From Bacillota bacterium (GTDB lineage: Bacteria > Bacillota > Sulfobacillia > JAJYWN01), in assembly GCA_021791495.1 (NCBI GenBank), contig JAJYWN010000068.1, positions 62,001 to 126,000 on the forward strand: a DNA stretch of 64,000 nucleotides. The letters are read 5' to 3'. The position numbers were made by a program, and so were the translations under genes. Each line of letters starts with the position of its first letter. Position 1 is the stretch's first letter. Under the pieces are notes generated by a model that worked only from the letters and a program-made list of their open reading frames with translations, searched no databases and had not been told where the DNA came from. Positions 1 to 64,000 of the stretch are shown in pieces.

Positions 1-1
1 T

Positions 2-115
2 TACCGGTTGACCGAGGAGGGCCGGGTCGTCCTGAGCAGCATGCGGTCCGAGTGGACTCAGCTGGTCGCGGCGGTAAATGGTCTTATTGGAGGAGGGAGC
101 GCCGATCATGTCTGA
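2..115 (+). CDS. PadR-family transcriptional regulator, C-terminal end (5' truncated by window)
   Basis: An open frame enters from the left edge and stops at TGA 113-115. Its first visible residues, YRLTEEGRVVL, match the wing at the end of a PadR winged-helix domain, which is usually followed by a short C-terminal helix as here. The next gene starts inside its last codons (ATG 108) and encodes a HAAS-domain membrane protein. PadR plus HAAS/DUF1700 is a recurrent pair in Bacillota in which the PadR protein represses the pair. Only 37 residues are visible, so the call leans on the neighbour as well as the motif. Confidence 0.7.
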   Translation, partial: YRLTEEGRVVLSSMRSEWTQLVAAVNGLIGGGSADHV

Positions 116-671
116 GCGGAATCCGATGGCGGAACGATACCTGTCCCAGTTTCGGGCAAGCCTGAAGCGACTGCCCGAAGCGGAACGCGGTGAAATAGTG
201 GACGAGATCAGGAACCACATCGCCGAAGCAATGAACGCCGGCGGGTCTTTGGCTGAAGTGCTGGAACGGCTCGGACCGGCCGATAGGCTGGCCCGAGCTT
301 ACATGGCGGAGGCTTTGCTTAGCCAAGGTGAGCCAAACCTGAGTCGTTGGTTGAAAGCCGCGGGTGTTTTGGCCGGCTTCAGCTTGTCAAGCCTGTTTGT
401 TATCCCGGTGCTGGGCGTGTTCGGGCTAGTTCTTCCCTTCGCCAGTGTGTTGGGAGTGATCGCCAACATCGTGCAGTTCATCTATCCTGCCGCTCTCGAT
501 TTCGGTAGCGGGCGCATAGGCACTTACATACCTGGCGCCGACCCCGTTACCACACTGGTTGTGGGGTTGGCCCTCGACGTATTGCTCTGCTTCATTGGGA
601 TTGGAGCGTTTCGGCTGCTGAAGGTGTATATCCGGCTATCCATTAAGACGCTCCGGAATGCCTGGTCATGA
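108..671 (+). CDS. HAAS/DUF1700-like signalling-domain membrane protein
   Basis: This 187-aa protein begins with an acidic/basic helical bundle (residues 8-70, with YLSQFRASLKRLP and LGPADRLARAYMAE) typical of the HAAS (DUF1700) domain. Two hydrophobic stretches follow, at about 85-125 and 155-180. I chose ATG 108 rather than the upstream ATG at 78 because GGAGGAGGGAG lies 9-19 bases before it. The start overlaps the PadR stop by 8 bp, which implies translational coupling. Such proteins are thought to relay signals or assist membrane protein assembly under PadR control; the exact role is unknown. The stop overlaps the anmK start (ATGA). Confidence 0.75.
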   Translation: MSERNPMAERYLSQFRASLKRLPEAERGEIVDEIRNHIAEAMNAGGSLAEVLERLGPADRLARAYMAEALLSQGEPNLSRWLKAAGVLAGFSLSSLFVIPVLGVFGLVLPFASVLGVIANIVQFIYPAALDFGSGRIGTYIPGADPVTTLVVGLALDVLLCFIGIGAFRLLKVYIRLSIKTLRNAWS

Positions 672-1915
672 TGGAAACCCACCTGTTCGTCGGCCTGATG
701 TCCGGCACCTCCGCCGACGGTGTCGACGCAGCCCTGGTAGAGATAGGCCACGAGGTGGCGGGTCGCCTTGACGAGAGGTCCCTGTCAGCGCGCCTGATCA
801 CGTTCAGCAAGACGGCCTATCCCGAGCCACTCCGGCGCGCCATCTTCGACCTCTTTCGTCCCGAAAGCGCTGCCGCCAACGTCGCCGCCGTCTCACAGGC
901 CAATTTCGCCCTGGGTGAGGTTTTCGCTCAGGCAGTTCTCGACCTAGCCAGGGCCGCCGGCGTGAAGCCCGTCGAGATAGCGGCCGTCGGCTCGCACGGT
1001 CAGACCATCTGGCACCAGCCCCGGCCGGCGACGTGGGGAGGGATGGAGGTGACCTCCACCCTTCAGATCGGCGAGCCGGCGGTCATCGCCGAGCGCACCG
1101 GGATCACCGTGGTGGCCGATTTCCGGGTACGGGACATGGCGGCGGGCGGGCAGGGCGCGCCTCTGGTGCCTTACGTCGACTACCTGCTCTTCAAGGACGA
1201 CCGGCTGACGCGCGCCATCCAGAACATCGGTGGTATCGCCAATGTCACTTACCTTCCCGCTGAAGGCGGTGCCGCCACAGGCAGCCCCGACCGTGTCATC
1301 GCCTTCGACACCGGACCGGGCAACATGGTCATCGACGGCGTGGTGAAGGCCTTGTCGGCTGGTCGCGAGACCATGGACCGCGATGGCCGGTGGGCGGCGT
1401 CCGGGAGGGTGCAGGCCGGGTTCCTGGCCGATCTCCTAACACACCCCTATTTCGCCGCCCGCCCCCCTAAGACGACGGGCCGCGAGGAGTTCGGTGAGCA
1501 GTACGCCGCCAAGGTGGTCGCCGAGGCGGCGGCCCGCGGGCTCGGTGCCGGCGATACCGTGGCCACCGTCACCGCCCTCACGGCCCGGACCATCGGCGAC
1601 GCCTATAAGACGTTCCTGCCCGCCCTACCGGACCAGGTGATCCTGGGTGGCGGCGGGGCCCGCAATCCCACGCTGCGGTCCCGCCTTCAGGACGAGCTTC
1701 CGGGGATAGCCGTTACCAGCCACGAAGCCTTCGGTATTCCCGATGAGGCGAAAGAAGCCATGGCCTTCGCCATCCTAGCCGGTGAGTGCTTGGACGGGGA
1801 GCCGAATAACCTGCCTTCGGCCACGGGAGCCCGCCGCCCCGTGGTCATGGGCAAGATCGTTCCAGGCAGGAAGCGCCGGGCATCTGGAGAGATGATGTCG
1901 GAAACTACCTGCTAG
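668..1915 (+). CDS. anmK: Anhydro-N-acetylmuramic acid kinase
   Basis: AnmK phosphorylates and opens 1,6-anhydro-MurNAc to give MurNAc-6-phosphate during peptidoglycan recycling. The 415-aa protein shows the family's ASKHA-fold signatures: GLMSGTSADGVDAAL near residue 9, GSHGQTIWHQ near 108, the VVADFRVRDMAAGGQGAPL segment carrying the catalytic aspartate near 153, NIGGIANVTYLP near 190, and AFDTGPGNMVIDG near 215. Length is slightly above the usual 370-390. ATG 668 overlaps the preceding stop; ATG 671 is an equally possible start. In Bacillota AnmK normally acts with MurQ; no murQ is visible here. Confidence 0.95.
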   Translation: MMETHLFVGLMSGTSADGVDAALVEIGHEVAGRLDERSLSARLITFSKTAYPEPLRRAIFDLFRPESAAANVAAVSQANFALGEVFAQAVLDLARAAGVKPVEIAAVGSHGQTIWHQPRPATWGGMEVTSTLQIGEPAVIAERTGITVVADFRVRDMAAGGQGAPLVPYVDYLLFKDDRLTRAIQNIGGIANVTYLPAEGGAATGSPDRVIAFDTGPGNMVIDGVVKALSAGRETMDRDGRWAASGRVQAGFLADLLTHPYFAARPPKTTGREEFGEQYAAKVVAEAAARGLGAGDTVATVTALTARTIGDAYKTFLPALPDQVILGGGGARNPTLRSRLQDELPGIAVTSHEAFGIPDEAKEAMAFAILAGECLDGEPNNLPSATGARRPVVMGKIVPGRKRRASGEMMSETTC

Positions 1916-1978
1916 AAGCCCTCCTTCGACACGTTTCTTGGAAGGAGATGGAAGGACGCGCCCCGAAGCGCTTCGGGC

Positions 1979-3328
1979 GTGCGCAAGAGGGCAGCTATAG
2001 GAGTCATGGGGGTCATTCTTCTGACGGTCTGGGCGTTCGCCCTGGCAGGCTGTGCCGACGGCACGCCCAAATCGGCAGAGCGCGGCGCGGGAGCCGGAGC
2101 CGCCGCCGTCGCCATCCCTAGCTCCGCCGGGGGCTCTGGCAGCTCCGGTAGCTCCGGCAGCAATCCCAGCGGTAACCCCGTCACCAACCCAGGGTCGCCC
2201 TCTGGTACCAAGGCCGGAGGATCAGACGCCGGCGTGCCGGTCGGGCCATTCACTCCGCCGTCCCCTTCACCGCCATCGGCTTTCGCCGGACCCCTTCCCA
2301 ATCGCGTCAAGACTTTCCCATTGATGTCCTGTCCCGCTCCCGCAGGGAACGGAGGCGGTGCCGGGCTGGCCTGGGTTGAACTCCAAGCCCGCGCCCCCGA
2401 TGGTGAAGATCCGTCCCAAGAGATGCTGATCGATCTTTACGCCCGTCTGGGCGGAGTCCAGGTGAGTGTCCCCCAAATGGCCGTGTCTCTGGCGGAAGAG
2501 GAGTTCATTACCTGGCTGAGTCCGACGAAAGTCCTGCTCCTCGGCAGTTACCTGGCCGACTTCGAAGGGCAAGGCCAGGGCTCCGGGCTGGGACCGGACT
2601 CGGGAACGGGGGCGGTCAAGGCGCTGGACGTCCCCCCCTGGGGCGCGCGAGTCAGTCCCGACGGGTTGAAAGTGGCGTACTGGGGTTACACCGACCCCAC
2701 CGATGGCGCCAAGGGGCCGGCGGTGTACGACCTGAGAACCGGGAAGACCAGGGCGCTCAAGCTGTTTCGGTACGAGGACTGGGGCTTGCCCACTTTCGAC
2801 ATGGGCATCGCCCCGCTGGTCACATGGCTGGACGACAAGACGGTCCTCTTTGACGGCCCGTACCAGCAACTGCCGGCCATCTACCGTGGCGATCTGACTA
2901 CCGGCAAGGTCGGGGTTTGGCGCGAAAAGGCCTGGTCTGTCCGGGCCTCAGGCGACGGCCGGTACGTTTCCTTCAACCACCGCGAGGCATGGCTGGTGCC
3001 GCGGCCCGGCACCGCCTATGCCGTCACGGTCGTGGATGTCGCCGGCGGCGGTTCAACTGATCTGCGGGCCACTGCCCCCACCCTCGGAGCGGCCCTCCTT
3101 TGGGACCGGGGGACGGCGGGACGTTTCGCCCTTGTGGATGGCTCCCGCGTAGCGGCCGGGATCATGCGTGGCAGTCAAGCCTCCCTGGTGGCCGAAACGA
3201 AGGCCGCGGGCACCGTCGTGGGGCTGAGGTTCACCGCTGCAGGCATCAGTTTCTTCGATCTGGAACGGGAGGGCTTCACCCCGACGGCGGTAACCGCGAA
3301 GGTGTTGCTCAGGCCCGCGGCCCCCTGA
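1979..3328 (+). CDS. Secreted lipoprotein with beta-propeller-like body
   Basis: A 449-aa protein with a lipoprotein signal peptide: basic MRKR, a hydrophobic core, and lipobox ALAGC with the lipidated Cys near residue 24. A low-complexity Ser/Gly/Pro linker (about residues 28-105) then spaces the body from the membrane. The body contains repeated short strands such as WLSPTKVLLLG, VSPDGLKVAYWGYTD and WLDDKTVLFDG, reminiscent of TolB/WD40-like propeller blades. No catalytic motif is seen. The start is GTG 1979; GGAAGGA sites lie 25-35 bases upstream, so the start is not certain. Function unknown; probably extracytoplasmic. Confidence 0.65.
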   Translation: MRKRAAIGVMGVILLTVWAFALAGCADGTPKSAERGAGAGAAAVAIPSSAGGSGSSGSSGSNPSGNPVTNPGSPSGTKAGGSDAGVPVGPFTPPSPSPPSAFAGPLPNRVKTFPLMSCPAPAGNGGGAGLAWVELQARAPDGEDPSQEMLIDLYARLGGVQVSVPQMAVSLAEEEFITWLSPTKVLLLGSYLADFEGQGQGSGLGPDSGTGAVKALDVPPWGARVSPDGLKVAYWGYTDPTDGAKGPAVYDLRTGKTRALKLFRYEDWGLPTFDMGIAPLVTWLDDKTVLFDGPYQQLPAIYRGDLTTGKVGVWREKAWSVRASGDGRYVSFNHREAWLVPRPGTAYAVTVVDVAGGGSTDLRATAPTLGAALLWDRGTAGRFALVDGSRVAAGIMRGSQASLVAETKAAGTVVGLRFTAAGISFFDLEREGFTPTAVTAKVLLRPAAP

Positions 3329-3353
3329 TTCCGGACCCTTCTTCCGACGGGGC

Positions 3354-3438
3354 TCAAAGACCCTTCAGGTAGCCACTCACGCAAGTCCGGAGGCAGCAGG
3401 AAGGGCTGATTCCGCTCGTACGGGATGAATGTTCTCAT
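3354..3438 (-). pseudogene. Fragment of an IS1182-like transposase N-terminus
   Basis: On the minus strand ATG 3438 opens MRTFIPYERNQPFLLPPDLR and continues EWLPEGSL. This is the typical first 28 residues of IS1182/IS5-type DDE transposases (pattern F-PY---Q--LLPP-L-EWLPE--L). Similarity ends about 3354, close to the stop of the upstream lipoprotein gene, and no DDE catalytic core follows. It is a decayed scrap. A G5/C5 short palindrome lies just 5' of it at 3459-3473. Confidence 0.6.
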
Positions 3439-3540
3439 GTCCTCCCAGTTCCCTATCTGGGGGTCAGTCCCCCCGGCCCTGTCGCCAGCCTCGACAGTGT
3501 GAACCGTCGTGGCTTCGAAGCTCACCAGGAGGGGGGCAGA

Positions 3541-3790
3541 GGAGGAGAACCGCCAAAACGTGGCACCCTCACCCGCGGAAAACGCTAGGTTTTGTCTTTG
3601 TCAGACTATTGGAGGCCGATTTCCGCCAAATTCTAGCGGTAGCCACGAGACACCCATTAGATTTTGGCGGAAAACCGCCCCAAACTCACCGTCCTAGAGT
3701 GCCAACCGATAAATCTTAGCGATTTGCTTCTGAGACACCGCCAAATTCTGGCGATTCTCGTTCGGAGGATACTCAGACAACTGGAAGTGG
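3541..3790. repeat. Intergenic palindromic TTTGGCGG-type repeats
   Basis: The 3439-3829 spacer has no convincing gene. It carries CCGCCAAATTCTAGCGG at 3623-3639, CCGCCAAATTCTGGCG at 3738-3753, and an inverted relative ATTTTGGCGG at about 3661-3670, plus CCGCCAAAACG near 3550. The copies at 3623 and 3738 share 15 of 16 bases and have self-complementary arms (CGCCA/TGGCG or CCGC/GCGG). A related AATTTTGGCGAT occurs at 19549-19560. They may be remnants of a small repeat family or of an insertion sequence upstream region. Confidence 0.5.
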
Positions 3791-3829
3791 TCTAACTCCC
3801 GACCACGCACCCATTTTCCCGACAGGCTC

Positions 3830-5104
3830 CTACACCGCGCCACCTCTTCCGCCGCGGGCACGGTGACGCCGGCGCCACGGCAAAGTCAGCAAACCGACAA
3901 GGAACCACAGCCCGGCGGCACCGAAGGCTGGGTACAACGTCCCCACCAATGAGGAGAAACCGTACCCGCTGACCGCCAGCGCCGCCACGGTGAAAAACAT
4001 CACGGCCAAGGGATAGGCGCGTCGCCCCTCGCCCACCAGGCGCACGGTCAATCCGTACAGCGACGCTACCGCCGTGGTGTAAACCTCGAGCCATAGGATG
4101 ACGGCGTAAACCACCAGCATGACGGGCCCCATGCGCGCCGCCAGTTGTACCATGGGCACTTCCGCGGATGCCGCCAGCCGCCAGTTCGCCTGCATTGCCA
4201 GGTGAGAGGCCATAGCGGTGCAGAACAATACCCCCCACGCCATCAGCGCCCCCCGGTGGGCCACCGCCGCCCGACGACACGCTCCGGCCAGGGGAGCCAG
4301 CACGCCCATGGCCAGGAGCAGGTTATAAGCCACGTACAGAAAAGCGGAGACTGGCCACCAGGGAGCGGGCCGGAAGGTGGCTGGATCAGGGGGAACTTCC
4401 TCTGATGTACCGGGGGTCAAGGGGCCTTCGGTCGTAGCTGGCTGGACGGCCGGCGGCGGGACTCGGCCGAAGGGTGCCAGCCCGTCCACAGCGCTCCACA
4501 ACGGGGTGGCGGACCCGGCTGTCGTCGTCCCGGCTGGCCCGGAGAACCCGGCCGGCCCGGCGGGGGCGCGGGCGCCTCCCAGAGACACCCCGCACACCAG
4601 GAAAATGACGACGATCATGGCCATAACCACGGACGTGTTCACGCGGGTGATACCTTTCAGACCGGTCAGATTGGTGAGCGCCGTCATGATGGCCATAAAG
4701 GCCGCTCCCACCCAGGCGGGCCAACCGAACTCCTGTTGCAGCACAGCGCCGCCCGCCGCGATCATCACGGCCAGCCCCCCGAAGAACATCGCCGCCACGA
4801 TGAGATCCACGAAGGGAGCGGCCACCCGGCCACAAGCCTCCCTCAGTATCTCATGGTAGGACGTGACCCGTTTGGAGTGGCTGATGGCGATGGCCTGGGC
4901 ACCGGCAAACCAGAAGAGCACCACAGCCAGTAGGAGACCGGCCCCACCCCGAGGGCCATAAGAGGTAAAGAAGCGCAGGAGTTCCTGGCCGGATCCAAAT
5001 CCGGCGCCAACCACCGTTCCCACCATGGTGGCGCCGAAGGCCAGGACGCCGGGGCCCGCGCGACGATAGCCGCCGCCGCCATTGTTGGTCTTGCGCATGT
5101 TCAA
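3830..5104 (-). CDS. ykvI: YkvI-like polytopic membrane transporter
   Basis: A 424-aa protein with about ten to twelve hydrophobic segments. The first opens with ATMVGTVVGAGFGSGQELL near residues 25-45, the hallmark of the YkvI family (COG3949), distant relatives of amino-acid/sodium symporters (APC superfamily). A proline/alanine-rich hydrophilic loop near residues 180-235 is longer than expected for the family. Substrate is unknown in all members I know of. ATG 5104 is used, with no strong Shine-Dalgarno. It diverges from the polysaccharide deacetylase gene across 109 bp. Confidence 0.8.
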   Translation of the reverse strand: MNMRKTNNGGGGYRRAGPGVLAFGATMVGTVVGAGFGSGQELLRFFTSYGPRGGAGLLLAVVLFWFAGAQAIAISHSKRVTSYHEILREACGRVAAPFVDLIVAAMFFGGLAVMIAAGGAVLQQEFGWPAWVGAAFMAIMTALTNLTGLKGITRVNTSVVMAMIVVIFLVCGVSLGGARAPAGPAGFSGPAGTTTAGSATPLWSAVDGLAPFGRVPPPAVQPATTEGPLTPGTSEEVPPDPATFRPAPWWPVSAFLYVAYNLLLAMGVLAPLAGACRRAAVAHRGALMAWGVLFCTAMASHLAMQANWRLAASAEVPMVQLAARMGPVMLVVYAVILWLEVYTTAVASLYGLTVRLVGEGRRAYPLAVMFFTVAALAVSGYGFSSLVGTLYPAFGAAGLWFLVGLLTLPWRRRHRARGGRGGAV

Positions 5105-5213
5105 AGCCTACGAACGAGCCGCGTCAGGCAGAACCTTGAACGCGTCCCAGGCAAAGTCACTGCGTGTGGAAAGCTAGACAAGTCGAAACCAGGTCGGGTC
5201 GGAAAGGTGGGAA

Positions 5214-6203
5214 GTGTGGGACATGTGGGGCGCGCGGCGTTGGGCCGCGGTTTTGACTGTCTTGGCGGTACTGGCCGGCGTTCTGGGCCTGATGAGCCTG
5301 CGCCATCCAGAGCTATTTCGCCTGCCCCTGGCCTGGCGCCCGCCCGTTTCCTGGCGGCTCCGGTCACCCCTGGTCACGCCGGCGCCGGTACCCGACCCGG
5401 GCCGGCCGTCGCGGGTCGGCGATGTCAAAAGACCGCCCGAAGCGATGCAACTCAAAGCTCACCAGGACTACCCCGGGCTGGTCTTCGCCCACGGCGACCG
5501 CCGGACGCCCGTCGTGGCGCTGACCTTCGACGATGGTCCGGACTCGACTTACACACCCCAGGTGCTGGATGTCCTGAAAGCAAAAGGGGTCCCGGCCACC
5601 TTCTTTTTCGTTGGCGAGAACGTGCTCTCCCATCCCGACGTGGCCCGTCGCGCCGTGGCCGAGGGGCATGCCATCGGTAATCACACGTGGGATCATCCAC
5701 GGCTCATACGGGCCAGCGCCGCCGCCATAGGGTCCGAGTTGGACCGGGCGTCAGCCTCGCTGCAACAGGTGATCGGGCAGACGCCATCCATCTTCCGCCC
5801 GCCCTATGGGTATCTGAGTGCGGACATACGTGCCGAGGCGCAACGGCGCGGTCTGAAGATCGTCCTGTGGGACGTGGATTCCCTGGACTGGACCAGCTTG
5901 CCGGAGGAAAAGGTGCTGGCGCATGTGGTGCCGGCCGTGGTGAATGGGTCCTTCATCCTCCAACACTCCTTCTCAGGGGGTCCCACGGAAAACCTGATGG
6001 GGAGTGTACAAGCGCTGCCGCTCATCATCGACCAGTTGCGGGCCAAAGGTTTCCGGTTCGCCACCGTCACGGAGATGCTGGGAATGACCGGAGCGCAGCC
6101 TACACCGGGGCCAGCGCCGGCGCCGACGCCGGCTCCCCAGCCCGCTCCGGGCCCCCTACCGGCTCCGCCGCCTTCTCCCAACCCCTTTGGCCCGATAGAA
6201 TAG
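5214..6203 (+). CDS. Polysaccharide deacetylase (NodB domain), secreted or membrane-anchored
   Basis: A 329-aa carbohydrate esterase family 4 protein. An N-terminal hydrophobic helix (about residues 8-27) is an uncleaved anchor or signal peptide. The NodB domain spans about 95-285, with motif 1 TFDDGPDSTYT (Asp-Asp base and metal ligand), motif 2 HTWDHPRL (H-x3-H metal ligands), motif 3 RPPYGY, motif 4 DVDSLDW and the C-terminal ILQHS motif. It likely removes acetyl groups from peptidoglycan or another cell-surface glycan. A Pro/Ala-rich tail from about residue 295 resembles a wall-spanning or disordered linker. GGAAAGGTGGGAAG precedes ATG 5214; ATG 5223 is also possible. Confidence 0.9.
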   Translation: MWDMWGARRWAAVLTVLAVLAGVLGLMSLRHPELFRLPLAWRPPVSWRLRSPLVTPAPVPDPGRPSRVGDVKRPPEAMQLKAHQDYPGLVFAHGDRRTPVVALTFDDGPDSTYTPQVLDVLKAKGVPATFFFVGENVLSHPDVARRAVAEGHAIGNHTWDHPRLIRASAAAIGSELDRASASLQQVIGQTPSIFRPPYGYLSADIRAEAQRRGLKIVLWDVDSLDWTSLPEEKVLAHVVPAVVNGSFILQHSFSGGPTENLMGSVQALPLIIDQLRAKGFRFATVTEMLGMTGAQPTPGPAPAPTPAPQPAPGPLPAPPPSPNPFGPIE

Positions 6204-6315
6204 ACCGTGCGTTGGGCTACTTCGGGCCGGGTTTGCGGGACAAAGCAAAATATAAGCCCAAAACCTAATAAAGTTAGAAATAAGGTTGTAGCCTAATAAT
6301 CCCTTCTGTCCAGCT

Positions 6316-7140
6316 CTAGACCTTCCCCAGGGGTGCTTCCCTGACTGCCTGGACGATCTCCCGCAGATCGTCCCCCGAACCCGTGTAGACCAAGTTCCCC
6401 ACGACCACGGTGTCAGCCACCGCCGCCATGCGCCGCGCCTTCTCCGGGGTGTCGATGCCCCCGCCGTAGAACAGGTGCGCTGATTCCAGTCCCGCTCGTA
6501 CCTCTTCTACCAGGTATTCGTCCCCGTATGCCCCACTGTACTCGAGGTAGATGATAGGAAGGCGGAAGAGCCCCTCGCCGGCCTTGGCGTAAGCCAGCGC
6601 CTCACGGGCGGCCAGCGCCGTTCGCACCTTGGTCAGCCGCCCGACGGCCGACTGAGGGTTCAGTACGACGTAACCTTCCGGACACAGGACGGACCAAGGG
6701 ATGGCGCTCGCCGCCCCGCCGGCGCCGTCTCCGGCCAGCCGCAGGTATTTTGCCAAGGCCTCCTGGTGGGCGCCCACCACCCACCTGGTATCCCCGGCAT
6801 TCAGCACCACCGGGATGAAGAAAGCGGCTGGCCCCAGCACCAGGCATTCAGGGGACGAGACTTCGACCACCACGGGGAACGGCGCACCGGCCAGCGCCTG
6901 TAGAGTCGCCGACACCTTGGCGGACGAAAGGCCCTGCGTCCCGCCGACGACGGCCGCGTCGGTCCCGCAGTCCAACACTTCCCGAAGGCGGTCTGGCGAC
7001 AGGGGCCGGTCGGGATCAACCTTGATTACGTGCCGCCAGCGGCGCCAGCCCTCCCAGAAATGGGTAGCGCCCGCGCTCTTGCCGCCGTCGCCGGCACCTT
7101 GTCGGTCCGCTCCTTGGTTCACCGCTCCGTTCCTTCCCAT
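6316..7140 (-). CDS. pcrB: PcrB-type heptaprenylglyceryl-phosphate synthase family protein
   Basis: A TIM-barrel prenyltransferase of the GGGPS/PcrB family, which couples a polyprenyl diphosphate to sn-glycerol-1-phosphate. Motifs include WRHVIKVDPDRPL near residues 34-46, VVGGTQGLS near 63, IIYLEYSGAYGD near 190 and the phosphate-binding YGGGIDTPEKA near 221. At 274 aa it is about 40 longer than B. subtilis PcrB because of an N-terminal extension of about 30 residues. That extension overlaps the 3' end of a decayed tnpB, so part of it may not be native. Archaeal-type lipid synthesis is not implied; Bacillota use this enzyme for minor ether glycerolipids. Confidence 0.85.
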   Translation of the reverse strand: MGRNGAVNQGADRQGAGDGGKSAGATHFWEGWRRWRHVIKVDPDRPLSPDRLREVLDCGTDAAVVGGTQGLSSAKVSATLQALAGAPFPVVVEVSSPECLVLGPAAFFIPVVLNAGDTRWVVGAHQEALAKYLRLAGDGAGGAASAIPWSVLCPEGYVVLNPQSAVGRLTKVRTALAAREALAYAKAGEGLFRLPIIYLEYSGAYGDEYLVEEVRAGLESAHLFYGGGIDTPEKARRMAAVADTVVVGNLVYTGSGDDLREIVQAVREAPLGKV

Positions 7141-7666
7141 GGACCCATTTGTTCCGTTCCGCCAGACCTACCCAAACCTACGCAAACGTATTTTTGGCGC
7201 TGGCTTCCTGCTTCAGCGGGGCCGGTTTCACGCCGGTCGCAACCGGCGCCAGCGCCTTCCCCTCCACAGGCAGACACCGTGGAACTCACGGCGTAGGCGG
7301 CCAAATTCCGGGCCGCATTCAGATCCCGCTCATGGTATGTGCCACAGACCGGGCATGTCCAATGCCGCGCTGATAGCGGCATTTCTTGCCGGATTCCGCC
7401 GCACACTGAGCACATCTTGCTCGAAGCGAACCAAGGATCCGCCACCACCACGGTCCCGCCACGCCGCCTGGCCTTATACTCCAGTTGCCGCCGGAACTCG
7501 AAGAAGCCCATATCGGCGACGGAACGGGCCAGGTTGATGGTTTCGGAGCATGCCGTGCACGTTGAGGTCCTCGATGCAGAATGTTTGCGATACGCGCATG
7601 CAGTCTCGCCAGTTTCGTGCGCGCCTTGTGCCGGTTGCCGGAACCTTTCTTTCTTGCGCGAGAGGC
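7119..7666 (-). pseudogene. tnpB: Decayed IS200/IS605-IS607 TnpB (C-terminal half)
   Basis: The minus strand carries TnpB signatures split over frames. KARTKLARLHARIANI (about 7576-7640) lies in one frame; IEDLNVHGM with the RuvC-II glutamate follows in another; then come MGFFEFRRQLEYKARRRGG, the zinc finger MCSVCGG...CPVCGTYHERDLN, and RuvC-III Asp (RDLNAARN). A one-base slip lies near 7515-7530, and the RuvC-I half is absent. The tail includes ACGGEGAGAG, a common TnpB C-terminal signature. TnpB is the RNA-guided nuclease of these elements; this copy cannot be functional. Its stop lies inside the pcrB N-terminal coding region. Confidence 0.85.
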
Positions 7667-7944
7667 TCCGCGAAAGACCGAACAGCTGTTCGATAATCCG
7701 ATTATAACCTTACTCTTTCCCGGGGTCAACAGAAGGAGGGCGGCCTTGGCGACCGCCCCCCTAGGCAAACTCCGGTTGATCACTGTATCTCTGACGTCTC
7801 ATCTGAAAGGGCCTTTGTAATACCGAACACCGCATACTTGACTATCACCTTAGAACGCCCCCGGCCGCGGCGACCAGCCTTCTCCACGAAGACAGCATCT
7901 TTAACAGCATCATCTCCAGGAAGGAGGCGCAGAAGGCCAACTCC

Positions 7945-8080
7945 CGCCCTCTCCCAAGCAGGTGTTGACCGCCGGAGGTGCGCTTCGGGATCAAGCATCC
8001 CCCACCTCCCACCGGCGCAGTGTCGCGATCGACACGCCTAGCACCTTCGAGGTTTCGCCTATCCCAACTAATCTCTGCAT
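7945..8080 (-). pseudogene. tnpA: Decayed IS607-type TnpA (MerR-like N-terminus), frameshifted
   Basis: Minus-strand ATG 8080 opens MQRLVGIGETSKVLGVSIA and TLRRWEVGDA then stops. Shifting frame restores LIPKRTSGGQHLLGR. The combined pattern (IGE-SK-LGVS--TLRRWE-----PKRT-GG) is the MerR-like DNA-binding head of IS607-family serine recombinase TnpA. The serine recombinase domain is missing. Order and strand (tnpA upstream of tnpB) match an IS607 element, supporting one decayed transposon over about 7119-8080. The segment 7667-7944 between them holds a GGGCGG/CCGCCC hairpin near 7738-7757 but no recognisable gene. Confidence 0.65.
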
Positions 8081-9012
8081 ATTGGAGGTACTAGACCATT
8101 GTCCTCGAAGTCCTGATAGCCTTGGGAGTCTGGGATCACGGGCTTACAGTACCATTATTGACCATCCATCGTGGACAGAAGTTTGCGGGCACGTACGGGC
8201 ACATGATCCGGTGGGGTCTTCCCAGGCAAGTCTGAGCACCCGAGGATGATGGAATGGGGGGGGTATCACCTCGGTTTGGGTGGCGGATGTCAATCCGTGA
8301 TACATTTTCGCGGAGAGCGGTGTGTCTTGAGTTCACATCCGTGGTTCCCAAGGGTTCTCCCGGGCGGTGGGAGACTGCCCGCCCGTGACGCGCCCGGGAC
8401 GGACATGCCGGTGATGGTGGCGTTTCCGCAGGTAGACTGCTTTCCTCCCGGGTCGGGGTCGGCGGACGGGAGGAGTCGAAGGTGCGGACAAGGGGCTCTC
8501 GGCGCCACCGAGGGGCCTTTTCATACCCCCCGGGGGTATATCGAGAGGAGGCCGTGTATACTCCTGACACACTCGGATCCTGAAAAATGTGTCCCGGTTT
8601 TACACCGCCCCCAATCCCCTGGGTCGGCCCCGACGGCGCCAACGCTCCGAGGAAAGAGACGGCCCACGGCCGGCAAACGCCGGTCCCAATACCACAGTGA
8701 CGCTGGGGACGTCTGCCAGTTGGCAGGGGCAACCTACTTAGGAATCGCTCTACTAGTGCTAGAGGATGGATATGTCTCCAGTCTCGCTCCCATGGTTTGT
8801 GTGGGGTGAGTTGAACAAGACCGTGATGACGAGGATGCTTGCTTCCCTCACTGCGCGAATCATCTGGGGGCCTGGGGAGGCTTTTCTCAACCGCCGGCCG
8901 TCACACGAAGCCGGTTTCCATCGCCCACTTCCATTTAGAAGGGTTTGTCATCGGTGGGGCGAAGCGAGGCTCGAGAGGTAGTCGGTGAAACCCCGGGGGG
9001 CGCTCAGTTGCT
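8081..9012. other. Long spacer without recognisable genes
   Basis: No reading frame here has a credible start, ribosome site or family motif. It contains a terminator-like interrupted hairpin (about 8490-8520, ending GGGGCCTTTT), the operator-like palindrome at 8523-8539, and around 8592-8615 an AAATGTGTCCCGGTTTTACA stretch that resembles insertion-sequence ends. Together with the decayed IS607 remains on its left and a 5'-truncated gene on its right, it looks like a deletion scar. Confidence 0.5.
8523..8539. promoter_or_regulatory. Orphan CsoR/CstR-type operator-like palindrome
   Basis: ATACCCCC-C-GGGGGTAT is a perfect 8-bp inverted repeat with a one-base centre. Operators of the DUF156 repressors CsoR (copper) and CstR (persulfide) have the form ATACCCC...GGGGTAT. 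No csoR, copper ATPase, chaperone or rhodanese gene is adjacent, so it appears stranded. It could also be coincidence in GC-rich DNA. Confidence 0.45.
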
Positions 9013-9438
9013 GTGAGCGCGGCAAAAACCTGCGCCGACCGACATCCCGGCCCGGCAAATCCGTTTGCGCCGGAAAGAGTGATGAAGCCGCTCCAAGGCT
9101 ACCTTCCGACCAAAATGACTCCAGATCCACACGGGTACTTTGTCGTGTACGTTGACCGGCGACGCCATATGCTCGTCCTCGAGCACTACCGAAACGAAGG
9201 AGTTCTGAACGCCATCATTGAGGGAAGAACCCCTGCTGAAATGTACATCCCGGCTGCGGAGCGGGGGTTTCTTTCCCGGTTGGAGCACGCGGCCTATCTC
9301 GGCCGGGAACTAGCCAAGGCGGAAGACGCTCTGCGGACGGGAACTGACTACGTGCAGGATGGAGCCCCCGAGATCTCGGCGCTGCCTGCTTCGTCGTCCT
9401 GCAACGGCGGTAGGGCCTGTCCCTCAGATGCAACATAG
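9013..9438 (+). pseudogene. DUF4346-domain protein, 5'-truncated remnant
   Basis: The frame encodes DPHGYFVVYVDRRRHMLVL, then EHYRNEG and the C-terminal HAAYLGRELAKAEDAL / YVQD. This matches the DUF4346 domain, usually appended to a protein resembling subunit A of tetrahydromethanopterin S-methyltransferase. Upstream residues CADRHPGPANPF resemble the linker before this domain in full-length proteins, yet the expected MtrA-like N-terminal domain is absent. A GTG at 9013 or ATG at 9082 could still start a 119-141 aa product. I regard it as a remnant; a stand-alone DUF4346 protein cannot be excluded. Confidence 0.55.
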
Positions 9439-9550
9439 TGGCGGATACGGGCAAGTGATTGACCTTTGTCCAACAGGCGCGGTCCCAGCGAGCAGAAGGT
9501 TTTCGAGATCGCTTGGTCATGGGTTGGTGCAAGCCCTCCTAAGTCCTCTT

Positions 9551-10084
9551 TCACTTAACCTCTACCAGAGTATCTCCGCTTATCCTGAAGGTCTTGGTAA
9601 CACCGACCGATGGCTGTGTGGACATGGGCTCGCCGGGCTTCCGATCGGCATAGTTCACAACAATGTTGCTTCCGTGAAGCTCCACGTTTTGGGGAGCAAT
9701 ACGATCACCCAGCAGAATAGCGTTGGTGGCCACGAACTTCTGGCTGGACTTGTTTTTCCCGATAACTGCCACATAGAAGAAGGTGCCGCTACCACCGGGC
9801 TGGCTCGTAAGCAATAAGGCAGCTTCTTTCCACCCATCTCCGTTGAAGTCACCTAAGACCGGCTGACCGAAGACCGTTATCTTGACCTTGGTCGCAGACC
9901 CGGGAGCAGCTTCCTTTTCGGCCTTTCCGTTTAGCAGGGCGAAAGTGTCGTTACCCAACTTATAGGTTCCGTTCAAGGCGGCGGAGGTGACCTCGGTGTC
10001 CTTGGGCGCAACGGGCCTGGAGCAACCGGTTACCAGCAAAGCGAGTAGGCTGAGCAGGAGCAGAGGGATGAGGGCCTTTTTCAC
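9551..10084 (-). CDS. Putative lipoprotein with FG-GAP-like motif
   Basis: Starting at GTG 10084 (GGAAG lies 10 bases upstream; the longer ATG 10120 start has no ribosome site) gives a 177-aa protein. It has a lipoprotein signal: basic VKKA, a leucine-rich core and lipobox LVTGC. The mature part contains DFNGDGWKEAALLL near the middle, the Ca-binding-like DxNxDG loop found in FG-GAP/VCBS repeats. No close family recognised. It stands alone, with short flanks on both sides (9439-9550 and 10085-10239) that show no gene. Confidence 0.65.
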   Translation of the reverse strand: MKKALIPLLLLSLLALLVTGCSRPVAPKDTEVTSAALNGTYKLGNDTFALLNGKAEKEAAPGSATKVKITVFGQPVLGDFNGDGWKEAALLLTSQPGGSGTFFYVAVIGKNKSSQKFVATNAILLGDRIAPQNVELHGSNIVVNYADRKPGEPMSTQPSVGVTKTFRISGDTLVEVK

Positions 10085-10239
10085 CAGTACCACTTCCAAA
10101 TTGGGAGGTTGTCGGACCATTGATTCGACGGCGAACCTATGTCCCGAGTTCCGTGCTTCCTGACATTATCTCCCGGCGGCTGGCGAATCCCCGGGGCACC
10201 CGTGTGCGGTGTTCCGGTCGTCCTTCGGCCCTGTCTATT

Positions 10240-10752
10240 TCACGGGAAATAGGACGAAGAAAGGGTCTTTCTAAAATGGAGTGGATCGCCTGCTTCGACA
10301 AAACCCAATCCTTTGTGAGCGCTGGGGCTTACCGAATACTCCGGTGTCGTGTCCGAAGCCATCTCGGTGCAACCTCTGCCGGACGCCCACTCCTCGCCCT
10401 TCACGAGCAGGGCCTTGCCGATTCCGGATCTGCGGCATCCCGGCCTGACGTACCAACCCTCGACGTAGCCCACGTTCGTAGTGGAGCACCATGAAACGGA
10501 CTCGTGGATGGAGAACTCCGCGAAACCGAGGATTCCGCCGCCGCTGCCGACGGCGACGAAAACCGGCGTCGAATCGGGCACCGCGAAGATCTGGTGCATC
10601 TCCACCAGTAGCTCTTCGTCTGTGTGGTACGGCCACAGAGCTAGTCTCAGTTGGAGCCATTCGGGAAAGTCGTGCTCCGCCACCAGGCGGATCTCGACCA
10701 GAAGTGGCCCCGTCTCCGGCCGCCTGACAGTGGATTCCTGGTCGGCCTTCAT
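10240..10752 (-). CDS. GNAT acetyltransferase, AAC(6')-like
   Basis: A 170-aa GNAT protein with the pattern of aminoglycoside 6'-N-acetyltransferases: LRLALWPYHTDEELLVEM near residue 31, GFAEFSIHE near 75, VEGWYVRPGCRRSGIGKALL (acetyl-CoA loop R-R-S-G-I-G) near 97-116, EMASDT near 130 and AHKGLGFVEA near 146. In this family the acetyl-CoA-dependent enzyme N-acetylates aminoglycosides or other amines. Whether it confers resistance is unknown; many chromosomal relatives do not. It starts 13 bp after the pepF stop on the same strand, so it is probably co-transcribed. Confidence 0.75.
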   Translation of the reverse strand: MKADQESTVRRPETGPLLVEIRLVAEHDFPEWLQLRLALWPYHTDEELLVEMHQIFAVPDSTPVFVAVGSGGGILGFAEFSIHESVSWCSTTNVGYVEGWYVRPGCRRSGIGKALLVKGEEWASGRGCTEMASDTTPEYSVSPSAHKGLGFVEAGDPLHFRKTLSSSYFP

Positions 10753-10765
10753 CGAAGCGTCATCG

Positions 10766-12553
10766 CTACTCCAGTGCCTTGGAGTCCAGGAACGCGGCCA
10801 GCCCGCCCAGGACGCTGTCCACCGCGCCCTCCCAGAACTCGGGCCGGGTTAGGTCGGCGCCCAGGTGCTTGCGGGCCAGGTCTTCCACGCGCATGCTCCC
10901 CGTGTCCCGCAGTAAGTCCACGTAGCGGTCGGCGAAGGACGGCCCGACCTCCATGGCCCGCGCGTACACCCCGGCGCTGAACAGATACCCGAAGGTGTAC
11001 GGGAAGTTGTAGAAGGGCGGGCGAGTGATGTAGAAGTGCAGTTTGGAAGCCCAGAAGTGCGCGTGGTAGGAATCAAGGGCTCCGGCGTAGGCCTCTTTCT
11101 GCGCCTCGACCATGATATCGTTCAGCCGCGTTACGCTCACCGGCCCCTTCTTCCGCGCCTCGTAGAAGCGCGTCTCGAAGAGGAAGCGGGCCTGGATGTT
11201 CATGAGCAGCCCCACCGCTCGGCGCAGCTTGTCTTCCAGTAGCAGGACCTTCTCCTTCTCGTCCGCCGCGTTCCGGATGGCCGCCTCGAAAACCACCGTT
11301 TCGGCGAAGGTGGAGGCGGTCTCGGCCACGTTCATGGCGTAGTTCTGGGCGAAGGGCGGCAGACCCTCCATCACGCTCTGGTGGTAGGCGTGTCCCAGCT
11401 CGTGGGCCACGGTGGCCACGTTTCCCATGGAACCGGAGAAGGTGACGAAGACCCGTGAGACCTTGTTCAAGGGGAAACCGGTGCAGAAGCCGCCCATCCG
11501 CTTCCCCGGCCGGTCTTCCGCCTCGATCCACCGTTCCTCGAAAGCCCGCCGCGCGACATCCGCCATCCCCAGGCTGAACCTCCCAAACTGCTCGACGACG
11601 AAGTCGGCCGCCTGGTCGTAGGTGAGCCGCCGCGCCGACTGGCCCACCGGGGCATCGACGTCCTGCCAGTTCATCTTCTCCAGTCCCAGGAGCCGCTGCT
11701 TCCGCTTCAGGTAGGCCGCCAGCCGCCCGCGCGCCCCCGCCACCGCGCCCCACATAGCATCCAAGGTCTCCGGCGTCATCCGGTTGATGTCCAGCGGCTC
11801 GTGCAGCACCGAGTCCCAGCCGCGCTGCCTGTACAGGTTCAGACGGAACCCGGCGATGTGGTTGATGGCCAAGGCGCAGAGGTCGGCTTCCTTCGCCCAG
11901 GCCTGCTCCCAGCGGCTCATGATCTCCGCCCGCACCTTGGGGTCGGGGTTGCTCATGCGGTTGGCGGCCTGCCCCGGTGAGACGGTGACCGGCTTCCCTT
12001 CCTTGTCCTCAAGGGTGATGGTCATGCGCCCCGTGACGACATCGTATAGCTCCGACCACCCGTGGTAACCGTCGGTGGACAGGCCGTTCACCAGGGTCTC
12101 CATCTCAAGAGGGAGGAGGTCTTTCGCCCGCCGCCGCCGTTCATCGAGGTTGAAGGACAGGGAAGCCAGCCGCTCGTCGGCCAGCAGGGCGCGCCACTCG
12201 TCCTCCGGGACGGCCAGGAGCTGCTGGTCCAGGCGGGTCAGGATATTGGCGAAAGTGGCCTGGATCTCGCGGAGTTGCCCGCCCACGATGCGGGCGTGGG
12301 AGTCGGCCACGTTCTGGGCCGTCAGGCACGACACGAAAGCCCCGGCGTGCCGCGAATCGCGGGCCACCTTCTGGATGTGGTCCATCCGGGCGGCCCACCC
12401 GTCGGCGCCCGCCGGTGCCCCACCCTCCACTTCCGCCGCGACGTCCTTCATGTCCGCCCGCAATTGGTCCACGAAAGCGACGAACTGGGGCGACCCGCTG
12501 CCGCCGGGGAAGATGACATCCATATCCCACGCTTGGTTCAGGTCCTTGAACAC
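10766..12553 (-). CDS. pepF: Oligoendopeptidase F, M3 family
   Basis: A 595-aa M3 zinc metallopeptidase acting on cytosolic oligopeptides. The zinc motif VAHELGHAYHQ (HExxH) is near residue 383, with the third ligand glutamate in NVAETASTFAE about 25 residues later, as in the PepF/M3 clade. The N-terminal helical domain and the C-terminal YNFPYTFGYLFSAGVYA segment are also typical. Length agrees with the family (about 590-610). ATG 12553 is preceded by a GGAAAGGCGGGAG-type site. It is divergent from the dGTPase gene across 115 bp, which must hold both promoters. Confidence 0.92.
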   Translation of the reverse strand: MFKDLNQAWDMDVIFPGGSGSPQFVAFVDQLRADMKDVAAEVEGGAPAGADGWAARMDHIQKVARDSRHAGAFVSCLTAQNVADSHARIVGGQLREIQATFANILTRLDQQLLAVPEDEWRALLADERLASLSFNLDERRRRAKDLLPLEMETLVNGLSTDGYHGWSELYDVVTGRMTITLEDKEGKPVTVSPGQAANRMSNPDPKVRAEIMSRWEQAWAKEADLCALAINHIAGFRLNLYRQRGWDSVLHEPLDINRMTPETLDAMWGAVAGARGRLAAYLKRKQRLLGLEKMNWQDVDAPVGQSARRLTYDQAADFVVEQFGRFSLGMADVARRAFEERWIEAEDRPGKRMGGFCTGFPLNKVSRVFVTFSGSMGNVATVAHELGHAYHQSVMEGLPPFAQNYAMNVAETASTFAETVVFEAAIRNAADEKEKVLLLEDKLRRAVGLLMNIQARFLFETRFYEARKKGPVSVTRLNDIMVEAQKEAYAGALDSYHAHFWASKLHFYITRPPFYNFPYTFGYLFSAGVYARAMEVGPSFADRYVDLLRDTGSMRVEDLARKHLGADLTRPEFWEGAVDSVLGGLAAFLDSKALE

Positions 12554-12668
12554 GGCGCTCCCGCCTTTCCGACTGCTCGATACTTAGGCGCCATCAGGCA
12601 CCAAGACTAATAGTTCCATACTATCTATTGAAAGCCTTCCAACTCCAGGTAACGAAGGAGGTGCGACA

Positions 12669-13811
12669 TTGGACGAAAGGGCAGGAGGAGAGGGGCGGCG
12701 CCTAGTATTAGAAACTTCCCGGCTCATTGGACAGTCACAGGCAGAGTCACCTGAGCGGCGGAGGGAGATTGACCGCATGCAGATCCGACAGGCCACCGAA
12801 GAACTGGAAGCCATGACGCTTTCCAAGTACGCGGTGCTATCCGCCAAGTCCCGCGGGCGCGTCCGCGAAGAGGCGCCGCACCCCGTGCGCACCGCCTTCC
12901 AGCGGGACCGCGACCGCATCATCCACTCGAAGGCCTTCCGCCGCCTGAAGGACAAGACGCAGGTATTCATCGCGCCCACCGAAGACCACTACCGGACGCG
13001 CATGACCCACACCCTTGAGGTGTCGCAGATCTCGCGCACGGTGGCGAAGGCCCTGCGCCTGAACGAAGACCTCACCGAGGCTATCGCCCTCGGCCACGAC
13101 CTGGGCCACACCCCCTTCGGCCATTCGGGCGAAGCCGTCCTGAACCGCCTGGTACCGGGCGGTTTCCGCCACGCGGCACAGAGCCTGCGCGTGGTGGACG
13201 TCTTGGAAGAGGGCCACGGCCTGAACCTCACCGCCGAGGTACGCGACGGGATCGCCAGCCACAGCGGGCACCTGAACGACTTCCCGCGTCCCGCCACCCT
13301 TGAAGGCCAGATCGTCAAGATCTGCGACCGCGTGGCCTACATCAACCACGACATCGACGACGCCATCCGCGGGGGCATCCTGCGCATTGACGACATACCG
13401 AAGGAGTTCCTGGACATCCTCGGCCACCGGCACAGCCAGCGCATCAACACTATGGTCCAGGACCTCATCGAGAGTAGCTGGGACCAGCCCGAAATCCGCA
13501 TGAGCCCGCGCATCCTCGACGCCACCGACCGGCTGCATACCTTCATGTTCGACCGGGTCTACGTGGGGTCGGCCGCGAAACGCGAGGAGGACAAGGCGCA
13601 GCACCTGCTGGAACAGCTCTTTAACTACTATGTGGAGCACCCCGACCTTCTCCCCCCGGAGGCCGAGAACGCCAAGAAGGCTCCCTGGGGCAGCGCCGAG
13701 CACGCCATCTACCGGCGCGTCTCCGACTACGTGGCCGGCATGACCGACCGCTACGCCATCATGCAGTACGAGAAGTTCTTCTTACCCTCGCCCTGGAGAG
13801 TCTCGGACTAA
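12669..13811 (+). CDS. dgt: Deoxyguanosinetriphosphate triphosphohydrolase-like protein
   Basis: An HD-domain dNTPase of the short dGTPase-like class that cleaves dNTPs to nucleoside and tripolyphosphate. Motifs are RTRMTHTLEVSQIS (first metal His) near residue 113, GHDLGHTPFGHSGE (HD) near 141, and CDRVAYINHDIDDA near 218. The 380-aa length fits the family. TTG 12669 is chosen because GAAGGAGG lies 8 bases before it. In some Bacillota this gene sits just before dnaG-rpoD; here about 6 kb intervene. Confidence 0.9.
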   Translation: MDERAGGEGRRLVLETSRLIGQSQAESPERRREIDRMQIRQATEELEAMTLSKYAVLSAKSRGRVREEAPHPVRTAFQRDRDRIIHSKAFRRLKDKTQVFIAPTEDHYRTRMTHTLEVSQISRTVAKALRLNEDLTEAIALGHDLGHTPFGHSGEAVLNRLVPGGFRHAAQSLRVVDVLEEGHGLNLTAEVRDGIASHSGHLNDFPRPATLEGQIVKICDRVAYINHDIDDAIRGGILRIDDIPKEFLDILGHRHSQRINTMVQDLIESSWDQPEIRMSPRILDATDRLHTFMFDRVYVGSAAKREEDKAQHLLEQLFNYYVEHPDLLPPEAENAKKAPWGSAEHAIYRRVSDYVAGMTDRYAIMQYEKFFLPSPWRVSD

Positions 13812-13865
13812 AGGATGAAGAGGCCAGGGCCTTCGCCTTCGGGCTCTGGGCCGTATGGCCAGGGT

Positions 13866-14342
13866 CTAACGCTCTTCAGTGACATCGGGCATGGTCAGGC
13901 AGAGTTGACCGTGCTTCACCCCACGTGCACCGATGAGCTGACCGGCGATATCTTTGACGTGCCCCGCCTTCCCCCGCACCAGGCAGACTTCGAGGCAATT
14001 CTCGTGGTCGAGGTGGGAATGCATGGTGGCCATGACTTCGGAACCGTGAGCATGCTGAGCCTTAACGAGCCGCTCGGTGACACCCGGGACATGGTGGTCG
14101 TACAGCAGCGTGACCGTACCGACGACCGCCGCCTCGTCATCGGTCGCCTGGAAAGCGGCCAGGCTATCGCGCATCAAGTCGCGGATGGCTTCGGAACGGT
14201 TGGTGTACCCCTTGCGGGTCAGCATCTGGTCAAAGGCGTCTAGAAGTTCCTTCTCCACAGAAACGCCGAAGCGCACCAATGACTTGGCCAGTTCAGCCGC
14301 GGCCCCGCCACCTGTGCTCGCATTGCCCTCCATGGTGCGCAT
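13866..14342 (-). CDS. nikR: Nickel-responsive regulator
   Basis: A 158-aa NikR with N-terminal ribbon-helix-helix (LVRFGVSVEKELLDAFDQML ... YTNRSEAIRDLMRD, residues 22-62) and C-terminal ACT-like nickel-sensing domain. The square-planar nickel ligands are recognisable in HSHLDHENCLEV near residues 108-119 (His, His, Cys) with the partner His in YDHHVPG near 83. It diverges from an ECF-type metal importer, and a 27-bp dyad between them is a likely operator. The N-terminal 15 residues are low-complexity and longer than usual, so a slightly later start is possible. Confidence 0.93.
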   Translation of the reverse strand: MRTMEGNASTGGGAAAELAKSLVRFGVSVEKELLDAFDQMLTRKGYTNRSEAIRDLMRDSLAAFQATDDEAAVVGTVTLLYDHHVPGVTERLVKAQHAHGSEVMATMHSHLDHENCLEVCLVRGKAGHVKDIAGQLIGARGVKHGQLCLTMPDVTEER

Positions 14343-14439
14343 CTCCCATCCCCAAGCTTTCCCGTGCTAGTTTTGACGCGCGCGGGCCATGTCCTATCTA
14401 CAGAACGTCCGGCGGTAGGCAACATTTTTGAACAGAATA

Positions 14440-14466
14440 GTAGCACATTTGTTAGGATGGTGCTAC
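14440..14466. promoter_or_regulatory. Candidate NikR operator
   Basis: GTAGCAC (14440-14446), 13 bases, then GTGCTAC (14460-14466): perfect 7-bp inverted arms spaced like known NikR sites (GTATGA-N16-TCATAC in enterics, GTGTTAC-N13/14-GTAACAC in delta-proteobacteria). It lies 58 bp before the nikM start and about 98 bp before nikR on the other strand. It overlaps a possible -35/-10 zone (TTGAAC near 14428, TAGGAT near 14453), so nickel-loaded NikR would block import. Confidence 0.7.
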
Positions 14467-14524
14467 GCACCGCCAAACCATGATAGAGTGTATGTGACAG
14501 AGTGCTATAGAGGAGGCGGCTCTC

Positions 14525-15250
14525 GTGCATATACCGGACAACTTCCTGGACACCAAGACGTGGGCCACCGCCGCGGTGGTCTCGACGGCCGCCATTGGCG
14601 GCGCGGTCCGGTCTATCCGGCACAAATCGGAGGAGGAGATGGCCAGAGCCATCCCAATGATGGGGGCCATGGGCGCTTTCGTCTTTGCGGCCATGATGAT
14701 CAACTTCCCAGTCCCCGGCGGCACCTCCGGTCACCTCGTCGGAGCGGCGCTCCTGGCCATCACTCTTGGCCTCGCCCCGTCCATCGTTGTCCTCTCCGTG
14801 GTTGTCATCCTGCAAGCGCTGCTGTTTCAGGACGGCGGTCTGGTGGTGATGGGGGCCAACGTCTTCAACATGGCAGTCATCGCCCCCCTGGCCGGAGCTG
14901 GGGTTTATTACACCCTCCGACGCGTGTTCCCCCGCCATGGATCCTGGGCCGAGCTGGCCTCGGCTTGGTTTTCAGTAATGGCCGCGGCCGCCGCGGCCGC
15001 TGTGGAGCTGGCCGTCTCCGGAACAGTCCCCTGGATCGTGGTCCTCCCGGCCATGCTTGGCTGGCACGCCCTCATTGGGGTGGGTGAGGCGGCCATCACT
15101 CTCTCGGCACTGCGACTGATAAACCGGGCCGGGATCCTCCCCCAGGCTAACGGAACCGCTCCGACGGGGGCGGGAAAGCGGGTGGAAGCGTTGGCGATGG
15201 TGCCCGCCGGCCTGCCGGCCGACCGGGAGGAGGTGGACCGGATTGCCTAA
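14525..15250 (+). CDS. nikM: ECF nickel/cobalt transporter substrate-binding permease
   Basis: A 241-aa CbiM/NikM S-component. The protein begins MHIPDNFLD, and in this family the N-terminal Met-His pair reaches into the metal site, which also supports GTG 14525 as the true start (AGAGGAGGC lies 9-17 bases upstream). Six to seven hydrophobic helices follow, with FPVPGGTSGHLVGAAL near residue 60 containing the conserved His ligand. NikR next door argues for nickel rather than cobalt. Overlaps nikN by 8 bp. Confidence 0.92.
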   Translation: MHIPDNFLDTKTWATAAVVSTAAIGGAVRSIRHKSEEEMARAIPMMGAMGAFVFAAMMINFPVPGGTSGHLVGAALLAITLGLAPSIVVLSVVVILQALLFQDGGLVVMGANVFNMAVIAPLAGAGVYYTLRRVFPRHGSWAELASAWFSVMAAAAAAAVELAVSGTVPWIVVLPAMLGWHALIGVGEAAITLSALRLINRAGILPQANGTAPTGAGKRVEALAMVPAGLPADREEVDRIA

Positions 15251-15563
15251 GCGCCCTTGGCTCTGGATCCTGGTAATCACAGCGGTGGTCGTGCTCCTGG
15301 CACCTCTGGCTTCTCGTCTGCCTGATGGACTGCAGAGAGTGGCCTCCGACCTCGGGTTCGAAGGCCGGGCGACCACCGCCCCTGCTCAAGAGCGTGCGCC
15401 GATGCCAGGTTACTCTATTCCCCTGCTGTCGTCACACGCCGGTCTCAGCAAGGTCCTGGCCGGGCTGGCCGGCGCTCTGGCCGTGTTTCTGGCCTTGAAA
15501 GGGGTGGAAGCCCTGCTCCGCGCCAGAGACCACGGCTCGCGGCAAGGCTTTCGGCGACCGTGA
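15243..15563 (+). CDS. nikN: PDGLE-domain NikN/CbiN-like component
   Basis: A 106-aa protein with two transmembrane helices (about 6-24 and 65-84) flanking an extracytoplasmic loop with SRLPDGLQRVASDLGFEG, the PDGLE signature. NikN/CbiN-type subunits work with the M component to load or gate metal. TTG 15243 sits inside the nikM end and its stop overlaps the nikQ start, so translation is coupled. In many genomes this domain is fused to the M protein; here it is separate. Confidence 0.88.
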   Translation: MPKRPWLWILVITAVVVLLAPLASRLPDGLQRVASDLGFEGRATTAPAQERAPMPGYSIPLLSSHAGLSKVLAGLAGALAVFLALKGVEALLRARDHGSRQGFRRP

Positions 15564-16324
15564 GTGGTCACCACACGCTGCCGGTCCCCGGCGGCGGCAG
15601 ACGCGACTCTGGCGCCGAGGTGCTCAATCGCGCCCCGGACGTTCTATTGTTGCTGTTCTTCTTCTTCGAGGTCGCCCTAATCTCAAGTACGCCGTTGCCG
15701 GGCTGGGGCTCCCTGGCCGGCTACACCCTTATCGTCGTCGTCTTGATCGCCCTAACTCGTCCGCGCCTGATGGCGCTCTTCACCCAATGGCTGGGCGTGG
15801 GGGTTTTCGTGGCCTTGGTCAGCGTCTCCCGCCTATTAGTAGGAGACGTGGCTTCTCGCCAGTGGCAGGCCTTCCTGGTCAGGGCCGTTCTATCCGCGGC
15901 CTTCGTCGTCCTGTGGGGGGTGGCCATGCCTTTCCCGCGCTTCGTCCGGGCGCTGTCCACCCTGAAGGTGCCGTCCATCTTCCTTGACGTCATGGCCTTG
16001 ACCTACTCCTACCTGTCGGTCCTGATGCAGACGGCGGACCGCACTCTCGCCTCCTACCGGCTGCGCGGCGGGTTCTCAGGGTGGGGGATTCGCCAGAGGA
16101 GCCTGGGGGAGTGGTGGCGGTCGGTCACCGCTCTCGGAGGAGTGGCGGGGTCGCTCTTCCTCCGTTCTCTCGAACAGTCGGACCGCACGTATCATGCCAT
16201 GTTGTGCCGGGGCGGCACTGATCTCTCCGTTACCGTTCGCAAATCGCATTCCGACGCGTGTGGCTGGGCGGCCGTGCTCCTGCTGGCGACCGCCACCATC
16301 GCCGCCCGCTTCTGGGGAATATGA
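15560..16324 (+). CDS. nikQ: ECF transporter T component (transmembrane coupling protein)
   Basis: A 254-aa CbiQ/NikQ-type protein with about five to six membrane segments. Between the membrane part and C-terminus lies the coupling-helix pattern ...TLASYRLRGGFSG near residue 160 and LRSLEQSDRTYHAMLCRGG near 198-216, where the Ala-Arg-Gly-type motifs (here YRLRGG and MLCRGG) contact the ATPase. GTG 15560 overlaps the nikN stop. ATGA overlap with the next gene completes the coupled nikMNQO operon. Confidence 0.9.
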   Translation: MSGHHTLPVPGGGRRDSGAEVLNRAPDVLLLLFFFFEVALISSTPLPGWGSLAGYTLIVVVLIALTRPRLMALFTQWLGVGVFVALVSVSRLLVGDVASRQWQAFLVRAVLSAAFVVLWGVAMPFPRFVRALSTLKVPSIFLDVMALTYSYLSVLMQTADRTLASYRLRGGFSGWGIRQRSLGEWWRSVTALGGVAGSLFLRSLEQSDRTYHAMLCRGGTDLSVTVRKSHSDACGWAAVLLLATATIAARFWGI

Positions 16325-17073
16325 AGAACAGCCATCGACGGATCAGAGGGGAATCGCCCGTGACTGAAGCCAAGGCGATTATGCTGGAAAATGTGAGCGC
16401 CGGCTACCGGGATGGCCGCCCGGTTCTGCGAGGACTGAGCTTCGTCCTGGAACCGGGCGAGCGGGTGGCGCTGATCGGCCCCACGGGGGCGGGCAAATCC
16501 ACGCTGTTTTCGGTCCTGACCGGGCTACTGCCGGTCGAAGCGGGCCGGGCCGGCGTGGCGGGGCTCGCGCTGGAGAGGGCCAACTACCGCGCGATTCGCC
16601 GGAAAGTGGGCCTGGTGTTCCAGGACCCCGATGACCAACTCTTCATGCCCACCGTTCTTGATGATGTCACCTTTGGCCCGCTTAATCAGGGAGCCACCGA
16701 CGCCCAGGCGGAGCGGCTGGCCAGAGACGCCCTCCAGCGTTTGGGCGTGGCGGGCCTGGCGGATCGATTCCCACGTCACCTCAGCTACGGCGAACGCAAG
16801 CGGGTCGCCATGGCCGCCGTCCTATGCCAGGGTCCAGAGATCTGGCTGCTGGACGAGCCCACCGCTAACCTCGACCCCCGCCACCGCCGCCTGCTCATCG
16901 ACTTGGTGGCCGACCTCCAAGGAACGCTGATCCTCGCCACTCACGACCTCGATGCGGCGGCCCGCCTCTGCCGCCGGGTCATCATCCTCAACGAAGGTCG
17001 GGTGGTCGCGGACGGACCGGCGGCCGAAATCCTTGGCGACGAAGATCTTCTGGACCGGGCGGGACTTCGCTAG
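16321..17073 (+). CDS. nikO: ECF transporter ATPase
   Basis: A CbiO/NikO ABC ATPase powering metal import. Motifs: Walker [10 protein letters not shown] near residue 50, Q-loop [10 protein letters not shown] near 101, signature [12 protein letters not shown] near 156, Walker [15 protein letters not shown] near 176, and H-loop [10 protein letters not shown] near 210. ATG 16321 overlaps the nikQ stop; GTG 16360, with AGAGGGGAA before it, is an alternative that would remove 13 residues. It is the last gene of the operon. Confidence 0.93.
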
Positions 17074-17141
17074 TATCTTCAGCATCTTCCGCGTGACCTT
17101 TGTGCGGCCGACGCGTCATATTAGACGGAGGCACGGAGGTA

Positions 17142-17711
17142 ATGGAAACCATGCAGCAGTCTTTGCCGCTCACCTGGATGCGTTTGTACCGCTTCATCTA
17201 CTCACGGGTGCAGAACCGTGAAGAGGCGGAGGACCTGACGCAGGAAGCCTATGCCCACGTCTACGGGGCGAAGGTCGGTCAGGCCGGTGGTACCGGCGAT
17301 GGCGGCGACGCCGGTGCCACCGGCGGCCAGACCGCCCCGGCCAATGTCGGCTCGGACCCCTACCTGCGCACAGTCGCCTTGAATCTCATCCGCGACCGCT
17401 GGCGGCGCCAAAGGACCCATGGCGTTCAGATCCCGCTCGAGGAGGATCTCCTCGAAGGTCAGGCCGGTACGATCGGTGATTTCGAGGAAGACGGCGCCGT
17501 CCAGCGTGCCTGGCTGCAAGAACTCCTGGGCCGGTTGCCCGACGACTATCGCACCGTTCTGCGGCTCCGCATTGTAGAAGGTTTTTCGCGTGCCGAGACC
17601 GCCCGCCGGATGGCGCGTACCCCCGCAGCCATACGCGGCCTCCAGTTTCGTGCCGTTCAGGCCCTACGTGACCTGATGGTCGAGTCGACCAAGGAGGAGA
17701 AGAAGCCATGA
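17142..17711 (+). CDS. ECF-type RNA polymerase sigma factor
   Basis: A 189-aa group 4 sigma factor: region 2 (LYRFIYSRVQNREEAEDLTQEAY, residues 11-33, then LNLIRDRWRRQR near 85) and region 4 (LLGRLPDDYRTVLRLRIVEG then SRAETARRMARTPAAIRGLQ, residues 126-170). A Gly/Ala-rich insertion separates them. ATG 17142 has CGGAGG 5 bases upstream and is preferred over 17100. Its stop overlaps the next gene (ATGA), a membrane protein that is the natural candidate for its anti-sigma or signal partner. Confidence 0.88.
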   Translation: METMQQSLPLTWMRLYRFIYSRVQNREEAEDLTQEAYAHVYGAKVGQAGGTGDGGDAGATGGQTAPANVGSDPYLRTVALNLIRDRWRRQRTHGVQIPLEEDLLEGQAGTIGDFEEDGAVQRAWLQELLGRLPDDYRTVLRLRIVEGFSRAETARRMARTPAAIRGLQFRAVQALRDLMVESTKEEKKP

Positions 17712-19306
17712 AGTGGCCCTTTCAAGACCGTTCGTCCCAAGACCGTTCACGAGACCGTTCACGAGACGGTTCAGATGAAAAGGAACTGGACCGGGCCATC
17801 GATGCCATGAACCGCGAGCGCCGCCCACGGGCCGTCCGCGAGGCGCGGATGGCCGAGTTGTTGAGCGTGGTGCGGCGCCTGCGTTCCCTACGCCGTCCGG
17901 AGCAATTCGGCGCCGCCGCCGGCTCCTTGGCGGAACAGCGACGCCGGCGCGTGGCGGTGAGGCTGTGGCCGCGCCTAGCAGGAGCGGCAGCCCTAGCAGT
18001 CGTTCTGGCGGTGGGGGCGCTAGCCGCGCCCTGGCCGGTGACCGGCCCTTACGGCTTCATGGGACGGCTCTTTCAGCGCGACATCGCCTACGCCATGGAC
18101 CGTGCTGTGTCCCATCTGGGCGGTTATCACGGAACCATGGCCGTTATCCAGACCACCAAGGACGGGCAGGAATGGCTGATCCGGAAAGTCGAGGTCTGGT
18201 CATTCGGCGACAAATACGCCACCCAGCAAGACGACGGTGTGGTCACCGTCTATAACGGGGACCGCCGCTGGCAGGTCCGCCCCCAGGATCGAACCGTGAC
18301 CCTGCTGCCGCTTGTGCAGGCTCAGGCGACCGGACGTTGGGATCTGCGTGATCAGGCTAACCAAGTCATGCAGTATCCCCATCCGGAAGTCGGCCGCGAG
18401 GAGGTCGCCGGTCGCCAAGCCGTGCATTTGAGGATCGAGCCGCCCGCTGGACTCCCCTACGACCTCTGGATCGACGCTGAGACCAAGCTGCCCCTGCAGA
18501 TAAAGACAGCCATGCAGAACGCCATCCAAACCAGCTGGACTTTCACCAGCTTCGATACAATGGATAGGGCGGGCGGACAGGGCGGACTCCCGGCCATCTT
18601 CACGTACAAGGTCCCGGAGGGGTATAAGGTTGTCGACAAGGGCTCCGGCCAGGTCGTTTTCACCGTCAATGACGCCGTCGCCCTGTCCGGTATCACCCCT
18701 CTGCTTCCGACTGAGGGCCCTGATCGTATCGTGGCGTCGGCGGACACGGTGATCCTTGACTACGGCGACACAACCATCGCTGAGAAGAAAGCGGCCGGGC
18801 CCTTCGAGCCGACTGCTTGGGCGGTTTTGGGGAAGGCCGCCGGCGGCGTCCTGGAAGTACTCCGCGACACGCTGCGCTGGCAGCAGGGCGGCTTGGAAAT
18901 CACTGTCCAGGGAGCCCGCAGACTGGCTCTCGGCACGGAGCTGGCATCCGATCTCACCGTACCGTCGACAGACGGTGAAGACCCGTCGACTCAGGCGCAG
19001 GTCAAGGTACCCGTGGACATGGAAGTGGTCCGGAACACCCAAGTGCAGGTGGACGGCGGCCATTCGCCCTGGTATCTCGACCCTCTGCAGGTAGCCTTCA
19101 CTTTCGTGAACCTGCAGATCTCACCGGGTGGTATCCAGGGAACGCCGAAGCTCAGCTACGACGCACTAAAGGTTACCCAGAACAACGGGATTGCAGCTGT
19201 CGTGGATATCCAGAGTGGTGGGCCGACCAAACGGGTTTACCTGAAGAAGCTGGTCCGGCCAGACTTCAGCGGGATCTGGTCCGTGGTGGGATACGATCCG
19301 CGTTAG
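17708..19306 (+). CDS. Membrane-anchored LolA-like protein, probable partner of the ECF sigma factor
   Basis: A 532-aa protein with a charged cytoplasmic N-terminus (about 1-85), one transmembrane helix (about 88-108, AAALAVVLAVGALAAPW) and a large extracytoplasmic part. Residues 130-310 resemble the LolA/MucB (RseB-like) fold: EWLIRKVEVWSFGDKYATQ, LPYDLWIDAETKLPLQIK and FTYKVPEGYKVVDKG. The remaining C-terminal region is unrecognised. Topology and coupling to the sigma gene suggest anti-sigma or envelope-stress sensing; no zinc anti-sigma motif is seen. Its first 20 residues derive from an in-frame 12-bp repeat (about 17727-17770). Confidence 0.65.
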   Translation: MKWPFQDRSSQDRSRDRSRDGSDEKELDRAIDAMNRERRPRAVREARMAELLSVVRRLRSLRRPEQFGAAAGSLAEQRRRRVAVRLWPRLAGAAALAVVLAVGALAAPWPVTGPYGFMGRLFQRDIAYAMDRAVSHLGGYHGTMAVIQTTKDGQEWLIRKVEVWSFGDKYATQQDDGVVTVYNGDRRWQVRPQDRTVTLLPLVQAQATGRWDLRDQANQVMQYPHPEVGREEVAGRQAVHLRIEPPAGLPYDLWIDAETKLPLQIKTAMQNAIQTSWTFTSFDTMDRAGGQGGLPAIFTYKVPEGYKVVDKGSGQVVFTVNDAVALSGITPLLPTEGPDRIVASADTVILDYGDTTIAEKKAAGPFEPTAWAVLGKAAGGVLEVLRDTLRWQQGGLEITVQGARRLALGTELASDLTVPSTDGEDPSTQAQVKVPVDMEVVRNTQVQVDGGHSPWYLDPLQVAFTFVNLQISPGGIQGTPKLSYDALKVTQNNGIAAVVDIQSGGPTKRVYLKKLVRPDFSGIWSVVGYDPR

Positions 19307-19334
19307 GGCCATAGTGGTAGTTGAGAAGATACAC

Positions 19335-19356
19335 GGGGGCGGCTTCGGCCGCCCCC
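19335..19356 (+). terminator. Hairpin terminator after the sigma/LolA-like operon
   Basis: GGGGGCGGC, loop TTCG, GCCGCCCCC: a perfect 9-bp stem closed by a UUCG tetraloop 28 bp after the stop codon. The T-run is poor (CTTG), so it may rely on stem strength or a protein factor. Confidence 0.6.
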
Positions 19357-19746
19357 CTTGCTGTCCCGGCGGTGCGGGACTTCCCACACGAGGACGTTGT
19401 GGCTGGGCTGCCTTCAGCTGCCTGGCCTGTGCCAAGGGTGGGTGTGTGTGCTGAACGGGCAAATCTTGCATCCCGCGGTTTCGGGAAGGGCATTTCTTGC
19501 ACCTTTCTGGGTCGACGGCGAATAGACAAGGTTCGGAGCAGACCAGTGAATTTTGGCGATTTCGCAACCTCATGTCTACCTTCTCAGGCCCGGGCGGGGC
19601 CGAATGAGCAAAGAATGCACCTTCGTCAAAGACTCGTAGCAAGAAATCCCTCTCCTTCACTGCCGGAGCCACAGTCTTCTTCTCACGGCGCACTGCCGGA
19701 GGAAGGCTGCCGCCGAATAGCGAACACATGTACCGGGTGATAACCG
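19357..19746. other. Spacer before dnaG without a recognisable gene
   Basis: No credible gene in either strand. It holds an AATTTTGGCGAT element (19549-19560) related to the repeats near 3.6 kb, and two similar segments, GGCAAATCTTGCATCCC (about 19460) and GGGCATTTCTTGCACCTTT (about 19489). The dnaG promoter must lie here, but I cannot single out a convincing -35/-10 pair. Confidence 0.4.
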
Positions 19747-21711
19747 GTGGCCGGTCGCTTCTCCGAGAACTTCATACAGGCAGTCCAAGACGCCAACGAC
19801 ATCCTCGACGTCGTGGGCGAGACGGTCGCCTTGAAAAAGTCGGGCAAGAACTACCTCGGGCTTTGCCCCTTCCACCAGGAGAAAACGCCGTCGTTCACCG
19901 TGTCACCGGACAAAGGGATTTTCTACTGCTTCGGCTGCCAGGCGGGCGGGCACGTTATCAACTTCGTCATGAAGCGGGACAGCCTGTCCTTCCCCGAAGC
20001 CGTCACCAAACTGGCCGAGCGGGCCGGCATCCCGCTTCCGAAGGAAGAACTGACGCCGGAGATGGCGCGGCGCCAGCGGGAACTGGACGGCGTGCTGGGG
20101 GCGATGGAGACGGCTGCGACCTTTTACGAGAAAAGCCTGCGTGACGGTACCGAGGGCCAGCGTGCCCGGGCCTATCTCGAGAGCCGCGCCTTGGACCGGG
20201 CCACCATCGAGAAATTCCGTATCGGTTGGGCACCGGCAGGTTGGGACAACCTGACCGGCTTGTTCCAGCGTCACAATATCCCGGTAGCGCTGGGCGAACG
20301 GGCTTCTCTCCTCATGCGGCGGCAGGACAAGGCCGGTGGCAAGGCTAACGCCACCGAGGCCGCCGGCGGCCAAGGTCACTACGACCGCTTCCGCGAGCGC
20401 GTCATGTTCCCCATCTTCGACCAACGTGGCCGCGTCATAGCCTTCGGCGGACGTGTCCTTGACGACTCACTCCCGAAGTATCTGAACTCGGGCGAGACAG
20501 AGGTCTTCGCCAAGCGCCACACCCTCTACCCGCTCCACCTGGCGAAGGAAGCCATCCGCCAGAAGGGCGTCGCCGTGCTGGTCGAAGGCTACATGGACGC
20601 CGTCACCTCCCATCGCCTCGGGCACACGAACGTTGTGGCGTCACTGGGCACCGCCCTCACGCCCGAGCAGTGCCGGCTTTTGCTGCGCCTGGCGCCGCGC
20701 GTCATCATCGCCTACGACGCCGACGCCGCCGGAGCCACCGCCACGCTTCGCGGTCTGGACATGCTGAGCCAGATGGGCGGCGAGGTGCTGGTAGCCACCG
20801 TCCCGGACGGCAAGGACCCCGACGACCTGCTGCGCCGCCAGGGCCCCGCGGCCTTCGCCAAGTGCCTGGCCGAAGCGGTCTCCCTGGTGGAGTACAAGTT
20901 CCGGCGCGCCCTGGCTGCCCACGACCCGTCTACCATCGACGGGCGGATCAAAGCCACCGCCGCCATCGTCCCAATCCTAGCGACCCTGGAGAACGCCGTG
21001 GAGCGCGAGGCCTACATGGAGGACTTCGCCCGGCGCCTCAGCACGAACGCACCGGCGCTACGGGCCGAGGTAGAGAGGGCCCGAAACAGGATGCCCAAGC
21101 CTGGGGCGGCGGGCCCGCGGGCGGGCAGCCCGGGCGCGGACGGTTTCGGTTGGGGCGGTCACAAGGACCATGGTCCGCCTGGTCTGGCCCGCCCACCTGG
21201 CTCCCAGCCCCCGGCACAAGGCGGCGAACCGCAGCATAGAAACCTCGGTAGCCGGAATAATATGCATGAAAAACCTGGCAAAGTCGATGCTGCCCAGAAA
21301 GCCCAGGAAGAGCTGATCCGGGCGATGATCCAGGATGTACAGGTCCGGGCCCAGGTCCTATCCGAACTGGGGATCGAAGGATTCCTGGACGAGACTCACC
21401 GGGAAATCGCCGCAGCTATTTCCCGCGCGGGCGAAACCGCGGGCGGTGTCGAACCGCGCCGGGTTTTGGACTTCATAGAGAATCTGGAAACCGTGAGCCG
21501 GGCTGCGGAAATCCTGTCAAAAGAAGGAGAGTTTTCGAGTACGGAGAACAATCGGAAGGCTAGAGTCGTAGCTGACTACATAGCCAAAGTGAAACTGGCT
21601 TATTATGAGGCGAGGCACAGCGAGATCCTCGCCGAATTGGCGCGTCGAGGAGATGACGCTGATCTCCTCAAGCAGCTCATAGTGATTCAGGAGAAAATCA
21701 GAGAGCTGTAG
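19747..21711 (+). CDS. dnaG: DNA primase
   Basis: A 654-aa DnaG that synthesises RNA primers at the replication fork with the DnaB helicase. It has the N-terminal CHC2 zinc finger (CPFHQEKTPSF near residue 40, FYCFGCQAGG near 58), a TOPRIM core with VEGYMDAVTSHRLG near 280 and IIAYDADAAGATAT near 321, then a Gly/Pro-rich linker (about 445-500) and a C-terminal helicase-binding domain. GTG 19747 gives the canonical start FSENFIQAVQDANDILDVVG. The order dnaG-rpoD is that of the classical macromolecular synthesis operon. Confidence 0.97.
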   Translation: MAGRFSENFIQAVQDANDILDVVGETVALKKSGKNYLGLCPFHQEKTPSFTVSPDKGIFYCFGCQAGGHVINFVMKRDSLSFPEAVTKLAERAGIPLPKEELTPEMARRQRELDGVLGAMETAATFYEKSLRDGTEGQRARAYLESRALDRATIEKFRIGWAPAGWDNLTGLFQRHNIPVALGERASLLMRRQDKAGGKANATEAAGGQGHYDRFRERVMFPIFDQRGRVIAFGGRVLDDSLPKYLNSGETEVFAKRHTLYPLHLAKEAIRQKGVAVLVEGYMDAVTSHRLGHTNVVASLGTALTPEQCRLLLRLAPRVIIAYDADAAGATATLRGLDMLSQMGGEVLVATVPDGKDPDDLLRRQGPAAFAKCLAEAVSLVEYKFRRALAAHDPSTIDGRIKATAAIVPILATLENAVEREAYMEDFARRLSTNAPALRAEVERARNRMPKPGAAGPRAGSPGADGFGWGGHKDHGPPGLARPPGSQPPAQGGEPQHRNLGSRNNMHEKPGKVDAAQKAQEELIRAMIQDVQVRAQVLSELGIEGFLDETHREIAAAISRAGETAGGVEPRRVLDFIENLETVSRAAEILSKEGEFSSTENNRKARVVADYIAKVKLAYYEARHSEILAELARRGDDADLLKQLIVIQEKIREL

Positions 21712-21802
21712 GAGGACTCTAGGAAAAGAGAGATAGCGGTCAAGGGCTTACCCGGCCGTCAGAGCCGAGGGGCGTGGCCGCGAAAGGGGACGGACCTTTC
21801 CG

Positions 21803-22939
21803 ATGAAAAAGGAGTCTATGGTCAACCTTGAAGGGGTGAAAGAACTCATCCACCGCGGGAAACAGCGCGGCACGTTGACCTACGGCGAAATAATGGACGC
21901 TCTTCAAGGCGAAGAGCTGACCACTGAACAGATCGAAGATATCTACGAGACCCTGGCCGACGAGGGTATCGATGTCGTGGCCGAAACTGTCGAAGCGGTG
22001 GCCGAGGGCGAGACCGACACGGTGGAGAGCGACGAACTGCCGCCGCCCCCCGGCCAGCTAGAGACGGAGACCGTCCCCGAGGAGGAAATCGACCTTTCCG
22101 TCCCCGAGGGCGTGGCCATCGACGACCCTGTCCGGATGTACTTGAAGGAGATCGGCCGCGTGCCGCTGCTGAACGCGGCCACCGAGGTCGAACTGGCCAA
22201 GCGCATCGAGGCAGGCGACCCCGAGGCCAAGCGGCACCTCATTGAGGCCAACCTACGCTTGGTCGTGGCCATCGCCAAGCGGTACGTCGGTCGCGGCATG
22301 CTGTTCCTTGACCTGATCCAGGAAGGAAACCTGGGTCTGATCAAGGCGGTCGACAAGTTCGACTACCGGAAGGGGTATAAGTTCAGCACCTACGCCACCT
22401 GGTGGATCCGGCAGGCCATCACGCGGGCCATCGCCGACCAGGCGCGGACCATCCGCATCCCGGTCCACATGGTGGAGACCATCAACAAGCTCATCCGCGT
22501 CCAGCGGCAGCTTCTCCAGGACCTCGGGCGCGAGCCGTCGCCGGAAGAGATCGCCCAGGAGATGGACGTTTCCGTGGAGCGGGTGCGGGAGATCCAGAAG
22601 ATCGCCCAGGAGCCGGTTTCGCTGGAGACGCCTATCGGCGAGGAAGAGGACAGCCACCTCGGCGATTTCATCGAGGACGAGGACGCGCCGGCGCCGGCCG
22701 AGGCGGCCAGCTTCATCCTGCTGCGCGAGCAGTTGGAGGACGTGCTGAACACCCTCACCGAGCGCGAGCGAAAAGTACTGCGGCTGCGCTTCGGCCTTGA
22801 CGACGGGCGGGCGCGGACCTTGGAGGAAGTCGGGCAGGTGTTCGGCGTGACGCGCGAGCGCATCCGCCAGATTGAGGCCAAGGCCCTGCGGAAGCTGCGC
22901 CACCCGACGCGGAGCAAGAAACTGAAAGACTTCCTTTGA
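21803..22939 (+). CDS. rpoD: Primary RNA polymerase sigma factor (sigma-70/SigA)
   Basis: A 378-aa housekeeping sigma factor. Region 1.1-like residues 8-55 ([20 protein letters not shown]) and an acidic spacer precede region 1.2 ([17 protein letters not shown] near 112), region 2 ([59 protein letters not shown]; residues 148-216), region 3 ([14 protein letters not shown] near 224) and region 4 (LREQLEDVL...[20 protein letters not shown] near 350). Length agrees with Bacillota SigA. A 91-bp gap after dnaG suggests co-transcription. Confidence 0.97.
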
Positions 22940-23040
22940 TACCGTTGATACCGCTGGTACCGTTGATTTCCGGCCCGCCCTTTCTGAAGGCGGGCCGAAG
23001 CGTTTACCGAAGGTCACACCGTCTACCGAAGGTTATGCCG
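22937..23040. repeat. Tandem repeats after rpoD (9-bp and 19-bp units)
   Basis: Directly from the rpoD stop, units GATACCGTT / GATACCGCT / GGTACCGTT / GATTTCCGG repeat every 9 bp (about 22938-22973). After the hairpin, TTTACCGAAGGTCACACCG (23003-23021) is followed at once by TCTACCGAAGGTTATGCCG (23022-23040), a two-copy 19-bp repeat. No gene is seen between 22940 and 23164. Confidence 0.75.
22972..22996 (+). terminator. Hairpin after rpoD
   Basis: GGCCCGCC, 9-base loop, GGCGGGCC, an 8-bp perfect stem 33 bp after the stop. It is followed by GAAGCGTTTA rather than a strong T-run, so it may be only a partial terminator. Confidence 0.5.
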
Positions 23041-23164
23041 TCGCCTCCGTCGAACATGGTTGTCCGGGTGGGACGAATGTCCTGGGCGCCTCGCCGGCTT
23101 TCATCCCAGCGGTCCCGAGGCGTTGGACAAGACAAAGTCAGTGGAAACGAGGGATAGCCGGCAA

Positions 23165-23890
23165 ATGCTTTCGATCAAGGGAGTCTCCAAGAGCTACCAG
23201 AAGGGCTCCATCAAGGCCGTCGACGGTGTGGACCTGGAAATCAGGGCCGGGGAGATCTTCGGCTTTCTGGGCCCCAACGGCGCCGGCAAGACGACCACCA
23301 TCAAGATGGTGGTGGGCCTGCTCCGCCCCGATAGCGGCCAGATCACGGTGGACGGAGTCGACGTGTGGGGCGACCCCATCGCCGCCAAGTCGCGCATCGG
23401 GTACGTCCCCGACGAGCCGGACCTTTACGAGAAGCTGACCGGTCTGGAATACCTGAACTTCATCGCCGATGTCTGGCGGGTGCCGGCCACCGTCCGGGCC
23501 GCGCGGATGAATGAGCTTCTTGACACCTTCGAACTCCGGTCGGCAATCGGCGACCTGGTCCAAGGTTACTCGCACGGGATGAAACAGAAGCTGGCGGTCA
23601 TCGCGGCCATGCTCCACGAACCGTCTCTCTTCATCCTCGACGAACCCATGACCGGTCTGGACCCGCGCGCCTCGCACCTCCTGAAGGAGTTGATGCGCCA
23701 GCACTGCGACCGCGGCAAGGCCGTCTTCTTCTCCACCCATATCCTCGAGGTGGCCGAGCGCCTCTGCGACCGGCTGGCCATCATCAACCGCGGGCGTATC
23801 GTGGCGGTGGGGACCATGGCCGAGCTGCGCGGGAAAGCGGTGGGCCAGAAGTCCCTGGAAGATATCTTCCTGGAGTTGACCGAGAAATGA
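23165..23890 (+). CDS. ABC transporter ATP-binding protein (ABC-2 type exporter)
   Basis: A 241-aa ABC ATPase: Walker A GPNGAGKTTT near residue 38, Q-loop with YVPDEPDLYEKLTG near 80, signature YSHGMKQKLAVIA near 136, Walker B LFILDEPMTGLDP near 156 and H-loop STHILEVAER near 192. It belongs to the DrrA/CcmA-like exporter group with a separate permease, which follows with an ATGA overlap. ATG 23165 is taken as start, because the family begins at the LSIKGVSKSYQKG strand; longer in-frame starts up to 23060 lack support. Confidence 0.88.
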   Translation: MLSIKGVSKSYQKGSIKAVDGVDLEIRAGEIFGFLGPNGAGKTTTIKMVVGLLRPDSGQITVDGVDVWGDPIAAKSRIGYVPDEPDLYEKLTGLEYLNFIADVWRVPATVRAARMNELLDTFELRSAIGDLVQGYSHGMKQKLAVIAAMLHEPSLFILDEPMTGLDPRASHLLKELMRQHCDRGKAVFFSTHILEVAERLCDRLAIINRGRIVAVGTMAELRGKAVGQKSLEDIFLELTEK

Positions 23891-25563
23891 ACGGATTCTG
23901 GCCCGTCCTGAAGGTTACTTTCCGGGACAATTTCGGGCTGTCGGTGCTGCGTGACCGGTACCTGCGGCGACGCCAGCGCCTGTGGGAGCCCATCCTCATC
24001 CTTTTCGCCATCGTCATGGGCGTGGGGTCGCTGGAGACCGGGTTGGTTTTCGTCGCTAAGGGCATCGTCAGTGCCGCCGCTCCTCTCGGTCAGGCCGGGC
24101 TGGTATTCGTCATGGCCTTCTTGGCAGTCCAGGTCCTCACCCTGGTGATGGGCATCAGCATGGTCATCTCCATCTTCTACTTCTCCGAGGACCTCACGCA
24201 TCTGGTGCCGCTGCCGGTCGGGGCCGGCGCCATCGTGGCGTCCAAGTTCTTGGTAATTCTCGCTGGGGAGTACGTCACCGCCCTGATCATCATTGCGCCG
24301 GCGGTCATCGCCTACACCCCGCTGGCCGCGGCCAATCCCTGGTACTGGGTGGGTTTGGTGCTCGCCTTCCTCCTGGCGCCAGTGCTTCCCCTGGCGCTGG
24401 CATCCATCGCCGGTCTATTCCTCATGCGCCTGATCAACCGCCGCCACCGAGACATCCTGATGGTGGTGACCAGCATCGTCTTGGTCATCCTCATCATGTC
24501 CGTGCAGTTCTTGTTCACTAACACCGTCGCCAAGCAGGACCCGGCCTACGTCATGCGCCTGCTCTCCGAGAAAATGGGCCTGATGAAAGCGGTCGGCGGC
24601 TACTTCCCGCCCAGTCTGTGGGCGGGGGAAACCGTGGCCCTGGCCGGCACGGTGGCCGGTGGGAAGGCCTTCCTCCTGCTGGCGGGCGTCTCCATCCTGT
24701 CCTTGATGGTCGTCGCTGTCGTCGGTGAGCGGCTGTTCTTCAAGGGACTCATCGGCGGACAGGAAGTAGCGGCCAAGCGGCGCTCGGTGGGGGCGAGAGA
24801 ACTGGCGGTCCAGGCGCGGTCGGGGAGCGTGGTGGCCGCTCTGTTCTGGCGCGAGTGGAAACTGTTCATGCGCGTCCCCATCTTCGTCATGAATGGTTTC
24901 ATGGCCTCAGTCATTGTTCCGGTGGTGGCGGTCTTTCCGATCATGTCCGAGGCGGGAGGGCTGGGGCAGGCTCTGGCTCTTCTCCGCGGGTCTCCTTTGG
25001 CGGCCGAAATCACGGTTCTGGCCGCGGCGGGGATCATTGCCTTTCTTGGCAGCTTAAACACCACCGGCAGCACCAGCCTGTCGCGGGAGGGTAAGAACTT
25101 CTGGATTTCGAAAGTCATCCCCGTGCGCCCGGTCCAGCAGGTCCAGGCCAAGCTGCTGTTTTCGTTGGTGGCGGCCGTCATCAGCGCGGCGCCGGTGGTT
25201 CTGGCCTATGCCGTGGCGGCGCGGGCGAGCCTTTTCAACATCCTGGTCGTGACGGTCCTGGGGACCTTGGCATCGCTGGTTGGTCTGATCATTGGGCTCG
25301 TTTTCGACATGACCCGCCCCTACTTCAAGTGGACCAACCCTCAACAGGCCGTGAAGAATAATCTGAACGCTGTCTTTCCCATGTTCGTCGACGCTGTTGT
25401 CCTTGGCGGCCTGGCGTTCCTAAGCGTAAAGATGGTTCAGGCGGCGCTGGCGCCGGTGGTTGTGTATGCGCTGCTGGGAGCAATACTGTTTGCCCTTGAC
25501 TCAGTCGCGTACAGAATCACGATCAGCCAAGCCGAAATGCGGTACAATCGGTTGGATGCCTAA
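23887..25563 (+). CDS. ABC-2-like exporter permease
   Basis: A 558-aa very hydrophobic protein with about twelve to fourteen membrane segments; it looks like two ABC-2 permease units in one chain. It starts inside the stop of the ATPase gene, so the two form one exporter. A short conserved-looking segment, SREGKNFWISKVIPV near residue 400, is typical of the long ABC-2 permeases of Bacillota with uncharacterised substrate. No substrate can be assigned. Confidence 0.75.
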   Translation: MNGFWPVLKVTFRDNFGLSVLRDRYLRRRQRLWEPILILFAIVMGVGSLETGLVFVAKGIVSAAAPLGQAGLVFVMAFLAVQVLTLVMGISMVISIFYFSEDLTHLVPLPVGAGAIVASKFLVILAGEYVTALIIIAPAVIAYTPLAAANPWYWVGLVLAFLLAPVLPLALASIAGLFLMRLINRRHRDILMVVTSIVLVILIMSVQFLFTNTVAKQDPAYVMRLLSEKMGLMKAVGGYFPPSLWAGETVALAGTVAGGKAFLLLAGVSILSLMVVAVVGERLFFKGLIGGQEVAAKRRSVGARELAVQARSGSVVAALFWREWKLFMRVPIFVMNGFMASVIVPVVAVFPIMSEAGGLGQALALLRGSPLAAEITVLAAAGIIAFLGSLNTTGSTSLSREGKNFWISKVIPVRPVQQVQAKLLFSLVAAVISAAPVVLAYAVAARASLFNILVVTVLGTLASLVGLIIGLVFDMTRPYFKWTNPQQAVKNNLNAVFPMFVDAVVLGGLAFLSVKMVQAALAPVVVYALLGAILFALDSVAYRITISQAEMRYNRLDA

Positions 25564-25658
25564 TCGCGCCAGACTCCGCCATCGGCCGCTGTCAAAGGCG
25601 CTGCCAAGTATTGCCATCACTGAGATTGGCGCCGCCTGGCATTTGTGATGGCCGGATA

Positions 25659-25689
25659 TTGGCTCGCACGGCACGCTGCATGCTATAAT
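25659..25689 (+). promoter_or_regulatory. Promoter of tRNA-Met
   Basis: TGCTATAAT at 25681-25689 is an extended -10 (TGn plus perfect TATAAT) 31 bp before the tRNA. The best -35 is a weak TTGGCT (25659-25664) at a long 19-bp spacing; the extended -10 would compensate. Confidence 0.65.
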
Positions 25690-25719
25690 TGAGCAAGGTT
25701 TGAACTGATTGCGGGTGAA

Positions 25720-25791
25720 GGGCCCATAGCTCAGCGGTAGAGCTGCCGGCTCATAACCGGTTGGTCGTAGGTTCGAATCCTGCTGGGCCCA
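25720..25791 (+). tRNA. tRNA-Met (anticodon CAT)
   Basis: A complete cloverleaf: acceptor GGGCCCA pairs with TGGGCCC, D arm GCTC-AGCGGTA-GAGC, anticodon loop CTCATAA with anticodon CAT, and T arm containing GGTTCGAATCC. CCA is not encoded. A G1:C72 pair excludes initiator tRNA-fMet. The elongator Met identity is most likely; a tRNA-Ile2 whose C34 is modified to lysidine also has CAT, and sequence alone does not fully exclude it. Confidence 0.92.
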
Positions 25792-25822
25792 CAAAAGGAC
25801 TGGATGAGAAAACCGTTTGCAT

Positions 25823-25859
25823 GTCGAAGGGTGCGGTGAGCATCGCCGCACCCTTCGAC
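25823..25859. terminator. Strong bidirectional-looking hairpin
   Basis: GTCGAAGGGTGCGG, 9-base loop, CCGCACCCTTCGAC: a perfect 14-bp stem between the tRNA gene and the convergent GNAT gene. There is no long T-run on either side, so terminator function is inferred from position and stability. Confidence 0.6.
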
Positions 25860-25872
25860 GTGAACGGATGCT

Positions 25873-26991
25873 CTACACTCTGATGGTCAGCACCGCCATT
25901 TCCTGTACTGTCTTCCCCCCCAGGCCCTTGAGCCAATCCTTGAGAGCGGCGTCTTCCGGCCGTAGCATCACCTGCGCCCGGTACACGCCGAAGTCTTGGG
26001 CCATGATCCGCAACGCGGCCGCCACCAGGGCTTGCCCCACGGGTCCCCTACCACCGCCGGCTTTCGGCAAGACGGCCAGCTTGAAGATTTTGGCCTCGCC
26101 CACTTCGGCTGTGAGTTCGGGGGCACGCTCCGCCGGTAGGCCGGCCGATGCACGTCCATGCCGGGCGGCTATCTCGTAGAGGTTCGGCCACCAGTGGACC
26201 AGGCCCACCGGCGTCCCGCCGGCCTCGGCCAAGAGAATGAAGTTCTCTTGCCCGAGAAGGCTCACCACGTCATCATACCACGGCCTTAGCTCCTGCCAGC
26301 CCCCGAAGAGCGGCGCGCGGGCTTTGGTGTTCAAAGGCAACACTCCGCTCTCGATCCAGAGATGGTTATAGGCCTCGCGGTCTTCCGCGTTATCCCGCCG
26401 CATGGGGCGTAGCACCAGGCCGCGTGGCGGGTCGGGCAGCCGGTCGAGGATGCCCCCGGCGGCGGCATCGGCCGAGATGCTCCTGATGCCCATTTCCACC
26501 GTTGTCCAGATCGGGGCCGGGACACCCCTCTGCGAACCCAAAGCCTTCACGAATTCCGGGTCGTTGGAGGCATCCATGGCTGTGGGCGACGACGGGAAGA
26601 AGATGGGGCCCCAGACTCCCCGGTAAGCCTCGACTTCCACCGTACTCAATCCGTAAGTTTTGGCTACAAGGCGCGTGGCCAGGAGGAGGTTGCGAGCAGT
26701 GTAGGATTCCCAGGTCTTGCGGGCCCGCAGGATGGGCCGTGCCACCCGCAGCACGGGGATGCTGCCAGGCCAGACCTTCCGTCGGTAAGGGAAAGCGTAG
26801 AACGAAGCCATGGGTTCCGCGGACGACCCAAGGCAGACTACGAAGCCCTGCGCCGATGACGGCAGAAGGCCTACCGGCGGCACATACCAATCGCTGTCAT
26901 CCCCTACGAATGTAGAGTCTCCTTGGGTGCCGATGCGCTCCTGGTAGCCTATCTCCATGGTGTAGATCTTGAGTTCCACCGGCTCAGACAA
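25873..26991 (-). CDS. Uncharacterised protein with C-terminal GNAT-like domain
   Basis: A 372-aa protein of unknown role. The C-terminal part (about 210-372) looks like a GNAT fold: GLVLRPMRRDNAEDREAYNH opens it, ENFILLAEAGGTPVGLVHWW is the central hairpin, and KIFKLAVLPKAGGGRGPVGQ is the acetyl-CoA loop. The N-terminal 200 residues (with FVVCLGSSAEPMASFYAFPY) may be a second, diverged GNAT half. The TTG start overlaps the stop of the upstream radical SAM gene by 8 bp, so the two are coupled and may act on the same molecule. Confidence 0.6.
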   Translation of the reverse strand: MSEPVELKIYTMEIGYQERIGTQGDSTFVGDDSDWYVPPVGLLPSSAQGFVVCLGSSAEPMASFYAFPYRRKVWPGSIPVLRVARPILRARKTWESYTARNLLLATRLVAKTYGLSTVEVEAYRGVWGPIFFPSSPTAMDASNDPEFVKALGSQRGVPAPIWTTVEMGIRSISADAAAGGILDRLPDPPRGLVLRPMRRDNAEDREAYNHLWIESGVLPLNTKARAPLFGGWQELRPWYDDVVSLLGQENFILLAEAGGTPVGLVHWWPNLYEIAARHGRASAGLPAERAPELTAEVGEAKIFKLAVLPKAGGGRGPVGQALVAAALRIMAQDFGVYRAQVMLRPEDAALKDWLKGLGGKTVQEMAVLTIRV

Positions 26992-28366
26992 AGTCGAAGG
27001 CTCCCATCAGCCGTCCCCGCGCTTCCCGCCAGAGCCGGCCAGTCTTCTCGATGCCGGCCTCATTCCGGAACATCCAGAAGTCGGGAACCAGGCGTTTGTG
27101 GCGGGCGAGGAGGCCGCCGTAGGCGTCACGTGCCGCTTGGGAGAAGACGTCGAACTGCCCGAACTTGGTCCACCGGTCGACCTCGACGAGGTTCTCTGCG
27201 AACTCCCGAACGATGTCCGTGTCCGGATATGGAGTGAGAAGCCAGAGCTGCGTCCGCGCCCCCTTGGTCCGGAGTCCGACCAGGAAGTCCACGGTGGCCT
27301 GCATCTCAGCCTCGGTTTCGGTGGGAATGCCGATGATGGCCGAGACCGTCGGCGTGACGCCGGCTTCGATCTCCCGGGCAATGAGGCGGCTGCAGCCCGC
27401 GAGGTCCAGGCCCTTGGCCATGTCCTTGCGCAGGATCTCCCAGAGCCGTGGGGAGGTCGTCTCCAGCCCGTGGTAGACCTCCTTGCAGCCGGCGGCGGCC
27501 AGACGCTCCACAGCCAACTCCTGCAGTGAGTCCAGCCGGGCGAAGCAACTGAAGGGGACGCGGATGTCCTCCAAGAGGTCGAGGAGCCGTCCACTCCAGG
27601 CCTCGCGGGTCAAGAGGTCGTCGTCCTCGAAGCGCACCATCCCGAGGTCGTACTGGCTATCGAGCCAGCGCAGCTCGGTCGCCACGCTTTCCGGGGTCCG
27701 CCACCGCTGGTGGTGCCAGTGACGGCTCCCCGAGCAGAAGGCGCAGTGATGGATACAGCCTCGGCTGGCCGTCACCGAGAAGACATGCTTCCTGGCCATG
27801 GGCTGATAGAACGGCAGGGGGGGCAAGAGGTCGTAGGCTGGGTAGGGTAGGCTGTCGAGATCCTTCAACAAGGGGCGCGGCTCGGTGCGGGTGATCCCGG
27901 TCCCCGCTCGGAAGGAAATGCCCTTCACCCGGGTCAGTGCGGCCGCCCGATCCGCGGCCAGGGCTTCCAGAACCTCGACCAAGGTTTCCTCTCCCTCCCC
28001 GTGGACCACCACGTCGGCCGGGCAGGACCGGAGCATCTCCTCAGGGGCGGCCGAGGCATGGATCCCGCCCAGGACCACAGGAACATCAGGGTGTTGTTTC
28101 CTGTAAAGACGCACGAACTCGATGACGAACGGGGCCTGCACGGTCGTGCAGCTCAGGCCGAGGATCTCGGGTTCGGTGGCTTCCACCCGCTTCCGCGCCG
28201 CAGCCAGGACGGCCTGCGGCTTCTGGACCTCGGCATTTAGGTCCACCAGGGTGACCTGGAAGCGGCCATCCTCGCGGAGGACCGCTCCCAGATAGGCTAG
28301 GCCCAGCGGCGGCAGCTTGGCCGGATTATTGAATTGCCAGGGCGGGTTCACCAGCGTCACACGCAC
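26984..28366 (-). CDS. B12-binding-domain radical SAM protein
   Basis: A 460-aa class B-like radical SAM enzyme. Residues 1-130 form a Rossmann-like cobalamin-binding-type domain (VNPPWQFNNPAKLPPLGLAY; no DxHxxG, as in most of this family). The radical SAM core follows with RGCIHHCAFC (Cx3Cx2C, the 4Fe-4S cluster) near residue 203, then EDDDLLTREAW and the strand HGLETTSPRLWEILRK. Such enzymes do methylations or rearrangements; the substrate is unknown. The partner GNAT-like gene downstream hints at a small-molecule or modified-peptide pathway, but no precursor peptide is visible. Confidence 0.85.
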   Translation of the reverse strand: MRVTLVNPPWQFNNPAKLPPLGLAYLGAVLREDGRFQVTLVDLNAEVQKPQAVLAAARKRVEATEPEILGLSCTTVQAPFVIEFVRLYRKQHPDVPVVLGGIHASAAPEEMLRSCPADVVVHGEGEETLVEVLEALAADRAAALTRVKGISFRAGTGITRTEPRPLLKDLDSLPYPAYDLLPPLPFYQPMARKHVFSVTASRGCIHHCAFCSGSRHWHHQRWRTPESVATELRWLDSQYDLGMVRFEDDDLLTREAWSGRLLDLLEDIRVPFSCFARLDSLQELAVERLAAAGCKEVYHGLETTSPRLWEILRKDMAKGLDLAGCSRLIAREIEAGVTPTVSAIIGIPTETEAEMQATVDFLVGLRTKGARTQLWLLTPYPDTDIVREFAENLVEVDRWTKFGQFDVFSQAARDAYGGLLARHKRLVPDFWMFRNEAGIEKTGRLWREARGRLMGAFDFV

Positions 28367-28523
28367 CAGGCCCAGCCACCCTTCCCATCGGTGGCCGCGA
28401 ACCGGCCACCTGCCACCTTCGTTACTCTGCCCGGATGCGGGAGAATTCGGCGTTCTGGGCCGGCATCCCTGGGCAATCCTGGTCTTGCCACCAACTCAGT
28501 CTTTCAGCGACTTGACGTCGACG

Positions 28524-29867
28524 CTACTCCCGGACGGTAACCGCCAGGACTACTGTGATTGCGAGCAGACCAGCGCAGAAGCCCCAGACCATGCCCCAAC
28601 TTCCAGAAACATCGAGGATTCGCCCGATGATGATGCCCTGGAATCCTGCGCCGAAGTAGTTGAAGAGGTTGATGGTACCCACCGCCGTGCCGGCCAGCTT
28701 GCGCCCGCCGAAGTCGCAGGCCTGCGTGAAGAGGGTGCCGTTCACGCCCAAGACGACCATGCCGGCGATAACCTGCAGGACGATGGCCACGGTCATGCCC
28801 ATCTTCTCGATGGGGACGTAGCCCATCACGCCCAGGATCACGGCTGCCACGAGGGCGTTGAGGGCGATGACCTGCCAGCGCTTGGCCTTGAACACGGTGT
28901 CCGAAACCCAGCCCGACACCACGGGACCGATGGCCATGCCGATCGGCAAGGCAAAGGTCATGATGGGCACCTTGCTCAAGGCGATATGCGCAGTCTCTTT
29001 GTAGAACGTCGGGATCCAGGTGAGGAGGCCGTAGCGGGCCACATAGACCGAGAACGAAGCCACGCACATGGCCATGAACTTCCAGTTCTTGAACAGGGCC
29101 ACCCAGGCCTTGACCCCGGCGACTTGCTCGTGCTTGAGTTCCTCGGCCTGGGCGGTGATGCCGCCCGAGGTCTCTCTATAGGCGGGAAGCCCCGCTTCCT
29201 CGGGCTTGTTCCGCGAGACGAAGTACATGACCAGGGTCAGCGGCAGGGTGAGACCGATTAGCGGCCAGATGAAGGCCCAGCGCCACCCGTAGGCGGCGGC
29301 CGAGAACCCGGTCACGGCCCAGGCCACGATGGTCGAAAGGCCCATCGAGGTGGCGAAGACACCGGTGGCCATGCCGCGCCTGGCCCGCGGGTACCAGTTG
29401 CTTATCATTCCGTTGATCGGCGCGTACGCCTGTCCCTGGATGAAGCCGTTGATGGTCCAGGGAACGAGGATGCCGGTCAGGGAGGAGCCCAGGGCCACGA
29501 TGATGTTGAGGATGGTGGTACCGACGCCGCCTATGGCACAGAGCAGGCGCTGCCCGATTGTCTCACCGAGGCGACCGGAGAGGAACGTGCCGGCCGCATA
29601 GGACCACAGGAGCAGGGTGGCCCCGAGGCCCGCTTGCGTCTTGCTGATGTGCAGGTCGTCGATGATCCAGGGCAGACAGATGCCCCAGTTCAGGCGGCCC
29701 AGGTAGTAGAAGCTGTAGAACAGGGAGCAGACGATGACCACCCGCCAGAAGCGGAAGCGATCGTAGTAGGTCTTCTTGTCTTCACTAAGGCCTAGACCCT
29801 CTAGTTCCGGGAACCGGGACTTGAGGGTCGGGGAGCCGGGACTTGAGGGTCTCTCCATTACTGCCAC
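28524..29867 (-). CDS. MFS transporter, GlpT-like (organophosphate:phosphate antiporter family)
   Basis: A 447-aa twelve-helix MFS protein. FRFWRVVIVCSLFYSFYYLG near residue 38 and LGRLNWGICLPWIIDD are typical of the OPA family (GlpT, UhpT and anionic-substrate relatives); GWRWAFIWPLIGL near 195 and the central hydrophilic loop also fit. Substrates are usually anionic phosphate, phosphonate or carboxylate compounds. It is followed upstream (higher coordinates) by the epimerase gene on the same strand, 49 bp apart, suggesting one operon. The 28367-28523 spacer on its 3' side shows nothing recognisable. Confidence 0.85.
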   Translation of the reverse strand: MAVMERPSSPGSPTLKSRFPELEGLGLSEDKKTYYDRFRFWRVVIVCSLFYSFYYLGRLNWGICLPWIIDDLHISKTQAGLGATLLLWSYAAGTFLSGRLGETIGQRLLCAIGGVGTTILNIIVALGSSLTGILVPWTINGFIQGQAYAPINGMISNWYPRARRGMATGVFATSMGLSTIVAWAVTGFSAAAYGWRWAFIWPLIGLTLPLTLVMYFVSRNKPEEAGLPAYRETSGGITAQAEELKHEQVAGVKAWVALFKNWKFMAMCVASFSVYVARYGLLTWIPTFYKETAHIALSKVPIMTFALPIGMAIGPVVSGWVSDTVFKAKRWQVIALNALVAAVILGVMGYVPIEKMGMTVAIVLQVIAGMVVLGVNGTLFTQACDFGGRKLAGTAVGTINLFNYFGAGFQGIIIGRILDVSGSWGMVWGFCAGLLAITVVLAVTVRE

Positions 29868-29916
29868 ACGCTCACCCTCTTTTCGTTTTTCTGTGATGTC
29901 GTTGGCCCCGTCGGCC

Positions 29917-30870
29917 TCAGGCTACCCACTTGATGCCCAGGGCTTTGGCGTAGAACGGGATGGTCTTGCGGAGCCCTTCTTCCAGGCTCACCTTGGGCTC
30001 CCAGCCGAGGAGCTTCTTGGCCAGCAACGGGTCGGACTTGGTCGTGAGCTTCACTTCACCGGTCCGCAGCGGGTAGTACTCGATCTGGGACTTGGAGCCC
30101 ACGATCTTGATGATGGTCCGGGCAATGTCGTTCACCGTGGTGGCGAAGCCGCTGCCGATGTCGAAGACCTCGCCCACGGCTTCGGGCCTGGGGGCGCGCA
30201 GGCAGGCGTCCACAACGTCGTCGATAAAGATGAAGTCGGAGGCCTGCTCGCCATCGCCGAACACGGGCAGGGTTTCGCCCTTGAGGGCGGCGATGATGCA
30301 GGTGGCCACGAGCTTCTTGCCCTCGCGCTTGACCATGGCGTTTGGGTTGAGGACGGACCGTTCACGTGGTCCATAGCAGTTGGCAATGTGCAGGCCCACA
30401 GTCGGCAGTCCGTAGATCCTGTGGTACATCTGAGTGAATTGGGTCTGTGCCGTCTTCGAGATGATGTAGGGCGTGAGCCACTGGCTTAGTGGCGGCCGCG
30501 GCGGATGGATGAAGTACTTGACACCGTTCTCGAGCGACGCGTCGAGCACGTTGAGAGTGCCCAGCACATTGACTTCGATAGTGCGGCGTTCTTCCTTGAA
30601 ACGGGAGCTTGTTCCCATCAAGGCAGCAAAGTGGTAGACGATCTCGGCGCCTTTGACCACTGCGTCTACGGCATCCTTGTCGCGGATGTCGCCCTGGACG
30701 AACTTGACGTTCTTGTACTTAGCAAGAAGGTCGGTGGTGTAGTCGAAGAGAGCATGCTCTTCGCAATTATCGAAAAGCGTAATGTCCTTGCCCATCGCCG
30801 CTAGACGTTCGGCAACGTAGCTCATGATAAAGCCGGTGCCACCAGTGATAACTATCTTTTGTTCTTCCAC
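29917..30870 (-). CDS. NAD-dependent epimerase/dehydratase family protein (extended SDR), atypical
   Basis: GTG 30870, preceded by GGAGGAAG, gives 317 aa; a longer frame to 31143 has no support. The Rossmann start IVITGGTGFIMSYVAERLA near residue 5 has Met where Gly is usual. YHFAALMG, NVLGTLNVLDASL and FGDGEQASDFIFIDDVVDA are classic extended-SDR motifs. The catalytic tyrosine box is present as TPYIISK (Y-x3-K) near residue 138, but the preceding strand with the catalytic Ser/Thr (usually SSSEVYG) is missing: YFIHPPRPPLSQWLTPYIIS jumps straight across. Activity is therefore uncertain. It diverges from the LysR gene. Confidence 0.75.
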   Translation of the reverse strand: MEEQKIVITGGTGFIMSYVAERLAAMGKDITLFDNCEEHALFDYTTDLLAKYKNVKFVQGDIRDKDAVDAVVKGAEIVYHFAALMGTSSRFKEERRTIEVNVLGTLNVLDASLENGVKYFIHPPRPPLSQWLTPYIISKTAQTQFTQMYHRIYGLPTVGLHIANCYGPRERSVLNPNAMVKREGKKLVATCIIAALKGETLPVFGDGEQASDFIFIDDVVDACLRAPRPEAVGEVFDIGSGFATTVNDIARTIIKIVGSKSQIEYYPLRTGEVKLTTKSDPLLAKKLLGWEPKVSLEEGLRKTIPFYAKALGIKWVA

Positions 30871-30948
30871 TTTTCTTCCTCCCCGGTATAGCTTTAGATT
30901 TGGCACTTGCCCGGACGTCATGCCTCCTTCCCACTGGCCTTGTCCCAA

Positions 30949-31018
30949 TTGACACAGTAGCGGCAACCGCCCATAATTACAACCGAGAGAGATTGATGGG
31001 GGTATTGCGTCAGGCAAT
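30949..31018 (+). promoter_or_regulatory. LysR-gene promoter with palindromic LTTR site
   Basis: TTGACA (30949-30954), 17 bases, CATAAT (30972-30977) form a near-consensus promoter for the lysR gene. Downstream, ATTGC-GTCAG-GCAAT (31004-31018) is a perfect 5-bp palindrome containing a T-N11-A core, the form recognised by LysR proteins. Its location just after the start point suggests autorepression plus control of the divergent epimerase-transporter genes. Confidence 0.6.
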
Positions 31019-31035
31019 AGGGGAGCTGACCGCGT

Positions 31036-31998
31036 GTGGATCTCATGACGCTGTTCAAGACCTTCGTAACCCTGAACGAGCAGGGCACGATGAGCAAGAC
31101 GGCGGATGTGCTTACTTACGCCCAGCCCACGGTTTCCCTGCATCTAAAGGCTCTGGAGGAGTACTACGGCGTACCCCTCGCGGAGTTCAAGGGCAGACGC
31201 TATGCTCTTACCGAAGAGGGCCAGGTCCTCCACCAGTACGCCACTACAATCCTGCACCTCACCAACGAAGCTACCGACGCCCTCACAGAATTCAAGACGC
31301 TTGAACGCGGGAGCCTCAAGGTGGGGGCGACCAGCAACATCGGGGTCTACGTTCTTCCCGGCGTCCTCTCGCTCTTCCGCTGCCGATACCCCGGCGTGAA
31401 GGTAACAGTCCTCATCGACAAGAGCTGGGTCATCCAGGCCCAAGTGCAGCAGGGCGAGCTCGGCGTGGGTATCGTTGAGGCCCACGTCGAGGAGAGCCCG
31501 CATCTGGTCGTCGAGCCGTGGCAAGATGATCCCTTGGTGCTCATCGTATCACCCCGTCACCCTTGGTCAGCCGCCGGCGAAGTGGCCCCCGAGCAATTGG
31601 CGGACGAACCGTTCGTCACCGGGGAGCGTGGCTCGGGAACGCAGTCCGTGCTTGAGGCCCAACTCGGTCCGGTGGCCCGGACGCTTAGGGTAGCTTTGGA
31701 GCTGGGAAGCACAGAAGCGGTGAAGCGGGCCGTCGAGTCGGACTTGGGCGTCTCGATCGTAACCCAGTCTTCGGTGGCGAGAGAAGTGGCGGCGGGGATA
31801 TTGACCACCATCCCAATCCGCAACGTGGTTTTGCACAAGACCTTCAGCCTTGTTTACCCACGGAACCGGTACCTGACCTCCGTTACCAAGTCGTTCCTGA
31901 CGGAGATCCGGCGCCTGCGAGGAACCAGCCTTCCTCTCGGGACGGTCGACTGTGCCCAAAGCGGAGGGCGGGATGATCCCGGCCATGGGGCGAACTGA
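31036..31998 (+). CDS. LysR-family transcriptional regulator
   Basis: A 320-aa LTTR. The N-terminal winged helix is clear (MDLMTLFKTFVTLNEQGTMS, then KTADVLTYAQPTVSLHLKAL, residues 1-40), followed by the linker helix and the two-lobed periplasmic-binding-type effector domain (GSLKVGATSNIGVYVLPGVL near residue 95). It is closest in style to CysL/YwfK-like regulators, but that is an impression. GTG 31036 is used. It diverges from the epimerase/MFS operon and precedes the dehydrogenase gene with a 26-bp overlap. Confidence 0.9.
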   Translation: MDLMTLFKTFVTLNEQGTMSKTADVLTYAQPTVSLHLKALEEYYGVPLAEFKGRRYALTEEGQVLHQYATTILHLTNEATDALTEFKTLERGSLKVGATSNIGVYVLPGVLSLFRCRYPGVKVTVLIDKSWVIQAQVQQGELGVGIVEAHVEESPHLVVEPWQDDPLVLIVSPRHPWSAAGEVAPEQLADEPFVTGERGSGTQSVLEAQLGPVARTLRVALELGSTEAVKRAVESDLGVSIVTQSSVAREVAAGILTTIPIRNVVLHKTFSLVYPRNRYLTSVTKSFLTEIRRLRGTSLPLGTVDCAQSGGRDDPGHGAN

Positions 31999-33031
31999 CC
32001 CCGGCGTAAGGCCCATTGTGTGCTACACCCACTGGACCCCTCCGGAGGGGCCAGCCCTTCTTGAGCCATTCTGTTCCCTCGTCCGACAGCCCCCCGACCT
32101 GATCCTGACTTCGGACGAGATCGCCGAAATGGCCCGGGACGCTTTCGCCCTGTGCTTTAGCATCCGCGACCGCGTGACTCGTTCCCTCCTCGAACAGTGC
32201 CCCAAGCTGCGGGTCGTATCCTCGTTCGGACGCGGTACGGACAACGTTGACGTGGATGCCGCCACTGAGATGGGCATCTGGGTTGCCACAGTGGACACGG
32301 CGATGACTGAGCCCGTGGCCGACATGACTTGGGCCCTGCTCCTGAGTGCGGCGCGGAGGGTGGTGCCCGGAGACCTATCCGTCCGGATTGGAAAGTTCGA
32401 TGGCTGGCAAGCCCGCCCAGCATTAATGGGCAGCAATGTCTACGGCAAGACCTTGGGCATTGTCGGGCTTGGTCAGGTGGGAAGAGCGGTAGCCCGGCGG
32501 GCGTCAGGGTTCTGCATGCAGGTTCTCTACTGGCAGCCACACCGGCTTGCACTGGCCGAGGAAGCTGCCGCGGGAGCGGTCTGGGTGGAGCGGGCGGAAC
32601 TCCTCGTCCGGGCGGATTTCGTCTGTCTTTGCTCACCGCTGACCCGGGAGACCTACCACCAAATCGGTGCCGCCGAACTGGCCCGTCTCAAACCCGGTGC
32701 TATCCTGGTAAACACCGCCCGTGGATCTGAGGTGGACGAGTCGGCGGTAGCCCGGGCCCTGGTCCAAGGGCATTTGGGCGGCTATGCCACCGATGTCTAC
32801 GAGATGGAAGACGCGCTTCCGGCTGGCGCCCCGGAAAGAACGCAGCCAACCGCCGTGCCCGCTGCTCTCCTCGAACAGGTCGACCGCACCGTCTTTGCGC
32901 CCCACTCGTCTACGGCGATCGCCGAGACGCGCTCGCTCATTGCACGGACTCAGGTCCAGGCCGTGCTTGACGTCCTCCAAGGTCGTCGACCGTCCTCGGC
33001 TACCAATAATCCCTCGCGCCCTCGCCGCTAG
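31973..33031 (+). CDS. D-isomer-specific 2-hydroxyacid dehydrogenase, PtxD-like
   Basis: A 352-aa NAD-dependent dehydrogenase. The NAD-binding fold has GIVGLGQVGRAVARR near residue 163. Catalytic residues are Arg in NTARGSEVDE near 250, Glu in DVYEMED near 278 and His in FAPHSSTA near 311. The GGYATDVYEMED segment and the C-terminal end recall phosphite dehydrogenase PtxD; the position of PtxD Lys76 is Arg here (SSFGRGTDN). That similarity does not prove phosphite oxidation; glyoxylate/hydroxypyruvate-type or sulfolactate-type substrates remain possible. ATG 31973 has GGAGGGCGGG directly before it. Confidence 0.82.
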   Translation: MIPAMGRTDPGVRPIVCYTHWTPPEGPALLEPFCSLVRQPPDLILTSDEIAEMARDAFALCFSIRDRVTRSLLEQCPKLRVVSSFGRGTDNVDVDAATEMGIWVATVDTAMTEPVADMTWALLLSAARRVVPGDLSVRIGKFDGWQARPALMGSNVYGKTLGIVGLGQVGRAVARRASGFCMQVLYWQPHRLALAEEAAAGAVWVERAELLVRADFVCLCSPLTRETYHQIGAAELARLKPGAILVNTARGSEVDESAVARALVQGHLGGYATDVYEMEDALPAGAPERTQPTAVPAALLEQVDRTVFAPHSSTAIAETRSLIARTQVQAVLDVLQGRRPSSATNNPSRPRR

Positions 33032-33055
33032 CCGACTGTGCTGGGAACAGGCTCT

Positions 33056-34042
33056 CTAGAAGAGGCGGGTCACCAGGGCGTAGACCCCCATCGACGTTCC
33101 TAAGAATACGAGAGCGCCCAGGGTCAACCCCTTGAAGCCCTTGTCTCGGATACTTTGGAAGTCGACGCTAAGCCCCATGGCAATCATGGCCATGAGGATT
33201 AGGGTGGAGCTGAGCCTGGCGGCAGGGCCCAAGATTGAGGATGGGATGAGATTGGCCGATCTTAAGGCCCCAGCAATGATGAACCAAAGGACGTAGGAGG
33301 GGAATTTCAAGGCGTTCTTCACCGATGAATCACCCCGTCCGAAGAGGAGCCCAAGCACTAGAGCTACCGGGACGAGCATGACCACGCGGGCCATCTTCGT
33401 TAGGGTTCCGATCTCTCCGGCCTGAGGGCCGCGGGCGAAAGCGGCTGCCAGAGCGTGAGCCACGGCCTGGAGTGTGGTACCAGACCAGATCCCATACTGC
33501 ACGTCGGTCAAGGAACCAGTCATGGCCACGACGGTGTAGACCAATACGCCGATGGCTCCAAGGAAACTCACTACCGAAACGGCGACGACCGAATCCTCCT
33601 TGCGGGCCCCGATGCTGGGGGCCACGGCGACAACCGCCGACGCCCCGCAAATGCAGGAACCTACCCCAATGAGCGTGGATAGCCGGGCGTCGGCCCTGAG
33701 GAGCCGCCCTAGAAGGCAGGCTAGGATGAGCACCGACGGCACGAGGATGAGAACCAAGAGTAGGGCTCTCCACCCCAAGCCGATGAGTGAGTGAAAGTCT
33801 AGCTTCAGGCCTAGAAGGATGACGCCCGCCTTGAGTATGGTCTCCAGCGAGAACGTGACGCCGGGCTTCAAAGCGCCCGGAACCCGGACAAGGTTACCGA
33901 TAAGCATGCCGAGGATGATCCCAATGGTCAGAGCCTCAAGGTTGACTAATGAGGTCAGAAGACTGTTGAGCCAGCCGGACAGAACCGCTAGGAGATAGAC
34001 ACCCATAACTCCAGGAAATAGCTGCTTTACGCGGTCGGTCAA
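33056..34042 (-). CDS. YeiH-family (UPF0324) putative sulfate/sulfite exporter
   Basis: With TTG 34042 (GGGGGA 6 bases upstream) the protein is 328 aa with about ten membrane segments. Family hallmarks are EALTIGIILGMLIGN near residue 35, the helix with LKAGVILLGLKLDF near 65, and IGVGSCICGASAVVAVAP near 125-142, the conserved Cys-rich C-G-A-S-A loop. Relatives export sulfite or sulfate, or are linked to sulfonate breakdown, in some organisms; most are uncharacterised. The gene faces the dehydrogenase gene convergently, 24 bp apart. The longer frame to 34432 has no credible start. Confidence 0.82.
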   Translation of the reverse strand: MTDRVKQLFPGVMGVYLLAVLSGWLNSLLTSLVNLEALTIGIILGMLIGNLVRVPGALKPGVTFSLETILKAGVILLGLKLDFHSLIGLGWRALLLVLILVPSVLILACLLGRLLRADARLSTLIGVGSCICGASAVVAVAPSIGARKEDSVVAVSVVSFLGAIGVLVYTVVAMTGSLTDVQYGIWSGTTLQAVAHALAAAFARGPQAGEIGTLTKMARVVMLVPVALVLGLLFGRGDSSVKNALKFPSYVLWFIIAGALRSANLIPSSILGPAARLSSTLILMAMIAMGLSVDFQSIRDKGFKGLTLGALVFLGTSMGVYALVTRLF

Positions 34043-34264
34043 GTGATATCCCCCGGCCAAGAGTATAGCAGGAGGTCGACCATAATCGGAAATGAGCAAC
34101 GCCAATGGGCATATTGGCCCGGCCGATACCGCGCGGCAGATCGTCGGCGAAGCTACGTCCAGCACCGACCTCCCCAAGAGGAAACGGGGGCAGGATATGA
34201 CCGACGGCGATGAGAAAGCTGTCGCAGGCGCGCTATGGGCGGACGGCTTAAGGAGGGGTGGAGG

Positions 34265-35134
34265 TTGTCTTCGGGTGCGTCGGACGCCGGAAACGGAACG
34301 GACAAGGCCGGCATGCCGTTTGTTCTGGGTCCACGCCTGACCGCCATCGCCGCCCTCGTGCCCACCGGTTCTGTCGTTGCGGACATCGGCACCGACCATG
34401 CGGCCCTTCCCATCGCTTTGGTGCGTGCACATCGCGTTCCCAGGGCCATTGCTTCTGAAGTGGTTCCGGCGCCATTAGAATACGCGAGGCGTGTGGTAGT
34501 CGAGGCCGGCTGCGCGTCTCTGGTCGACGTTCGTTTCGGATCCGGCCTGAGCGTGCTGCAGCCCGGCGAGGCAGAGTGCATTGTCTTGGCCGGCATGGGG
34601 GCCTGGACCATCCTTGACATCATCCATGCCCATCCGGAGGTGGCCCGGACGGCGGTAGCCTTGGTCCTTCAGCCGCAAACCGAGCCGGAGCTGGTCCGAC
34701 GGACCTTAGCCCAGGAGGGGTTCGGCCTCTTGGATGAACGCCTGTCCCGCGAGGGGGAACGCTTCTACGTAGTCATGGCCTATCGCTGGACCGGGGAGAC
34801 GGTGACACGGGTCCCCGCCGCAGGTGTCGGGGAAGCGCAGACTGCCTCGCGTGGCGCGGTCGGCCACCCCATCCCGCCTGTCGCTCCTAACCCAGCGGAC
34901 ATTCCGGCCAACCTCCTCTGGGAGATTGGCCCGCGCCTGCTCACCACCGGCGATCCGCTGTTGGTGCCGTTCTTGAGGCACTTAGCCGCCATCGAGGAAC
35001 GGAAGCTATCGGGTCAGGGACGGGGCACCACCACCCGTGCCCGCGCGGCCCGGGCCCGGACGACGAAGCGACTGGCCGTTTTGAAGCGTTTGGCAGATGA
35101 GTATAGCAGGAAAGTTACCGGTGGGGAGCGCTGA
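34265..35134 (+). CDS. trmK: tRNA (adenine(22)-N1)-methyltransferase
   Basis: A COG2384 class I methyltransferase that methylates A22 of tRNA. SAM-binding motif I is VVADIGTDHAALPIAL near residue 38-53 and the catalytic-region motif is CIVLAGMGAWTILDII near 100. The C-terminal part from about residue 170 is a Pro/Ala-rich spacer then helical (RARTTKRLAVLKRLADEYS). TTG 34265 follows AGGAGGGGTGG; ATG 34235 is an alternative start. Its neighbour nif3 (yqfO) follows as in B. subtilis yqfN-yqfO, where the pair lies downstream of sigA. Confidence 0.88.
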   Translation: MSSGASDAGNGTDKAGMPFVLGPRLTAIAALVPTGSVVADIGTDHAALPIALVRAHRVPRAIASEVVPAPLEYARRVVVEAGCASLVDVRFGSGLSVLQPGEAECIVLAGMGAWTILDIIHAHPEVARTAVALVLQPQTEPELVRRTLAQEGFGLLDERLSREGERFYVVMAYRWTGETVTRVPAAGVGEAQTASRGAVGHPIPPVAPNPADIPANLLWEIGPRLLTTGDPLLVPFLRHLAAIEERKLSGQGRGTTTRARAARARTTKRLAVLKRLADEYSRKVTGGER

Positions 35135-35192
35135 TTCCAAGTGGCTGATTCCATTCCGAGCAGTTGATTTCGAGCGGTCGATTCTGAGCGGC
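35130..35192. repeat. Degenerate 14-bp tandem repeats between trmK and nif3
   Basis: From the trmK stop, units GCTGATTCCAAGTG, GCTGATTCCATTCCGAGCA (5 bp longer), GTTGATTTCGAGCG and GTCGATTCTGAGCG run head to tail. The first unit includes the trmK stop codon. No gene is present in the 116-bp spacer. Confidence 0.7.
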
Positions 35193-35250
35193 GACGGCTA
35201 ATCCCGGCCGCGCCGGCAACCGACACTGGCGTTAAAGGGAGCGAGAGGTC

Positions 35251-36405
35251 TTGCCCACCGTAGCCGACATAATACACCTGGTCGAAGAATTGGCGCCACC
35301 CCAATATGGTCTGCCCGGTGACCCGGGCGGCCTGCAGCTTGGTGAGGCGAAGGCCGAGGTCCGGCGTGTCTTGGTGGCCCTCGACCTCACCGGAGACGTC
35401 CTGGACCGGGCGTCCGCCGCCATGGCCGACCTGATCGTCCTCCATCACCCGCCGGTCTTCCGCCCCCTGACCGACCTGAGGGCGGACCGCCCGCATAACC
35501 GCCTTCTCCTGAGGGCGGCTGCCGCCGACGTCGCTATCTGCGCCTGGCACACCGCTCTCGACTCCGCCCCCGGCGGCATCAACGACTGGCTTGCCGCGCG
35601 CCTGGGCCTGAGCGACGCCACACCCCTTCTCGAGACCGGGCGTGAGAAACTCTACAAGGTGGCCGTCTTCGTGCCCGTCGGGTACGAAGACACCGTCCGA
35701 CAGGCCATGGGCGACGCCGGCGCGGGGTACATTGGCAACTATAGCCACTGCACCTTCGCTGCCCCCGGCACCGGCACTTTCAAGGCGTTGCCGGGCGCCA
35801 CACCTTTCCTCGGCCGCGTCGGCGAACTGGAACGGGCGGCCGAACTCCGCCTGGAGACCATTGCCCCCGCCTCCCGTCTGCCGTCTGTGCTATCGGCCAT
35901 GCTGGCGGCCCACCCCTATGAAGAGGTGGCCTACGACGTGTATGCCCTTGAAAACCAGGGGCCACAAAGCGGTCTGGGGCGCGTCGGCAAAGTGAGGGAT
36001 ACGGATGGCAGCCCGGCCATCACCGGCCGCGACTGGCTGCGGCGCTGCCAGGCGATTTGGCCCTCCGTCGCGGCTTCCAGCGTCGCGGCTTCCACCACCG
36101 CGGCCCCCAGCGTTTGCGTCACGGCTGGGGCCTCGCGCCTGGACGCGCTGTTCTCCAGCGCCGCCGGTTGCAGTGGTGACGGTGGTCGCCTGGTGGACAC
36201 CGCCATTCGCCGGGGAGCGGCAGCCTTGGTGACCGGGGAAACCGGATACCACGATCGGATGCTGGCAGAGGAAGAAGGCCTGCTCCTTGTCGAAGTTGGA
36301 CACGGTCCCAGCGAAGCCGTCTACCTTCCGATTCTGGCGGACCGTCTCGGCGAACGTGCCGCGGCGGCGGGTTGGGACGTCGACCTGGAAGTGGTCCTTC
36401 ACTAA
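35251..36405 (+). CDS. Nif3-like dinuclear metal-centre protein (YqfO type)
   Basis: A 384-aa NIF3/DUF34 protein. N-terminal metal ligands are in LIVLHHPPVFRPL near residue 66 and CAWHTALDSAPGGIND near 98; the C-terminal ones are in LVTGETGYHDRMLAEEEGL near 330 and EVGHGPSEAV near 349. A PII/CutA-like middle domain (about 128-235; KVAVFVPVGYED, PYEEVAYDVYALE) marks the YqfO form. A Ser/Ala/Val-rich stretch (SVAASSVAASTTAAPSV, about 271-287) is an unusual insertion. The function of the family is unresolved. TTG 35251 is used (GGGAGCGAGAGG before it). Confidence 0.88.
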   Translation: MPTVADIIHLVEELAPPQYGLPGDPGGLQLGEAKAEVRRVLVALDLTGDVLDRASAAMADLIVLHHPPVFRPLTDLRADRPHNRLLLRAAAADVAICAWHTALDSAPGGINDWLAARLGLSDATPLLETGREKLYKVAVFVPVGYEDTVRQAMGDAGAGYIGNYSHCTFAAPGTGTFKALPGATPFLGRVGELERAAELRLETIAPASRLPSVLSAMLAAHPYEEVAYDVYALENQGPQSGLGRVGKVRDTDGSPAITGRDWLRRCQAIWPSVAASSVAASTTAAPSVCVTAGASRLDALFSSAAGCSGDGGRLVDTAIRRGAAALVTGETGYHDRMLAEEEGLLLVEVGHGPSEAVYLPILADRLGERAAAAGWDVDLEVVLH

Positions 36406-36422
36406 GGGCGGGGGTGCAAGAG

Positions 36423-37139
36423 GTGAGAGAGAAGTTACGCGCGCTACTGGCCCTGCAGAAAGTGGATAGTCGCATCGATGAACTGAACGCCACGGTGGCC
36501 CGGCTGAAGGACGATCCTGAGCTGGCGGCCCTGCGGGCGGACCTGGCGGCCAAGACCGAGCAGGCGGGATTATTGGACCATCGGGCGCAGGAGATCGCCC
36601 GTCAGATCAAATGGAACGAAGGTGAGGTCCGCGGCCTGCGCGACGCGGTGCGGACCCACGAACGCAAGCTGTATGGGGGCACTATCAATAACCCAAAAGA
36701 ATTGTCCCAGCTACAGGCGAAGATTGAGGAGATCAAGCAGGCCATCGGGAAGTTGGAGGACCAGACTCTGGACCTGATGCTCGAAGCGGAGGACCTGACC
36801 CCCAAGGTGGCCGGGGCCAAGGAGGGAGTCACCGCTGCCACCGCCGCTGTCGCCGCACGGGAGAGCGCCAACACCGCCGACCTTGCGGCCGCCAGTGCGG
36901 AGCTATCCGAATTGCCGGCACAGCGGCAGGAAGCGGCTGCGGCCGTGGACCCGAAGCTTCTGCCGGACTACGATTATGTGCGTTCGCGGCGCGCCGGCGC
37001 AGCCGTAGTAGTGCTGGACCGGGGTGTTTGCCCCGGTTGCCGGATGGCCGTGCCTCCGATGCTGCAAAGCCGCATCCGTGAAGGAACGGCTGTCGTCAGA
37101 TGTGAGAACTGCGGGCGCTTCCTGTGCTGGCCGGAGTGA
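36423..37139 (+). CDS. Coiled-coil C4-type zinc-ribbon protein (COG1579)
   Basis: A 238-aa protein made of a long antiparallel coiled coil (about 1-185; LALQKVDSRIDELNATVARL, KLYGGTINNPKELSQLQAKI) and a C-terminal zinc ribbon CPGCRMAVPP ... CENCGRFLC (about 206-235). It belongs to the COG1579/CdsZ group, some members of which bind nucleic acid or act in translation or membrane processes. GTG 36423 is chosen (GGGCGGGGG about 9 bases before); GTG 36414 is possible. It lies 17 bp after nif3 and 4 bp before rnhA, so it is probably one operon. Confidence 0.85.
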   Translation: MREKLRALLALQKVDSRIDELNATVARLKDDPELAALRADLAAKTEQAGLLDHRAQEIARQIKWNEGEVRGLRDAVRTHERKLYGGTINNPKELSQLQAKIEEIKQAIGKLEDQTLDLMLEAEDLTPKVAGAKEGVTAATAAVAARESANTADLAAASAELSELPAQRQEAAAAVDPKLLPDYDYVRSRRAGAAVVVLDRGVCPGCRMAVPPMLQSRIREGTAVVRCENCGRFLCWPE

Positions 37140-37143
37140 GTCC

Positions 37144-37824
37144 ATGCTGCCAAGAATCATTCTGAACACTGATGGCGGTTCCAGGCGCAATCCCGGTCCC
37201 GCCGGCATCGGCGCCGTGGTCAGCGATGCCGAGGGCCGGACGCTGGCCCAGCTTTCCGAGTACATTGGGACTGCCACCAATAACGAAGCCGAATACCAGG
37301 CCCTCATCAACGGCCTTGATCTCTGCCGCCGGACGGTGGAGGCGAAGAAAGTCTATCTCCTGGTCCACCTGGATTCAGAGCTGGTAGCCCGGCAGGTAGA
37401 AGGGGTTTACAAGGTCAAAGAAGAGCGCCTGAAACCCCTGGTCCGGCAGGTCCGTTCGCTGCTGACGGCTTTCGCTGCCTGGCGCGTGGAGTCCGTGCCG
37501 CGGGAACGCAACAAACTGGCCGACCAACTGGTCAACCAGGCTATCGACCGTGAGCTGGAGAGTCGAACCGCCGCGGCGACGAAAGGCGAACCGGCGACCC
37601 CGCCGCCGATCACGGCGGCCCCAGCGGGCCCAGTGTCCCCGGCGTCCCCACCTGTGCCCGACCCATCGCACCGTCGAAGGGTCGCACCTCCCGACGGGCA
37701 ACTTAGCTTTGCGGACCTTGGTCTACTGGGCAACAACGGCGAGGCCTCTGCCGCGCCCGCGGCGGCCCCCAAGGGAGTCGCCGCAAACCCACGCCGCGCC
37801 CCGCAAGATGGACGAAACCGCTGA
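37144..37824 (+). CDS. rnhA: Ribonuclease HI family protein with long C-terminal extension
   Basis: A 226-aa protein whose first 135 residues are RNase HI: NTDGGSRRNPGPAGIGAVV (first Asp near residue 9), NNEAEYQALINGL (Glu near 44), LVHLDSELVARQVEGVYKVK (Asp near 76) and NKLADQLVNQAID (Asp near 123). It belongs to the short archaeal/YpeP-like subgroup that lacks the basic protrusion. The remaining 90 residues are Pro/Ala-rich and contain GQLSFADLGLL, resembling the C-terminal end of some Bacillota homologues. It removes RNA from RNA-DNA hybrids. Confidence 0.88.
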   Translation: MLPRIILNTDGGSRRNPGPAGIGAVVSDAEGRTLAQLSEYIGTATNNEAEYQALINGLDLCRRTVEAKKVYLLVHLDSELVARQVEGVYKVKEERLKPLVRQVRSLLTAFAAWRVESVPRERNKLADQLVNQAIDRELESRTAAATKGEPATPPPITAAPAGPVSPASPPVPDPSHRRRVAPPDGQLSFADLGLLGNNGEASAAPAAAPKGVAANPRRAPQDGRNR

Positions 37825-37869
37825 AGTGCAGCACAGGCAAGATCGGGCAACTGAACAATCCTGTGAAAA

Positions 37870-37900
37870 CGGGCCGCTCTCCGGAGCGGCCCTGTATTTT
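37870..37900 (+). terminator. Rho-independent terminator after rnhA
   Basis: GGGCCGCTC, loop TCCG, GAGCGGCCC: a 9-bp perfect stem followed by TGTATTTTT. It closes the trmK-nif3-zinc ribbon-rnhA group. Confidence 0.9.
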
Positions 37901-37975
37901 TCCAGAGCATGCTGTAAATACTTAAGACCGCAAGCGAAAGATGCTGTAATTCCTAATGATAGTGAGGGGAGACTC

Positions 37976-38821
37976 GTGGGCGAAGAGGCCACCAACTTGA
38001 GAAACGAAACCGGAGATACCATGACCGTCACCGCCACCACCACCGCCGGCACCCAGACCACCCAAGTGGCAACCGGCAACCGGCATGACCCCACCGGCCA
38101 CCGTGGGCGGGGGAAGGGAATGGCCGGACGGGCCGACCTTGAGTTCATTTTCGACCGCCTCGGCCAGATGCCGAACCTCCGCTCGGCCCTGTTGACCCGG
38201 TTGGACGACGAGTACCGGAACTACCGGCAGGCCATCGAACGCACCCTCTCCGCCTTGGCCGACATGCTCCGCTATGGGCTGGAACCGCTGGAGCAGCGTG
38301 TCGCTGATCTGGAGAGCCGGATGGAGAACCTTGCCACGACCATGGCCTACCCGATGCGGAGCCAGGAGCCGCCGCCTCGCCTCGGCCTGCGGCGCGGTGC
38401 CCGCGCCACGACCTACAATTCCTACCCGGGTCGCAAAGAGCGCATCAAGTGGGGCTCCGAGCCCGAGGAGATTCGCTCGAACCTCTTGGCCCACCTGCGG
38501 CGTATCGTGGGCAATCAAGATTCGCAGATCTGCATTGAGGTCCTACGGAATCAGCTTCCCAGCGCCCTGCGCTGGATTTATGGGAAAAACGCCGTTTTCA
38601 AGGGTTTGGACGACTTGCGACGCGAGTACCGGAAGACCAAGCCTGGGGCGGCTTCTGGAAGTGACACCGGGACCGCCAGCGCCCTGGCCTCCGGCGTCGC
38701 CGGCCATAGCCCGGTGGATGCCGGCAGTGATGGGAGCGGCGAGGCCCGGGTCGCCGGGGCGGCAGCTGCCACCACGGCAGCGGCACCTACTGCCGCGGCC
38801 CAGGTCTCGAACGGGAGTTAA
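37976..38821 (+). CDS. Uncharacterised 281-aa protein
   Basis: GTG 37976, with GAGGGGAG 7 bases upstream, opens a 281-aa soluble protein I do not recognise. Residues 1-50 are Thr/Gly-rich and disordered (TVTATTTAGTQTTQVATGN). Residues 55-140 are helical and amphipathic (LEFIFDRLGQMPNLRSALL, EPLEQRVADLESRMENLATT), suggesting a coiled coil. A basic linker leads to a second helical block (about 160-215; IRSNLLAHLRRIVGNQDSQI, LPSALRWIYGKNAVFKGLDD). The tail is Ala/Gly-rich. It is a one-gene unit with its own terminators on both sides. The basic middle might bind nucleic acid; that is a guess. Confidence 0.7.
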   Translation: MGEEATNLRNETGDTMTVTATTTAGTQTTQVATGNRHDPTGHRGRGKGMAGRADLEFIFDRLGQMPNLRSALLTRLDDEYRNYRQAIERTLSALADMLRYGLEPLEQRVADLESRMENLATTMAYPMRSQEPPPRLGLRRGARATTYNSYPGRKERIKWGSEPEEIRSNLLAHLRRIVGNQDSQICIEVLRNQLPSALRWIYGKNAVFKGLDDLRREYRKTKPGAASGSDTGTASALASGVAGHSPVDAGSDGSGEARVAGAAAATTAAAPTAAAQVSNGS

Positions 38822-38844
38822 AGCCCCAATCCTCCTTGTGACAT

Positions 38845-38873
38845 GGCCGTCCCATCCGGGACGGCCCTTTTTT
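38845..38873 (+). terminator. Rho-independent terminator after the 281-aa protein gene
   Basis: GGCCGTCCC, loop ATCC, GGGACGGCC followed by C and six T: a textbook terminator 24 bp after the stop. Confidence 0.93.
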
Positions 38874-38889
38874 GCTATATAATTGGGTT

Positions 38890-39165
38890 ATGACTTCTCC
38901 TTCGGGCGGCGAATGGTACTTCGCTTGGCAGGTCTTCCTGGGCCTCAGCGCCCTTGGGGCACTCCTGATCATCCTGGGCCTGACGGGGCTGTTGTCTCTG
39001 AAATGCCCGCGATGCCGCGGCAGGTTGCGGGGAGAAAAGCGCGTCATCGAACCGGCGGCACCCGGGCGACCGGGGCGGGGTGTCATCACTTACACTTGCG
39101 CACGCTGCGGTTTTGTGGATACAAGGGAGTTCGCCGTCCGGGCCCGCCACCAGCCCGAGCCTTAA
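38890..39165 (+). CDS. Small membrane protein with zinc-ribbon motif
   Basis: A 91-aa protein: one transmembrane helix (about residues 9-33, WQVFLGLSALGALLIILGLT), then a cytoplasmic zinc ribbon CPRCRGR ... CARCGF (about 39-77). Function unknown. TATAAT at 38878-38883 ends only 6 bp before the ATG, so a transcript from it would start at about the A of ATG and be leaderless. TTG 38872 is an alternative start. It overlaps the convergent proC gene by 4 bp. Confidence 0.65.
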   Translation: MTSPSGGEWYFAWQVFLGLSALGALLIILGLTGLLSLKCPRCRGRLRGEKRVIEPAAPGRPGRGVITYTCARCGFVDTREFAVRARHQPEP

Positions 39166-40088
39166 TCCCCTTTGGCCGGTTGCGTCCGGAAACCGGCGCT
39201 GATTTCCGCCGACCGGCGCGCCGCGCTGTGCACCGCCTGCTTGATGGCGTCGGCCAGGCGCATCTCGCTCATGGCGCGCAAGGCTGCCTCGGTGGTCCCC
39301 CGCGCCGAAGTCACTTGGGCCCGAAGCCGGGCCGGGTCGGCGCCATCCTGACGAAGCATGGCCGCGGCGCCCTGCAGAGTCTGCACCGCCAGCGCCTTGG
39401 CCAGTTCAGGTCCCAAGCCCACCTCGCGCGCCGCCTCAATCAAGGTTTCGGTGAAGTAGTAGAAGTAGGCCGGCCCCGATCCACTCACCGCGGTCACGGC
39501 GTCCAATAGGGTCTCGTCAACCAGGTAAACGTCGCCCACGGCCCTGAAAAGGTCCATGGTGTGGGCCACCAGTTCCTGAGGCGTTCCGTCCGGCGCGGCG
39601 ACGGCTGTGGCCGATGCCCCAACCAGGGAAGACGTATTGGGCATGGCCCGGACGAGGTGCACCCCACCCGGAAGCGAGGCTGCCAGGAAGGACAAGGGTA
39701 GTCCGGCCACCGCCGATACGAGAAGGGTCCCGGGGGAAAGGAGAGATGCCACCTGTTCCAGCGCGGCCGCCGCGTCTTGTGGCTTGACAGCCAGGACCAC
39801 GGTGTGGGCGTCGGCCAGAAGGTCCCGCTTGTCCCGCCCGGTCCTGACGCCGAGAGCGGCGAAACGCTCCAGGCGGCCGTCATCCGAGCGGTTGCAGACC
39901 CTCAACCGGGTGGGGGTGGTCGCCGACTGTTCGAGCAGGCCCGAGACCAAGCTCCAGGCCAGGCTGCCCGCTCCCACGAACGCGATGGTACGTGCGTCGA
40001 GGGAAACCGTTGAACTGCCGCCCGCCAGACCTCTGCCCGTTGAACTGCTATCTGCCTGGCTAGATTCGTTTCTCGCCACACTGGTCAT
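39162..40088 (-). CDS. proC: Pyrroline-5-carboxylate reductase
   Basis: ProC reduces 1-pyrroline-5-carboxylate to proline with NAD(P)H. With ATG 40088 (GGAGGGG 7 bases upstream) the protein is 308 aa, including about 30 extra N-terminal residues before IAFVGAGSLAWSLVSGLL. Diagnostic motifs: VVLAVKPQD near 100, VRAMPNTSSLVGASATAV near 150, and the C-terminal signature DAVTAVSGSGPAYFYYFTET near 200 followed by TSARGTTEAAL near 265. A proline-type T-box leader precedes it, so expression should rise when tRNA-Pro is uncharged. Confidence 0.95.
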   Translation of the reverse strand: MTSVARNESSQADSSSTGRGLAGGSSTVSLDARTIAFVGAGSLAWSLVSGLLEQSATTPTRLRVCNRSDDGRLERFAALGVRTGRDKRDLLADAHTVVLAVKPQDAAAALEQVASLLSPGTLLVSAVAGLPLSFLAASLPGGVHLVRAMPNTSSLVGASATAVAAPDGTPQELVAHTMDLFRAVGDVYLVDETLLDAVTAVSGSGPAYFYYFTETLIEAAREVGLGPELAKALAVQTLQGAAAMLRQDGADPARLRAQVTSARGTTEAALRAMSEMRLADAIKQAVHSAARRSAEISAGFRTQPAKGD

Positions 40089-40224
40089 TGGGGAGCCCCT
40101 CCTACACTTCTGGCCACTGCTGTGCGGTGCTTGTGTTCCTACCACGCCTACCGTTCCTGCCACCCGTTCGTCCCACCCGTTTATGTCGCCCGCGTGCTGC
40201 CACCCGTGCCGCCACCGGGCAAAA

Positions 40225-40541
40225 GAAAAACAAAAAAACCGCCCCAACAAAAGGACGGTTTCATCCGCGGTACCACCTTAATCTCCGCCCCCCGCGTCTT
40301 GGCCTACGGCCCGGTACGGGGGCGGAACTCGACAGGCCACGTCTTTCATGGCCCCACGCTATAACGGGCGAACCCGCTGGTCTTGTCGACTCGAGCTCCG
40401 GGGTGGGTTGGCGGGTTTCGGCGGCGGCCCCTCGCACCGTGTGGGGCGCTCTCTTGGCACCGTGGCGACCCGTTACTGGTCCCCTTCTCAGCCTTTGCCT
40501 GTATTCGCGTCCTCTGGAACTGCTGGCCGACGCTGGATTTA
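40225..40541 (-). promoter_or_regulatory. T-box leader (tRNA-Pro-responsive) upstream of proC
   Basis: On the minus strand AAGGTGGTACCGCG (40279-40266) is the T-box antiterminator sequence, followed by the terminator arms AAACCG/CGGTTT and a T-run (40261-40232). Upstream elements fit Stem I: GACCAGTAACGGGTC (an AGTA-type loop), AAGAGAGC and a CCGGAGCTC box. Proline codons (CCA, CCC) precede that box near 40400-40415, but I cannot fix which triplet is the specifier. tRNA-Pro specificity is inferred from proC. The 40089-40215 stretch between leader and gene has imperfect CCACCCGTT repeats. Confidence 0.88.
40232..40261 (-). terminator. Regulated terminator of the proC T-box
   Basis: Read on the minus strand, AAACCGTCC ... 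GGGGCGGTTT forms a stem followed by seven T then GTTTTT. It is mutually exclusive with the T-box antiterminator whose 3' half is shared. Confidence 0.8.
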
Positions 40542-40547
40542 CGGTTA

Positions 40548-40576
40548 AGAATACTGCACTCCACGTTCCACGTCAA
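40548..40576 (-). promoter_or_regulatory. Promoter of the proC T-box transcript
   Basis: TTGACG (40576-40571), 17 bases, TATTCT (40553-40548) on the minus strand. The start point predicted near 40541 leaves about 310 nt for the T-box leader, a normal length. Confidence 0.7.
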
Positions 40577-40673
40577 CAGCTTTCGGACCTGGTTGCGCCA
40601 AATCCGACTCGCGGCCCGCTGGGTAATAATGGTTTCACACATTGATCATCGCGACGCGCCGGCCGCCATCGGG

Positions 40674-40749
40674 TGCCGCTTGTCAGCATGCCGCTCGTCA
40701 GCAGTGCCGCTCGTCAGCAGTGCCGCTTATCAACTGCTGCTTGTCAGCG
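40674..40749. repeat. 15-16 bp tandem repeats upstream of rnpB
   Basis: Units TGCCGCTTGTCAGCA (40674-40688), TGCCGCTCGTCAGCAG (40689-40704), TGCCGCTCGTCAGCAG (40705-40720), a diverged TGCCGCTTATCAACTG (40721-40736) and a partial copy ending GCTTGTCAGCG follow each other. The array ends at the -35 of an upstream rnpB promoter, between the divergent proC and rnpB transcripts. Confidence 0.85.
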
Positions 40750-40884
40750 TTGACTCGCTGAAAATAAAGTGCTACGATGTGTTTCCCGACGCAACAAGAC
40801 GCCGCGCGGAAGTGCGCCGAAAGGCGCTGCGCTGTGTAGTGAGCGAAGCGGCATGTTTGGATCGAGTGGTATGTGTGAGATAAT
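40750..40884 (+). promoter_or_regulatory. Two promoter candidates for rnpB
   Basis: P1: TTGACT (40750-40755), 17 bases, TACGAT (40773-40778). P2: TTGGAT (40857-40862), 16 bases, GATAAT (40879-40884). P2 predicts a start near 40891, almost at the 5' end of the RNA; P1 would add a leader of about 110 nt needing processing. Confidence 0.6.
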
Positions 40885-40898
40885 GTTGAAAAGAGGCG

Positions 40899-41239
40899 TT
40901 AACCGGGCTGGATGGTCGCGGGGGCCGCTGGGCCTCTGAGGAAAGTCCGAGCTCCGCAGGGCAGGGTGCTGGGTAACACCCAGCGGGGGTGACCCCAGGG
41001 AAAGTGCCACAGAAATATACCGCCGTCCGCACGGACGGCAAGGGTGCAACGGTGCGGTAAGAGCGCACCGGCGGCCGGGCGACCGGTCGGCCAGGTAAAC
41101 CCCACCCGGAGAAAGACCGAATAGGAGAGGGATGACGCTGCCCGCCGACCTCTCGGGTAAGGTCGCTGGAGACGCTTGGTAACAGGCGCCCAAGATAGAT
41201 GACCATCCGCGACAGGACTCGGCTTACAGGCCCGGTTAA
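40899..41239 (+). ncRNA. rnpB: RNase P RNA, class A-like
   Basis: The catalytic RNA of RNase P (tRNA 5' maturation). Universally conserved pieces appear in order: GAGGAAAGTCCGAGCTCC (CR I, about 40938-40955), ACAGAAATATACCGCC (about 41009), AGGGTGCAACGGTGCGGTAA then GAGCGCACCGG (about 41040-41070), AAACCCCACCCGGAG, and GATAGATGACCATCCGCGAC then AGGACTCGGCTTACAG near the 3' end. P1 is TTAACCGGGC (40899-40908) with GCCCGGTTAA (41230-41239), giving the borders used. The ancestral A type rather than the Bacillus B type fits Clostridia-like lineages. Confidence 0.97.
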
Positions 41240-41241
41240 AG

Positions 41242-41254
41242 GCCTCCTTTTTTT
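41242..41254 (+). terminator. rnpB terminator
   Basis: GCCTC (41242-41246) can pair with GAGGC (40893-40897), extending P1, and is followed by C and seven T (41248-41254). Confidence 0.7.
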
Positions 41255-41311
41255 GGTCTACTCCAAGCATCACGCTGTCACCACCGTGCCTGGGCGCAGG
41301 GGAGAGCCACA

Positions 41312-41968
41312 GTGCCAGAGAAGAATCCACGGAAAAGGAACCGCCTGGCGACCCGAACAATCACCCGGAGACCCGACCACATGGGCGAACCTCGTTTGCC
41401 AGACCTGCAATCTATCTTTGACCACCTGAACCGCCTGCATTTCGGCGGCCGGCTGTCCGCCCGCCTGGAATGGAGCGACCGCCTGACGCGGGCCGCCGGC
41501 AAATGCTACCAAGGGCCAGAGGGCGCTACCATCCGCGTGGCACGGCGGTACATCGAACAGTTCCCAGACGCTCTTCCTAACCTCATGCTGCACGAAATGA
41601 TCCACCTGGTGACACGCGGCCACGGCGCCGCCTTTAAGGCCGAAGCCCGCCGCTGCGGCGTCGAGCCGAACCAAGCATTCATCCACTGCCAGCCCTTTGC
41701 CCCGCCGCGCCCTGTCCGCTACGTCTACCGCTGCCCGGTCTGCGGCCGCGAGTACCGCAGCCGCCGCAAAGGCCAGTGGGCCTGCGGAGCCTGCTACCAC
41801 CAGACCGGCCGCCGCCATCGCCTGAGGCTGGTGGCCGCTCTCGAACCCCGTTCACCAGGGAAAACCGCACGTAACCCAGCCTCCGGTCGTGGGTTAGCAG
41901 GGAAAGGAAAGACGACGGAGAATCACGGCCCGAGCGGATTCGACAACCAACCTCGCCGGGGGAGGTGA
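41312..41968 (+). CDS. SprT-like zinc metallopeptidase domain protein
   Basis: A 218-aa SprT/Spartan-like protein. LFHLN-type start DHLNRLHFGGRLSARLEWS (about 30-50) leads to the zincin motif MLHEMIHLVTRGHGAAFK (HExxH...H, about 93-110), and then a C4 zinc ribbon CPVCGREYRSRRKGQWACG (about 137-156). The tail is basic and disordered. The family includes DNA-protein crosslink proteases in eukaryotes; bacterial members are mostly untested. GTG 41312 follows GGGGAGAG. A short rubredoxin-like gene follows 5 bp downstream, probably in the same operon. Confidence 0.85.
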   Translation: MPEKNPRKRNRLATRTITRRPDHMGEPRLPDLQSIFDHLNRLHFGGRLSARLEWSDRLTRAAGKCYQGPEGATIRVARRYIEQFPDALPNLMLHEMIHLVTRGHGAAFKAEARRCGVEPNQAFIHCQPFAPPRPVRYVYRCPVCGREYRSRRKGQWACGACYHQTGRRHRLRLVAALEPRSPGKTARNPASGRGLAGKGKTTENHGPSGFDNQPRRGR

Positions 41969-41973
41969 GACCT

Positions 41974-42078
41974 GTGGCGACTTTCACGTGCACCAACTGC
42001 GGAGCGGAGAAGGAAGGGCGTTGCAAGCCCAAGAAGTGCGAGAAGTGCGGTGGAACGACTTTCACCAAGAAGGCGTAA
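41974..42078 (+). CDS. RCKP-type rubredoxin-like small protein (34 aa)
   Basis: GTG 41974, with GGGGGAGGTGAG before it, encodes a 34-aa protein: MATFTCTNCGAEKEGRCKPK then KCEKCGGTTFTKKA. Two CxxC knuckles (CTNC, CEKC) flank the RCKPKKC core that defines RCKP-type rubredoxin-like domains. It should bind one Zn or Fe. The gene is missed by size cut-offs. It follows the SprT-like gene after 5 bp and is followed by a terminator. Confidence 0.85.
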   Translation: MATFTCTNCGAEKEGRCKPKKCEKCGGTTFTKKA

Positions 42079-42138
42079 GTAGGCCGGCTCTCGTCAGTGT
42101 CGCTCCAGCGTGCTTAGCGCAGATGCTACAGCTAGACG

Positions 42139-42165
42139 CAGCCCCTCTTCGGGGGCTGTTTTTTT
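42139..42165 (+). terminator. Rho-independent terminator
   Basis: CAGCCCC, loop TCTTCG, GGGGCTG then seven T; it ends the sprT-like/RCKP operon. Confidence 0.92.
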
Positions 42166-42225
42166 GGCCCGCACCGCCGGGTCGGGTGATGGAAGGGCAG
42201 GGCCGGGCGACATCAGGCGGGGAAG

Positions 42226-42954
42226 ATGAGGGGGGAGAACCTTACTTTGGCCGGCACCGGCACCATCGTCAACGTACTTACCATCCTAATAGGCAGCTTC
42301 GCCGGACTTCTGGTGGGCAACCGGCTGCCGGAGCGCATCAACCAGATCACCATGCAGGCGATGGGGGCCGTCACCCTTTACCTTGGGTTCACCATGGCCC
42401 TTTCGGCCAATTCCGGCCCGCGGGTCATCACCGTCCTCATTTGCCTGGTGGTTGGCAGCTGGATCGGAGAGTGGCTGGACCTAGAAGGGCGCCTCGACCG
42501 CCTGGGCCGCTGGCTGGAGGCGCGTTTCGGCCGGTCGGGTGGGTTCACGCGGGCTTTCGTCACCGCATCCCTGCTTTTCTGCGTCGGCCCCATGGCCATC
42601 CTCGGATCGATCCAGGATGGGCTGTCGCGAAACCCGTCCATCCTCTACACCAAGGCTACCCTGGACGGTATCGCTTCGGCGGCCTTCACCGCCGCGCTGG
42701 GGCCGGGAGCGGCCTTTTCAGCCTTGCCCGTCCTCGTTTACCAGGGAACCATCACGCTCCTGGCCGGCGCCGCCCGGCAGGTCATGACCACCCCGGTGGT
42801 GGATGGCCTGAACGCCGTGGGCGGATTGCTTATCATCTGCCTGGCCTTCAACATCTGGCAGATGGCCCGCTTCCGCGTGGCCAACATGCTGCCGGGTCTG
42901 CTCATCATCGTGCCGGCTGTGTTCCTGATGGGGCGCTTTGGTTTCGCCTTCTGA
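42226..42954 (+). CDS. DUF554 (YqgA-like) membrane protein
   Basis: A 242-aa protein with about seven membrane helices. The family start GTIVNVLTILIGSFAGLLVG (about 11-30), LPERINQITMQAMGAVTLYL, and the mid-protein FCVGPMAILGSIQDGLS (about 124-140) are diagnostic for DUF554/YqgA/YdfK. The physiological role is unknown. ATG 42226 has GGCGGGGAAGATGAG upstream. It stands alone and converges on the GPH transporter gene. Confidence 0.88.
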   Translation: MRGENLTLAGTGTIVNVLTILIGSFAGLLVGNRLPERINQITMQAMGAVTLYLGFTMALSANSGPRVITVLICLVVGSWIGEWLDLEGRLDRLGRWLEARFGRSGGFTRAFVTASLLFCVGPMAILGSIQDGLSRNPSILYTKATLDGIASAAFTAALGPGAAFSALPVLVYQGTITLLAGAARQVMTTPVVDGLNAVGGLLIICLAFNIWQMARFRVANMLPGLLIIVPAVFLMGRFGFAF

Positions 42955-42985
42955 ACCGCCACCAGTTGCCCGGCCGCACAGAGTT

Positions 42986-44374
42986 CTAGGCCTTCGCCGC
43001 GGCCCGCTCCGCCTTCTGGGCGTGGAGCGCCTCCACCTCCGCCTTGACCTGGTCCAACCGCGCCCCGTGCAGGGGATAGTAGTACATAGCCGCCAAGGCT
43101 ATCACCATCCCCGCCACGGGGAGGGCCGTCATCAAGGCGCGCAGCCCGATCACCGCGCCCGCGGCCTGTTCGGCGAGGTCGGCCTGGTAGCCGGTGCCGG
43201 TAAGAATCAGGGCGGTCACCGCCGCCTGGATGGAGCCGGCCAGCCGGATGAAAAGACCGTTGATGCCGAAGTACATCCCCTCACGCCTAGTCCCCGTCCG
43301 CAGCTCATCCTCATCGACGACATCCGATAACAGCAAGTCGGTCAGGACCAGGAGACCTCCCAACCCCGCCCCGATCAGAGCCGTGCCGATGAGCCCCCCG
43401 ACCAGGTTCTGGGCGAAGACGAAGGGGATGGTGGCCACGCCGAAGGTCACCAGGGACCAGATCAGAGCCCGGCGGGCGCCGTGCCGCACGGCATAGCCGC
43501 TCCAGAAATAGACCGACGGCAAGGCGACCAGGAAGGCGGCGGCCAACATGATGGACGTGGCGTTGCCTCCGATCTTCAGGACGTACTTGGCGTAGAAGGG
43601 AACGGCGGCGGTGAGGGTGACGAAGGCGAAGTTAATGAACATGCTGGCGATGACGAAGGTGATGAAGGACTTGTTCTTCATGGTCTGTGAGAGGGCCGCC
43701 CGGAGTCCCAGAGGCTGGTCCAGGCTGAACTCCTTCTTCTCATGCGTCCCCAGGAGCGACACGAACATGGCCGCGCCCGTGATAACGCCAAAGATGATGG
43801 CCATGGGCCCCCAACCGATGGCTCCATAGAGGGCGGGCGGCAGGGCGATCCCTAAGATCAGACCGACGATGCCGAGGACCTGCCGGTAGGTGGAGACTTC
43901 GGCGCGTTCGGCCAGGGTGGGGTATAGCTCGGGGAAGAGAGCGGTCCAGTTGATCACCACCAAGGTGAACAGACCGTCGAACAGGAAGATGGCGAGGACG
44001 AAGTATAGGAAGAGCGGTGACAGGACCGTCTGGCCTCCGCCGGCCGCGGCCGTTCCTCCGCCGCCTCCCGCGGCACCGGCGCCGAAAGGCGGCGTCCACA
44101 CCAGGATGAACGCCAAGACCAGCGGCACCGTCCCAAACAGGATGTAGGGCACGCGCCGCCCCCAGCGGGTGCGGGTCCGGTCGGAAACCTGGCCGAGGAT
44201 GGGGTCGTTGACGGCGTTCCAGAAGCCGTACAGGACCATTCCCAAGCCCACCAAGCCCGCCGACAACTTCATGGTGTCGACGTAGAAGAACTGGGCGTAA
44301 GTGTTAAAGGCCTGGTAACTTAGGGCGGCCGCCAAGGAGCCGGTGCTGAAGGCGAGTTTCTGCCACCTGCTGGA
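42986..44374 (-). CDS. GPH-family glycoside/sugar:cation symporter (MFS)
   Basis: With ATG 44374 (AAGGAGGGA 13-21 bases upstream) the protein has 462 aa and twelve helices. LGMVLYGFWNAVNDPILGQV then SDRTRTRWGRRVPYILFGTV (about 45-85) is the diagnostic GPH (MelB/XylP/UidB) signature with the conserved Asn-Asp-Pro. A Gly-rich loop near 110 is an oddity. The family carries sugars with Na+ or H+, but several members carry steroids or other compounds, so the substrate is open. No sugar enzyme lies nearby. Confidence 0.88.
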   Translation of the reverse strand, partial: SSRWQKLAFSTGSLAAALSYQAFNTYAQFFYVDTMKLSAGLVGLGMVLYGFWNAVNDPILGQVSDRTRTRWGRRVPYILFGTVPLVLAFILVWTPPFGAGAAGGGGGTAAAGGGQTVLSPLFLYFVLAIFLFDGLFTLVVINWTALFPELYPTLAERAEVSTYRQVLGIVGLILGIALPPALYGAIGWGPMAIIFGVITGAAMFVSLLGTHEKKEFSLDQPLGLRAALSQTMKNKSFITFVIASMFINFAFVTLTAAVPFYAKYVLKIGGNATSIMLAAAFLVALPSVYFWSGYAVRHGARRALIWSLVTFGVATIPFVFAQNLVGGLIGTALIGAGLGGLLVLTDLLLSDVVDEDELRTGTRREGMYFGINGLFIRLAGSIQAAVTALILTGTGYQADLAEQAAGAVIGLRALMTALPVAGMVIALAAMYYYPLHGARLDQVKAEVEALHAQKAERAAAKA

Positions 44375-44504
44375 CATGGACGGAGAGTCCCTCCTTGTGG
44401 TGTCCATCTGCGACACGGGTCAAGGGGGACTTTCGACGTTCTGCGCGCGGCGCCTGCCTCGCGCGGTCAGATGGTCGCCGGGTAGCGGGCGCCGTTGGCC
44501 TTGG

Positions 44505-44828
44505 CTAGCTTCGACGGCCCAGGGCCATCTCTGAGGACTCCTCGATGACGGTGGTTACCATTTCCTCAAGGTCGCTTTCCCGGTCCCGGCGCTCGTCGAT
44601 GGATACTGACGTGACCACCCGGTCGGCGCCGCGTTCGAAGGGGACCTCGTGGACCTTCTTTACGACCTCGAACAGCTCGGGCAGGTCGCCCTCCACCACC
44701 GTCGCGGTGGCCGTGACGTTATGTTTCAGACCCGAGTCCTTGATCACCTGATAGCAGGCACTGATGTAGCTGCTGATGCTGGGATCCTTCGTACCAACAG
44801 GGATAACGCGGATTTCGGCAACTGGCAT
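44505..44828 (-). CDS. MTH1187/YqgV-family thiamine-binding protein
   Basis: A 107-aa ferredoxin-like-fold protein. VAEIRVIPVGTKDPSISSYI at the N-terminus and TATATVVEGDLPELFEVVKK near 40-59 are typical of the MTH1187 family (formerly DUF77), members of which bind thiamine. ATG 44828 has GGAGGGAAG 8 bases before. No thi gene or TPP riboswitch is near, so the role here rests only on family resemblance. Confidence 0.88.
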   Translation of the reverse strand: MPVAEIRVIPVGTKDPSISSYISACYQVIKDSGLKHNVTATATVVEGDLPELFEVVKKVHEVPFERGADRVVTSVSIDERRDRESDLEEMVTTVIEESSEMALGRRS

Positions 44829-44869
44829 GGCGGACTTCCCTCCAACCCAATCTTCTGAGTTACATCGGG

Positions 44870-44906
44870 TATGTTCTGCGGCCTGTCCTAGGCTTATGCG
44901 AACATA
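44870..44906. promoter_or_regulatory. Inverted repeat upstream of the thiamine-binding protein gene
   Basis: TATGTTC (44870-44876), 23 bases, GAACATA (44900-44906). It lies 42-78 bp before the gene's ATG (minus strand), where an operator is expected. No known regulator is assigned. Confidence 0.35.
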
Positions 44907-44948
44907 GCCCCTAGAGAGGGAATAGGTTGGCCGCCTAAACTGAAGATG

Positions 44949-44978
44949 AAAAGGCCTGCCTTTGACGGCAGGCCTTTT
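44949..44978 (-). terminator. Terminator of the Thr/Gly-rich protein gene
   Basis: AAAAGGCCTGCC, loop of 6, GGCAGGCCTTTT: a 12-bp perfect stem starting 15 bp past the stop of the gene at 44994. It works in either direction by symmetry. Confidence 0.85.
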
Positions 44979-44993
44979 CGGTTGAGGAGGAAA

Positions 44994-45401
44994 CTAGCGG
45001 CGATACTGGTCCGGGTTCTGGCCACGGCCGCCAGTGGTCTGAGTCTGGCTTCGACCCTGGCCCTGGCCCTGACCGTACCCGGTCGCGCCGTAACCGGTGG
45101 TCCCGGTCGTATTGGTCATTCCGGTGGTACCCCTACCGGCGCTGCCGGTGAACTGGCTACCCGCGGTTGAACTAGTGAATCCGGTGGTACCGGTGGTTCC
45201 AGCCGTACCGCTCGTCTGGTTCAGACCGCCGCGGCACTCCTGGATAACGCTCTCGACGTGCTGGGCGGCGGACTCGAACGAGTTCTTAGCGGTGGAGTTA
45301 GTAATCTCCGAGGCCGCCGACCTCAGGTCCGACGCAACCGAAGAGAGCGTACTGATGCACTGCTGGACGGTCTGACTAACGTGCTGGTTTTGATTTGGCA
45401 C
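44994..45401 (-). CDS. Small Thr/Gly-rich tailed protein of unknown function
   Basis: GTG 45401, with GAGGGGGTG upstream, encodes 135 aa. Residues 1-58 are a Ser/Ala/Gln-rich amphipathic helix pair (QTVQQCISTLSSVASDLRSA, AAQHVESVIQECRGG) containing two cysteines. The rest is low-complexity with many Thr-Gly dipeptides, ending in Gln/Gly-rich repeats. This head-and-repetitive-tail layout recalls small coat or exported matrix proteins of Gram-positive bacteria, but no family is recognised. The direction and codon use match the neighbours and it has its own terminator. The 45402-45597 spacer upstream has no other gene. Confidence 0.65.
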   Translation of the reverse strand: MPNQNQHVSQTVQQCISTLSSVASDLRSAASEITNSTAKNSFESAAQHVESVIQECRGGLNQTSGTAGTTGTTGFTSSTAGSQFTGSAGRGTTGMTNTTGTTGYGATGYGQGQGQGRSQTQTTGGRGQNPDQYRR

Positions 45402-45597
45402 GCAAACACCCCCTCGATGGCTTATAGTGGCGTTAGCTGGGCAAATCATCCGTCGACCCAGCTTAGGAAGTTGTGGACGTTTTGTCACGACATGTCCTGC
45501 ATCTCCGAGGACCGGAAGCAAATAGAAGGATTTCCCTTACGGGCGGGCGAAATTTTGGGCAGCGAAATAACCGCAGTTCCGAGGGGAGGAGACAGTC

Positions 45598-47676
45598 TTG
45601 ACCGAACCCGCCAAAAGGCGGCTCACCTGTGAAGACTTCTACGCGCTGAAATTCACGAGCGACGTCCAGATCTCGCCGGACGGCAACCGCATCGCCTACG
45701 TCCTCAGTGTCGTGGCCAAAGAGGCCGACGACTACCGCTCTCACATTTGGATGGTGGACAGTGCGGGCGGACGTCCACGCGAGTTTACGAGCGGTCCGAA
45801 GAAGGACAGTTCGCCCCGGTGGTCTCCCGACGGCAAGACTCTGGCCTTCATCTCCGACCGCTCCGGGAAGAACCAGATCTTCCTCATCGACGTGGACGGC
45901 GGAGAAGCGCGCCAGTTGACCAAGGCGAAAAATGGCGCCTCCAACCCCGTCTGGTCGCCTGACGGAAAATCGGTGGCCTTCATTGCGCGCACCGGCCCCG
46001 AGGACGAGGGGCAGACCGAGGAAACCGGGAGCGGCGGCGGGGCCAAAGGCGCGGAAGCCATCCCCGGTGGCGCCGCAAAGGATGAGGAGAAGAAGTTCAG
46101 AGATCCCCTGGTCGTCACCAGACTTAAGTACAAAGCCAACGGACGGGGGCTTCTGGACTACCGGAAGAGCCACATCTGGGTCATCGGAGTGGACGGGGGC
46201 CCGGCCCGCCAAGTGACCGACGGGGAATATGGCGACACCGACCCCGCCTGGTCTCCCGACGGGAAATTCATCGCGTTCGCCTCGAACCGCACCGAGGACT
46301 GGGACCTGAACAACCTGAACGACATCTGGGTGGTGCCTGCCGAGGGTGGTGAAGCCCGCAAAGTCACCAATACTCTCGGCCCTTGCGGCGAGCCGGTTTG
46401 GTCGCCTGATGGGACCACCATAGCCTACGTCGGCCACCAGAACGAGTATCGCGGCTCGACCTACTCACATCTTTACACCATTCCGGCGGCGGGCGGGGAA
46501 GCCTGTAACCTCACGGCCTCTTTCGACCAGGCCGTGGGCAGCGGAATCGGCAGTGATATGCGGTCGGGTGCGCATAACGGGGGTCCGGTATGGTCGGCGG
46601 ACGGTACCGAGATCTACTTCCCCGCCGCGGTCGGGTCGACCAGCGGTGTCTACAAGGTCGCGGCCGTCGGTGGTGCGGTCGAACCGGTGTTGCAGGGGGC
46701 CTTTTCCCTTGTGGCGCTCAGTTACGACGCCGTCCGGCGCCATGTCGGCTACGCGGCCACCGACCATCTCACCCCGGCCGACGTTTGGTCGTGGGAACTG
46801 GGGGCGGAGTCGGCCCCGCGGCGGCTGACCAAGGTCAACGACGGTCTCCTTTCGGCCGTGGCGCTTTCGGCCCCCGAAACCATCCACTACAAGTCGGTGG
46901 ACGGCCTGGAGATCGAGGGTTGGCTGGTGCGTCCCGTGGGTATGCAGGCGGGCAAGAAATACCCCATGGTCCTGGAGGTCCACGGCGGGCCGCATTCGGC
47001 CTTCGGACACGCCTTCTTCATGGAGTTTCAGATCCTGGCCTCCCTGGGGTATGCCGTCCTCTACACTAACCCACGCGGCAGCGGCAACTACGGGCAGGAT
47101 TTCACCCGCTCGGTGGTGGGTGACTGGGGCGGCATGGACTATCAAGACTTGATGGCGGGCGTGGACTACGCGCTGGCCACCTACGATTTCCTCGATGCCG
47201 GGCGGCTTGGCGTGACCGGTGGCAGCTACGGGGGGTTCATGACCAACTGGATCGTCGGCCACACCGACCGGTTCATCGCGGCGGTGACCCAGAGGAGCGT
47301 CGTGGACCGCCTCAGCTTCTACGGGACCAGCGACATCGGCGCCCTCTTCGGCGACCACCACTTCCCGGGCAACCCCTGGGACGACACGGAGAAGGTGCTT
47401 GACCGTTCGCCTTTGCAGTATGTGAAGAACGTTGTCACCCCGCTCCTCATCATTCACTCGGAGCAGGACATCCGGTGTCCCATCGGGCAGGCGGAGGAGT
47501 TGTTTACGGCCCTGCGGCGCCAGAAGAAAGTCGTGGAGTTTGTCCGCTTCCCGGCTGAAAACCACGAGTTGTCCCGGTCCGGCAAACCCAGCCGCCGGGT
47601 GGAGCGCTACCGCCGGATCACGGGATGGTTCCTGAAGTACAATCCGCCGAAGGAAGAGGATTACGACAGGACTTGA
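45598..47676 (+). CDS. S9-family prolyl oligopeptidase / acylaminoacyl-peptidase
   Basis: A 692-aa S9C-type serine peptidase. Residues 1-430 form a propeller of WSPDGK repeats (SPRWSPDGKTLAFISD, PVWSPDGKSVAFIA, PAWSPDGKFIAFAS, PVWSPDGTTIAYVG). The alpha/beta-hydrolase domain follows, with the catalytic Ser in GVTGGSYGGFMTN (about 542), Asp in HSEQDIRCP (about 623) and His in ENHELSRSG (about 655). No signal peptide, so cytosolic. TTG 45598 has GAGGGGAGGAG upstream. The next gene starts inside its stop. Confidence 0.92.
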   Translation: MTEPAKRRLTCEDFYALKFTSDVQISPDGNRIAYVLSVVAKEADDYRSHIWMVDSAGGRPREFTSGPKKDSSPRWSPDGKTLAFISDRSGKNQIFLIDVDGGEARQLTKAKNGASNPVWSPDGKSVAFIARTGPEDEGQTEETGSGGGAKGAEAIPGGAAKDEEKKFRDPLVVTRLKYKANGRGLLDYRKSHIWVIGVDGGPARQVTDGEYGDTDPAWSPDGKFIAFASNRTEDWDLNNLNDIWVVPAEGGEARKVTNTLGPCGEPVWSPDGTTIAYVGHQNEYRGSTYSHLYTIPAAGGEACNLTASFDQAVGSGIGSDMRSGAHNGGPVWSADGTEIYFPAAVGSTSGVYKVAAVGGAVEPVLQGAFSLVALSYDAVRRHVGYAATDHLTPADVWSWELGAESAPRRLTKVNDGLLSAVALSAPETIHYKSVDGLEIEGWLVRPVGMQAGKKYPMVLEVHGGPHSAFGHAFFMEFQILASLGYAVLYTNPRGSGNYGQDFTRSVVGDWGGMDYQDLMAGVDYALATYDFLDAGRLGVTGGSYGGFMTNWIVGHTDRFIAAVTQRSVVDRLSFYGTSDIGALFGDHHFPGNPWDDTEKVLDRSPLQYVKNVVTPLLIIHSEQDIRCPIGQAEELFTALRRQKKVVEFVRFPAENHELSRSGKPSRRVERYRRITGWFLKYNPPKEEDYDRT

Positions 47677-48687
47677 TAGTCACTCCTGACCAGGTTCTGG
47701 CCGCCGCCAAGCGCATCCGGGGCCTAACGCGTCCCACGCCGCTGGTGGAATCGCCCATCCTGGCAGAAATAGCTGAACAGGATCTTATGCGCCGCTACGG
47801 AGCTGGGGGAGATCCCGCCCCCAGCTCCGCGGCGTGCCCAGGGCAACCTTTGTTACCGGTCTGGCTGAAGCCCGAGAACCTGCAAATAGCAGGGTCTTTC
47901 AAGGTGCGGGGCGCCGCCAACAAGGTGCTCTCCCTCTCCCAAAGCCAGCTCCAGAGCGGGCTTGTCGCCGCTTCGGCCGGCAACCACGCCCAAGGCCTGG
48001 CGCGGGCCGCCCGGCTGGCGGGCGCCAAGGCCACGGTGGTCATGCCGGAGACCACGCCGAAGACCAAGGTTGACGCCACGCGCCGCCTGGGCGCCGAGAT
48101 CGTGTTCTGGGGGAGGTCCTACGACGAGGCGGAGGACCATGCACACCAACTGGAACGACAACGGGGGTTAACTTACGTCCACGCCTCGGATGACCCCAAG
48201 GTGGTGGCCGGGCAGGGCACGGTGGGGTTGGAGATTTTGGAGGAGTTGCCCGACGCAGCGCAGATTATCGTGCCGGCGGGGGGCGGCGGCCTCATTTCCG
48301 GTATCGCCGTCATCGTCAAGGCCATCAACCCGCGCATCCGCATCGTGGGCGTGCAGTGACTTCGCCTTGGTAACGGAGGACGAGATCGCCTTCGCCATTG
48401 GGTGGCTCTTGAACCACCATCATCTGGTGGTGGAAGGTTCCGGGGCGGTCGGTGCGGCCCTCATCCTGTCGGCCGTGGGCGCCATCCCTAATCGCTCCAT
48501 CGTGACGGACGCCGCCAGTGCCTCTGCCGTGACCGCGGCCGGTTACCAGCGGCTCACCGCGACCGGCCGGCCGGTCCACGAACTCCTGACTGGCCGCACC
48601 GCGGTCGTCCTTTCCGGCGGGAACATAGATCTGGACCGCCTCTTCCGCTGTTCTCAATCGTTTGCGGGCCTGAGCCTTCCGAACTAG
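47673..48687 (+). pseudogene. ilvA: Threonine ammonia-lyase, disrupted by internal deletion and frameshift
   Basis: Two frames together make a threonine deaminase (IlvA/TdcB). The first (TTG 47673 to TGA 48357) has NLQIAGSFKVRGAANKV with the PLP lysine, SAGNHAQGLARAARLAGA and the phosphate loop PAGGGGLISG. It ends right after RIRIVGVQ. A second frame resumes at DFALVTEDEIAFAIGWLL and runs to 48687 with LVVEGSGAVGAALIL and VVLSGGNIDL. About 45 residues normally present between these points are missing and the frame shifts. The enzyme would make 2-oxobutyrate for isoleucine; this copy should be inactive unless the junction is an assembly error. Confidence 0.85.
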
Positions 48688-48865
48688 CCCCCCATGTTGG
48701 GATCGGCCGCGACCCACCGGTCTTCGGTGCTACCCTTCAAATTCTGGACTGTTTACAGTTAGGGATCTCTGCACGCCGCGCACACTAGCCACGGTCTTCT
48801 GCGGGCGATCTCTCTATGCCGGCGAAGGAAGACGTCAGTTTTCAGCTCAGTAAGGAGGCTTTGGC

Positions 48866-49459
48866 GTGGAGATGTGGCTATGCGGTACGTGCAAGCATCT
48901 GGCCGTTGGCGGCGAGGCGCCTAACCAGTGCCCTGTCTGTGGGGCGTCCCACGACCGGTTCCAGACGTTTTCTGAAGGAGCCCAGGTGGATGAGCAGGAC
49001 CAGATCGTCGGCTCCGTGACCGAGGGGAATCTGAAGTCGGCTTTCGCCACCGCGGCGCAGGCGAACCGCAAGTACCTGGCCATGGCCGCTCAGGCGGAGC
49101 TGGAGGGGGAGACCGAGGCCGGCGAGGCTTTCCGTCTTGTGGCCGAGGACGCCACCCACACCGCTCTTGCCCTGGCCGCGCGGCTGGGGTGGCTGCGCGG
49201 CACCTTGGCGAACCTGGAGGACTCGGTGGACGGGGAGAAGTATGAGAGCGAGACCATGTATCCCCGTTTCGCCTTCCAGGCCAGGCAGGAAGGTTTCGCC
49301 GATGTGGCTACGTACTTGGAGCATCTTGCGGCGATGGGTAGGGACCACGCTGGGCGTTTCCGCGAGACTACGGGCCTGGTGCGGGCTGACCTCGGCCGGG
49401 CCGGTGCCCCCGCTGCTCCTCCTCACCGGACGGATGCTGGGAAGCCGTTCCAGCGCTGA
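48866..49459 (+). CDS. Rubrerythrin-like protein with N-terminal rubredoxin domain and incomplete diiron site
   Basis: A 197-aa protein. An N-terminal rubredoxin-like knuckle pair (CGTCKHLAVGGEAPNQCPVC, residues 6-25) precedes a ferritin-like four-helix domain (about 50-170), the reverse-rubrerythrin layout. GE-x2-E (GEKYESETMYPRF) is kept, but other iron ligands seem lost: the first-helix Glu is Ala (AFATAAQANRKY), ExxH of helix 2 is DATH, and the last ExxH is GRDH. Peroxide reduction by a normal diiron centre is doubtful. GTG 48866 follows AAGGAGG. The 48688-48865 spacer shows no gene. Confidence 0.82.
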   Translation: MEMWLCGTCKHLAVGGEAPNQCPVCGASHDRFQTFSEGAQVDEQDQIVGSVTEGNLKSAFATAAQANRKYLAMAAQAELEGETEAGEAFRLVAEDATHTALALAARLGWLRGTLANLEDSVDGEKYESETMYPRFAFQARQEGFADVATYLEHLAAMGRDHAGRFRETTGLVRADLGRAGAPAAPPHRTDAGKPFQR

Positions 49460-49991
49460 ACCGGCAGGCCCCGTGGTTGATATTCTGGGGCCAAGCCTGA
49501 CCGTGCTGTTCATCGGCTTCAACCCCGGCACCCGTTCCGGGGAGATCGGCCACCACTTCGCTGGGCGGAACAACCGTTTCTGGACTCTCCTGCGCGATTC
49601 CGGCCTTACGCCGACGCTCCTGGCCGCCGAAGAGGACGCCCGAATGCTGGACCTGGGGTTTGGCCTGACGAACCTGGTGGCCAGAGCCACGCCGGGGTCC
49701 AACGATCTGCGCGCGGCGGAAATGAAGGAGGGCGCCGAAGTCCTCCGGGCAAAGATCGCCCGCTGGCGCCCCCGTTTCGCCTGTTACCTTGGGAAGGGCA
49801 TCTATCGCTGGGTCGCCGGCGGGCCGCTGCCCTTTCAATACGGCCTGCAAGACGAATCGGTGGTGGCCGGCGTCGCCGACTTTCTCGCCCATTCGCCCAG
49901 CGGGCGCAACGCCGTACCCTATTCGGAGAAGCTGGAGGTCTTTCGACGCTTGGCTGAAGCTGTGGCCCAAGCCCGTTCGGGCAGCCGCTAG
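49434..49991 (+). CDS. mug: Mug-type mismatch-specific DNA glycosylase
   Basis: A 185-aa uracil-DNA glycosylase superfamily protein of the Mug/TDG type, removing U or T opposite G. The active-site motif VLFIGFNPGTRSGEIGHHFA (about 25-44, with the N-P-G asparagine) is followed by GRNNRFWTLLRDSG, then LTNLVARATPGSNDL near 82 and HSPSGRNAVPYSEKLEVF near 152, matching the second catalytic loop (N-P-S-G type; here S-P-S-G). The start is uncertain: ATG 49434 overlaps the preceding stop; GTG 49473 would also leave the domain whole. Confidence 0.85.
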   Translation: MLGSRSSAEPAGPVVDILGPSLTVLFIGFNPGTRSGEIGHHFAGRNNRFWTLLRDSGLTPTLLAAEEDARMLDLGFGLTNLVARATPGSNDLRAAEMKEGAEVLRAKIARWRPRFACYLGKGIYRWVAGGPLPFQYGLQDESVVAGVADFLAHSPSGRNAVPYSEKLEVFRRLAEAVAQARSGSR

Positions 49992-49999
49992 TCTGCTAA

Positions 50000-50233
50000 C
50001 TATGTTTTCCGAATCTCCACCCGCCAGACCTCGGGTCCCTTCTCCAGGTACTCCCACTGGAACTGACCCGCCCTTTCGGCCTGGAACTGGTAGTACAGGG
50101 GACGGGGGTCGTGATCGTTCACAAGTACCATCGCTTCGCCCGGCGCCAACCGTTCGAAGGTCTCAAAGATCGTGGAGTGCTTGTGGGCTACGGGAATCGG
50201 TCGGACGTCCAGAACAACAGCCTGTTGAGCCAT
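50000..50233 (-). CDS. DUF2249-domain protein
   Basis: A 77-aa protein: VVLDVRPIPVAHKHSTIFET (residues 6-25), GEAMVLVNDHDPRPLYYQF near 32-50 and GPEVWRVEIRK at the end are typical of DUF2249, a TusA/SirA-like fold. The TusA-type Cys is absent, as usual for DUF2249; the conserved H-D-P and Y-Q residues are present. Members often occur with nitrite, hemerythrin or sulfur genes; no such partner is seen here. GGAGGATCACTC precedes ATG 50233. The 50234-50510 spacer shows no other gene. Confidence 0.85.
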   Translation of the reverse strand: MAQQAVVLDVRPIPVAHKHSTIFETFERLAPGEAMVLVNDHDPRPLYYQFQAERAGQFQWEYLEKGPEVWRVEIRKT

Positions 50234-50510
50234 GAGTGATCCTCCCTTTCTGTTTCCACGGAACTCTCACTACTCTCGCTCTCTCGTCGCTACGCGGGCG
50301 ACCTTCAAGATCAGCCTACCCTGAGTCGTCGCCCAAATCATTGACCTGCGTCATACAATGGCGGCCATCGTCCGGTACGACCGTCACCTTGAAAAGGAAA
50401 GCCCGTGGCCACGCCGAAACTAACGGCACCGACTGGTACAGGCCGGCACCGATCGGCACGGCCGCCACCGGCCGGCGGGGCCAGAAGGTTGAGAGAAGGG
50501 GGCAGGAGGC

Positions 50511-50828
50511 GTGGCAGAGCCGTACCGCGGCCGCCTCAAGAGTGAGAAAGTGGACCGCCTGTTCGAGGCCGTCCTGTCCTTGAAAGATATGGACGAATGC
50601 TACCGCTTTTTCGAAGACCTCTGCACTATTCGCGAAGTGCGCGTCCTGGCCCAGCGGTTGGATGTGGCGAAGATGCTGGCCGCCGGCCGGACCTACGAAG
50701 AGATCGCTCACGACACGGGAATGAGCACCGCCACCATCAGCCGCATCAACCGTTTCCTTCAGGACGGCGCCGACGGCTACCGTATGGTCATAGAGAGGAC
50801 CGCTAGGGGCGGAAAGTCGATCAGATAG
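50511..50828 (+). CDS. hisR: TrpR-family regulator, YerC/HisR type
   Basis: A 105-aa helix-turn-helix protein of the YerC/YecD family: LFEAVLSLKDMDECYRFFED, then REVRVLAQRLDVAKMLAAGR and the recognition part TYEEIAHDTGMSTATISRIN (about 62-81). This TrpR-like protein has been proposed as the histidine biosynthesis repressor HisR in Bacillota, and here it lies 118 bp before a complete his operon on the same strand. GTG 50511 with GGGGGCAGGAGGC upstream. Regulation of the his operon by it is inferred. Confidence 0.88.
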   Translation: MAEPYRGRLKSEKVDRLFEAVLSLKDMDECYRFFEDLCTIREVRVLAQRLDVAKMLAAGRTYEEIAHDTGMSTATISRINRFLQDGADGYRMVIERTARGGKSIR

Positions 50829-50853
50829 CCGCTTCCAGGCAAGGCATTCCCCA

Positions 50854-50933
50854 TTGACAGATGCTGCACCGGTGACTAAAGTTATGGCATAGGCTTTAGC
50901 GCGATAAAGTGATAAAGCAATAAAGTAATAAAG
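50854..50933 (+). promoter_or_regulatory. his operon promoter and four 8-bp ATAAAG repeats
   Basis: TTGACA (50854-50859), 17 bases, TAAAGT (50877-50882) is a good promoter with a start near 50889. ATAAAG then occurs at 50904, 50912, 50920 and 50928, exactly 8 bp apart, reaching to 13 bp before hisZ. CTTTA (50894-50898) and TAAAG form an additional inverted pair. The array occupies the leader, where a repressor such as HisR would bind, but no operator consensus can be proved from one site. Confidence 0.55.
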
Positions 50934-50946
50934 CGAAGAGTGATCA

Positions 50947-52266
50947 ATGGCCCTCCCAAACGAGAAACGCATCGCCGCCATGCTGCCGGCCGGCCTGCTA
51001 GACGTGGAGCCACCTGCCCCCGCCATCCTCCGCGGGCTGTCGGCGCGTCTGGCCAGAGCTTTTGCGGACAGCGGTTATCGAGAGGTAGTTCCTCCACTTC
51101 TGGAGAGGTATGACACCTACCCTCAGGAGGCTTGCCGCGACATCCTCTCGAAAGCGCTGAAGCTGGTAGGCCCATCCGGAGAAGTACTGGCCGTCCGGCA
51201 CGACCTCACGGCCTCGGTCCTCAGCCAGCTCCGTCGCTGCCCGGATCCGGCCGGCCTGTCCCGCGTTTTCTACATCGCCAGCGTGGTCCGGTCACTGCCG
51301 TCACCCAGCCCCAAGCTGACTGAACACCTCCAGGCCGGCGTCGAGTGCTGCCGTGAAGGAGCGGCCGCCGACCGGGAGGTCTTCCTCCTGGCCCAAGACG
51401 CGATGGCGGCGGTCGGCCTTTCCGGGATCACCATCCATGTGGGGCACGCCGGCCTCTTGAATGGTGTCCTCCGCGCCTCCGGCCTGAAAGGGCCGGCCAT
51501 CGCCAAGGCCCACACGGCCTTGGTCGACCAAAGCCTGCCGGCCTTCTTCACCGCCATTGCCGAAGGGGGCGCCGGCACAGACACGGATAGGGCCACGGCC
51601 GTGTCCGCCTTGCTGCGGCGTTGGGTGGCGCCCGCCGCGGCCGGGGAAGAAGGTCTGTCCAGCTTTGTCCAGGCCCTGGCCGACGCGGGCCTCGGCACGT
51701 GGCCCTTCGGATTGTTGGCCCTCCTGGAAGAACTGGTGACCCTCTTCCGGGAGTCGGCCGCCCTCCATCCATCGGTGCGAGTGGTCTGGAATCCGCTCTT
51801 GGTCGGCTCGCAGCCCTACTACAACGGGCTGGTGTTTCAAGCTTTCGTCCCCGACCTCCCGTCCGCGGTGGCCCTCGGTGGCCGCTACGATGCCCTGGTC
51901 CGTGCCTTCGGGGTCGGCGATGGGGGGGTGGGGTTCACCATCCAGCTTTCGGAGGTAGTGAAACTCATGGGCAAGATCCGGTCTTCCTTGGAGACGGGTG
52001 TTTCCCGCGGTCCCGTCGTGGTGGCCGCCATTGACGGGTATGGGCGTCAGGCAAGGGCCCTGGCTGGTATTCTCAGCGACGAGGGGCGGGCCGTGGCGCG
52101 GGTCATCGACGTGGGTGACCGGGCCCAGGCTGAACGTGAGGCTTCGCTGGCCGGGGCCGCTTTCTTGGTACTGGTGGACCGCCGTGGTTACTCGGAGACT
52201 CCGCTGGTGCGACGCACCGACCTCGCCCGGGGAGGGGTGGGCCTTGTCCCTGACGGAATCCACTAG
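50947..52266 (+). CDS. hisZ: ATP phosphoribosyltransferase regulatory subunit
   Basis: A 439-aa HisRS-like protein without synthetase activity that activates short-form HisG and mediates histidine feedback. The fold shows LPAGLLDVEPPAPAILRGLS near 14, EVVPPLLERYDTY near 50, AVRHDLTASVLSQLRR (motif 2-like, without a full tRNA-synthetase Arg set) near 84, and YYNGLVFQAFVPDLPSAVAL then GGRYDALVRAFG near 300-335. A C-terminal domain of about 90 residues (VVVAAIDGYGRQARAL) follows. It opens the his operon and overlaps hisG by 23 bp. Confidence 0.93.
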   Translation: MALPNEKRIAAMLPAGLLDVEPPAPAILRGLSARLARAFADSGYREVVPPLLERYDTYPQEACRDILSKALKLVGPSGEVLAVRHDLTASVLSQLRRCPDPAGLSRVFYIASVVRSLPSPSPKLTEHLQAGVECCREGAAADREVFLLAQDAMAAVGLSGITIHVGHAGLLNGVLRASGLKGPAIAKAHTALVDQSLPAFFTAIAEGGAGTDTDRATAVSALLRRWVAPAAAGEEGLSSFVQALADAGLGTWPFGLLALLEELVTLFRESAALHPSVRVVWNPLLVGSQPYYNGLVFQAFVPDLPSAVALGGRYDALVRAFGVGDGGVGFTIQLSEVVKLMGKIRSSLETGVSRGPVVVAAIDGYGRQARALAGILSDEGRAVARVIDVGDRAQAEREASLAGAAFLVLVDRRGYSETPLVRRTDLARGGVGLVPDGIH

Positions 52267-53011
52267 GACCGGCTCCGCCCGCGGCCTCGCCACGGGTTTC
52301 GGCGCCAGTTCCGACCGCAACCCGGGCCCCAACGTGGCTGAAAGGTCAGTCACGCTGGTCCTTTGCAAGGGACGCCTCCTGGGGCCGAGCCTGGAAGTGC
52401 TGGCCCGGGCGGGTGTGGACGTTCCGGCCGACATCGAAGAAGACCGGCGGGTCATCGTGCCCGTAGGTGACGACCTGCGCATCCTCTTCTCTCGCCCCGA
52501 TGACGCCCCCACATACGTTGGGCGCGGCGCCGCCGACCTCGGTATCGTCGGCTCCGACTCCATCCTGGAGGCGGGGGCGGATGTGGTCGAATTGGCCGAC
52601 CTGGGAGTGGCCGCCTGCCGCATGGCTTTCGCGGGTCGCCCCGGCGCGGACTTGAGCGCCCGGCGTCTGGTGGTGGCCAGCCGTTACGCAAACTTCACCC
52701 GGGCCGTCCTGGCCGAGCGGGGGATGGATGCCGAAGTCCTTCCCATGCGCGGTTCGGTGGAGCTGGCGGTGGTGACGGGGGCGGCCGACGTCATCCTCGA
52801 CCTCGTGGCGACCGGGCGCACGCTGGCCGAGAACGGCATGGTCATCCTGGATGTGGTGAGAGACATCTCCGCCCGGCTCATTGCCAACGCCGCCGCGTTA
52901 CGCACGGGTGTGCCCGGCGTGCTCCGCCTGGCTAACAAGATCATGGCCGGTACCGCGGCTACGGGCGCCACCGCCGCCGGCGCCGTACCCTTGGGGAGGG
53001 CATCAGCCTGA
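52244..53011 (+). CDS. hisG: ATP phosphoribosyltransferase, short form
   Basis: First enzyme of histidine synthesis (ATP + PRPP). TTG 52244 has GGGGAGGGG just upstream, giving 255 aa; GTG 52334 would give the more usual length but lacks a ribosome site. Core motifs: LVLCKGRLLGPSLEVLARAG near 38-57, YVGRGAADLGIVGSDSIL near 92, and the PRPP loop VTGAADVILDLVATGRTLAE near 178-197. It lacks the long-form regulatory domain, matching the presence of hisZ. The Ala-rich end overlaps hisD by one base. Confidence 0.94.
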   Translation: MSLTESTRTGSARGLATGFGASSDRNPGPNVAERSVTLVLCKGRLLGPSLEVLARAGVDVPADIEEDRRVIVPVGDDLRILFSRPDDAPTYVGRGAADLGIVGSDSILEAGADVVELADLGVAACRMAFAGRPGADLSARRLVVASRYANFTRAVLAERGMDAEVLPMRGSVELAVVTGAADVILDLVATGRTLAENGMVILDVVRDISARLIANAAALRTGVPGVLRLANKIMAGTAATGATAAGAVPLGRASA

Positions 53012-54336
53012 TGGAAGTCGCCGTCTGGGACGAACAGGCCTGCCGGGATGCCGCCCGGCTGCGCCGCCAAGGGCCGGGAGAGGATGTCGTACGGTCCGTC
53101 CGTGCCATTCTGGACGACGTGGCTGCCAGGAAGGACGCGGCCCTGCTCGAGCTCACACAACGTTTTGACGGCGCGAGTGGCCCCGGCTTCACTTTGGAGG
53201 CGGGGCCGGAGGAGTTCGAGGCCGCCTACAAGGCAGTGGACGGCCCCGTCCTGGCAGCTATACGGCGGGCCATCAGCCGGGTGCGGGTCTTCCAGGAGGA
53301 AAACCTCTGGGTGGGACACTGTGCGGGAAACCGGGCGGGCGACCGTCCACCTGATCGATCAAGGGCAGGAGAGAGCGACCGCGCCGCCGCGCTCGAGGCC
53401 CGCCCCTTGGACCGTGTCGGCATCTACATCCCCGGCGGCCGGGCGGCCTACCCCTCGTCAGTGGTGATGACCGCCATCCCGGCGCGCGTTGCCGGAGTAG
53501 GGGAAGTCGTCGTCTGCACCCCGCCCGGAAAAGATGGCCGCCTTCCGGCCCCGGTTCTGGTGGCCTGCCGCGAGTGTGGCGTGGACCGCGTCTTCAAGGT
53601 CGGCGGGGCGCAGGCTGTCGCCGGAATGGCCTATGGCACCGAGACCATTCCTGCCGTGGACAAGATCGTGGGGCCTGGAAACGCCTACGTGACCGAGGCG
53701 AAACGGCAGGTCTTCGGGCTGGTGGGCATCGACAGTCTCGCCGGCCCCAGCGAAGTGCTGATTCTAGCGGGTCCGGGCGCCGACGCCGAAATGGTGGCCA
53801 CCGACCTCCTGGCCCAGGCCGAACACGGGCCGGGCGCACTGGGGCTTCTGGTTACCTGGGACGGGGGACTGGCTTCCGCCGTCGGCGCTGCCGTGACCCG
53901 GCTGACGGCCGGTGTGGAGAGGGAGATCGGGAGGGAGGTCGAGAGGGAGGTCAAGGGTCAGGTGGCCTTGTGCACCGTCGGTTTCCCCGAGGCGGCCGTG
54001 GGGCTATCCGCAGCCTGGAACGCCGAACACGTTCAGGTACTGTCACCGCTGCCGGGAGACCTGCTCCACAGCGTCCGCGGGGCCGCGCTGTTTTTGGGCC
54101 CGTCGACTGCGGTGGCTTTCGGCGACTACATCGCCGGCCCCAGCCACGTACTGCCGACGATGGGGGCGGCACGTTTTGCCGGTCCGCTGTCGGCCAACGA
54201 CTTCTTCCGGACTTTCAGCCGACTGGAGCTAGACGCGGCCGCGGCCGCCGGCCTGTCGGCCGACACCGCTCTTCTGGCCGGGGTGGAAGGGTTGCCCTGG
54301 CACGCGCGGTCGGCCACCCGACGCGGCGGATGGTAG
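53011..54336 (+). CDS. hisD: Histidinol dehydrogenase
   Basis: A 441-aa zinc enzyme oxidising L-histidinol to histidine in two NAD-dependent steps. Motifs: VGIYIPGGRAAYPSSVVMT near 135, KVGGAQAVAGMAYGTETIPA near 195, IDSLAGPSEVLILAGPGADA near 240, zinc ligands Gln/His in LLAQAEHGPG (about 269-272), Asp in FGDYIAGPSHVLPT (about 371) and His in GLPWHARSA near the end (about 430). A charged insertion (GNRAGDRPPDRSRAGESDR, about 110-128) is longer than usual. Confidence 0.97.
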   Translation: MEVAVWDEQACRDAARLRRQGPGEDVVRSVRAILDDVAARKDAALLELTQRFDGASGPGFTLEAGPEEFEAAYKAVDGPVLAAIRRAISRVRVFQEENLWVGHCAGNRAGDRPPDRSRAGESDRAAALEARPLDRVGIYIPGGRAAYPSSVVMTAIPARVAGVGEVVVCTPPGKDGRLPAPVLVACRECGVDRVFKVGGAQAVAGMAYGTETIPAVDKIVGPGNAYVTEAKRQVFGLVGIDSLAGPSEVLILAGPGADAEMVATDLLAQAEHGPGALGLLVTWDGGLASAVGAAVTRLTAGVEREIGREVEREVKGQVALCTVGFPEAAVGLSAAWNAEHVQVLSPLPGDLLHSVRGAALFLGPSTAVAFGDYIAGPSHVLPTMGAARFAGPLSANDFFRTFSRLELDAAAAAGLSADTALLAGVEGLPWHARSATRRGGW

Positions 54337-54410
54337 AGCGGCCACCGGCGAGAACGGAGACCCCCGCTCTTTGATGCCAAGATTCTTGTTCTGAACCGGA
54401 GGGTACGATT

Positions 54411-55034
54411 TTGGAGACGCGAACCTACTCCCGCCACACTAAAGAAACCCAGGTTGAGGTCACCTTCGGCGAACCCGTTCCCGGCCGGCGACCGGACGAG
54501 GGGATCGCCACCTCCTGGTCTTTCCTTGACCACATGCTCACCGCGATGGCCTTCCACGGGGTCTTGGGGCTGGTCGTGCAGGCCGCCGGCGACGTGGCCA
54601 ATGGCTACCACCATCTTGCCGAGGACACCGGCTATTCCATGGGCCGGGCCGTGGCGGAGGTCGTCGGAGAGGGGCGGGGTGTGCGCCGTTTCGGCGAGGC
54701 CACCATCCCCATGGATGAAGCCTTGACGCAGGTCGTTCTGGATCTGGGCGGCCGGCCGGGGGCTTTCCTGGCGCCGGCGGAGACCGCCGAAAGACTGAGG
54801 ACGGCTTCGGAGAATGGAGACGCGCTGGCCGAGTTTTTCATCGGCTTCGCGAGGGGCGCCACGTGCACTTTGCACCTGCGCTTTTTGGCCGGGAACAGCC
54901 CCCATCACCAGTGGGAGGCGGCTTTCAAGGCTTTCGGGTTGGCGCTGCGGGAGGCGCTGGGTCCGCGGACCCAGGCCGCGGGCGCCGTCGGTACGGCGGA
55001 GATTTCTTCCACCAAGGGGTTGCTGAGGGGATGA
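54411..55034 (+). CDS. hisB: Imidazoleglycerol-phosphate dehydratase
   Basis: A 207-aa monofunctional HisB making imidazole acetol-phosphate. Manganese-binding His motifs are SFLDHMLTAMAFHG near 41 and GYHHLAEDTGYSMGRA near 64, then FGEATIPMDEAL near 94, and NSPHHQWEAAFKAFGLALRE near 164. A phosphatase domain is absent. TTG 54411 follows CCGGAGGG. The 74-bp gap from hisD is the only real gap in the operon and sits where hisC is commonly found. It overlaps hisH by 4 bp. Confidence 0.95.
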   Translation: METRTYSRHTKETQVEVTFGEPVPGRRPDEGIATSWSFLDHMLTAMAFHGVLGLVVQAAGDVANGYHHLAEDTGYSMGRAVAEVVGEGRGVRRFGEATIPMDEALTQVVLDLGGRPGAFLAPAETAERLRTASENGDALAEFFIGFARGATCTLHLRFLAGNSPHHQWEAAFKAFGLALREALGPRTQAAGAVGTAEISSTKGLLRG

Positions 55035-55702
55035 GCGCGGCACCGGTCATAGCGGTACTCGACTACGGCCTGGGCAATCTGGCCAGTGTCGTCTGGGGCA
55101 TCCAACGCGCGGGCGGGGCGGCGCGCATCGTGTCTTCCACCGGCGATCTGGAGGCGGGTGCCGGGGCGCCGGACGGCCTGGTCCTGCCCGGCGTGGGCTC
55201 CTTCGGCCCGCCGGCCAAGGTCCTGACCGGACCTCTGGGCGACGCGGTGCGGGCTACGGCGGGGGCCGGCCGCCCCATCCTCGGGATCTGCCTGGGCATG
55301 CAGCTTCTGTTCCAATGGAGCGAGGAGGACGGCCGCGCCAGCCCCGGACTCGGGCTGCTCGAAGGAGGTGTGCGCCGGCTGGACGGGGCGCCGCGGTTGC
55401 CGCACATGGGTTGGAACCGCGTGCGCGTCCCGGCAGAGCAGAATGGCGATGCTGCTTCTGCCGTAGCCGCCGACGGCTTCTTGGAGAGCGGAGACTTCGA
55501 TGACCGCCACTTCTACTTCGCCCACTCCTATGTAGCCTTTCCGCGCGACAGCCGGATCGTCCTGGGAGAAGTGGAGTACGGTGAGGTTTTCCCGGCCATT
55601 GTGGGCCGGGGCAACGTGGCCGGAGTCCAGTTCCACCCCGAGCGAAGTGGCGCCGCCGGACGCGCCATCCTTGAAAGGTTTGTGACCGCATGTTCTCGTT
55701 GA
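55031..55702 (+). CDS. hisH: Imidazole glycerol phosphate synthase, glutaminase subunit
   Basis: A 223-aa class I glutamine amidotransferase feeding ammonia to HisF. VLDYGLGNLASVVWGIQRAG near 9-28 is the start motif, GICLGMQLLF holds the nucleophile Cys near 86, PHMGWNRV near 119 and VQFHPERSG near 199 carries the His-Glu pair. ATG 55031 overlaps the hisB stop; its end overlaps hisA by 13 bp. Confidence 0.96.
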   Translation: MSAAPVIAVLDYGLGNLASVVWGIQRAGGAARIVSSTGDLEAGAGAPDGLVLPGVGSFGPPAKVLTGPLGDAVRATAGAGRPILGICLGMQLLFQWSEEDGRASPGLGLLEGGVRRLDGAPRLPHMGWNRVRVPAEQNGDAASAVAADGFLESGDFDDRHFYFAHSYVAFPRDSRIVLGEVEYGEVFPAIVGRGNVAGVQFHPERSGAAGRAILERFVTACSR

Positions 55703-56538
55703 ACTTGCTGGACCCGGGGACGGGAGTGGCTCGGGACCGATTCCAGGTAGTCCCGGCCATCGACATTATGAACGGCGTCTGCCTGCGCCTGGTCCAGGGT
55801 CGGGCCGACCAGATCGCCACCCAGGCGGGCGACCCCGTGGAAATGGCACGCCGGTTTGCCGGTGCCGGCGCGGCCTCCTTGCACGTGGTAGATCTGGACG
55901 GCGCCTTCGCCGGCCACCCCGTGAACCTGGGCCTGGTGGAGAGAATCGCGGCCGCCACCGGACTCCCGGTGGAAGTCGGCGGCGGGCTGCGCTCGGACAC
56001 GGACGTCCGGTGCGCCCTGGACAACGGGGCGACCTGGGTCATCCTGGGTTCCCGAGCTGTTCGTGAACCGGCCTGGCTGGCGGCTATGGCCTGCGCCCAC
56101 CCCGGGCGGATCCTGGCCGGCCTGGACCTGAAAGGCGGGAAGTTGGCCGTCGACGGGTGGAAAGGGGCGGTGGGAGCGGACCCGGAAGAGGTGTTACGCC
56201 TAGCCCAAGCCGGCCTTTTGCCCCTGGCGGGCGCCGTCATCACCGACACCTCACGTGACGGAACCCTGGGCGGGGTGGACGCCCCCGCGTTGGCCAGAGT
56301 CCTCCACTCCTTGGCGCCCTTCTTCCCAAAGGGCGCCCGGCTGCTGGCTGCCGGTGGCGTAGGCGGGCACGGCGATCTGGAGACCCTGGCCGCACTGGCC
56401 CCGTTGGGGCTGGCCGGCGCCGTGGTGGGCCGCGCCTTCTATGACGGGAAACTGTCGTCTGGCACTGAAGGACCGAACCAGGGACGTGAACCTACCGGCG
56501 GCCGCGGGTCCTCCCAGAGGAGGTCAGGCCCATGCTAG
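55690..56538 (+). CDS. hisA: ProFAR isomerase
   Basis: HisA isomerises ProFAR to PRFAR. A TIM barrel with catalytic Asp in [15 protein letters not shown] (about 24) and [12 protein letters not shown] (about 187), and phosphate loops [20 protein letters not shown] (about 96-115) and [17 protein letters not shown] (about 225). At 282 aa it is longer than the usual 240-250 because of a 12-residue N-terminal addition and a Gly/Ser-rich tail from about 258. It overlaps hisH and hisF. Confidence 0.95.
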
Positions 56539-57380
56539 CGAAACGGATCATCCCCTGCCTGGACGTGAAAGACGGCCGGGTGGTCAAGGGAGTGAACTAC
56601 GTGAATCTGGCGGACGCCGGGGACCCGGCCGAGCAAGCCGCCCGTTACGAAGAGGACGGGGCGGATGAACTGGTCATCTTAGACATTTCGGCCAGCGAGG
56701 AAGGGCGCCAGGCACGCCTGGCCACGGTCCGGGCGGTGGCGCGGCGGCTCACCATCCCCCTGACGGTGGGCGGCGGCATCCGCACCCTTGAAGACATCAC
56801 CGAACTCCTCCGCGCCGGCGCGGACAAGGTTTCTGTGAACACGGCCGCCTGGCGCGACCCGGACCTCATCACCCGCGGCGCCGCCCGGTTCGGGCGCCAG
56901 TGCATCGTGGTGGCGGTGGACGCCCGGCGGGTGACCGGTGTTGCCGGCGGAGTGTCCGATGGCGTGTCCGCCGGCGGCGCGCCCGCCGACAGGGCCCCCG
57001 CCAACGGTGTGCCCACCGGTGAACAGCCAGGCCTCTGGGAAGCCCGCATTCTTGGAGGGAAGGAAAGTACCGGCCAGGACGCGGTGGTCTGGGCCGCCGA
57101 GGCGGAGCGGCGGGGAGCCGGGGAGATCCTGCTTACCAGCATCGACCGGGACGGCACCAACCAAGGGTATGACATCAGTCTCACCCACGCCGTTGCGGAA
57201 GCGGTGCACATCCCCGTCATCGCGTCCGGGGGCGGCGGAACGGCCGCGCATGCCGCTGAGGTATTGACGGAGGGTAGGGCGGACGCGGCGCTGTACGCTT
57301 CCAGCCTACACTACCGGAAGCTGACTGTCCGTGCCATCAAGGAACACCTGGCCGACCTGGGAATCGAGGTGCGCTTGTAA
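56532..57380 (+). CDS. hisF: Imidazole glycerol phosphate synthase, cyclase subunit
   Basis: HisF with HisH converts PRFAR plus ammonia to IGP and AICAR. Catalytic Asp residues are in [15 protein letters not shown] (about 11) and [14 protein letters not shown] (about 201). Other motifs are [20 protein letters not shown] near 78 and [16 protein letters not shown] near 236. An extra segment of about 30 Gly/Ala/Pro-rich residues (about 137-167, between DARRVTG and [14 protein letters not shown]) enlarges the protein to 282 aa against about 252 normally. ATG 56532 overlaps hisA by 7 bp and the stop shares a base with hisIE. Confidence 0.96.
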
Positions 57381-58063
57381 TGACTATGAAAGACAACGGT
57401 TTCCCATCGGGGATATATCCCGGAGCGGATGGTCTGGTGCCGGTAGTCACGGTCGACGCCACCGACGGCACCGTCCTCATGCTGGCCTACGCGGACGCGG
57501 AGGCGCTGGCCAAGACCGTGGAGACCGGGCTGGCCTGCTACTTCAGCCGCAGCCGTCGCCGCCTTTGGGTGAAGGGGGAGACCTCCGGTCACACCCAACA
57601 CGTCAAACGAGTCCTGGTGGACTGCGACGGTGACTCCCTCATCTACGAAGTTGTCCCCGATGGTCCGGCCTGTCACACCGGCAACCGTAGCTGCTTCTAC
57701 CGCCGGCTGACGCCGTTGGGCCTGTCCGACGTCGAGACGGCCACCCGTCCCCTGGCGTCCGCGCTCCACACCTTGGAGGAAACCATCGCCTCCCGCCTGC
57801 GCGACCGCCCAGACGGCTCCTACGTCGTGGAACTGACGGACCACGGTCTGCCCGCCGTCACGCGAAAGGTGGGGGAGGAGGCCTTGGAAGTGGTGCACGC
57901 CGCCCTCACCGAGACCCCGGACCGGGTGGTGGCCGAGACGGCCGACCTGTTCTTTTTCAGCATGATCCTTTTGGCAATGGCGCGCGTATCCCCCGACGAA
58001 GTGGGAGGAGAACTCCTCCGGCGCCACCGCCCTCACCCCTCCGGCGAAGCCTGCCGGAAGTAG
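57380..58063 (+). CDS. hisIE: Bifunctional phosphoribosyl-AMP cyclohydrolase / phosphoribosyl-ATP pyrophosphatase
   Basis: A 227-aa fusion doing steps 2 and 3 of histidine synthesis. HisI domain (about 1-118): [50 protein letters not shown] and [11 protein letters not shown] with the zinc and magnesium ligands. HisE domain (about 122-227): [36 protein letters not shown] and [14 protein letters not shown]. It is the last gene of the operon; no hisC or histidinol phosphatase gene follows. Confidence 0.97.
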
Positions 58064-58115
58064 CCCATAGGAATCCCGGCCCAGATGGCGAAGGTTTGTC
58101 CTCCGGTGATGTGCC

Positions 58116-58964
58116 TTGATACAGGCGGAGACGCCCTTCGGACCAGGCCTGGCTTTCGCCTCTCTGGCCAGTTCCAGTGTGTTTGGCAATGCGTATCTCG
58201 TGCGGGGCGCTGGCAGTGCTATCCTCATCGATTGTGGATTGTCGCGGCGTGCGTTGGAGCAGGGACTTCTTGAACTGGGGGTGCCGCCGGCCTCCCTTGG
58301 CGCCATCTTCATTACCCACGAACACACCGACCACACCCGCTCGCTCTGCCTGAAGGTGTCTTTCGCCCAGAAGCACGGCATCCCGGTATTCGCCGGGCGC
58401 GAGGTCTGGCGTTCCTTCGGGTACGCGTATGGGCTTTCGCCCGCGCTTCGCGAAGAGGTCCGGGACGGAGACGAGGTGGCTGTGGGCGAACTGCGGGTGG
58501 CGGCCCTGGAGAAACCGCACGATGCCGTGGAACCCTTGTGCTACCGGGTGTCCCTGGTGGGCCAGGAATGGCATTCAGTGGCGGTGGTCACCGACCTGGG
58601 GCACTTGCCGTGGACGCTGGCCGATTCACTGCGCGGGGCTTCCGCCCTGGTCCTGGAAAGCAACCATGACGTCAGAATGGAAATGACCTCGGGGCGGCCA
58701 CGCTACCTCATTGAGAGAGTCCTGGGGAATCTCGGTCACCTGTCGAATGAGCAGGCGGCCGACGCCGTCGTCCGTTTGGCTACCGGCGCTACGACTCAAG
58801 TGACGCTGGCCCACCTATCGATCGACTGCAACCGGCCGGAGTTGGCGCTGGATGCGGTGGCGGGGGCGTTACGCCGCCAAGGGCTGGCGCCATCGGTCGA
58901 GGCTCTGCCGGCCGGCGGCACCAGTCGCCTCTACCACACCGGCGCCGCCGCGGTTTCCGCTTAA
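58116..58964 (+). CDS. MBL-fold metallo-hydrolase, YycJ/WalJ-like
   Basis: A 282-aa metallo-beta-lactamase-fold protein. Metal ligands: FITHEHTDHTRSL (HxHxDH near 67-72), further His in VEPLCYRV/ EKPHDAVEP near 133, Asp in VVTDLGHL near 155, and His in TLAHLSIDCN near 232. FASLASSSVFGNAYLVRG and LVLESNHDVRMEMTSGRPRY are typical of the YycJ group, of which B. subtilis WalJ is linked to cell division and DNA maintenance. The TTG 58116 start has no strong Shine-Dalgarno. It follows hisIE after 52 bp. Confidence 0.85.
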   Translation: MIQAETPFGPGLAFASLASSSVFGNAYLVRGAGSAILIDCGLSRRALEQGLLELGVPPASLGAIFITHEHTDHTRSLCLKVSFAQKHGIPVFAGREVWRSFGYAYGLSPALREEVRDGDEVAVGELRVAALEKPHDAVEPLCYRVSLVGQEWHSVAVVTDLGHLPWTLADSLRGASALVLESNHDVRMEMTSGRPRYLIERVLGNLGHLSNEQAADAVVRLATGATTQVTLAHLSIDCNRPELALDAVAGALRRQGLAPSVEALPAGGTSRLYHTGAAAVSA

Positions 58965-58997
58965 CGAAAACCGGTTTCAGCCGCCGGGATAGAGCAA

Positions 58998-59022
58998 AGC
59001 CGCCCGTACTAGGCGGGCGGCT
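58998..59022 (+). terminator. Hairpin after the MBL-fold gene
   Basis: AGCCGCCCG, 7-base loop, CGGGCGGCT: a perfect 9-bp stem 34 bp after the stop; no tight T-run (CGCCGCTTTCC). Confidence 0.6.
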
Positions 59023-59451
59023 CGCCGCTTTCCTCGCTTTGGCCGTGCGAGGGGGGCTACATCCTGTGTATCGAATGTTCCGTTTCGCTGCGTAAGGGGA
59101 AGGCGCAGCCACTTTCGAGGAGGCTCATTCCTTCTTGGCCCAGCGGGGGCGGGTATCGGATATCGCATTGGTATTGGCTTTCGGAGGGACGTACAGGGAG
59201 ATCGGGCTGGCCGAGGGCCGTTTCGCGGCGGGGAGCGCTACGCCGGGGTTCAGAGACTACCTGCGCTCGTGGCGCTTGGAAGGCGTCGCGGGCCCATTAC
59301 GGGCTGCCCGCCAACGGTCGGGAGCGCGATCCTCCCCGCAGTGCTGACCAAGGGCTAACAGAAGGAGGACGGCGCGTGCCGTCCTCCCGGTAAGACCAAG
59401 GTCATCGTCGGTCCTCAAGAGGCCTCGTAGCAGGGTTTTCGCTCAGAAACC
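59023..59451. other. Spacer with weak reading frames and a strong hairpin
   Basis: A 70-codon frame (TTG 59135, with GAGGAGG 18 bases upstream) reads LAQRGRVSDIALVLAFGGTY and has no recognisable family; it may be a gene remnant. GGAGGACGGC, loop GCGT, GCCGTCCTCC (59364-59387) is a perfect 10-bp hairpin preceded by AACAGAA, a context repeated near 7728-7760. It may terminate the convergent acyl-CoA dehydrogenase gene. Confidence 0.45.
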
Positions 59452-60615
59452 CTAGAACGCCGCGATCCCGGTGAGGTCACGCCCGAGGATCAAAGTATGG
59501 ACCTCGTAGGCACCCTCATAGGTATCCACCGTCTCCAGGTTGCACATATGGCGGATCGAAGCGTACTCCGTCGTGATGCCGTTGGCCCCTAACAGCTCGC
59601 GCGACATCCGGGCCACCTCCAGCGCGTGGCGGACGTTTTCCCGCTTGGCCAGGGAGACCTGAGGATAGGTCATCTGCCCCGCTGCCTTCAGTTGCCCCAG
59701 CCGCACCGCCAACAACTGGGCGGAAGTCACCCGGGCCAGCATGTCCGCCAGCCGCTCCTGAGTGAGCTGCTTCGCCGCCAGAGGCTGGCCGAAGACCTTG
59801 CGGACGCTGGTATAGTCGAGCGCTTCCTGGAGGCAATCCATGGCCGCCCCGACGACGCCGAAAGCGATTCCGAAACGGGCCTCGGTCAGGCAGCTCAACG
59901 CCGACCCCAACCCCTTGACCCCCGGCAGGACGTGGTCCTCGGCCACCTCTACTCCGTCCAGGATGAGGTCGGAGGTGATGGAGGCGCGCATGGAAGCCTT
60001 GGTATGGGTGTCGGTGGTGGTGAAACCGGGCTGGCCTTTCTCGACCAGGAACCCGCAGACCTTACCGCTCTCGCCCTTGGCCCAGACCACGGCCACGTTG
60101 GCCAGGGAGCCGTTGGTGATCCAGCGCTTCACACCCGACAGGACCCAGCCCTTGCCGGTCCGGCGTGCCTTCGTGGTCATCATGTCGGGGTCGGAACCGG
60201 CGTCGGGCTCCGTCAGGCCGAAGCACCCGATGACCTCGCCGGCGCACATCCGCGGGAGCCAGTGACGCCGCTGGTCCTCGTTTCCCCAGCGGTAGATGGC
60301 GTACATGGCCAAGGCGGACTGGACCGAGGCGAAGCTGCGCAGGCCCGAATCGCCCCGCTCCAACTCCTGCATGGCCATACCGTAGGCCAGCGGCGAGAGG
60401 CCGGCGCCGCCATATTCCTCGGGCAAGGTCGGGCCGAACAGGCCAAGCTCGGCGATCTTCGGGATGAGGTGCCGCGGAAACTCGCCCTTCAGCCAGGCCT
60501 CGCCGATTATGGGTTTGACCTCACGGTCGACGAACTTGCGCACAGTGTCGCGGACAGCGCGCTCTTCGGGCTGGAGCAGGTCTTCGATGCGGTAGTAGTC
60601 GGCCAGTTGAGACAT
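59452..60615 (-). CDS. Acyl-CoA dehydrogenase, glutaryl-CoA dehydrogenase-like
   Basis: A 387-aa FAD-dependent acyl-CoA dehydrogenase. GCFGLTEPDAGSDPDMM near 130 and WVLSGVKRWITNGSLANVAV near 153 are FAD-binding signatures; LETVDTYEGAYEVHTLILGR near 360-379 holds the catalytic Glu, in the T-Y-E-G pattern of GcdH. SFASVQSALAMYAIYRWG near 95 is also GcdH-like. It may oxidise (and perhaps decarboxylate) glutaryl-CoA, but the Arg needed for glutaryl binding cannot be placed with certainty, and no other pathway gene is adjacent. Confidence 0.85.
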   Translation of the reverse strand: MSQLADYYRIEDLLQPEERAVRDTVRKFVDREVKPIIGEAWLKGEFPRHLIPKIAELGLFGPTLPEEYGGAGLSPLAYGMAMQELERGDSGLRSFASVQSALAMYAIYRWGNEDQRRHWLPRMCAGEVIGCFGLTEPDAGSDPDMMTTKARRTGKGWVLSGVKRWITNGSLANVAVVWAKGESGKVCGFLVEKGQPGFTTTDTHTKASMRASITSDLILDGVEVAEDHVLPGVKGLGSALSCLTEARFGIAFGVVGAAMDCLQEALDYTSVRKVFGQPLAAKQLTQERLADMLARVTSAQLLAVRLGQLKAAGQMTYPQVSLAKRENVRHALEVARMSRELLGANGITTEYASIRHMCNLETVDTYEGAYEVHTLILGRDLTGIAAF

Positions 60616-60699
60616 GTTGGTTCTCCCTCCGAGTCTTCGGTGTTGGTGCAGGCATCGCCTTACGCCTATTCCTTGAGCAGGCTGGCTTTCCCTCCCAAG

Positions 60700-60726
60700 A
60701 AAAATCCCCCGGGCACGCCCGAGGGA
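60700..60726 (-). terminator. Terminator of the fab operon
   Basis: On the minus strand TCCCTCGGGC, loop GT, GCCCGGGGGA then TTTTTC: one mismatch in a 10-bp stem, 69 bp after the fabF stop. Confidence 0.88.
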
Positions 60727-60794
60727 AAACGGTAGGGGAGGGTGATGGAAGAAGAGTCAGGTTAAGGTCGGAATCCGTTGTCTACCGGTCAGAG

Positions 60795-62078
60795 CTACGC
60801 TTCCTTCACGATCAGACTGCAGTTCTGCCCGCCGAAGCCGAAGGAGTTCGACAGAGCCACCCGCACTCGTGTGGTCTGGGCTCGGTTCGGCACGTAGTCA
60901 AGGTCGCAACCAGGGGCGGGGTGCTCCAGGTTGATGGTGGGTGGGATGATCCCCGTCCGGATGGCCTGAATCGAGGCGATGAGCTCCACCGCTCCCCCGG
61001 CGCCCAAGAGGTGCCCGGTCATGGATTTGGTGGACGAGACCTTTAACTTGTCGGCCTGCGCGCCAAACACGGAGCGGATGGCCTCGCTCTCCGCCTTGTC
61101 GCCGACCTGCGTCGATGTGCCGTGGGCGTTCAGGTAGTCGACGTCCTCGGGCCGCATGCCGGCATCTTTCAGCGCCGCCGTCATGGCCCGCGCGCCGCCT
61201 TCCCCTCCCGGAGGCGGTGAAGTCATATGGTAGGCGTCCGCCGTGAGTCCGTAACCCACCAATTCGGCATAGGGTGTGCGCCCGCGCCGCTTCATATGGC
61301 TCTCGCTCTCCAGCACCACCATACCCGACCCCTCCGCCATCACGAACCCGTCGTGATCGGCGTCGAAGGGGCGTGAGGCCCGCCGCGGATCGTCGTTTCG
61401 GGTGGAAAGGGTCTTCGCCGAGCAGAATCCGGCGAAAGCCAGCGGGACCAAGGGCGCCTCGGCGCCACCGCATACCGCCACATCGGCGCGGCCCTCGCGG
61501 ATGAACCGCAAGGCTTCGCCGATGGCGTTGGCCGACGAGGCACAGGCCGTGACGGTGGTGAGGTTGGGTCCCTTGAAACCATAGGTGATGGCGATCTGCC
61601 CGGCCGCCATATTCGCGATGAGCATCGGGATGAAGAAAGGCGAAACGCGCCCGGGGCCCTTCTGGAGGATGACCGAATGCTGGTCGCACAAGGTCGATAC
61701 CCCGCCGATACCTGTGCCGAAGACGACGGCCGCCCGGTCGGGGTCGATACCGACGACGGTTCTTTCACCCTTGCCCTCCCCGTCGCCGTTGCCGTTGCCA
61801 CCCGCCACGAGCAGGCCGGCGTCGACCAGGGCCAGCCGGGCGGCGGCCATACCGAACTGGGTGAAACGGTCCATGCGCCGGGCTTCCTTACGGTCCATGT
61901 ACGCTGTGGGGTCAAAATCGGCCACCTCGGCGCCGATACGGCTGTCCAGATCGGAAGCGTCGAACAACGTAATCGGGCCTACGCCACTCTTACCGGCCGT
62001 GAGGTTCGCCCAGAACGTATCCACATCCTTGCCGAGAGAGGTGATGAGTCCCATCCCTGTCACAAAAACGCGGTCCAC
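60795..62078 (-). CDS. fabF: Beta-ketoacyl-ACP synthase II
   Basis: A 427-aa condensing enzyme extending acyl-ACP with malonyl-ACP. Catalytic triad: Cys in TVTACASSANAIGEAL (about 178), His in YLNAHGTSTQVGDKAE (about 318) and His in KSMTGHLLGAGGAVE (about 355). N-terminal VFVTGMGLITSLGKDVDTFW is standard. A Gly/Asn-rich insert (GGNGNGDGEGKGE, about 92-104) adds length. It is the last gene of the fabH-fabD-fabG-fabF run. Confidence 0.96.
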   Translation of the reverse strand: MDRVFVTGMGLITSLGKDVDTFWANLTAGKSGVGPITLFDASDLDSRIGAEVADFDPTAYMDRKEARRMDRFTQFGMAAARLALVDAGLLVAGGNGNGDGEGKGERTVVGIDPDRAAVVFGTGIGGVSTLCDQHSVILQKGPGRVSPFFIPMLIANMAAGQIAITYGFKGPNLTTVTACASSANAIGEALRFIREGRADVAVCGGAEAPLVPLAFAGFCSAKTLSTRNDDPRRASRPFDADHDGFVMAEGSGMVVLESESHMKRRGRTPYAELVGYGLTADAYHMTSPPPGGEGGARAMTAALKDAGMRPEDVDYLNAHGTSTQVGDKAESEAIRSVFGAQADKLKVSSTKSMTGHLLGAGGAVELIASIQAIRTGIIPPTINLEHPAPGCDLDYVPNRAQTTRVRVALSNSFGFGGQNCSLIVKEA

Positions 62079-62132
62079 TGAAGTGGTCCCCCTATTGGTT
62101 ACTGTGTGTGCCTGGCCTTTCGTTCTATTATG

Positions 62133-62912
62133 CTAGAAACCTCCGCCGATGGAAAGCCCTCCGTCCACCACCAATACTTGCCCCGTGATGTAGGCGGCGG
62201 TGGGTGATGCCAGGAAGACCACGGCCGCGGCCACTTCTTCCGGCGCTCCGGTGCGGCCCAGGGGAATGGCTTCCGCCAGGTTAGTCCGGGCGGACTCGGG
62301 CAAGACGGCGGTCATGTCGGTCTCGATGAACCCCGGCGCCACCGCGTTCACCGTGATTTGGCGGGACGCCAGTTCCTTGGCCAGAGAGCGGGTGAGGCCG
62401 ATGAGGCCGGCCTTCGAAGCGGCGTAGGTGGCCTGACCGGCGTTACCGGTGAGCCCGACGATCGAGGAGAGGCTGATGATGCGCCCCCATCGCTGCTTCA
62501 TCATGATCTTGGCCGCGGCGCGGGCGCAGAAGAATGCGCCGGTCAGGTTGGTGCCGAGGACCGCGTTCCAGTCCTCAGTCTTCGCGCGGAGGAGCAGGCT
62601 ATCCCGGGTGATCCCGGCGTTGTTGACCAGTATATCCAGCCGTCCCGACCGGGCCGCCACTTCGCTTATGAGGCCGGCGGCCTGCTCTTCGGAGGCGACA
62701 TCGGCCTGCAAGGCATAGCCCTTGCCGCCCGCTGCCGCGATGGCGGCCACCACCGCTTCGGCCTGGTCCTTGCCCGACCGGTAGTTCACGGCCACCTCGG
62801 CTCCGGCGGCGGCCAGTCCCAGGGCGACGGCGCGCCCGATACCGCGCGATGCTCCGGTGACCAGGGCCACCCGTCCGGCCAGGCTCGCCCCGGCCTGCGT
62901 CGGCTGCTCCAT
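62133..62912 (-). CDS. fabG: 3-oxoacyl-ACP reductase
   Basis: A 259-aa SDR reducing 3-oxoacyl-ACP. Cofactor motif VTGASRGIGRAVALGLAAAG near 18, NNAGITRDSLL near 98, catalytic Ser in IISLSSIVGLTGN near 149 and YAASKAGLIGLTRSLAKEL (Y-x3-K) near 163. ATG 62912 lies 7 bp after the fabD stop with GGAGGAC upstream, and is preferred over the longer TTG 62939. The gap to fabF is only 54 bp and has no acpP. Confidence 0.95.
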   Translation of the reverse strand: MEQPTQAGASLAGRVALVTGASRGIGRAVALGLAAAGAEVAVNYRSGKDQAEAVVAAIAAAGGKGYALQADVASEEQAAGLISEVAARSGRLDILVNNAGITRDSLLLRAKTEDWNAVLGTNLTGAFFCARAAAKIMMKQRWGRIISLSSIVGLTGNAGQATYAASKAGLIGLTRSLAKELASRQITVNAVAPGFIETDMTAVLPESARTNLAEAIPLGRTGAPEEVAAAVVFLASPTAAYITGQVLVVDGGLSIGGGF

Positions 62913-62919
62913 CACGTTC

Positions 62920-63882
62920 CTAGCGTCCTCCGACGGCAAGGGTCCATCTCCCTTCCAGGGCGGCCATGGTGGCGTCCAGTGTGGTACAGTCCTCCACCGA
63001 CAAGATGGTTGCTTGCGGCGCGATGCGCTTTACGAAGCCCGACAGGACTTTCGATGGTCCGATCTCCACGAAGGTGTCCACACCGTCGGCCGCCATCCAG
63101 CGCACCGAATCCTCCCAGTAGACCGAAGCGTATACCTGCTCCAGCAGGCGGCGACGGATCTCGGCCGCCTTCGTTACAGGGCGCGCGGTGCAGTTGGCGA
63201 TGACCGGCGGGTCCGCATCCCGGATGCGGATTCCGTCGAACTCGGCGTCCAGAAGAGGGGCTACGGGACGCATCAGCTCAGAATGGAAGGGAGCGCTCAC
63301 CCGGAGGGGAATGACCTTCTTCGCGCCCAACTGCGAGCACCGTTCGGCCGCCGCCTTCACCGCCGCCGCCCGCCCCGAAATTACCACTTGGCCGGGGCAG
63401 TTGAAGTTGGCGGGTTGGCACTCCAGACCGTTGCACGCGGTACGGCAATCCTCCGCCGACAAACCCATCACCGCCGCCATCCCGCCCTCGCCGGCCGGCA
63501 CTGCCTCCTGCATCAGCCGGCCGCGCTTGCGGACTACCTTCGCCGCGTCAAAGAGCGACAGGGCGCGCGAGGCCACCAGGGCGGTATACTCGCCGAGGCT
63601 CAGGCCGGCCGTATAGGACGGCACCAAGCCGGCCGCGGCCAGGGGCGCCAGCGCGGCGGCGCTGGCGGCCAGTACGGCAGGCTGGGTATTCTCGGTCAAG
63701 TTCAAATGGTCTTCTGGTCCACCACAGCATAGGCCGACCAAGTCCAGTCCCGCGCCGTCGCCGGCTTCCTCCAAAGCTAGTTTGGACTCAGGGTAGGCCT
63801 CGGCCAATTCCTTCGCCATCCCCACGTACTGCGCGCCTTGTCCCGGAAAAATGAAAGCAATCTTGCCCATCTTGCCTGGCAC
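62920..63882 (-). CDS. fabD: Malonyl-CoA:ACP transacylase
   Basis: A 320-aa transacylase moving malonyl from CoA to ACP. IAFIFPGQGAQYVGMAKELA near 8-27 is the N-terminal signature; the nucleophile Ser is in YTAGLSLGEYTALVAS (about 94; GLSLGEY, the Bacillota form), and His in RVSAPFHSELM near 203 is the partner. GTG 63882 has GGGGAGG upstream. Order fabH-fabD-fabG matches Bacillota fab operons. Confidence 0.95.
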   Translation of the reverse strand: MPGKMGKIAFIFPGQGAQYVGMAKELAEAYPESKLALEEAGDGAGLDLVGLCCGGPEDHLNLTENTQPAVLAASAAALAPLAAAGLVPSYTAGLSLGEYTALVASRALSLFDAAKVVRKRGRLMQEAVPAGEGGMAAVMGLSAEDCRTACNGLECQPANFNCPGQVVISGRAAAVKAAAERCSQLGAKKVIPLRVSAPFHSELMRPVAPLLDAEFDGIRIRDADPPVIANCTARPVTKAAEIRRRLLEQVYASVYWEDSVRWMAADGVDTFVEIGPSKVLSGFVKRIAPQATILSVEDCTTLDATMAALEGRWTLAVGGR

Positions 63883-63912
63883 CGCTGAACTTCCTCCCCA
63901 AGGTTGCCGAAA

Positions 63913-64000
63913 TCAGGCCGCTCCCCAACGCAGCACGACCGCCCCGTAAGACCACCCGGCGCCGAATGCCGTCATCAAGATGAGGTCACCGTCGTGCAGC
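63913..64000 (-). CDS. fabH: Beta-ketoacyl-ACP synthase III, C-terminal end (cut by window edge)
   Basis: The minus strand enters from the right edge in frame and reads LHDGDLILMTAFGAGWSYGA then VVLRWGAA before TGA 63915-63913. This is the C-terminal FabH signature (GD-ill--FGAG---GA---RW). It starts the run fabH-fabD-fabG-fabF, initiating fatty-acid synthesis from acyl-CoA and malonyl-ACP. Only 28 residues are visible. Confidence 0.9.
   Translation of the reverse strand, partial: LHDGDLILMTAFGAGWSYGAVVLRWGAA

Follow-up and report, generated by a model that had tools for sequence, protein, structure and literature searches.

The gene at 48866–49459 (+) of the window, that is, of the whole 64,000-nucleotide stretch analysed here, encodes a protein with the domain architecture of a reverse rubrerythrin in which four of the seven ligands of the diiron centre have been replaced. 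A rubrerythrin-type diiron centre is unlikely, because all four ligands of one metal, including those that bridge the pair, are gone, and judging from the sequence the usual rubrerythrin enzyme activity has probably disappeared with them. Our preferred reading, which we hold tentatively, is that the protein descends from reverse rubrerythrins, with the fold and the FeCys4 centre of its rubredoxin domain intact but the diiron peroxidase centre lost.

The open reading frame is an intact gene of 197 codons plus stop, beginning with GTG. Pfam profiles PF21349 (residues 4–32) and PF02915 (residues 55–167) both score above their cut-offs on the 197-aa protein, and this order, with the rubredoxin domain at the N-terminus and the ferritin-like domain after it, is that of the reverse rubrerythrins. 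The gene and its parts are laid out as follows.

48852..48858, + strand: Shine-Dalgarno-like AAGGAGG, 7 nt ahead of the GTG start
48866..49459, + strand: reverse-rubrerythrin-like gene, PF21349 and PF02915 above cut-off
48866..48976, + strand: N-terminal rubredoxin-like domain, residues 1-37, with C6, C9, C22 and C25; 12 of 12 family invariants present
49001..49369, + strand: ferritin-like four-helix domain, residues 46-168, from Pfam; model mean pLDDT 89.7
49391..49456, + strand: C-terminal extension, residues 176-197, found in none of L006, L007, L008 and L035; pLDDT below 50 from residue 187

The cysteines of the rubredoxin domain, already described as retained in a sequence-only reading of this DNA, form two CxxC knuckles that should be able to assemble a FeCys4 centre, as expected of a rubredoxin. 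The protein scores 80.4 bits against the NCBIfam rubrerythrin equivalog NF045767, below the curated cut-off of 200, a result to which the classical domain order may contribute. A sequencing or frame artefact within the gene is disfavoured in this one assembly, as there are zero stops or frameshifts and the G+C content by codon position is normal (0.716/0.508/0.792). A scan of 48600–50000 detected neither a sigma-70-like promoter nor a terminator. An inverted repeat, ACTGTTTACAGT (ACTGT-TT-ACAGT), lies upstream of the gene at 48748–48759; 24 of 100 shuffles give as many matches, which is within chance for a 64-kb window.

The AlphaFold2 model (23-row alignment, window protein included; mean pLDDT 89.7) has a strand-containing N-terminus followed by four predicted helices at residues 51–79, 83–106, 113–141 and 145–179. 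Its closest solved folds are the Burkholderia pseudomallei rubrerythrin 4di0, the engineered E53A E124A form of that protein (9onr) and the sulerythrins, with Z scores of 12.4–12.9 over about 130 residues; Z values below about 13 can be common among helical bundles, and several of the lower matches are generic helical bundles. The best Foldseek E value for the model is 2.2e-7, and sequence matches to rubrerythrin structures, with E values down to 1.4e-19, indicate the same kinship as the fold.

Aligned over the ferritin-like domain, the protein reads AATEEGH at the ligand positions, against the canonical pattern EEHEEEH: Glu63Ala, Glu96Ala, His99Thr and Glu158Gly are losses (4/7), and Glu124, Glu127 and His161 are present (3/7). 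It does not, in other words, carry the seven ligands (E, E, H, E, E, E, H) that define a reverse rubrerythrin. The codons concerned, with their sulerythrin equivalents as counted along the sulerythrin sequence, are listed below.

49052..49054, + strand: codon 63, Ala replaces ligand Glu (sulerythrin Glu20)
49151..49153, + strand: codon 96, Ala replaces bridging ligand Glu (sulerythrin Glu53)
49160..49162, + strand: codon 99, Thr replaces ligand His (sulerythrin His56)
49235..49246, + strand: codons 124-127, Glu124 and Glu127 present (sulerythrin Glu92, Glu95)
49337..49339, + strand: codon 158, Gly replaces bridging ligand Glu (sulerythrin Glu126)
49346..49348, + strand: codon 161, ligand His present (sulerythrin His129)

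From helix A to helix B the alignment with the four reverse rubrerythrins L006, L007, L008 and L035 is gap-free, and D95, T97 and A100 occupy positions that are invariant in all four, which places the helix B ligand Glu at A96 and the ligand His at T99; Asp95 and His98 each lie one residue off the ligand positions. The sequence-only reading had rightly singled out the Ala of AFATAAQ (A63) and the Gly of GRDH (G158) as changed metal positions and GE-x2-E (E124 and E127) as retained, but it had mis-registered helix B, taking the Asp of DATH for the substituted Glu and the His as retained. That register is ruled out by A96 and T99 at the ligand positions and by D95, a non-ligand residue invariant in the four reverse rubrerythrins. 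The loss that it reported is genuine, but involves four metal positions instead of three, one of them a histidine.

Asp95 and His98 nevertheless bear on a different proposal, namely that a working dinuclear site has merely been displaced, with these two residues, D160 and the kept ligands rebuilding the metal pair. D95-x2-H98 does reproduce the E-x2-H ligand spacing, and H98 is new at its position, next to the His that was lost. However, the invariance of D95 as a non-ligand tells against such a role, as does helix B, whose predicted continuity over residues 83–106 would turn D95 and H98 about 100 degrees off the core, and neither an acidic residue nor a His stands within three residues of the lost helix A Glu to replace it. 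We consider a displaced site very improbable.

The four losses do not fall evenly over the two metals. The account of sulerythrin in PMC9589262 gives Glu20, Glu53, Glu126 and His56 as the ligands of the iron, and Glu92 and His129 plus the bridging Glu53 and Glu126 as those of the second metal, with Glu95 at the bound oxygen species. Read against that account, the window protein lacks the full ligand set of the first metal, both bridging glutamates included, and keeps the non-bridging set of the second; given four losses, the probability of hitting precisely this set is 1 in 35, for a pattern spotted post hoc. Y70 and Y132 are retained as well, at the positions of sulerythrin Tyr27 and Tyr100, which are modelled close to the site (PMC9589262). 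Loss of a single ligand would by itself be no proof of metal loss, because the sulerythrin variant E126A, like E53D:E126D, is reported still to hold two irons (PMC12851003).

Such a partition might mean that a dinuclear rubrerythrin has become a mononuclear non-heme metalloprotein by removal of one metal site and both bridges, with E124, E127 and H161 holding a single Fe, Mn or Zn beside the fused rubredoxin domain, which could reduce it. The kept set being the complement of one sulerythrin metal, the retention of Glu127 even though six distant homologues vary there, and the two tyrosines all speak for this. On the other hand, the second metal has lost its two bridging carboxylates as well, which leaves two or three protein ligands, and the retained residues, tyrosines included, may have a structural role. 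We regard a mononuclear site as quite unlikely. If this reading is true, the rubrerythrin scaffold would have gained redox sensing or a new chemistry with oxygen or superoxide. Of the roles raised in the sequence-only reading (a different metal, an electron carrier only, or a sensor), sequence at most favours the electron carrier, and no feature pointing specifically to a sensor was found; the underlying idea of an abnormal diiron site is supported and strengthened by the fourth lost ligand.

Among homologues the ligands are close to universal. All 57 homologous ferritin-like domains in a first census (L002 and L006–L061) read EEHEEEH in the alignment. This set comprised the best-scoring matches of our searches, class and phylum-sample matches included, minus self and duplicates; the phylum sample (398 genomes) contributed its best 30 loci, and the window locus itself (L001), L003 and L004 (the same open reading frame as L002) and L005 (a partial domain) were excluded. 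Since these 57 were the best-scoring matches, a further 95 ferritin-domain matches of the class search (154 genomes) were added, of which 86 read EEHEEEH and six deviate at the fifth position alone. The remaining three domains are incomplete: L134 falls at the start of a contig, L160 is interrupted by N's, and L153 is a fragment in which the first ligand position is additionally Lys. The six Glu127-type variants (L157, L161, L162, L164, L165 and L166), all distant ferritin-like homologues, carry S, A or G there and keep the other six ligands. A loss like that of the window protein occurs in 0 of the 152 domains. Fourteen class-search matches lie outside the census: 13 cover the rubredoxin part only (query within residues 1–63), and G011:C13:18051-18323 covers query residues 1–90 with one stop.

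Conservation elsewhere in the protein is high. It keeps 16 of the 17 non-ligand columns that are invariant in all 57 homologues, compared with 3 of 7 ligands (Fisher p 0.014), and the sole one lost, Gly62, adjoins a lost ligand. The contrast is weaker when columns conserved at 90% or more (27 of 34 others kept, p 0.07) or 80% or more (34 of 43, p 0.06) are taken, and when only the four reverse rubrerythrins serve as reference, 36 of 44 others are kept (p 0.04). In the full-length alignment with these four, 12 of 12 invariants of the rubredoxin domain are kept and 39 of 51 in the ferritin-like domain, ligands included. Neutral drift simulated from the window gene gave a window-like contrast (at least four ligand codons changed, at most one other invariant changed, no stop) in no more than 0.00125 of 4000 runs at each of eight divergences. 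Both the contrast and the simulation tests were devised after the data had been seen.

These figures weigh on the main deflationary explanation, relaxed selection or drift towards a pseudogene in one lineage, in which the ligands were lost without any new function. In its favour are the occurrence of the form in a single genome, the longest terminal branch of the tree (2.39), a broken gene directly upstream and a canonical rubrerythrin elsewhere in the genome. General decay nevertheless fits poorly, because 16 of 17 non-ligand and 12 of 12 rubredoxin invariants are kept; the 197 codons run without stop or frameshift, and the simulation, post hoc as it is, seldom yields such a contrast. We take relaxed selection to be unlikely, while treating it as the most serious of the competing explanations.

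In the tree the window protein and the four reverse rubrerythrins, to which it is 44–46% identical, form a group of five with support of 99/96, to be read with caution for long-branch effects: the terminal branches of the four relatives measure 0.34–1.17, and the placement of a row with a branch as long as that of the window protein is unsure. Full-length reverse-type matches are listed in 4 of the 154 genomes of the class, the window's own included, and among the matches listed for the phylum sample of 398 genomes one further genome (G170) has the full-length reverse type. No close orthologue with the same losses was found, and in the collection searched the family of the window protein comprises one genome only. 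Besides self, none of the matches listed exceeds 49% identity in the class (154 genomes), the phylum sample (398) or the class of G170 (15 genomes, E up to 1e-22), and with L006 as query no further full-length reverse-type match is listed in 61 genomes related to G008 (E up to 1e-25). Among GTDB contigs one locus matched, L005 in an archaeal contig (42% identity in the best segment); IMG/VR gave no match, and the eight plasmid and two phage records retrieved are all below 60% identity. The absence of such an orthologue from these searches counts against the preferred reading, as do the long terminal branch and the broken gene upstream. L036 and L037 are longer proteins with rubredoxin domains flanking the ferritin-like domain on both sides, preceded by a domain that by eye looks flavin-reductase-like.

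The upstream neighbour is a broken PLP-dependent (threonine dehydratase-like) gene at 47625–48687 (+), in two pieces in different frames and lacking the central part of the PALP profile (about positions 192–240); two other open frames matching it, of 378 and 356 aa, occur elsewhere in the genome. Downstream lies a gene of the uracil-DNA-glycosylase superfamily; its candidate starts, 49434 and 49473 among them, either overlap the end of the reverse-rubrerythrin-like gene or come shortly after its stop, an arrangement that suggests co-transcription of the two genes. The window also contains a full-length bacterial RNase P class A RNA at 40900–41242 (+) and a tRNA at 25720–25791.

The genome encodes a canonical rubrerythrin (L002) with all seven ligands. 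Its gene adjoins a Fur-family gene and another for a small protein (926–1456 of locus L002, minus strand), the N-terminus of which is rubredoxin-like and the rest helical-looking. It also encodes one more PF02915 protein, and no match to the PF00301 rubredoxin profile was found in it. In L006 and L007 a Fur-family gene adjoins the reverse rubrerythrin itself. As two other PF02915 proteins are encoded in the genome, the window protein might be a non-catalytic partner subunit that assembles with a second ferritin-like protein into mixed oligomers. Sulerythrin is described as a dimer with swapped domains and two bimetallic sites (PMC12833474), so half-sites from two different subunits could come together in such an assembly. 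Both other proteins are, however, encoded on another contig, and L002 falls in the tree with forms remote from the reverse type. We regard a partner role as the most improbable of the explanations considered here.

Returning to the preferred reading, a reverse rubrerythrin without its diiron centre, the protein would be made and folded but would no longer hold two bridged irons, and reduction of H2O2 or O2 in the rubrerythrin manner would be absent. Its N-terminal rubredoxin domain would most likely still cycle between Fe(III) and Fe(II) as a one-electron carrier, a role favoured because this domain keeps all 12 invariants of the four reverse rubrerythrins, and the helical bundle would serve mainly as a dimerising scaffold. 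No electron partner for the rubredoxin domain was identified. Peroxide reduction would then be left to the separate canonical rubrerythrin that adjoins the Fur-family gene.

As the ligands are nearly absolute among the homologues compared here, a natural protein without those of one metal could serve directly to test the roles that the fused rubredoxin domain and the ferritin-like scaffold play once the diiron centre is gone. It also calls for caution in domain-based annotation, in which the PF02915 match above cut-off would suggest a peroxide reductase despite the lost active site. In the open-licence literature searched, a source that makes for a weak absence, we found no published rubrerythrin with this type of ligand loss, whether as pseudoenzyme or as missing-ligand form, and our literature search found no paper describing 9onr.

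'Reverse-type' is named as a rubrerythrin group in PMC5114695, and revRbr1 and revRbr2 of Clostridioides difficile are reported to carry out NADH-linked reduction of O2 and H2O2 in vitro (PMC7482061). The reverse rubrerythrins L006, L007, L008 and L035 share the N-terminal rubredoxin and following ferritin-like domain of the window protein, but have seven of seven ligands and no C-terminal extension, where the window protein has three of seven and an extension. Sulerythrin of Sulfolobus tokodaii has the same fold (Z 12.4–12.8) and ligand positions that match one to one, but no rubredoxin domain, which the window protein has. Its laboratory variants described in PMC12851003 alter one or both bridges, and two irons remain; the window protein is additionally without the ligand Glu of helix A and the ligand His of helix B. 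The top structural matches are the B. pseudomallei rubrerythrin 4di0 (Z 12.7) and its engineered form 9onr (Z 12.9), whose Ala pair (E53A E124A) corresponds in position to A96 and G158. That man-made protein lacks a rubredoxin domain and retains the Glu of helix A and the His of helix B, whereas the window protein is a natural one that has lost both of these ligands as well.
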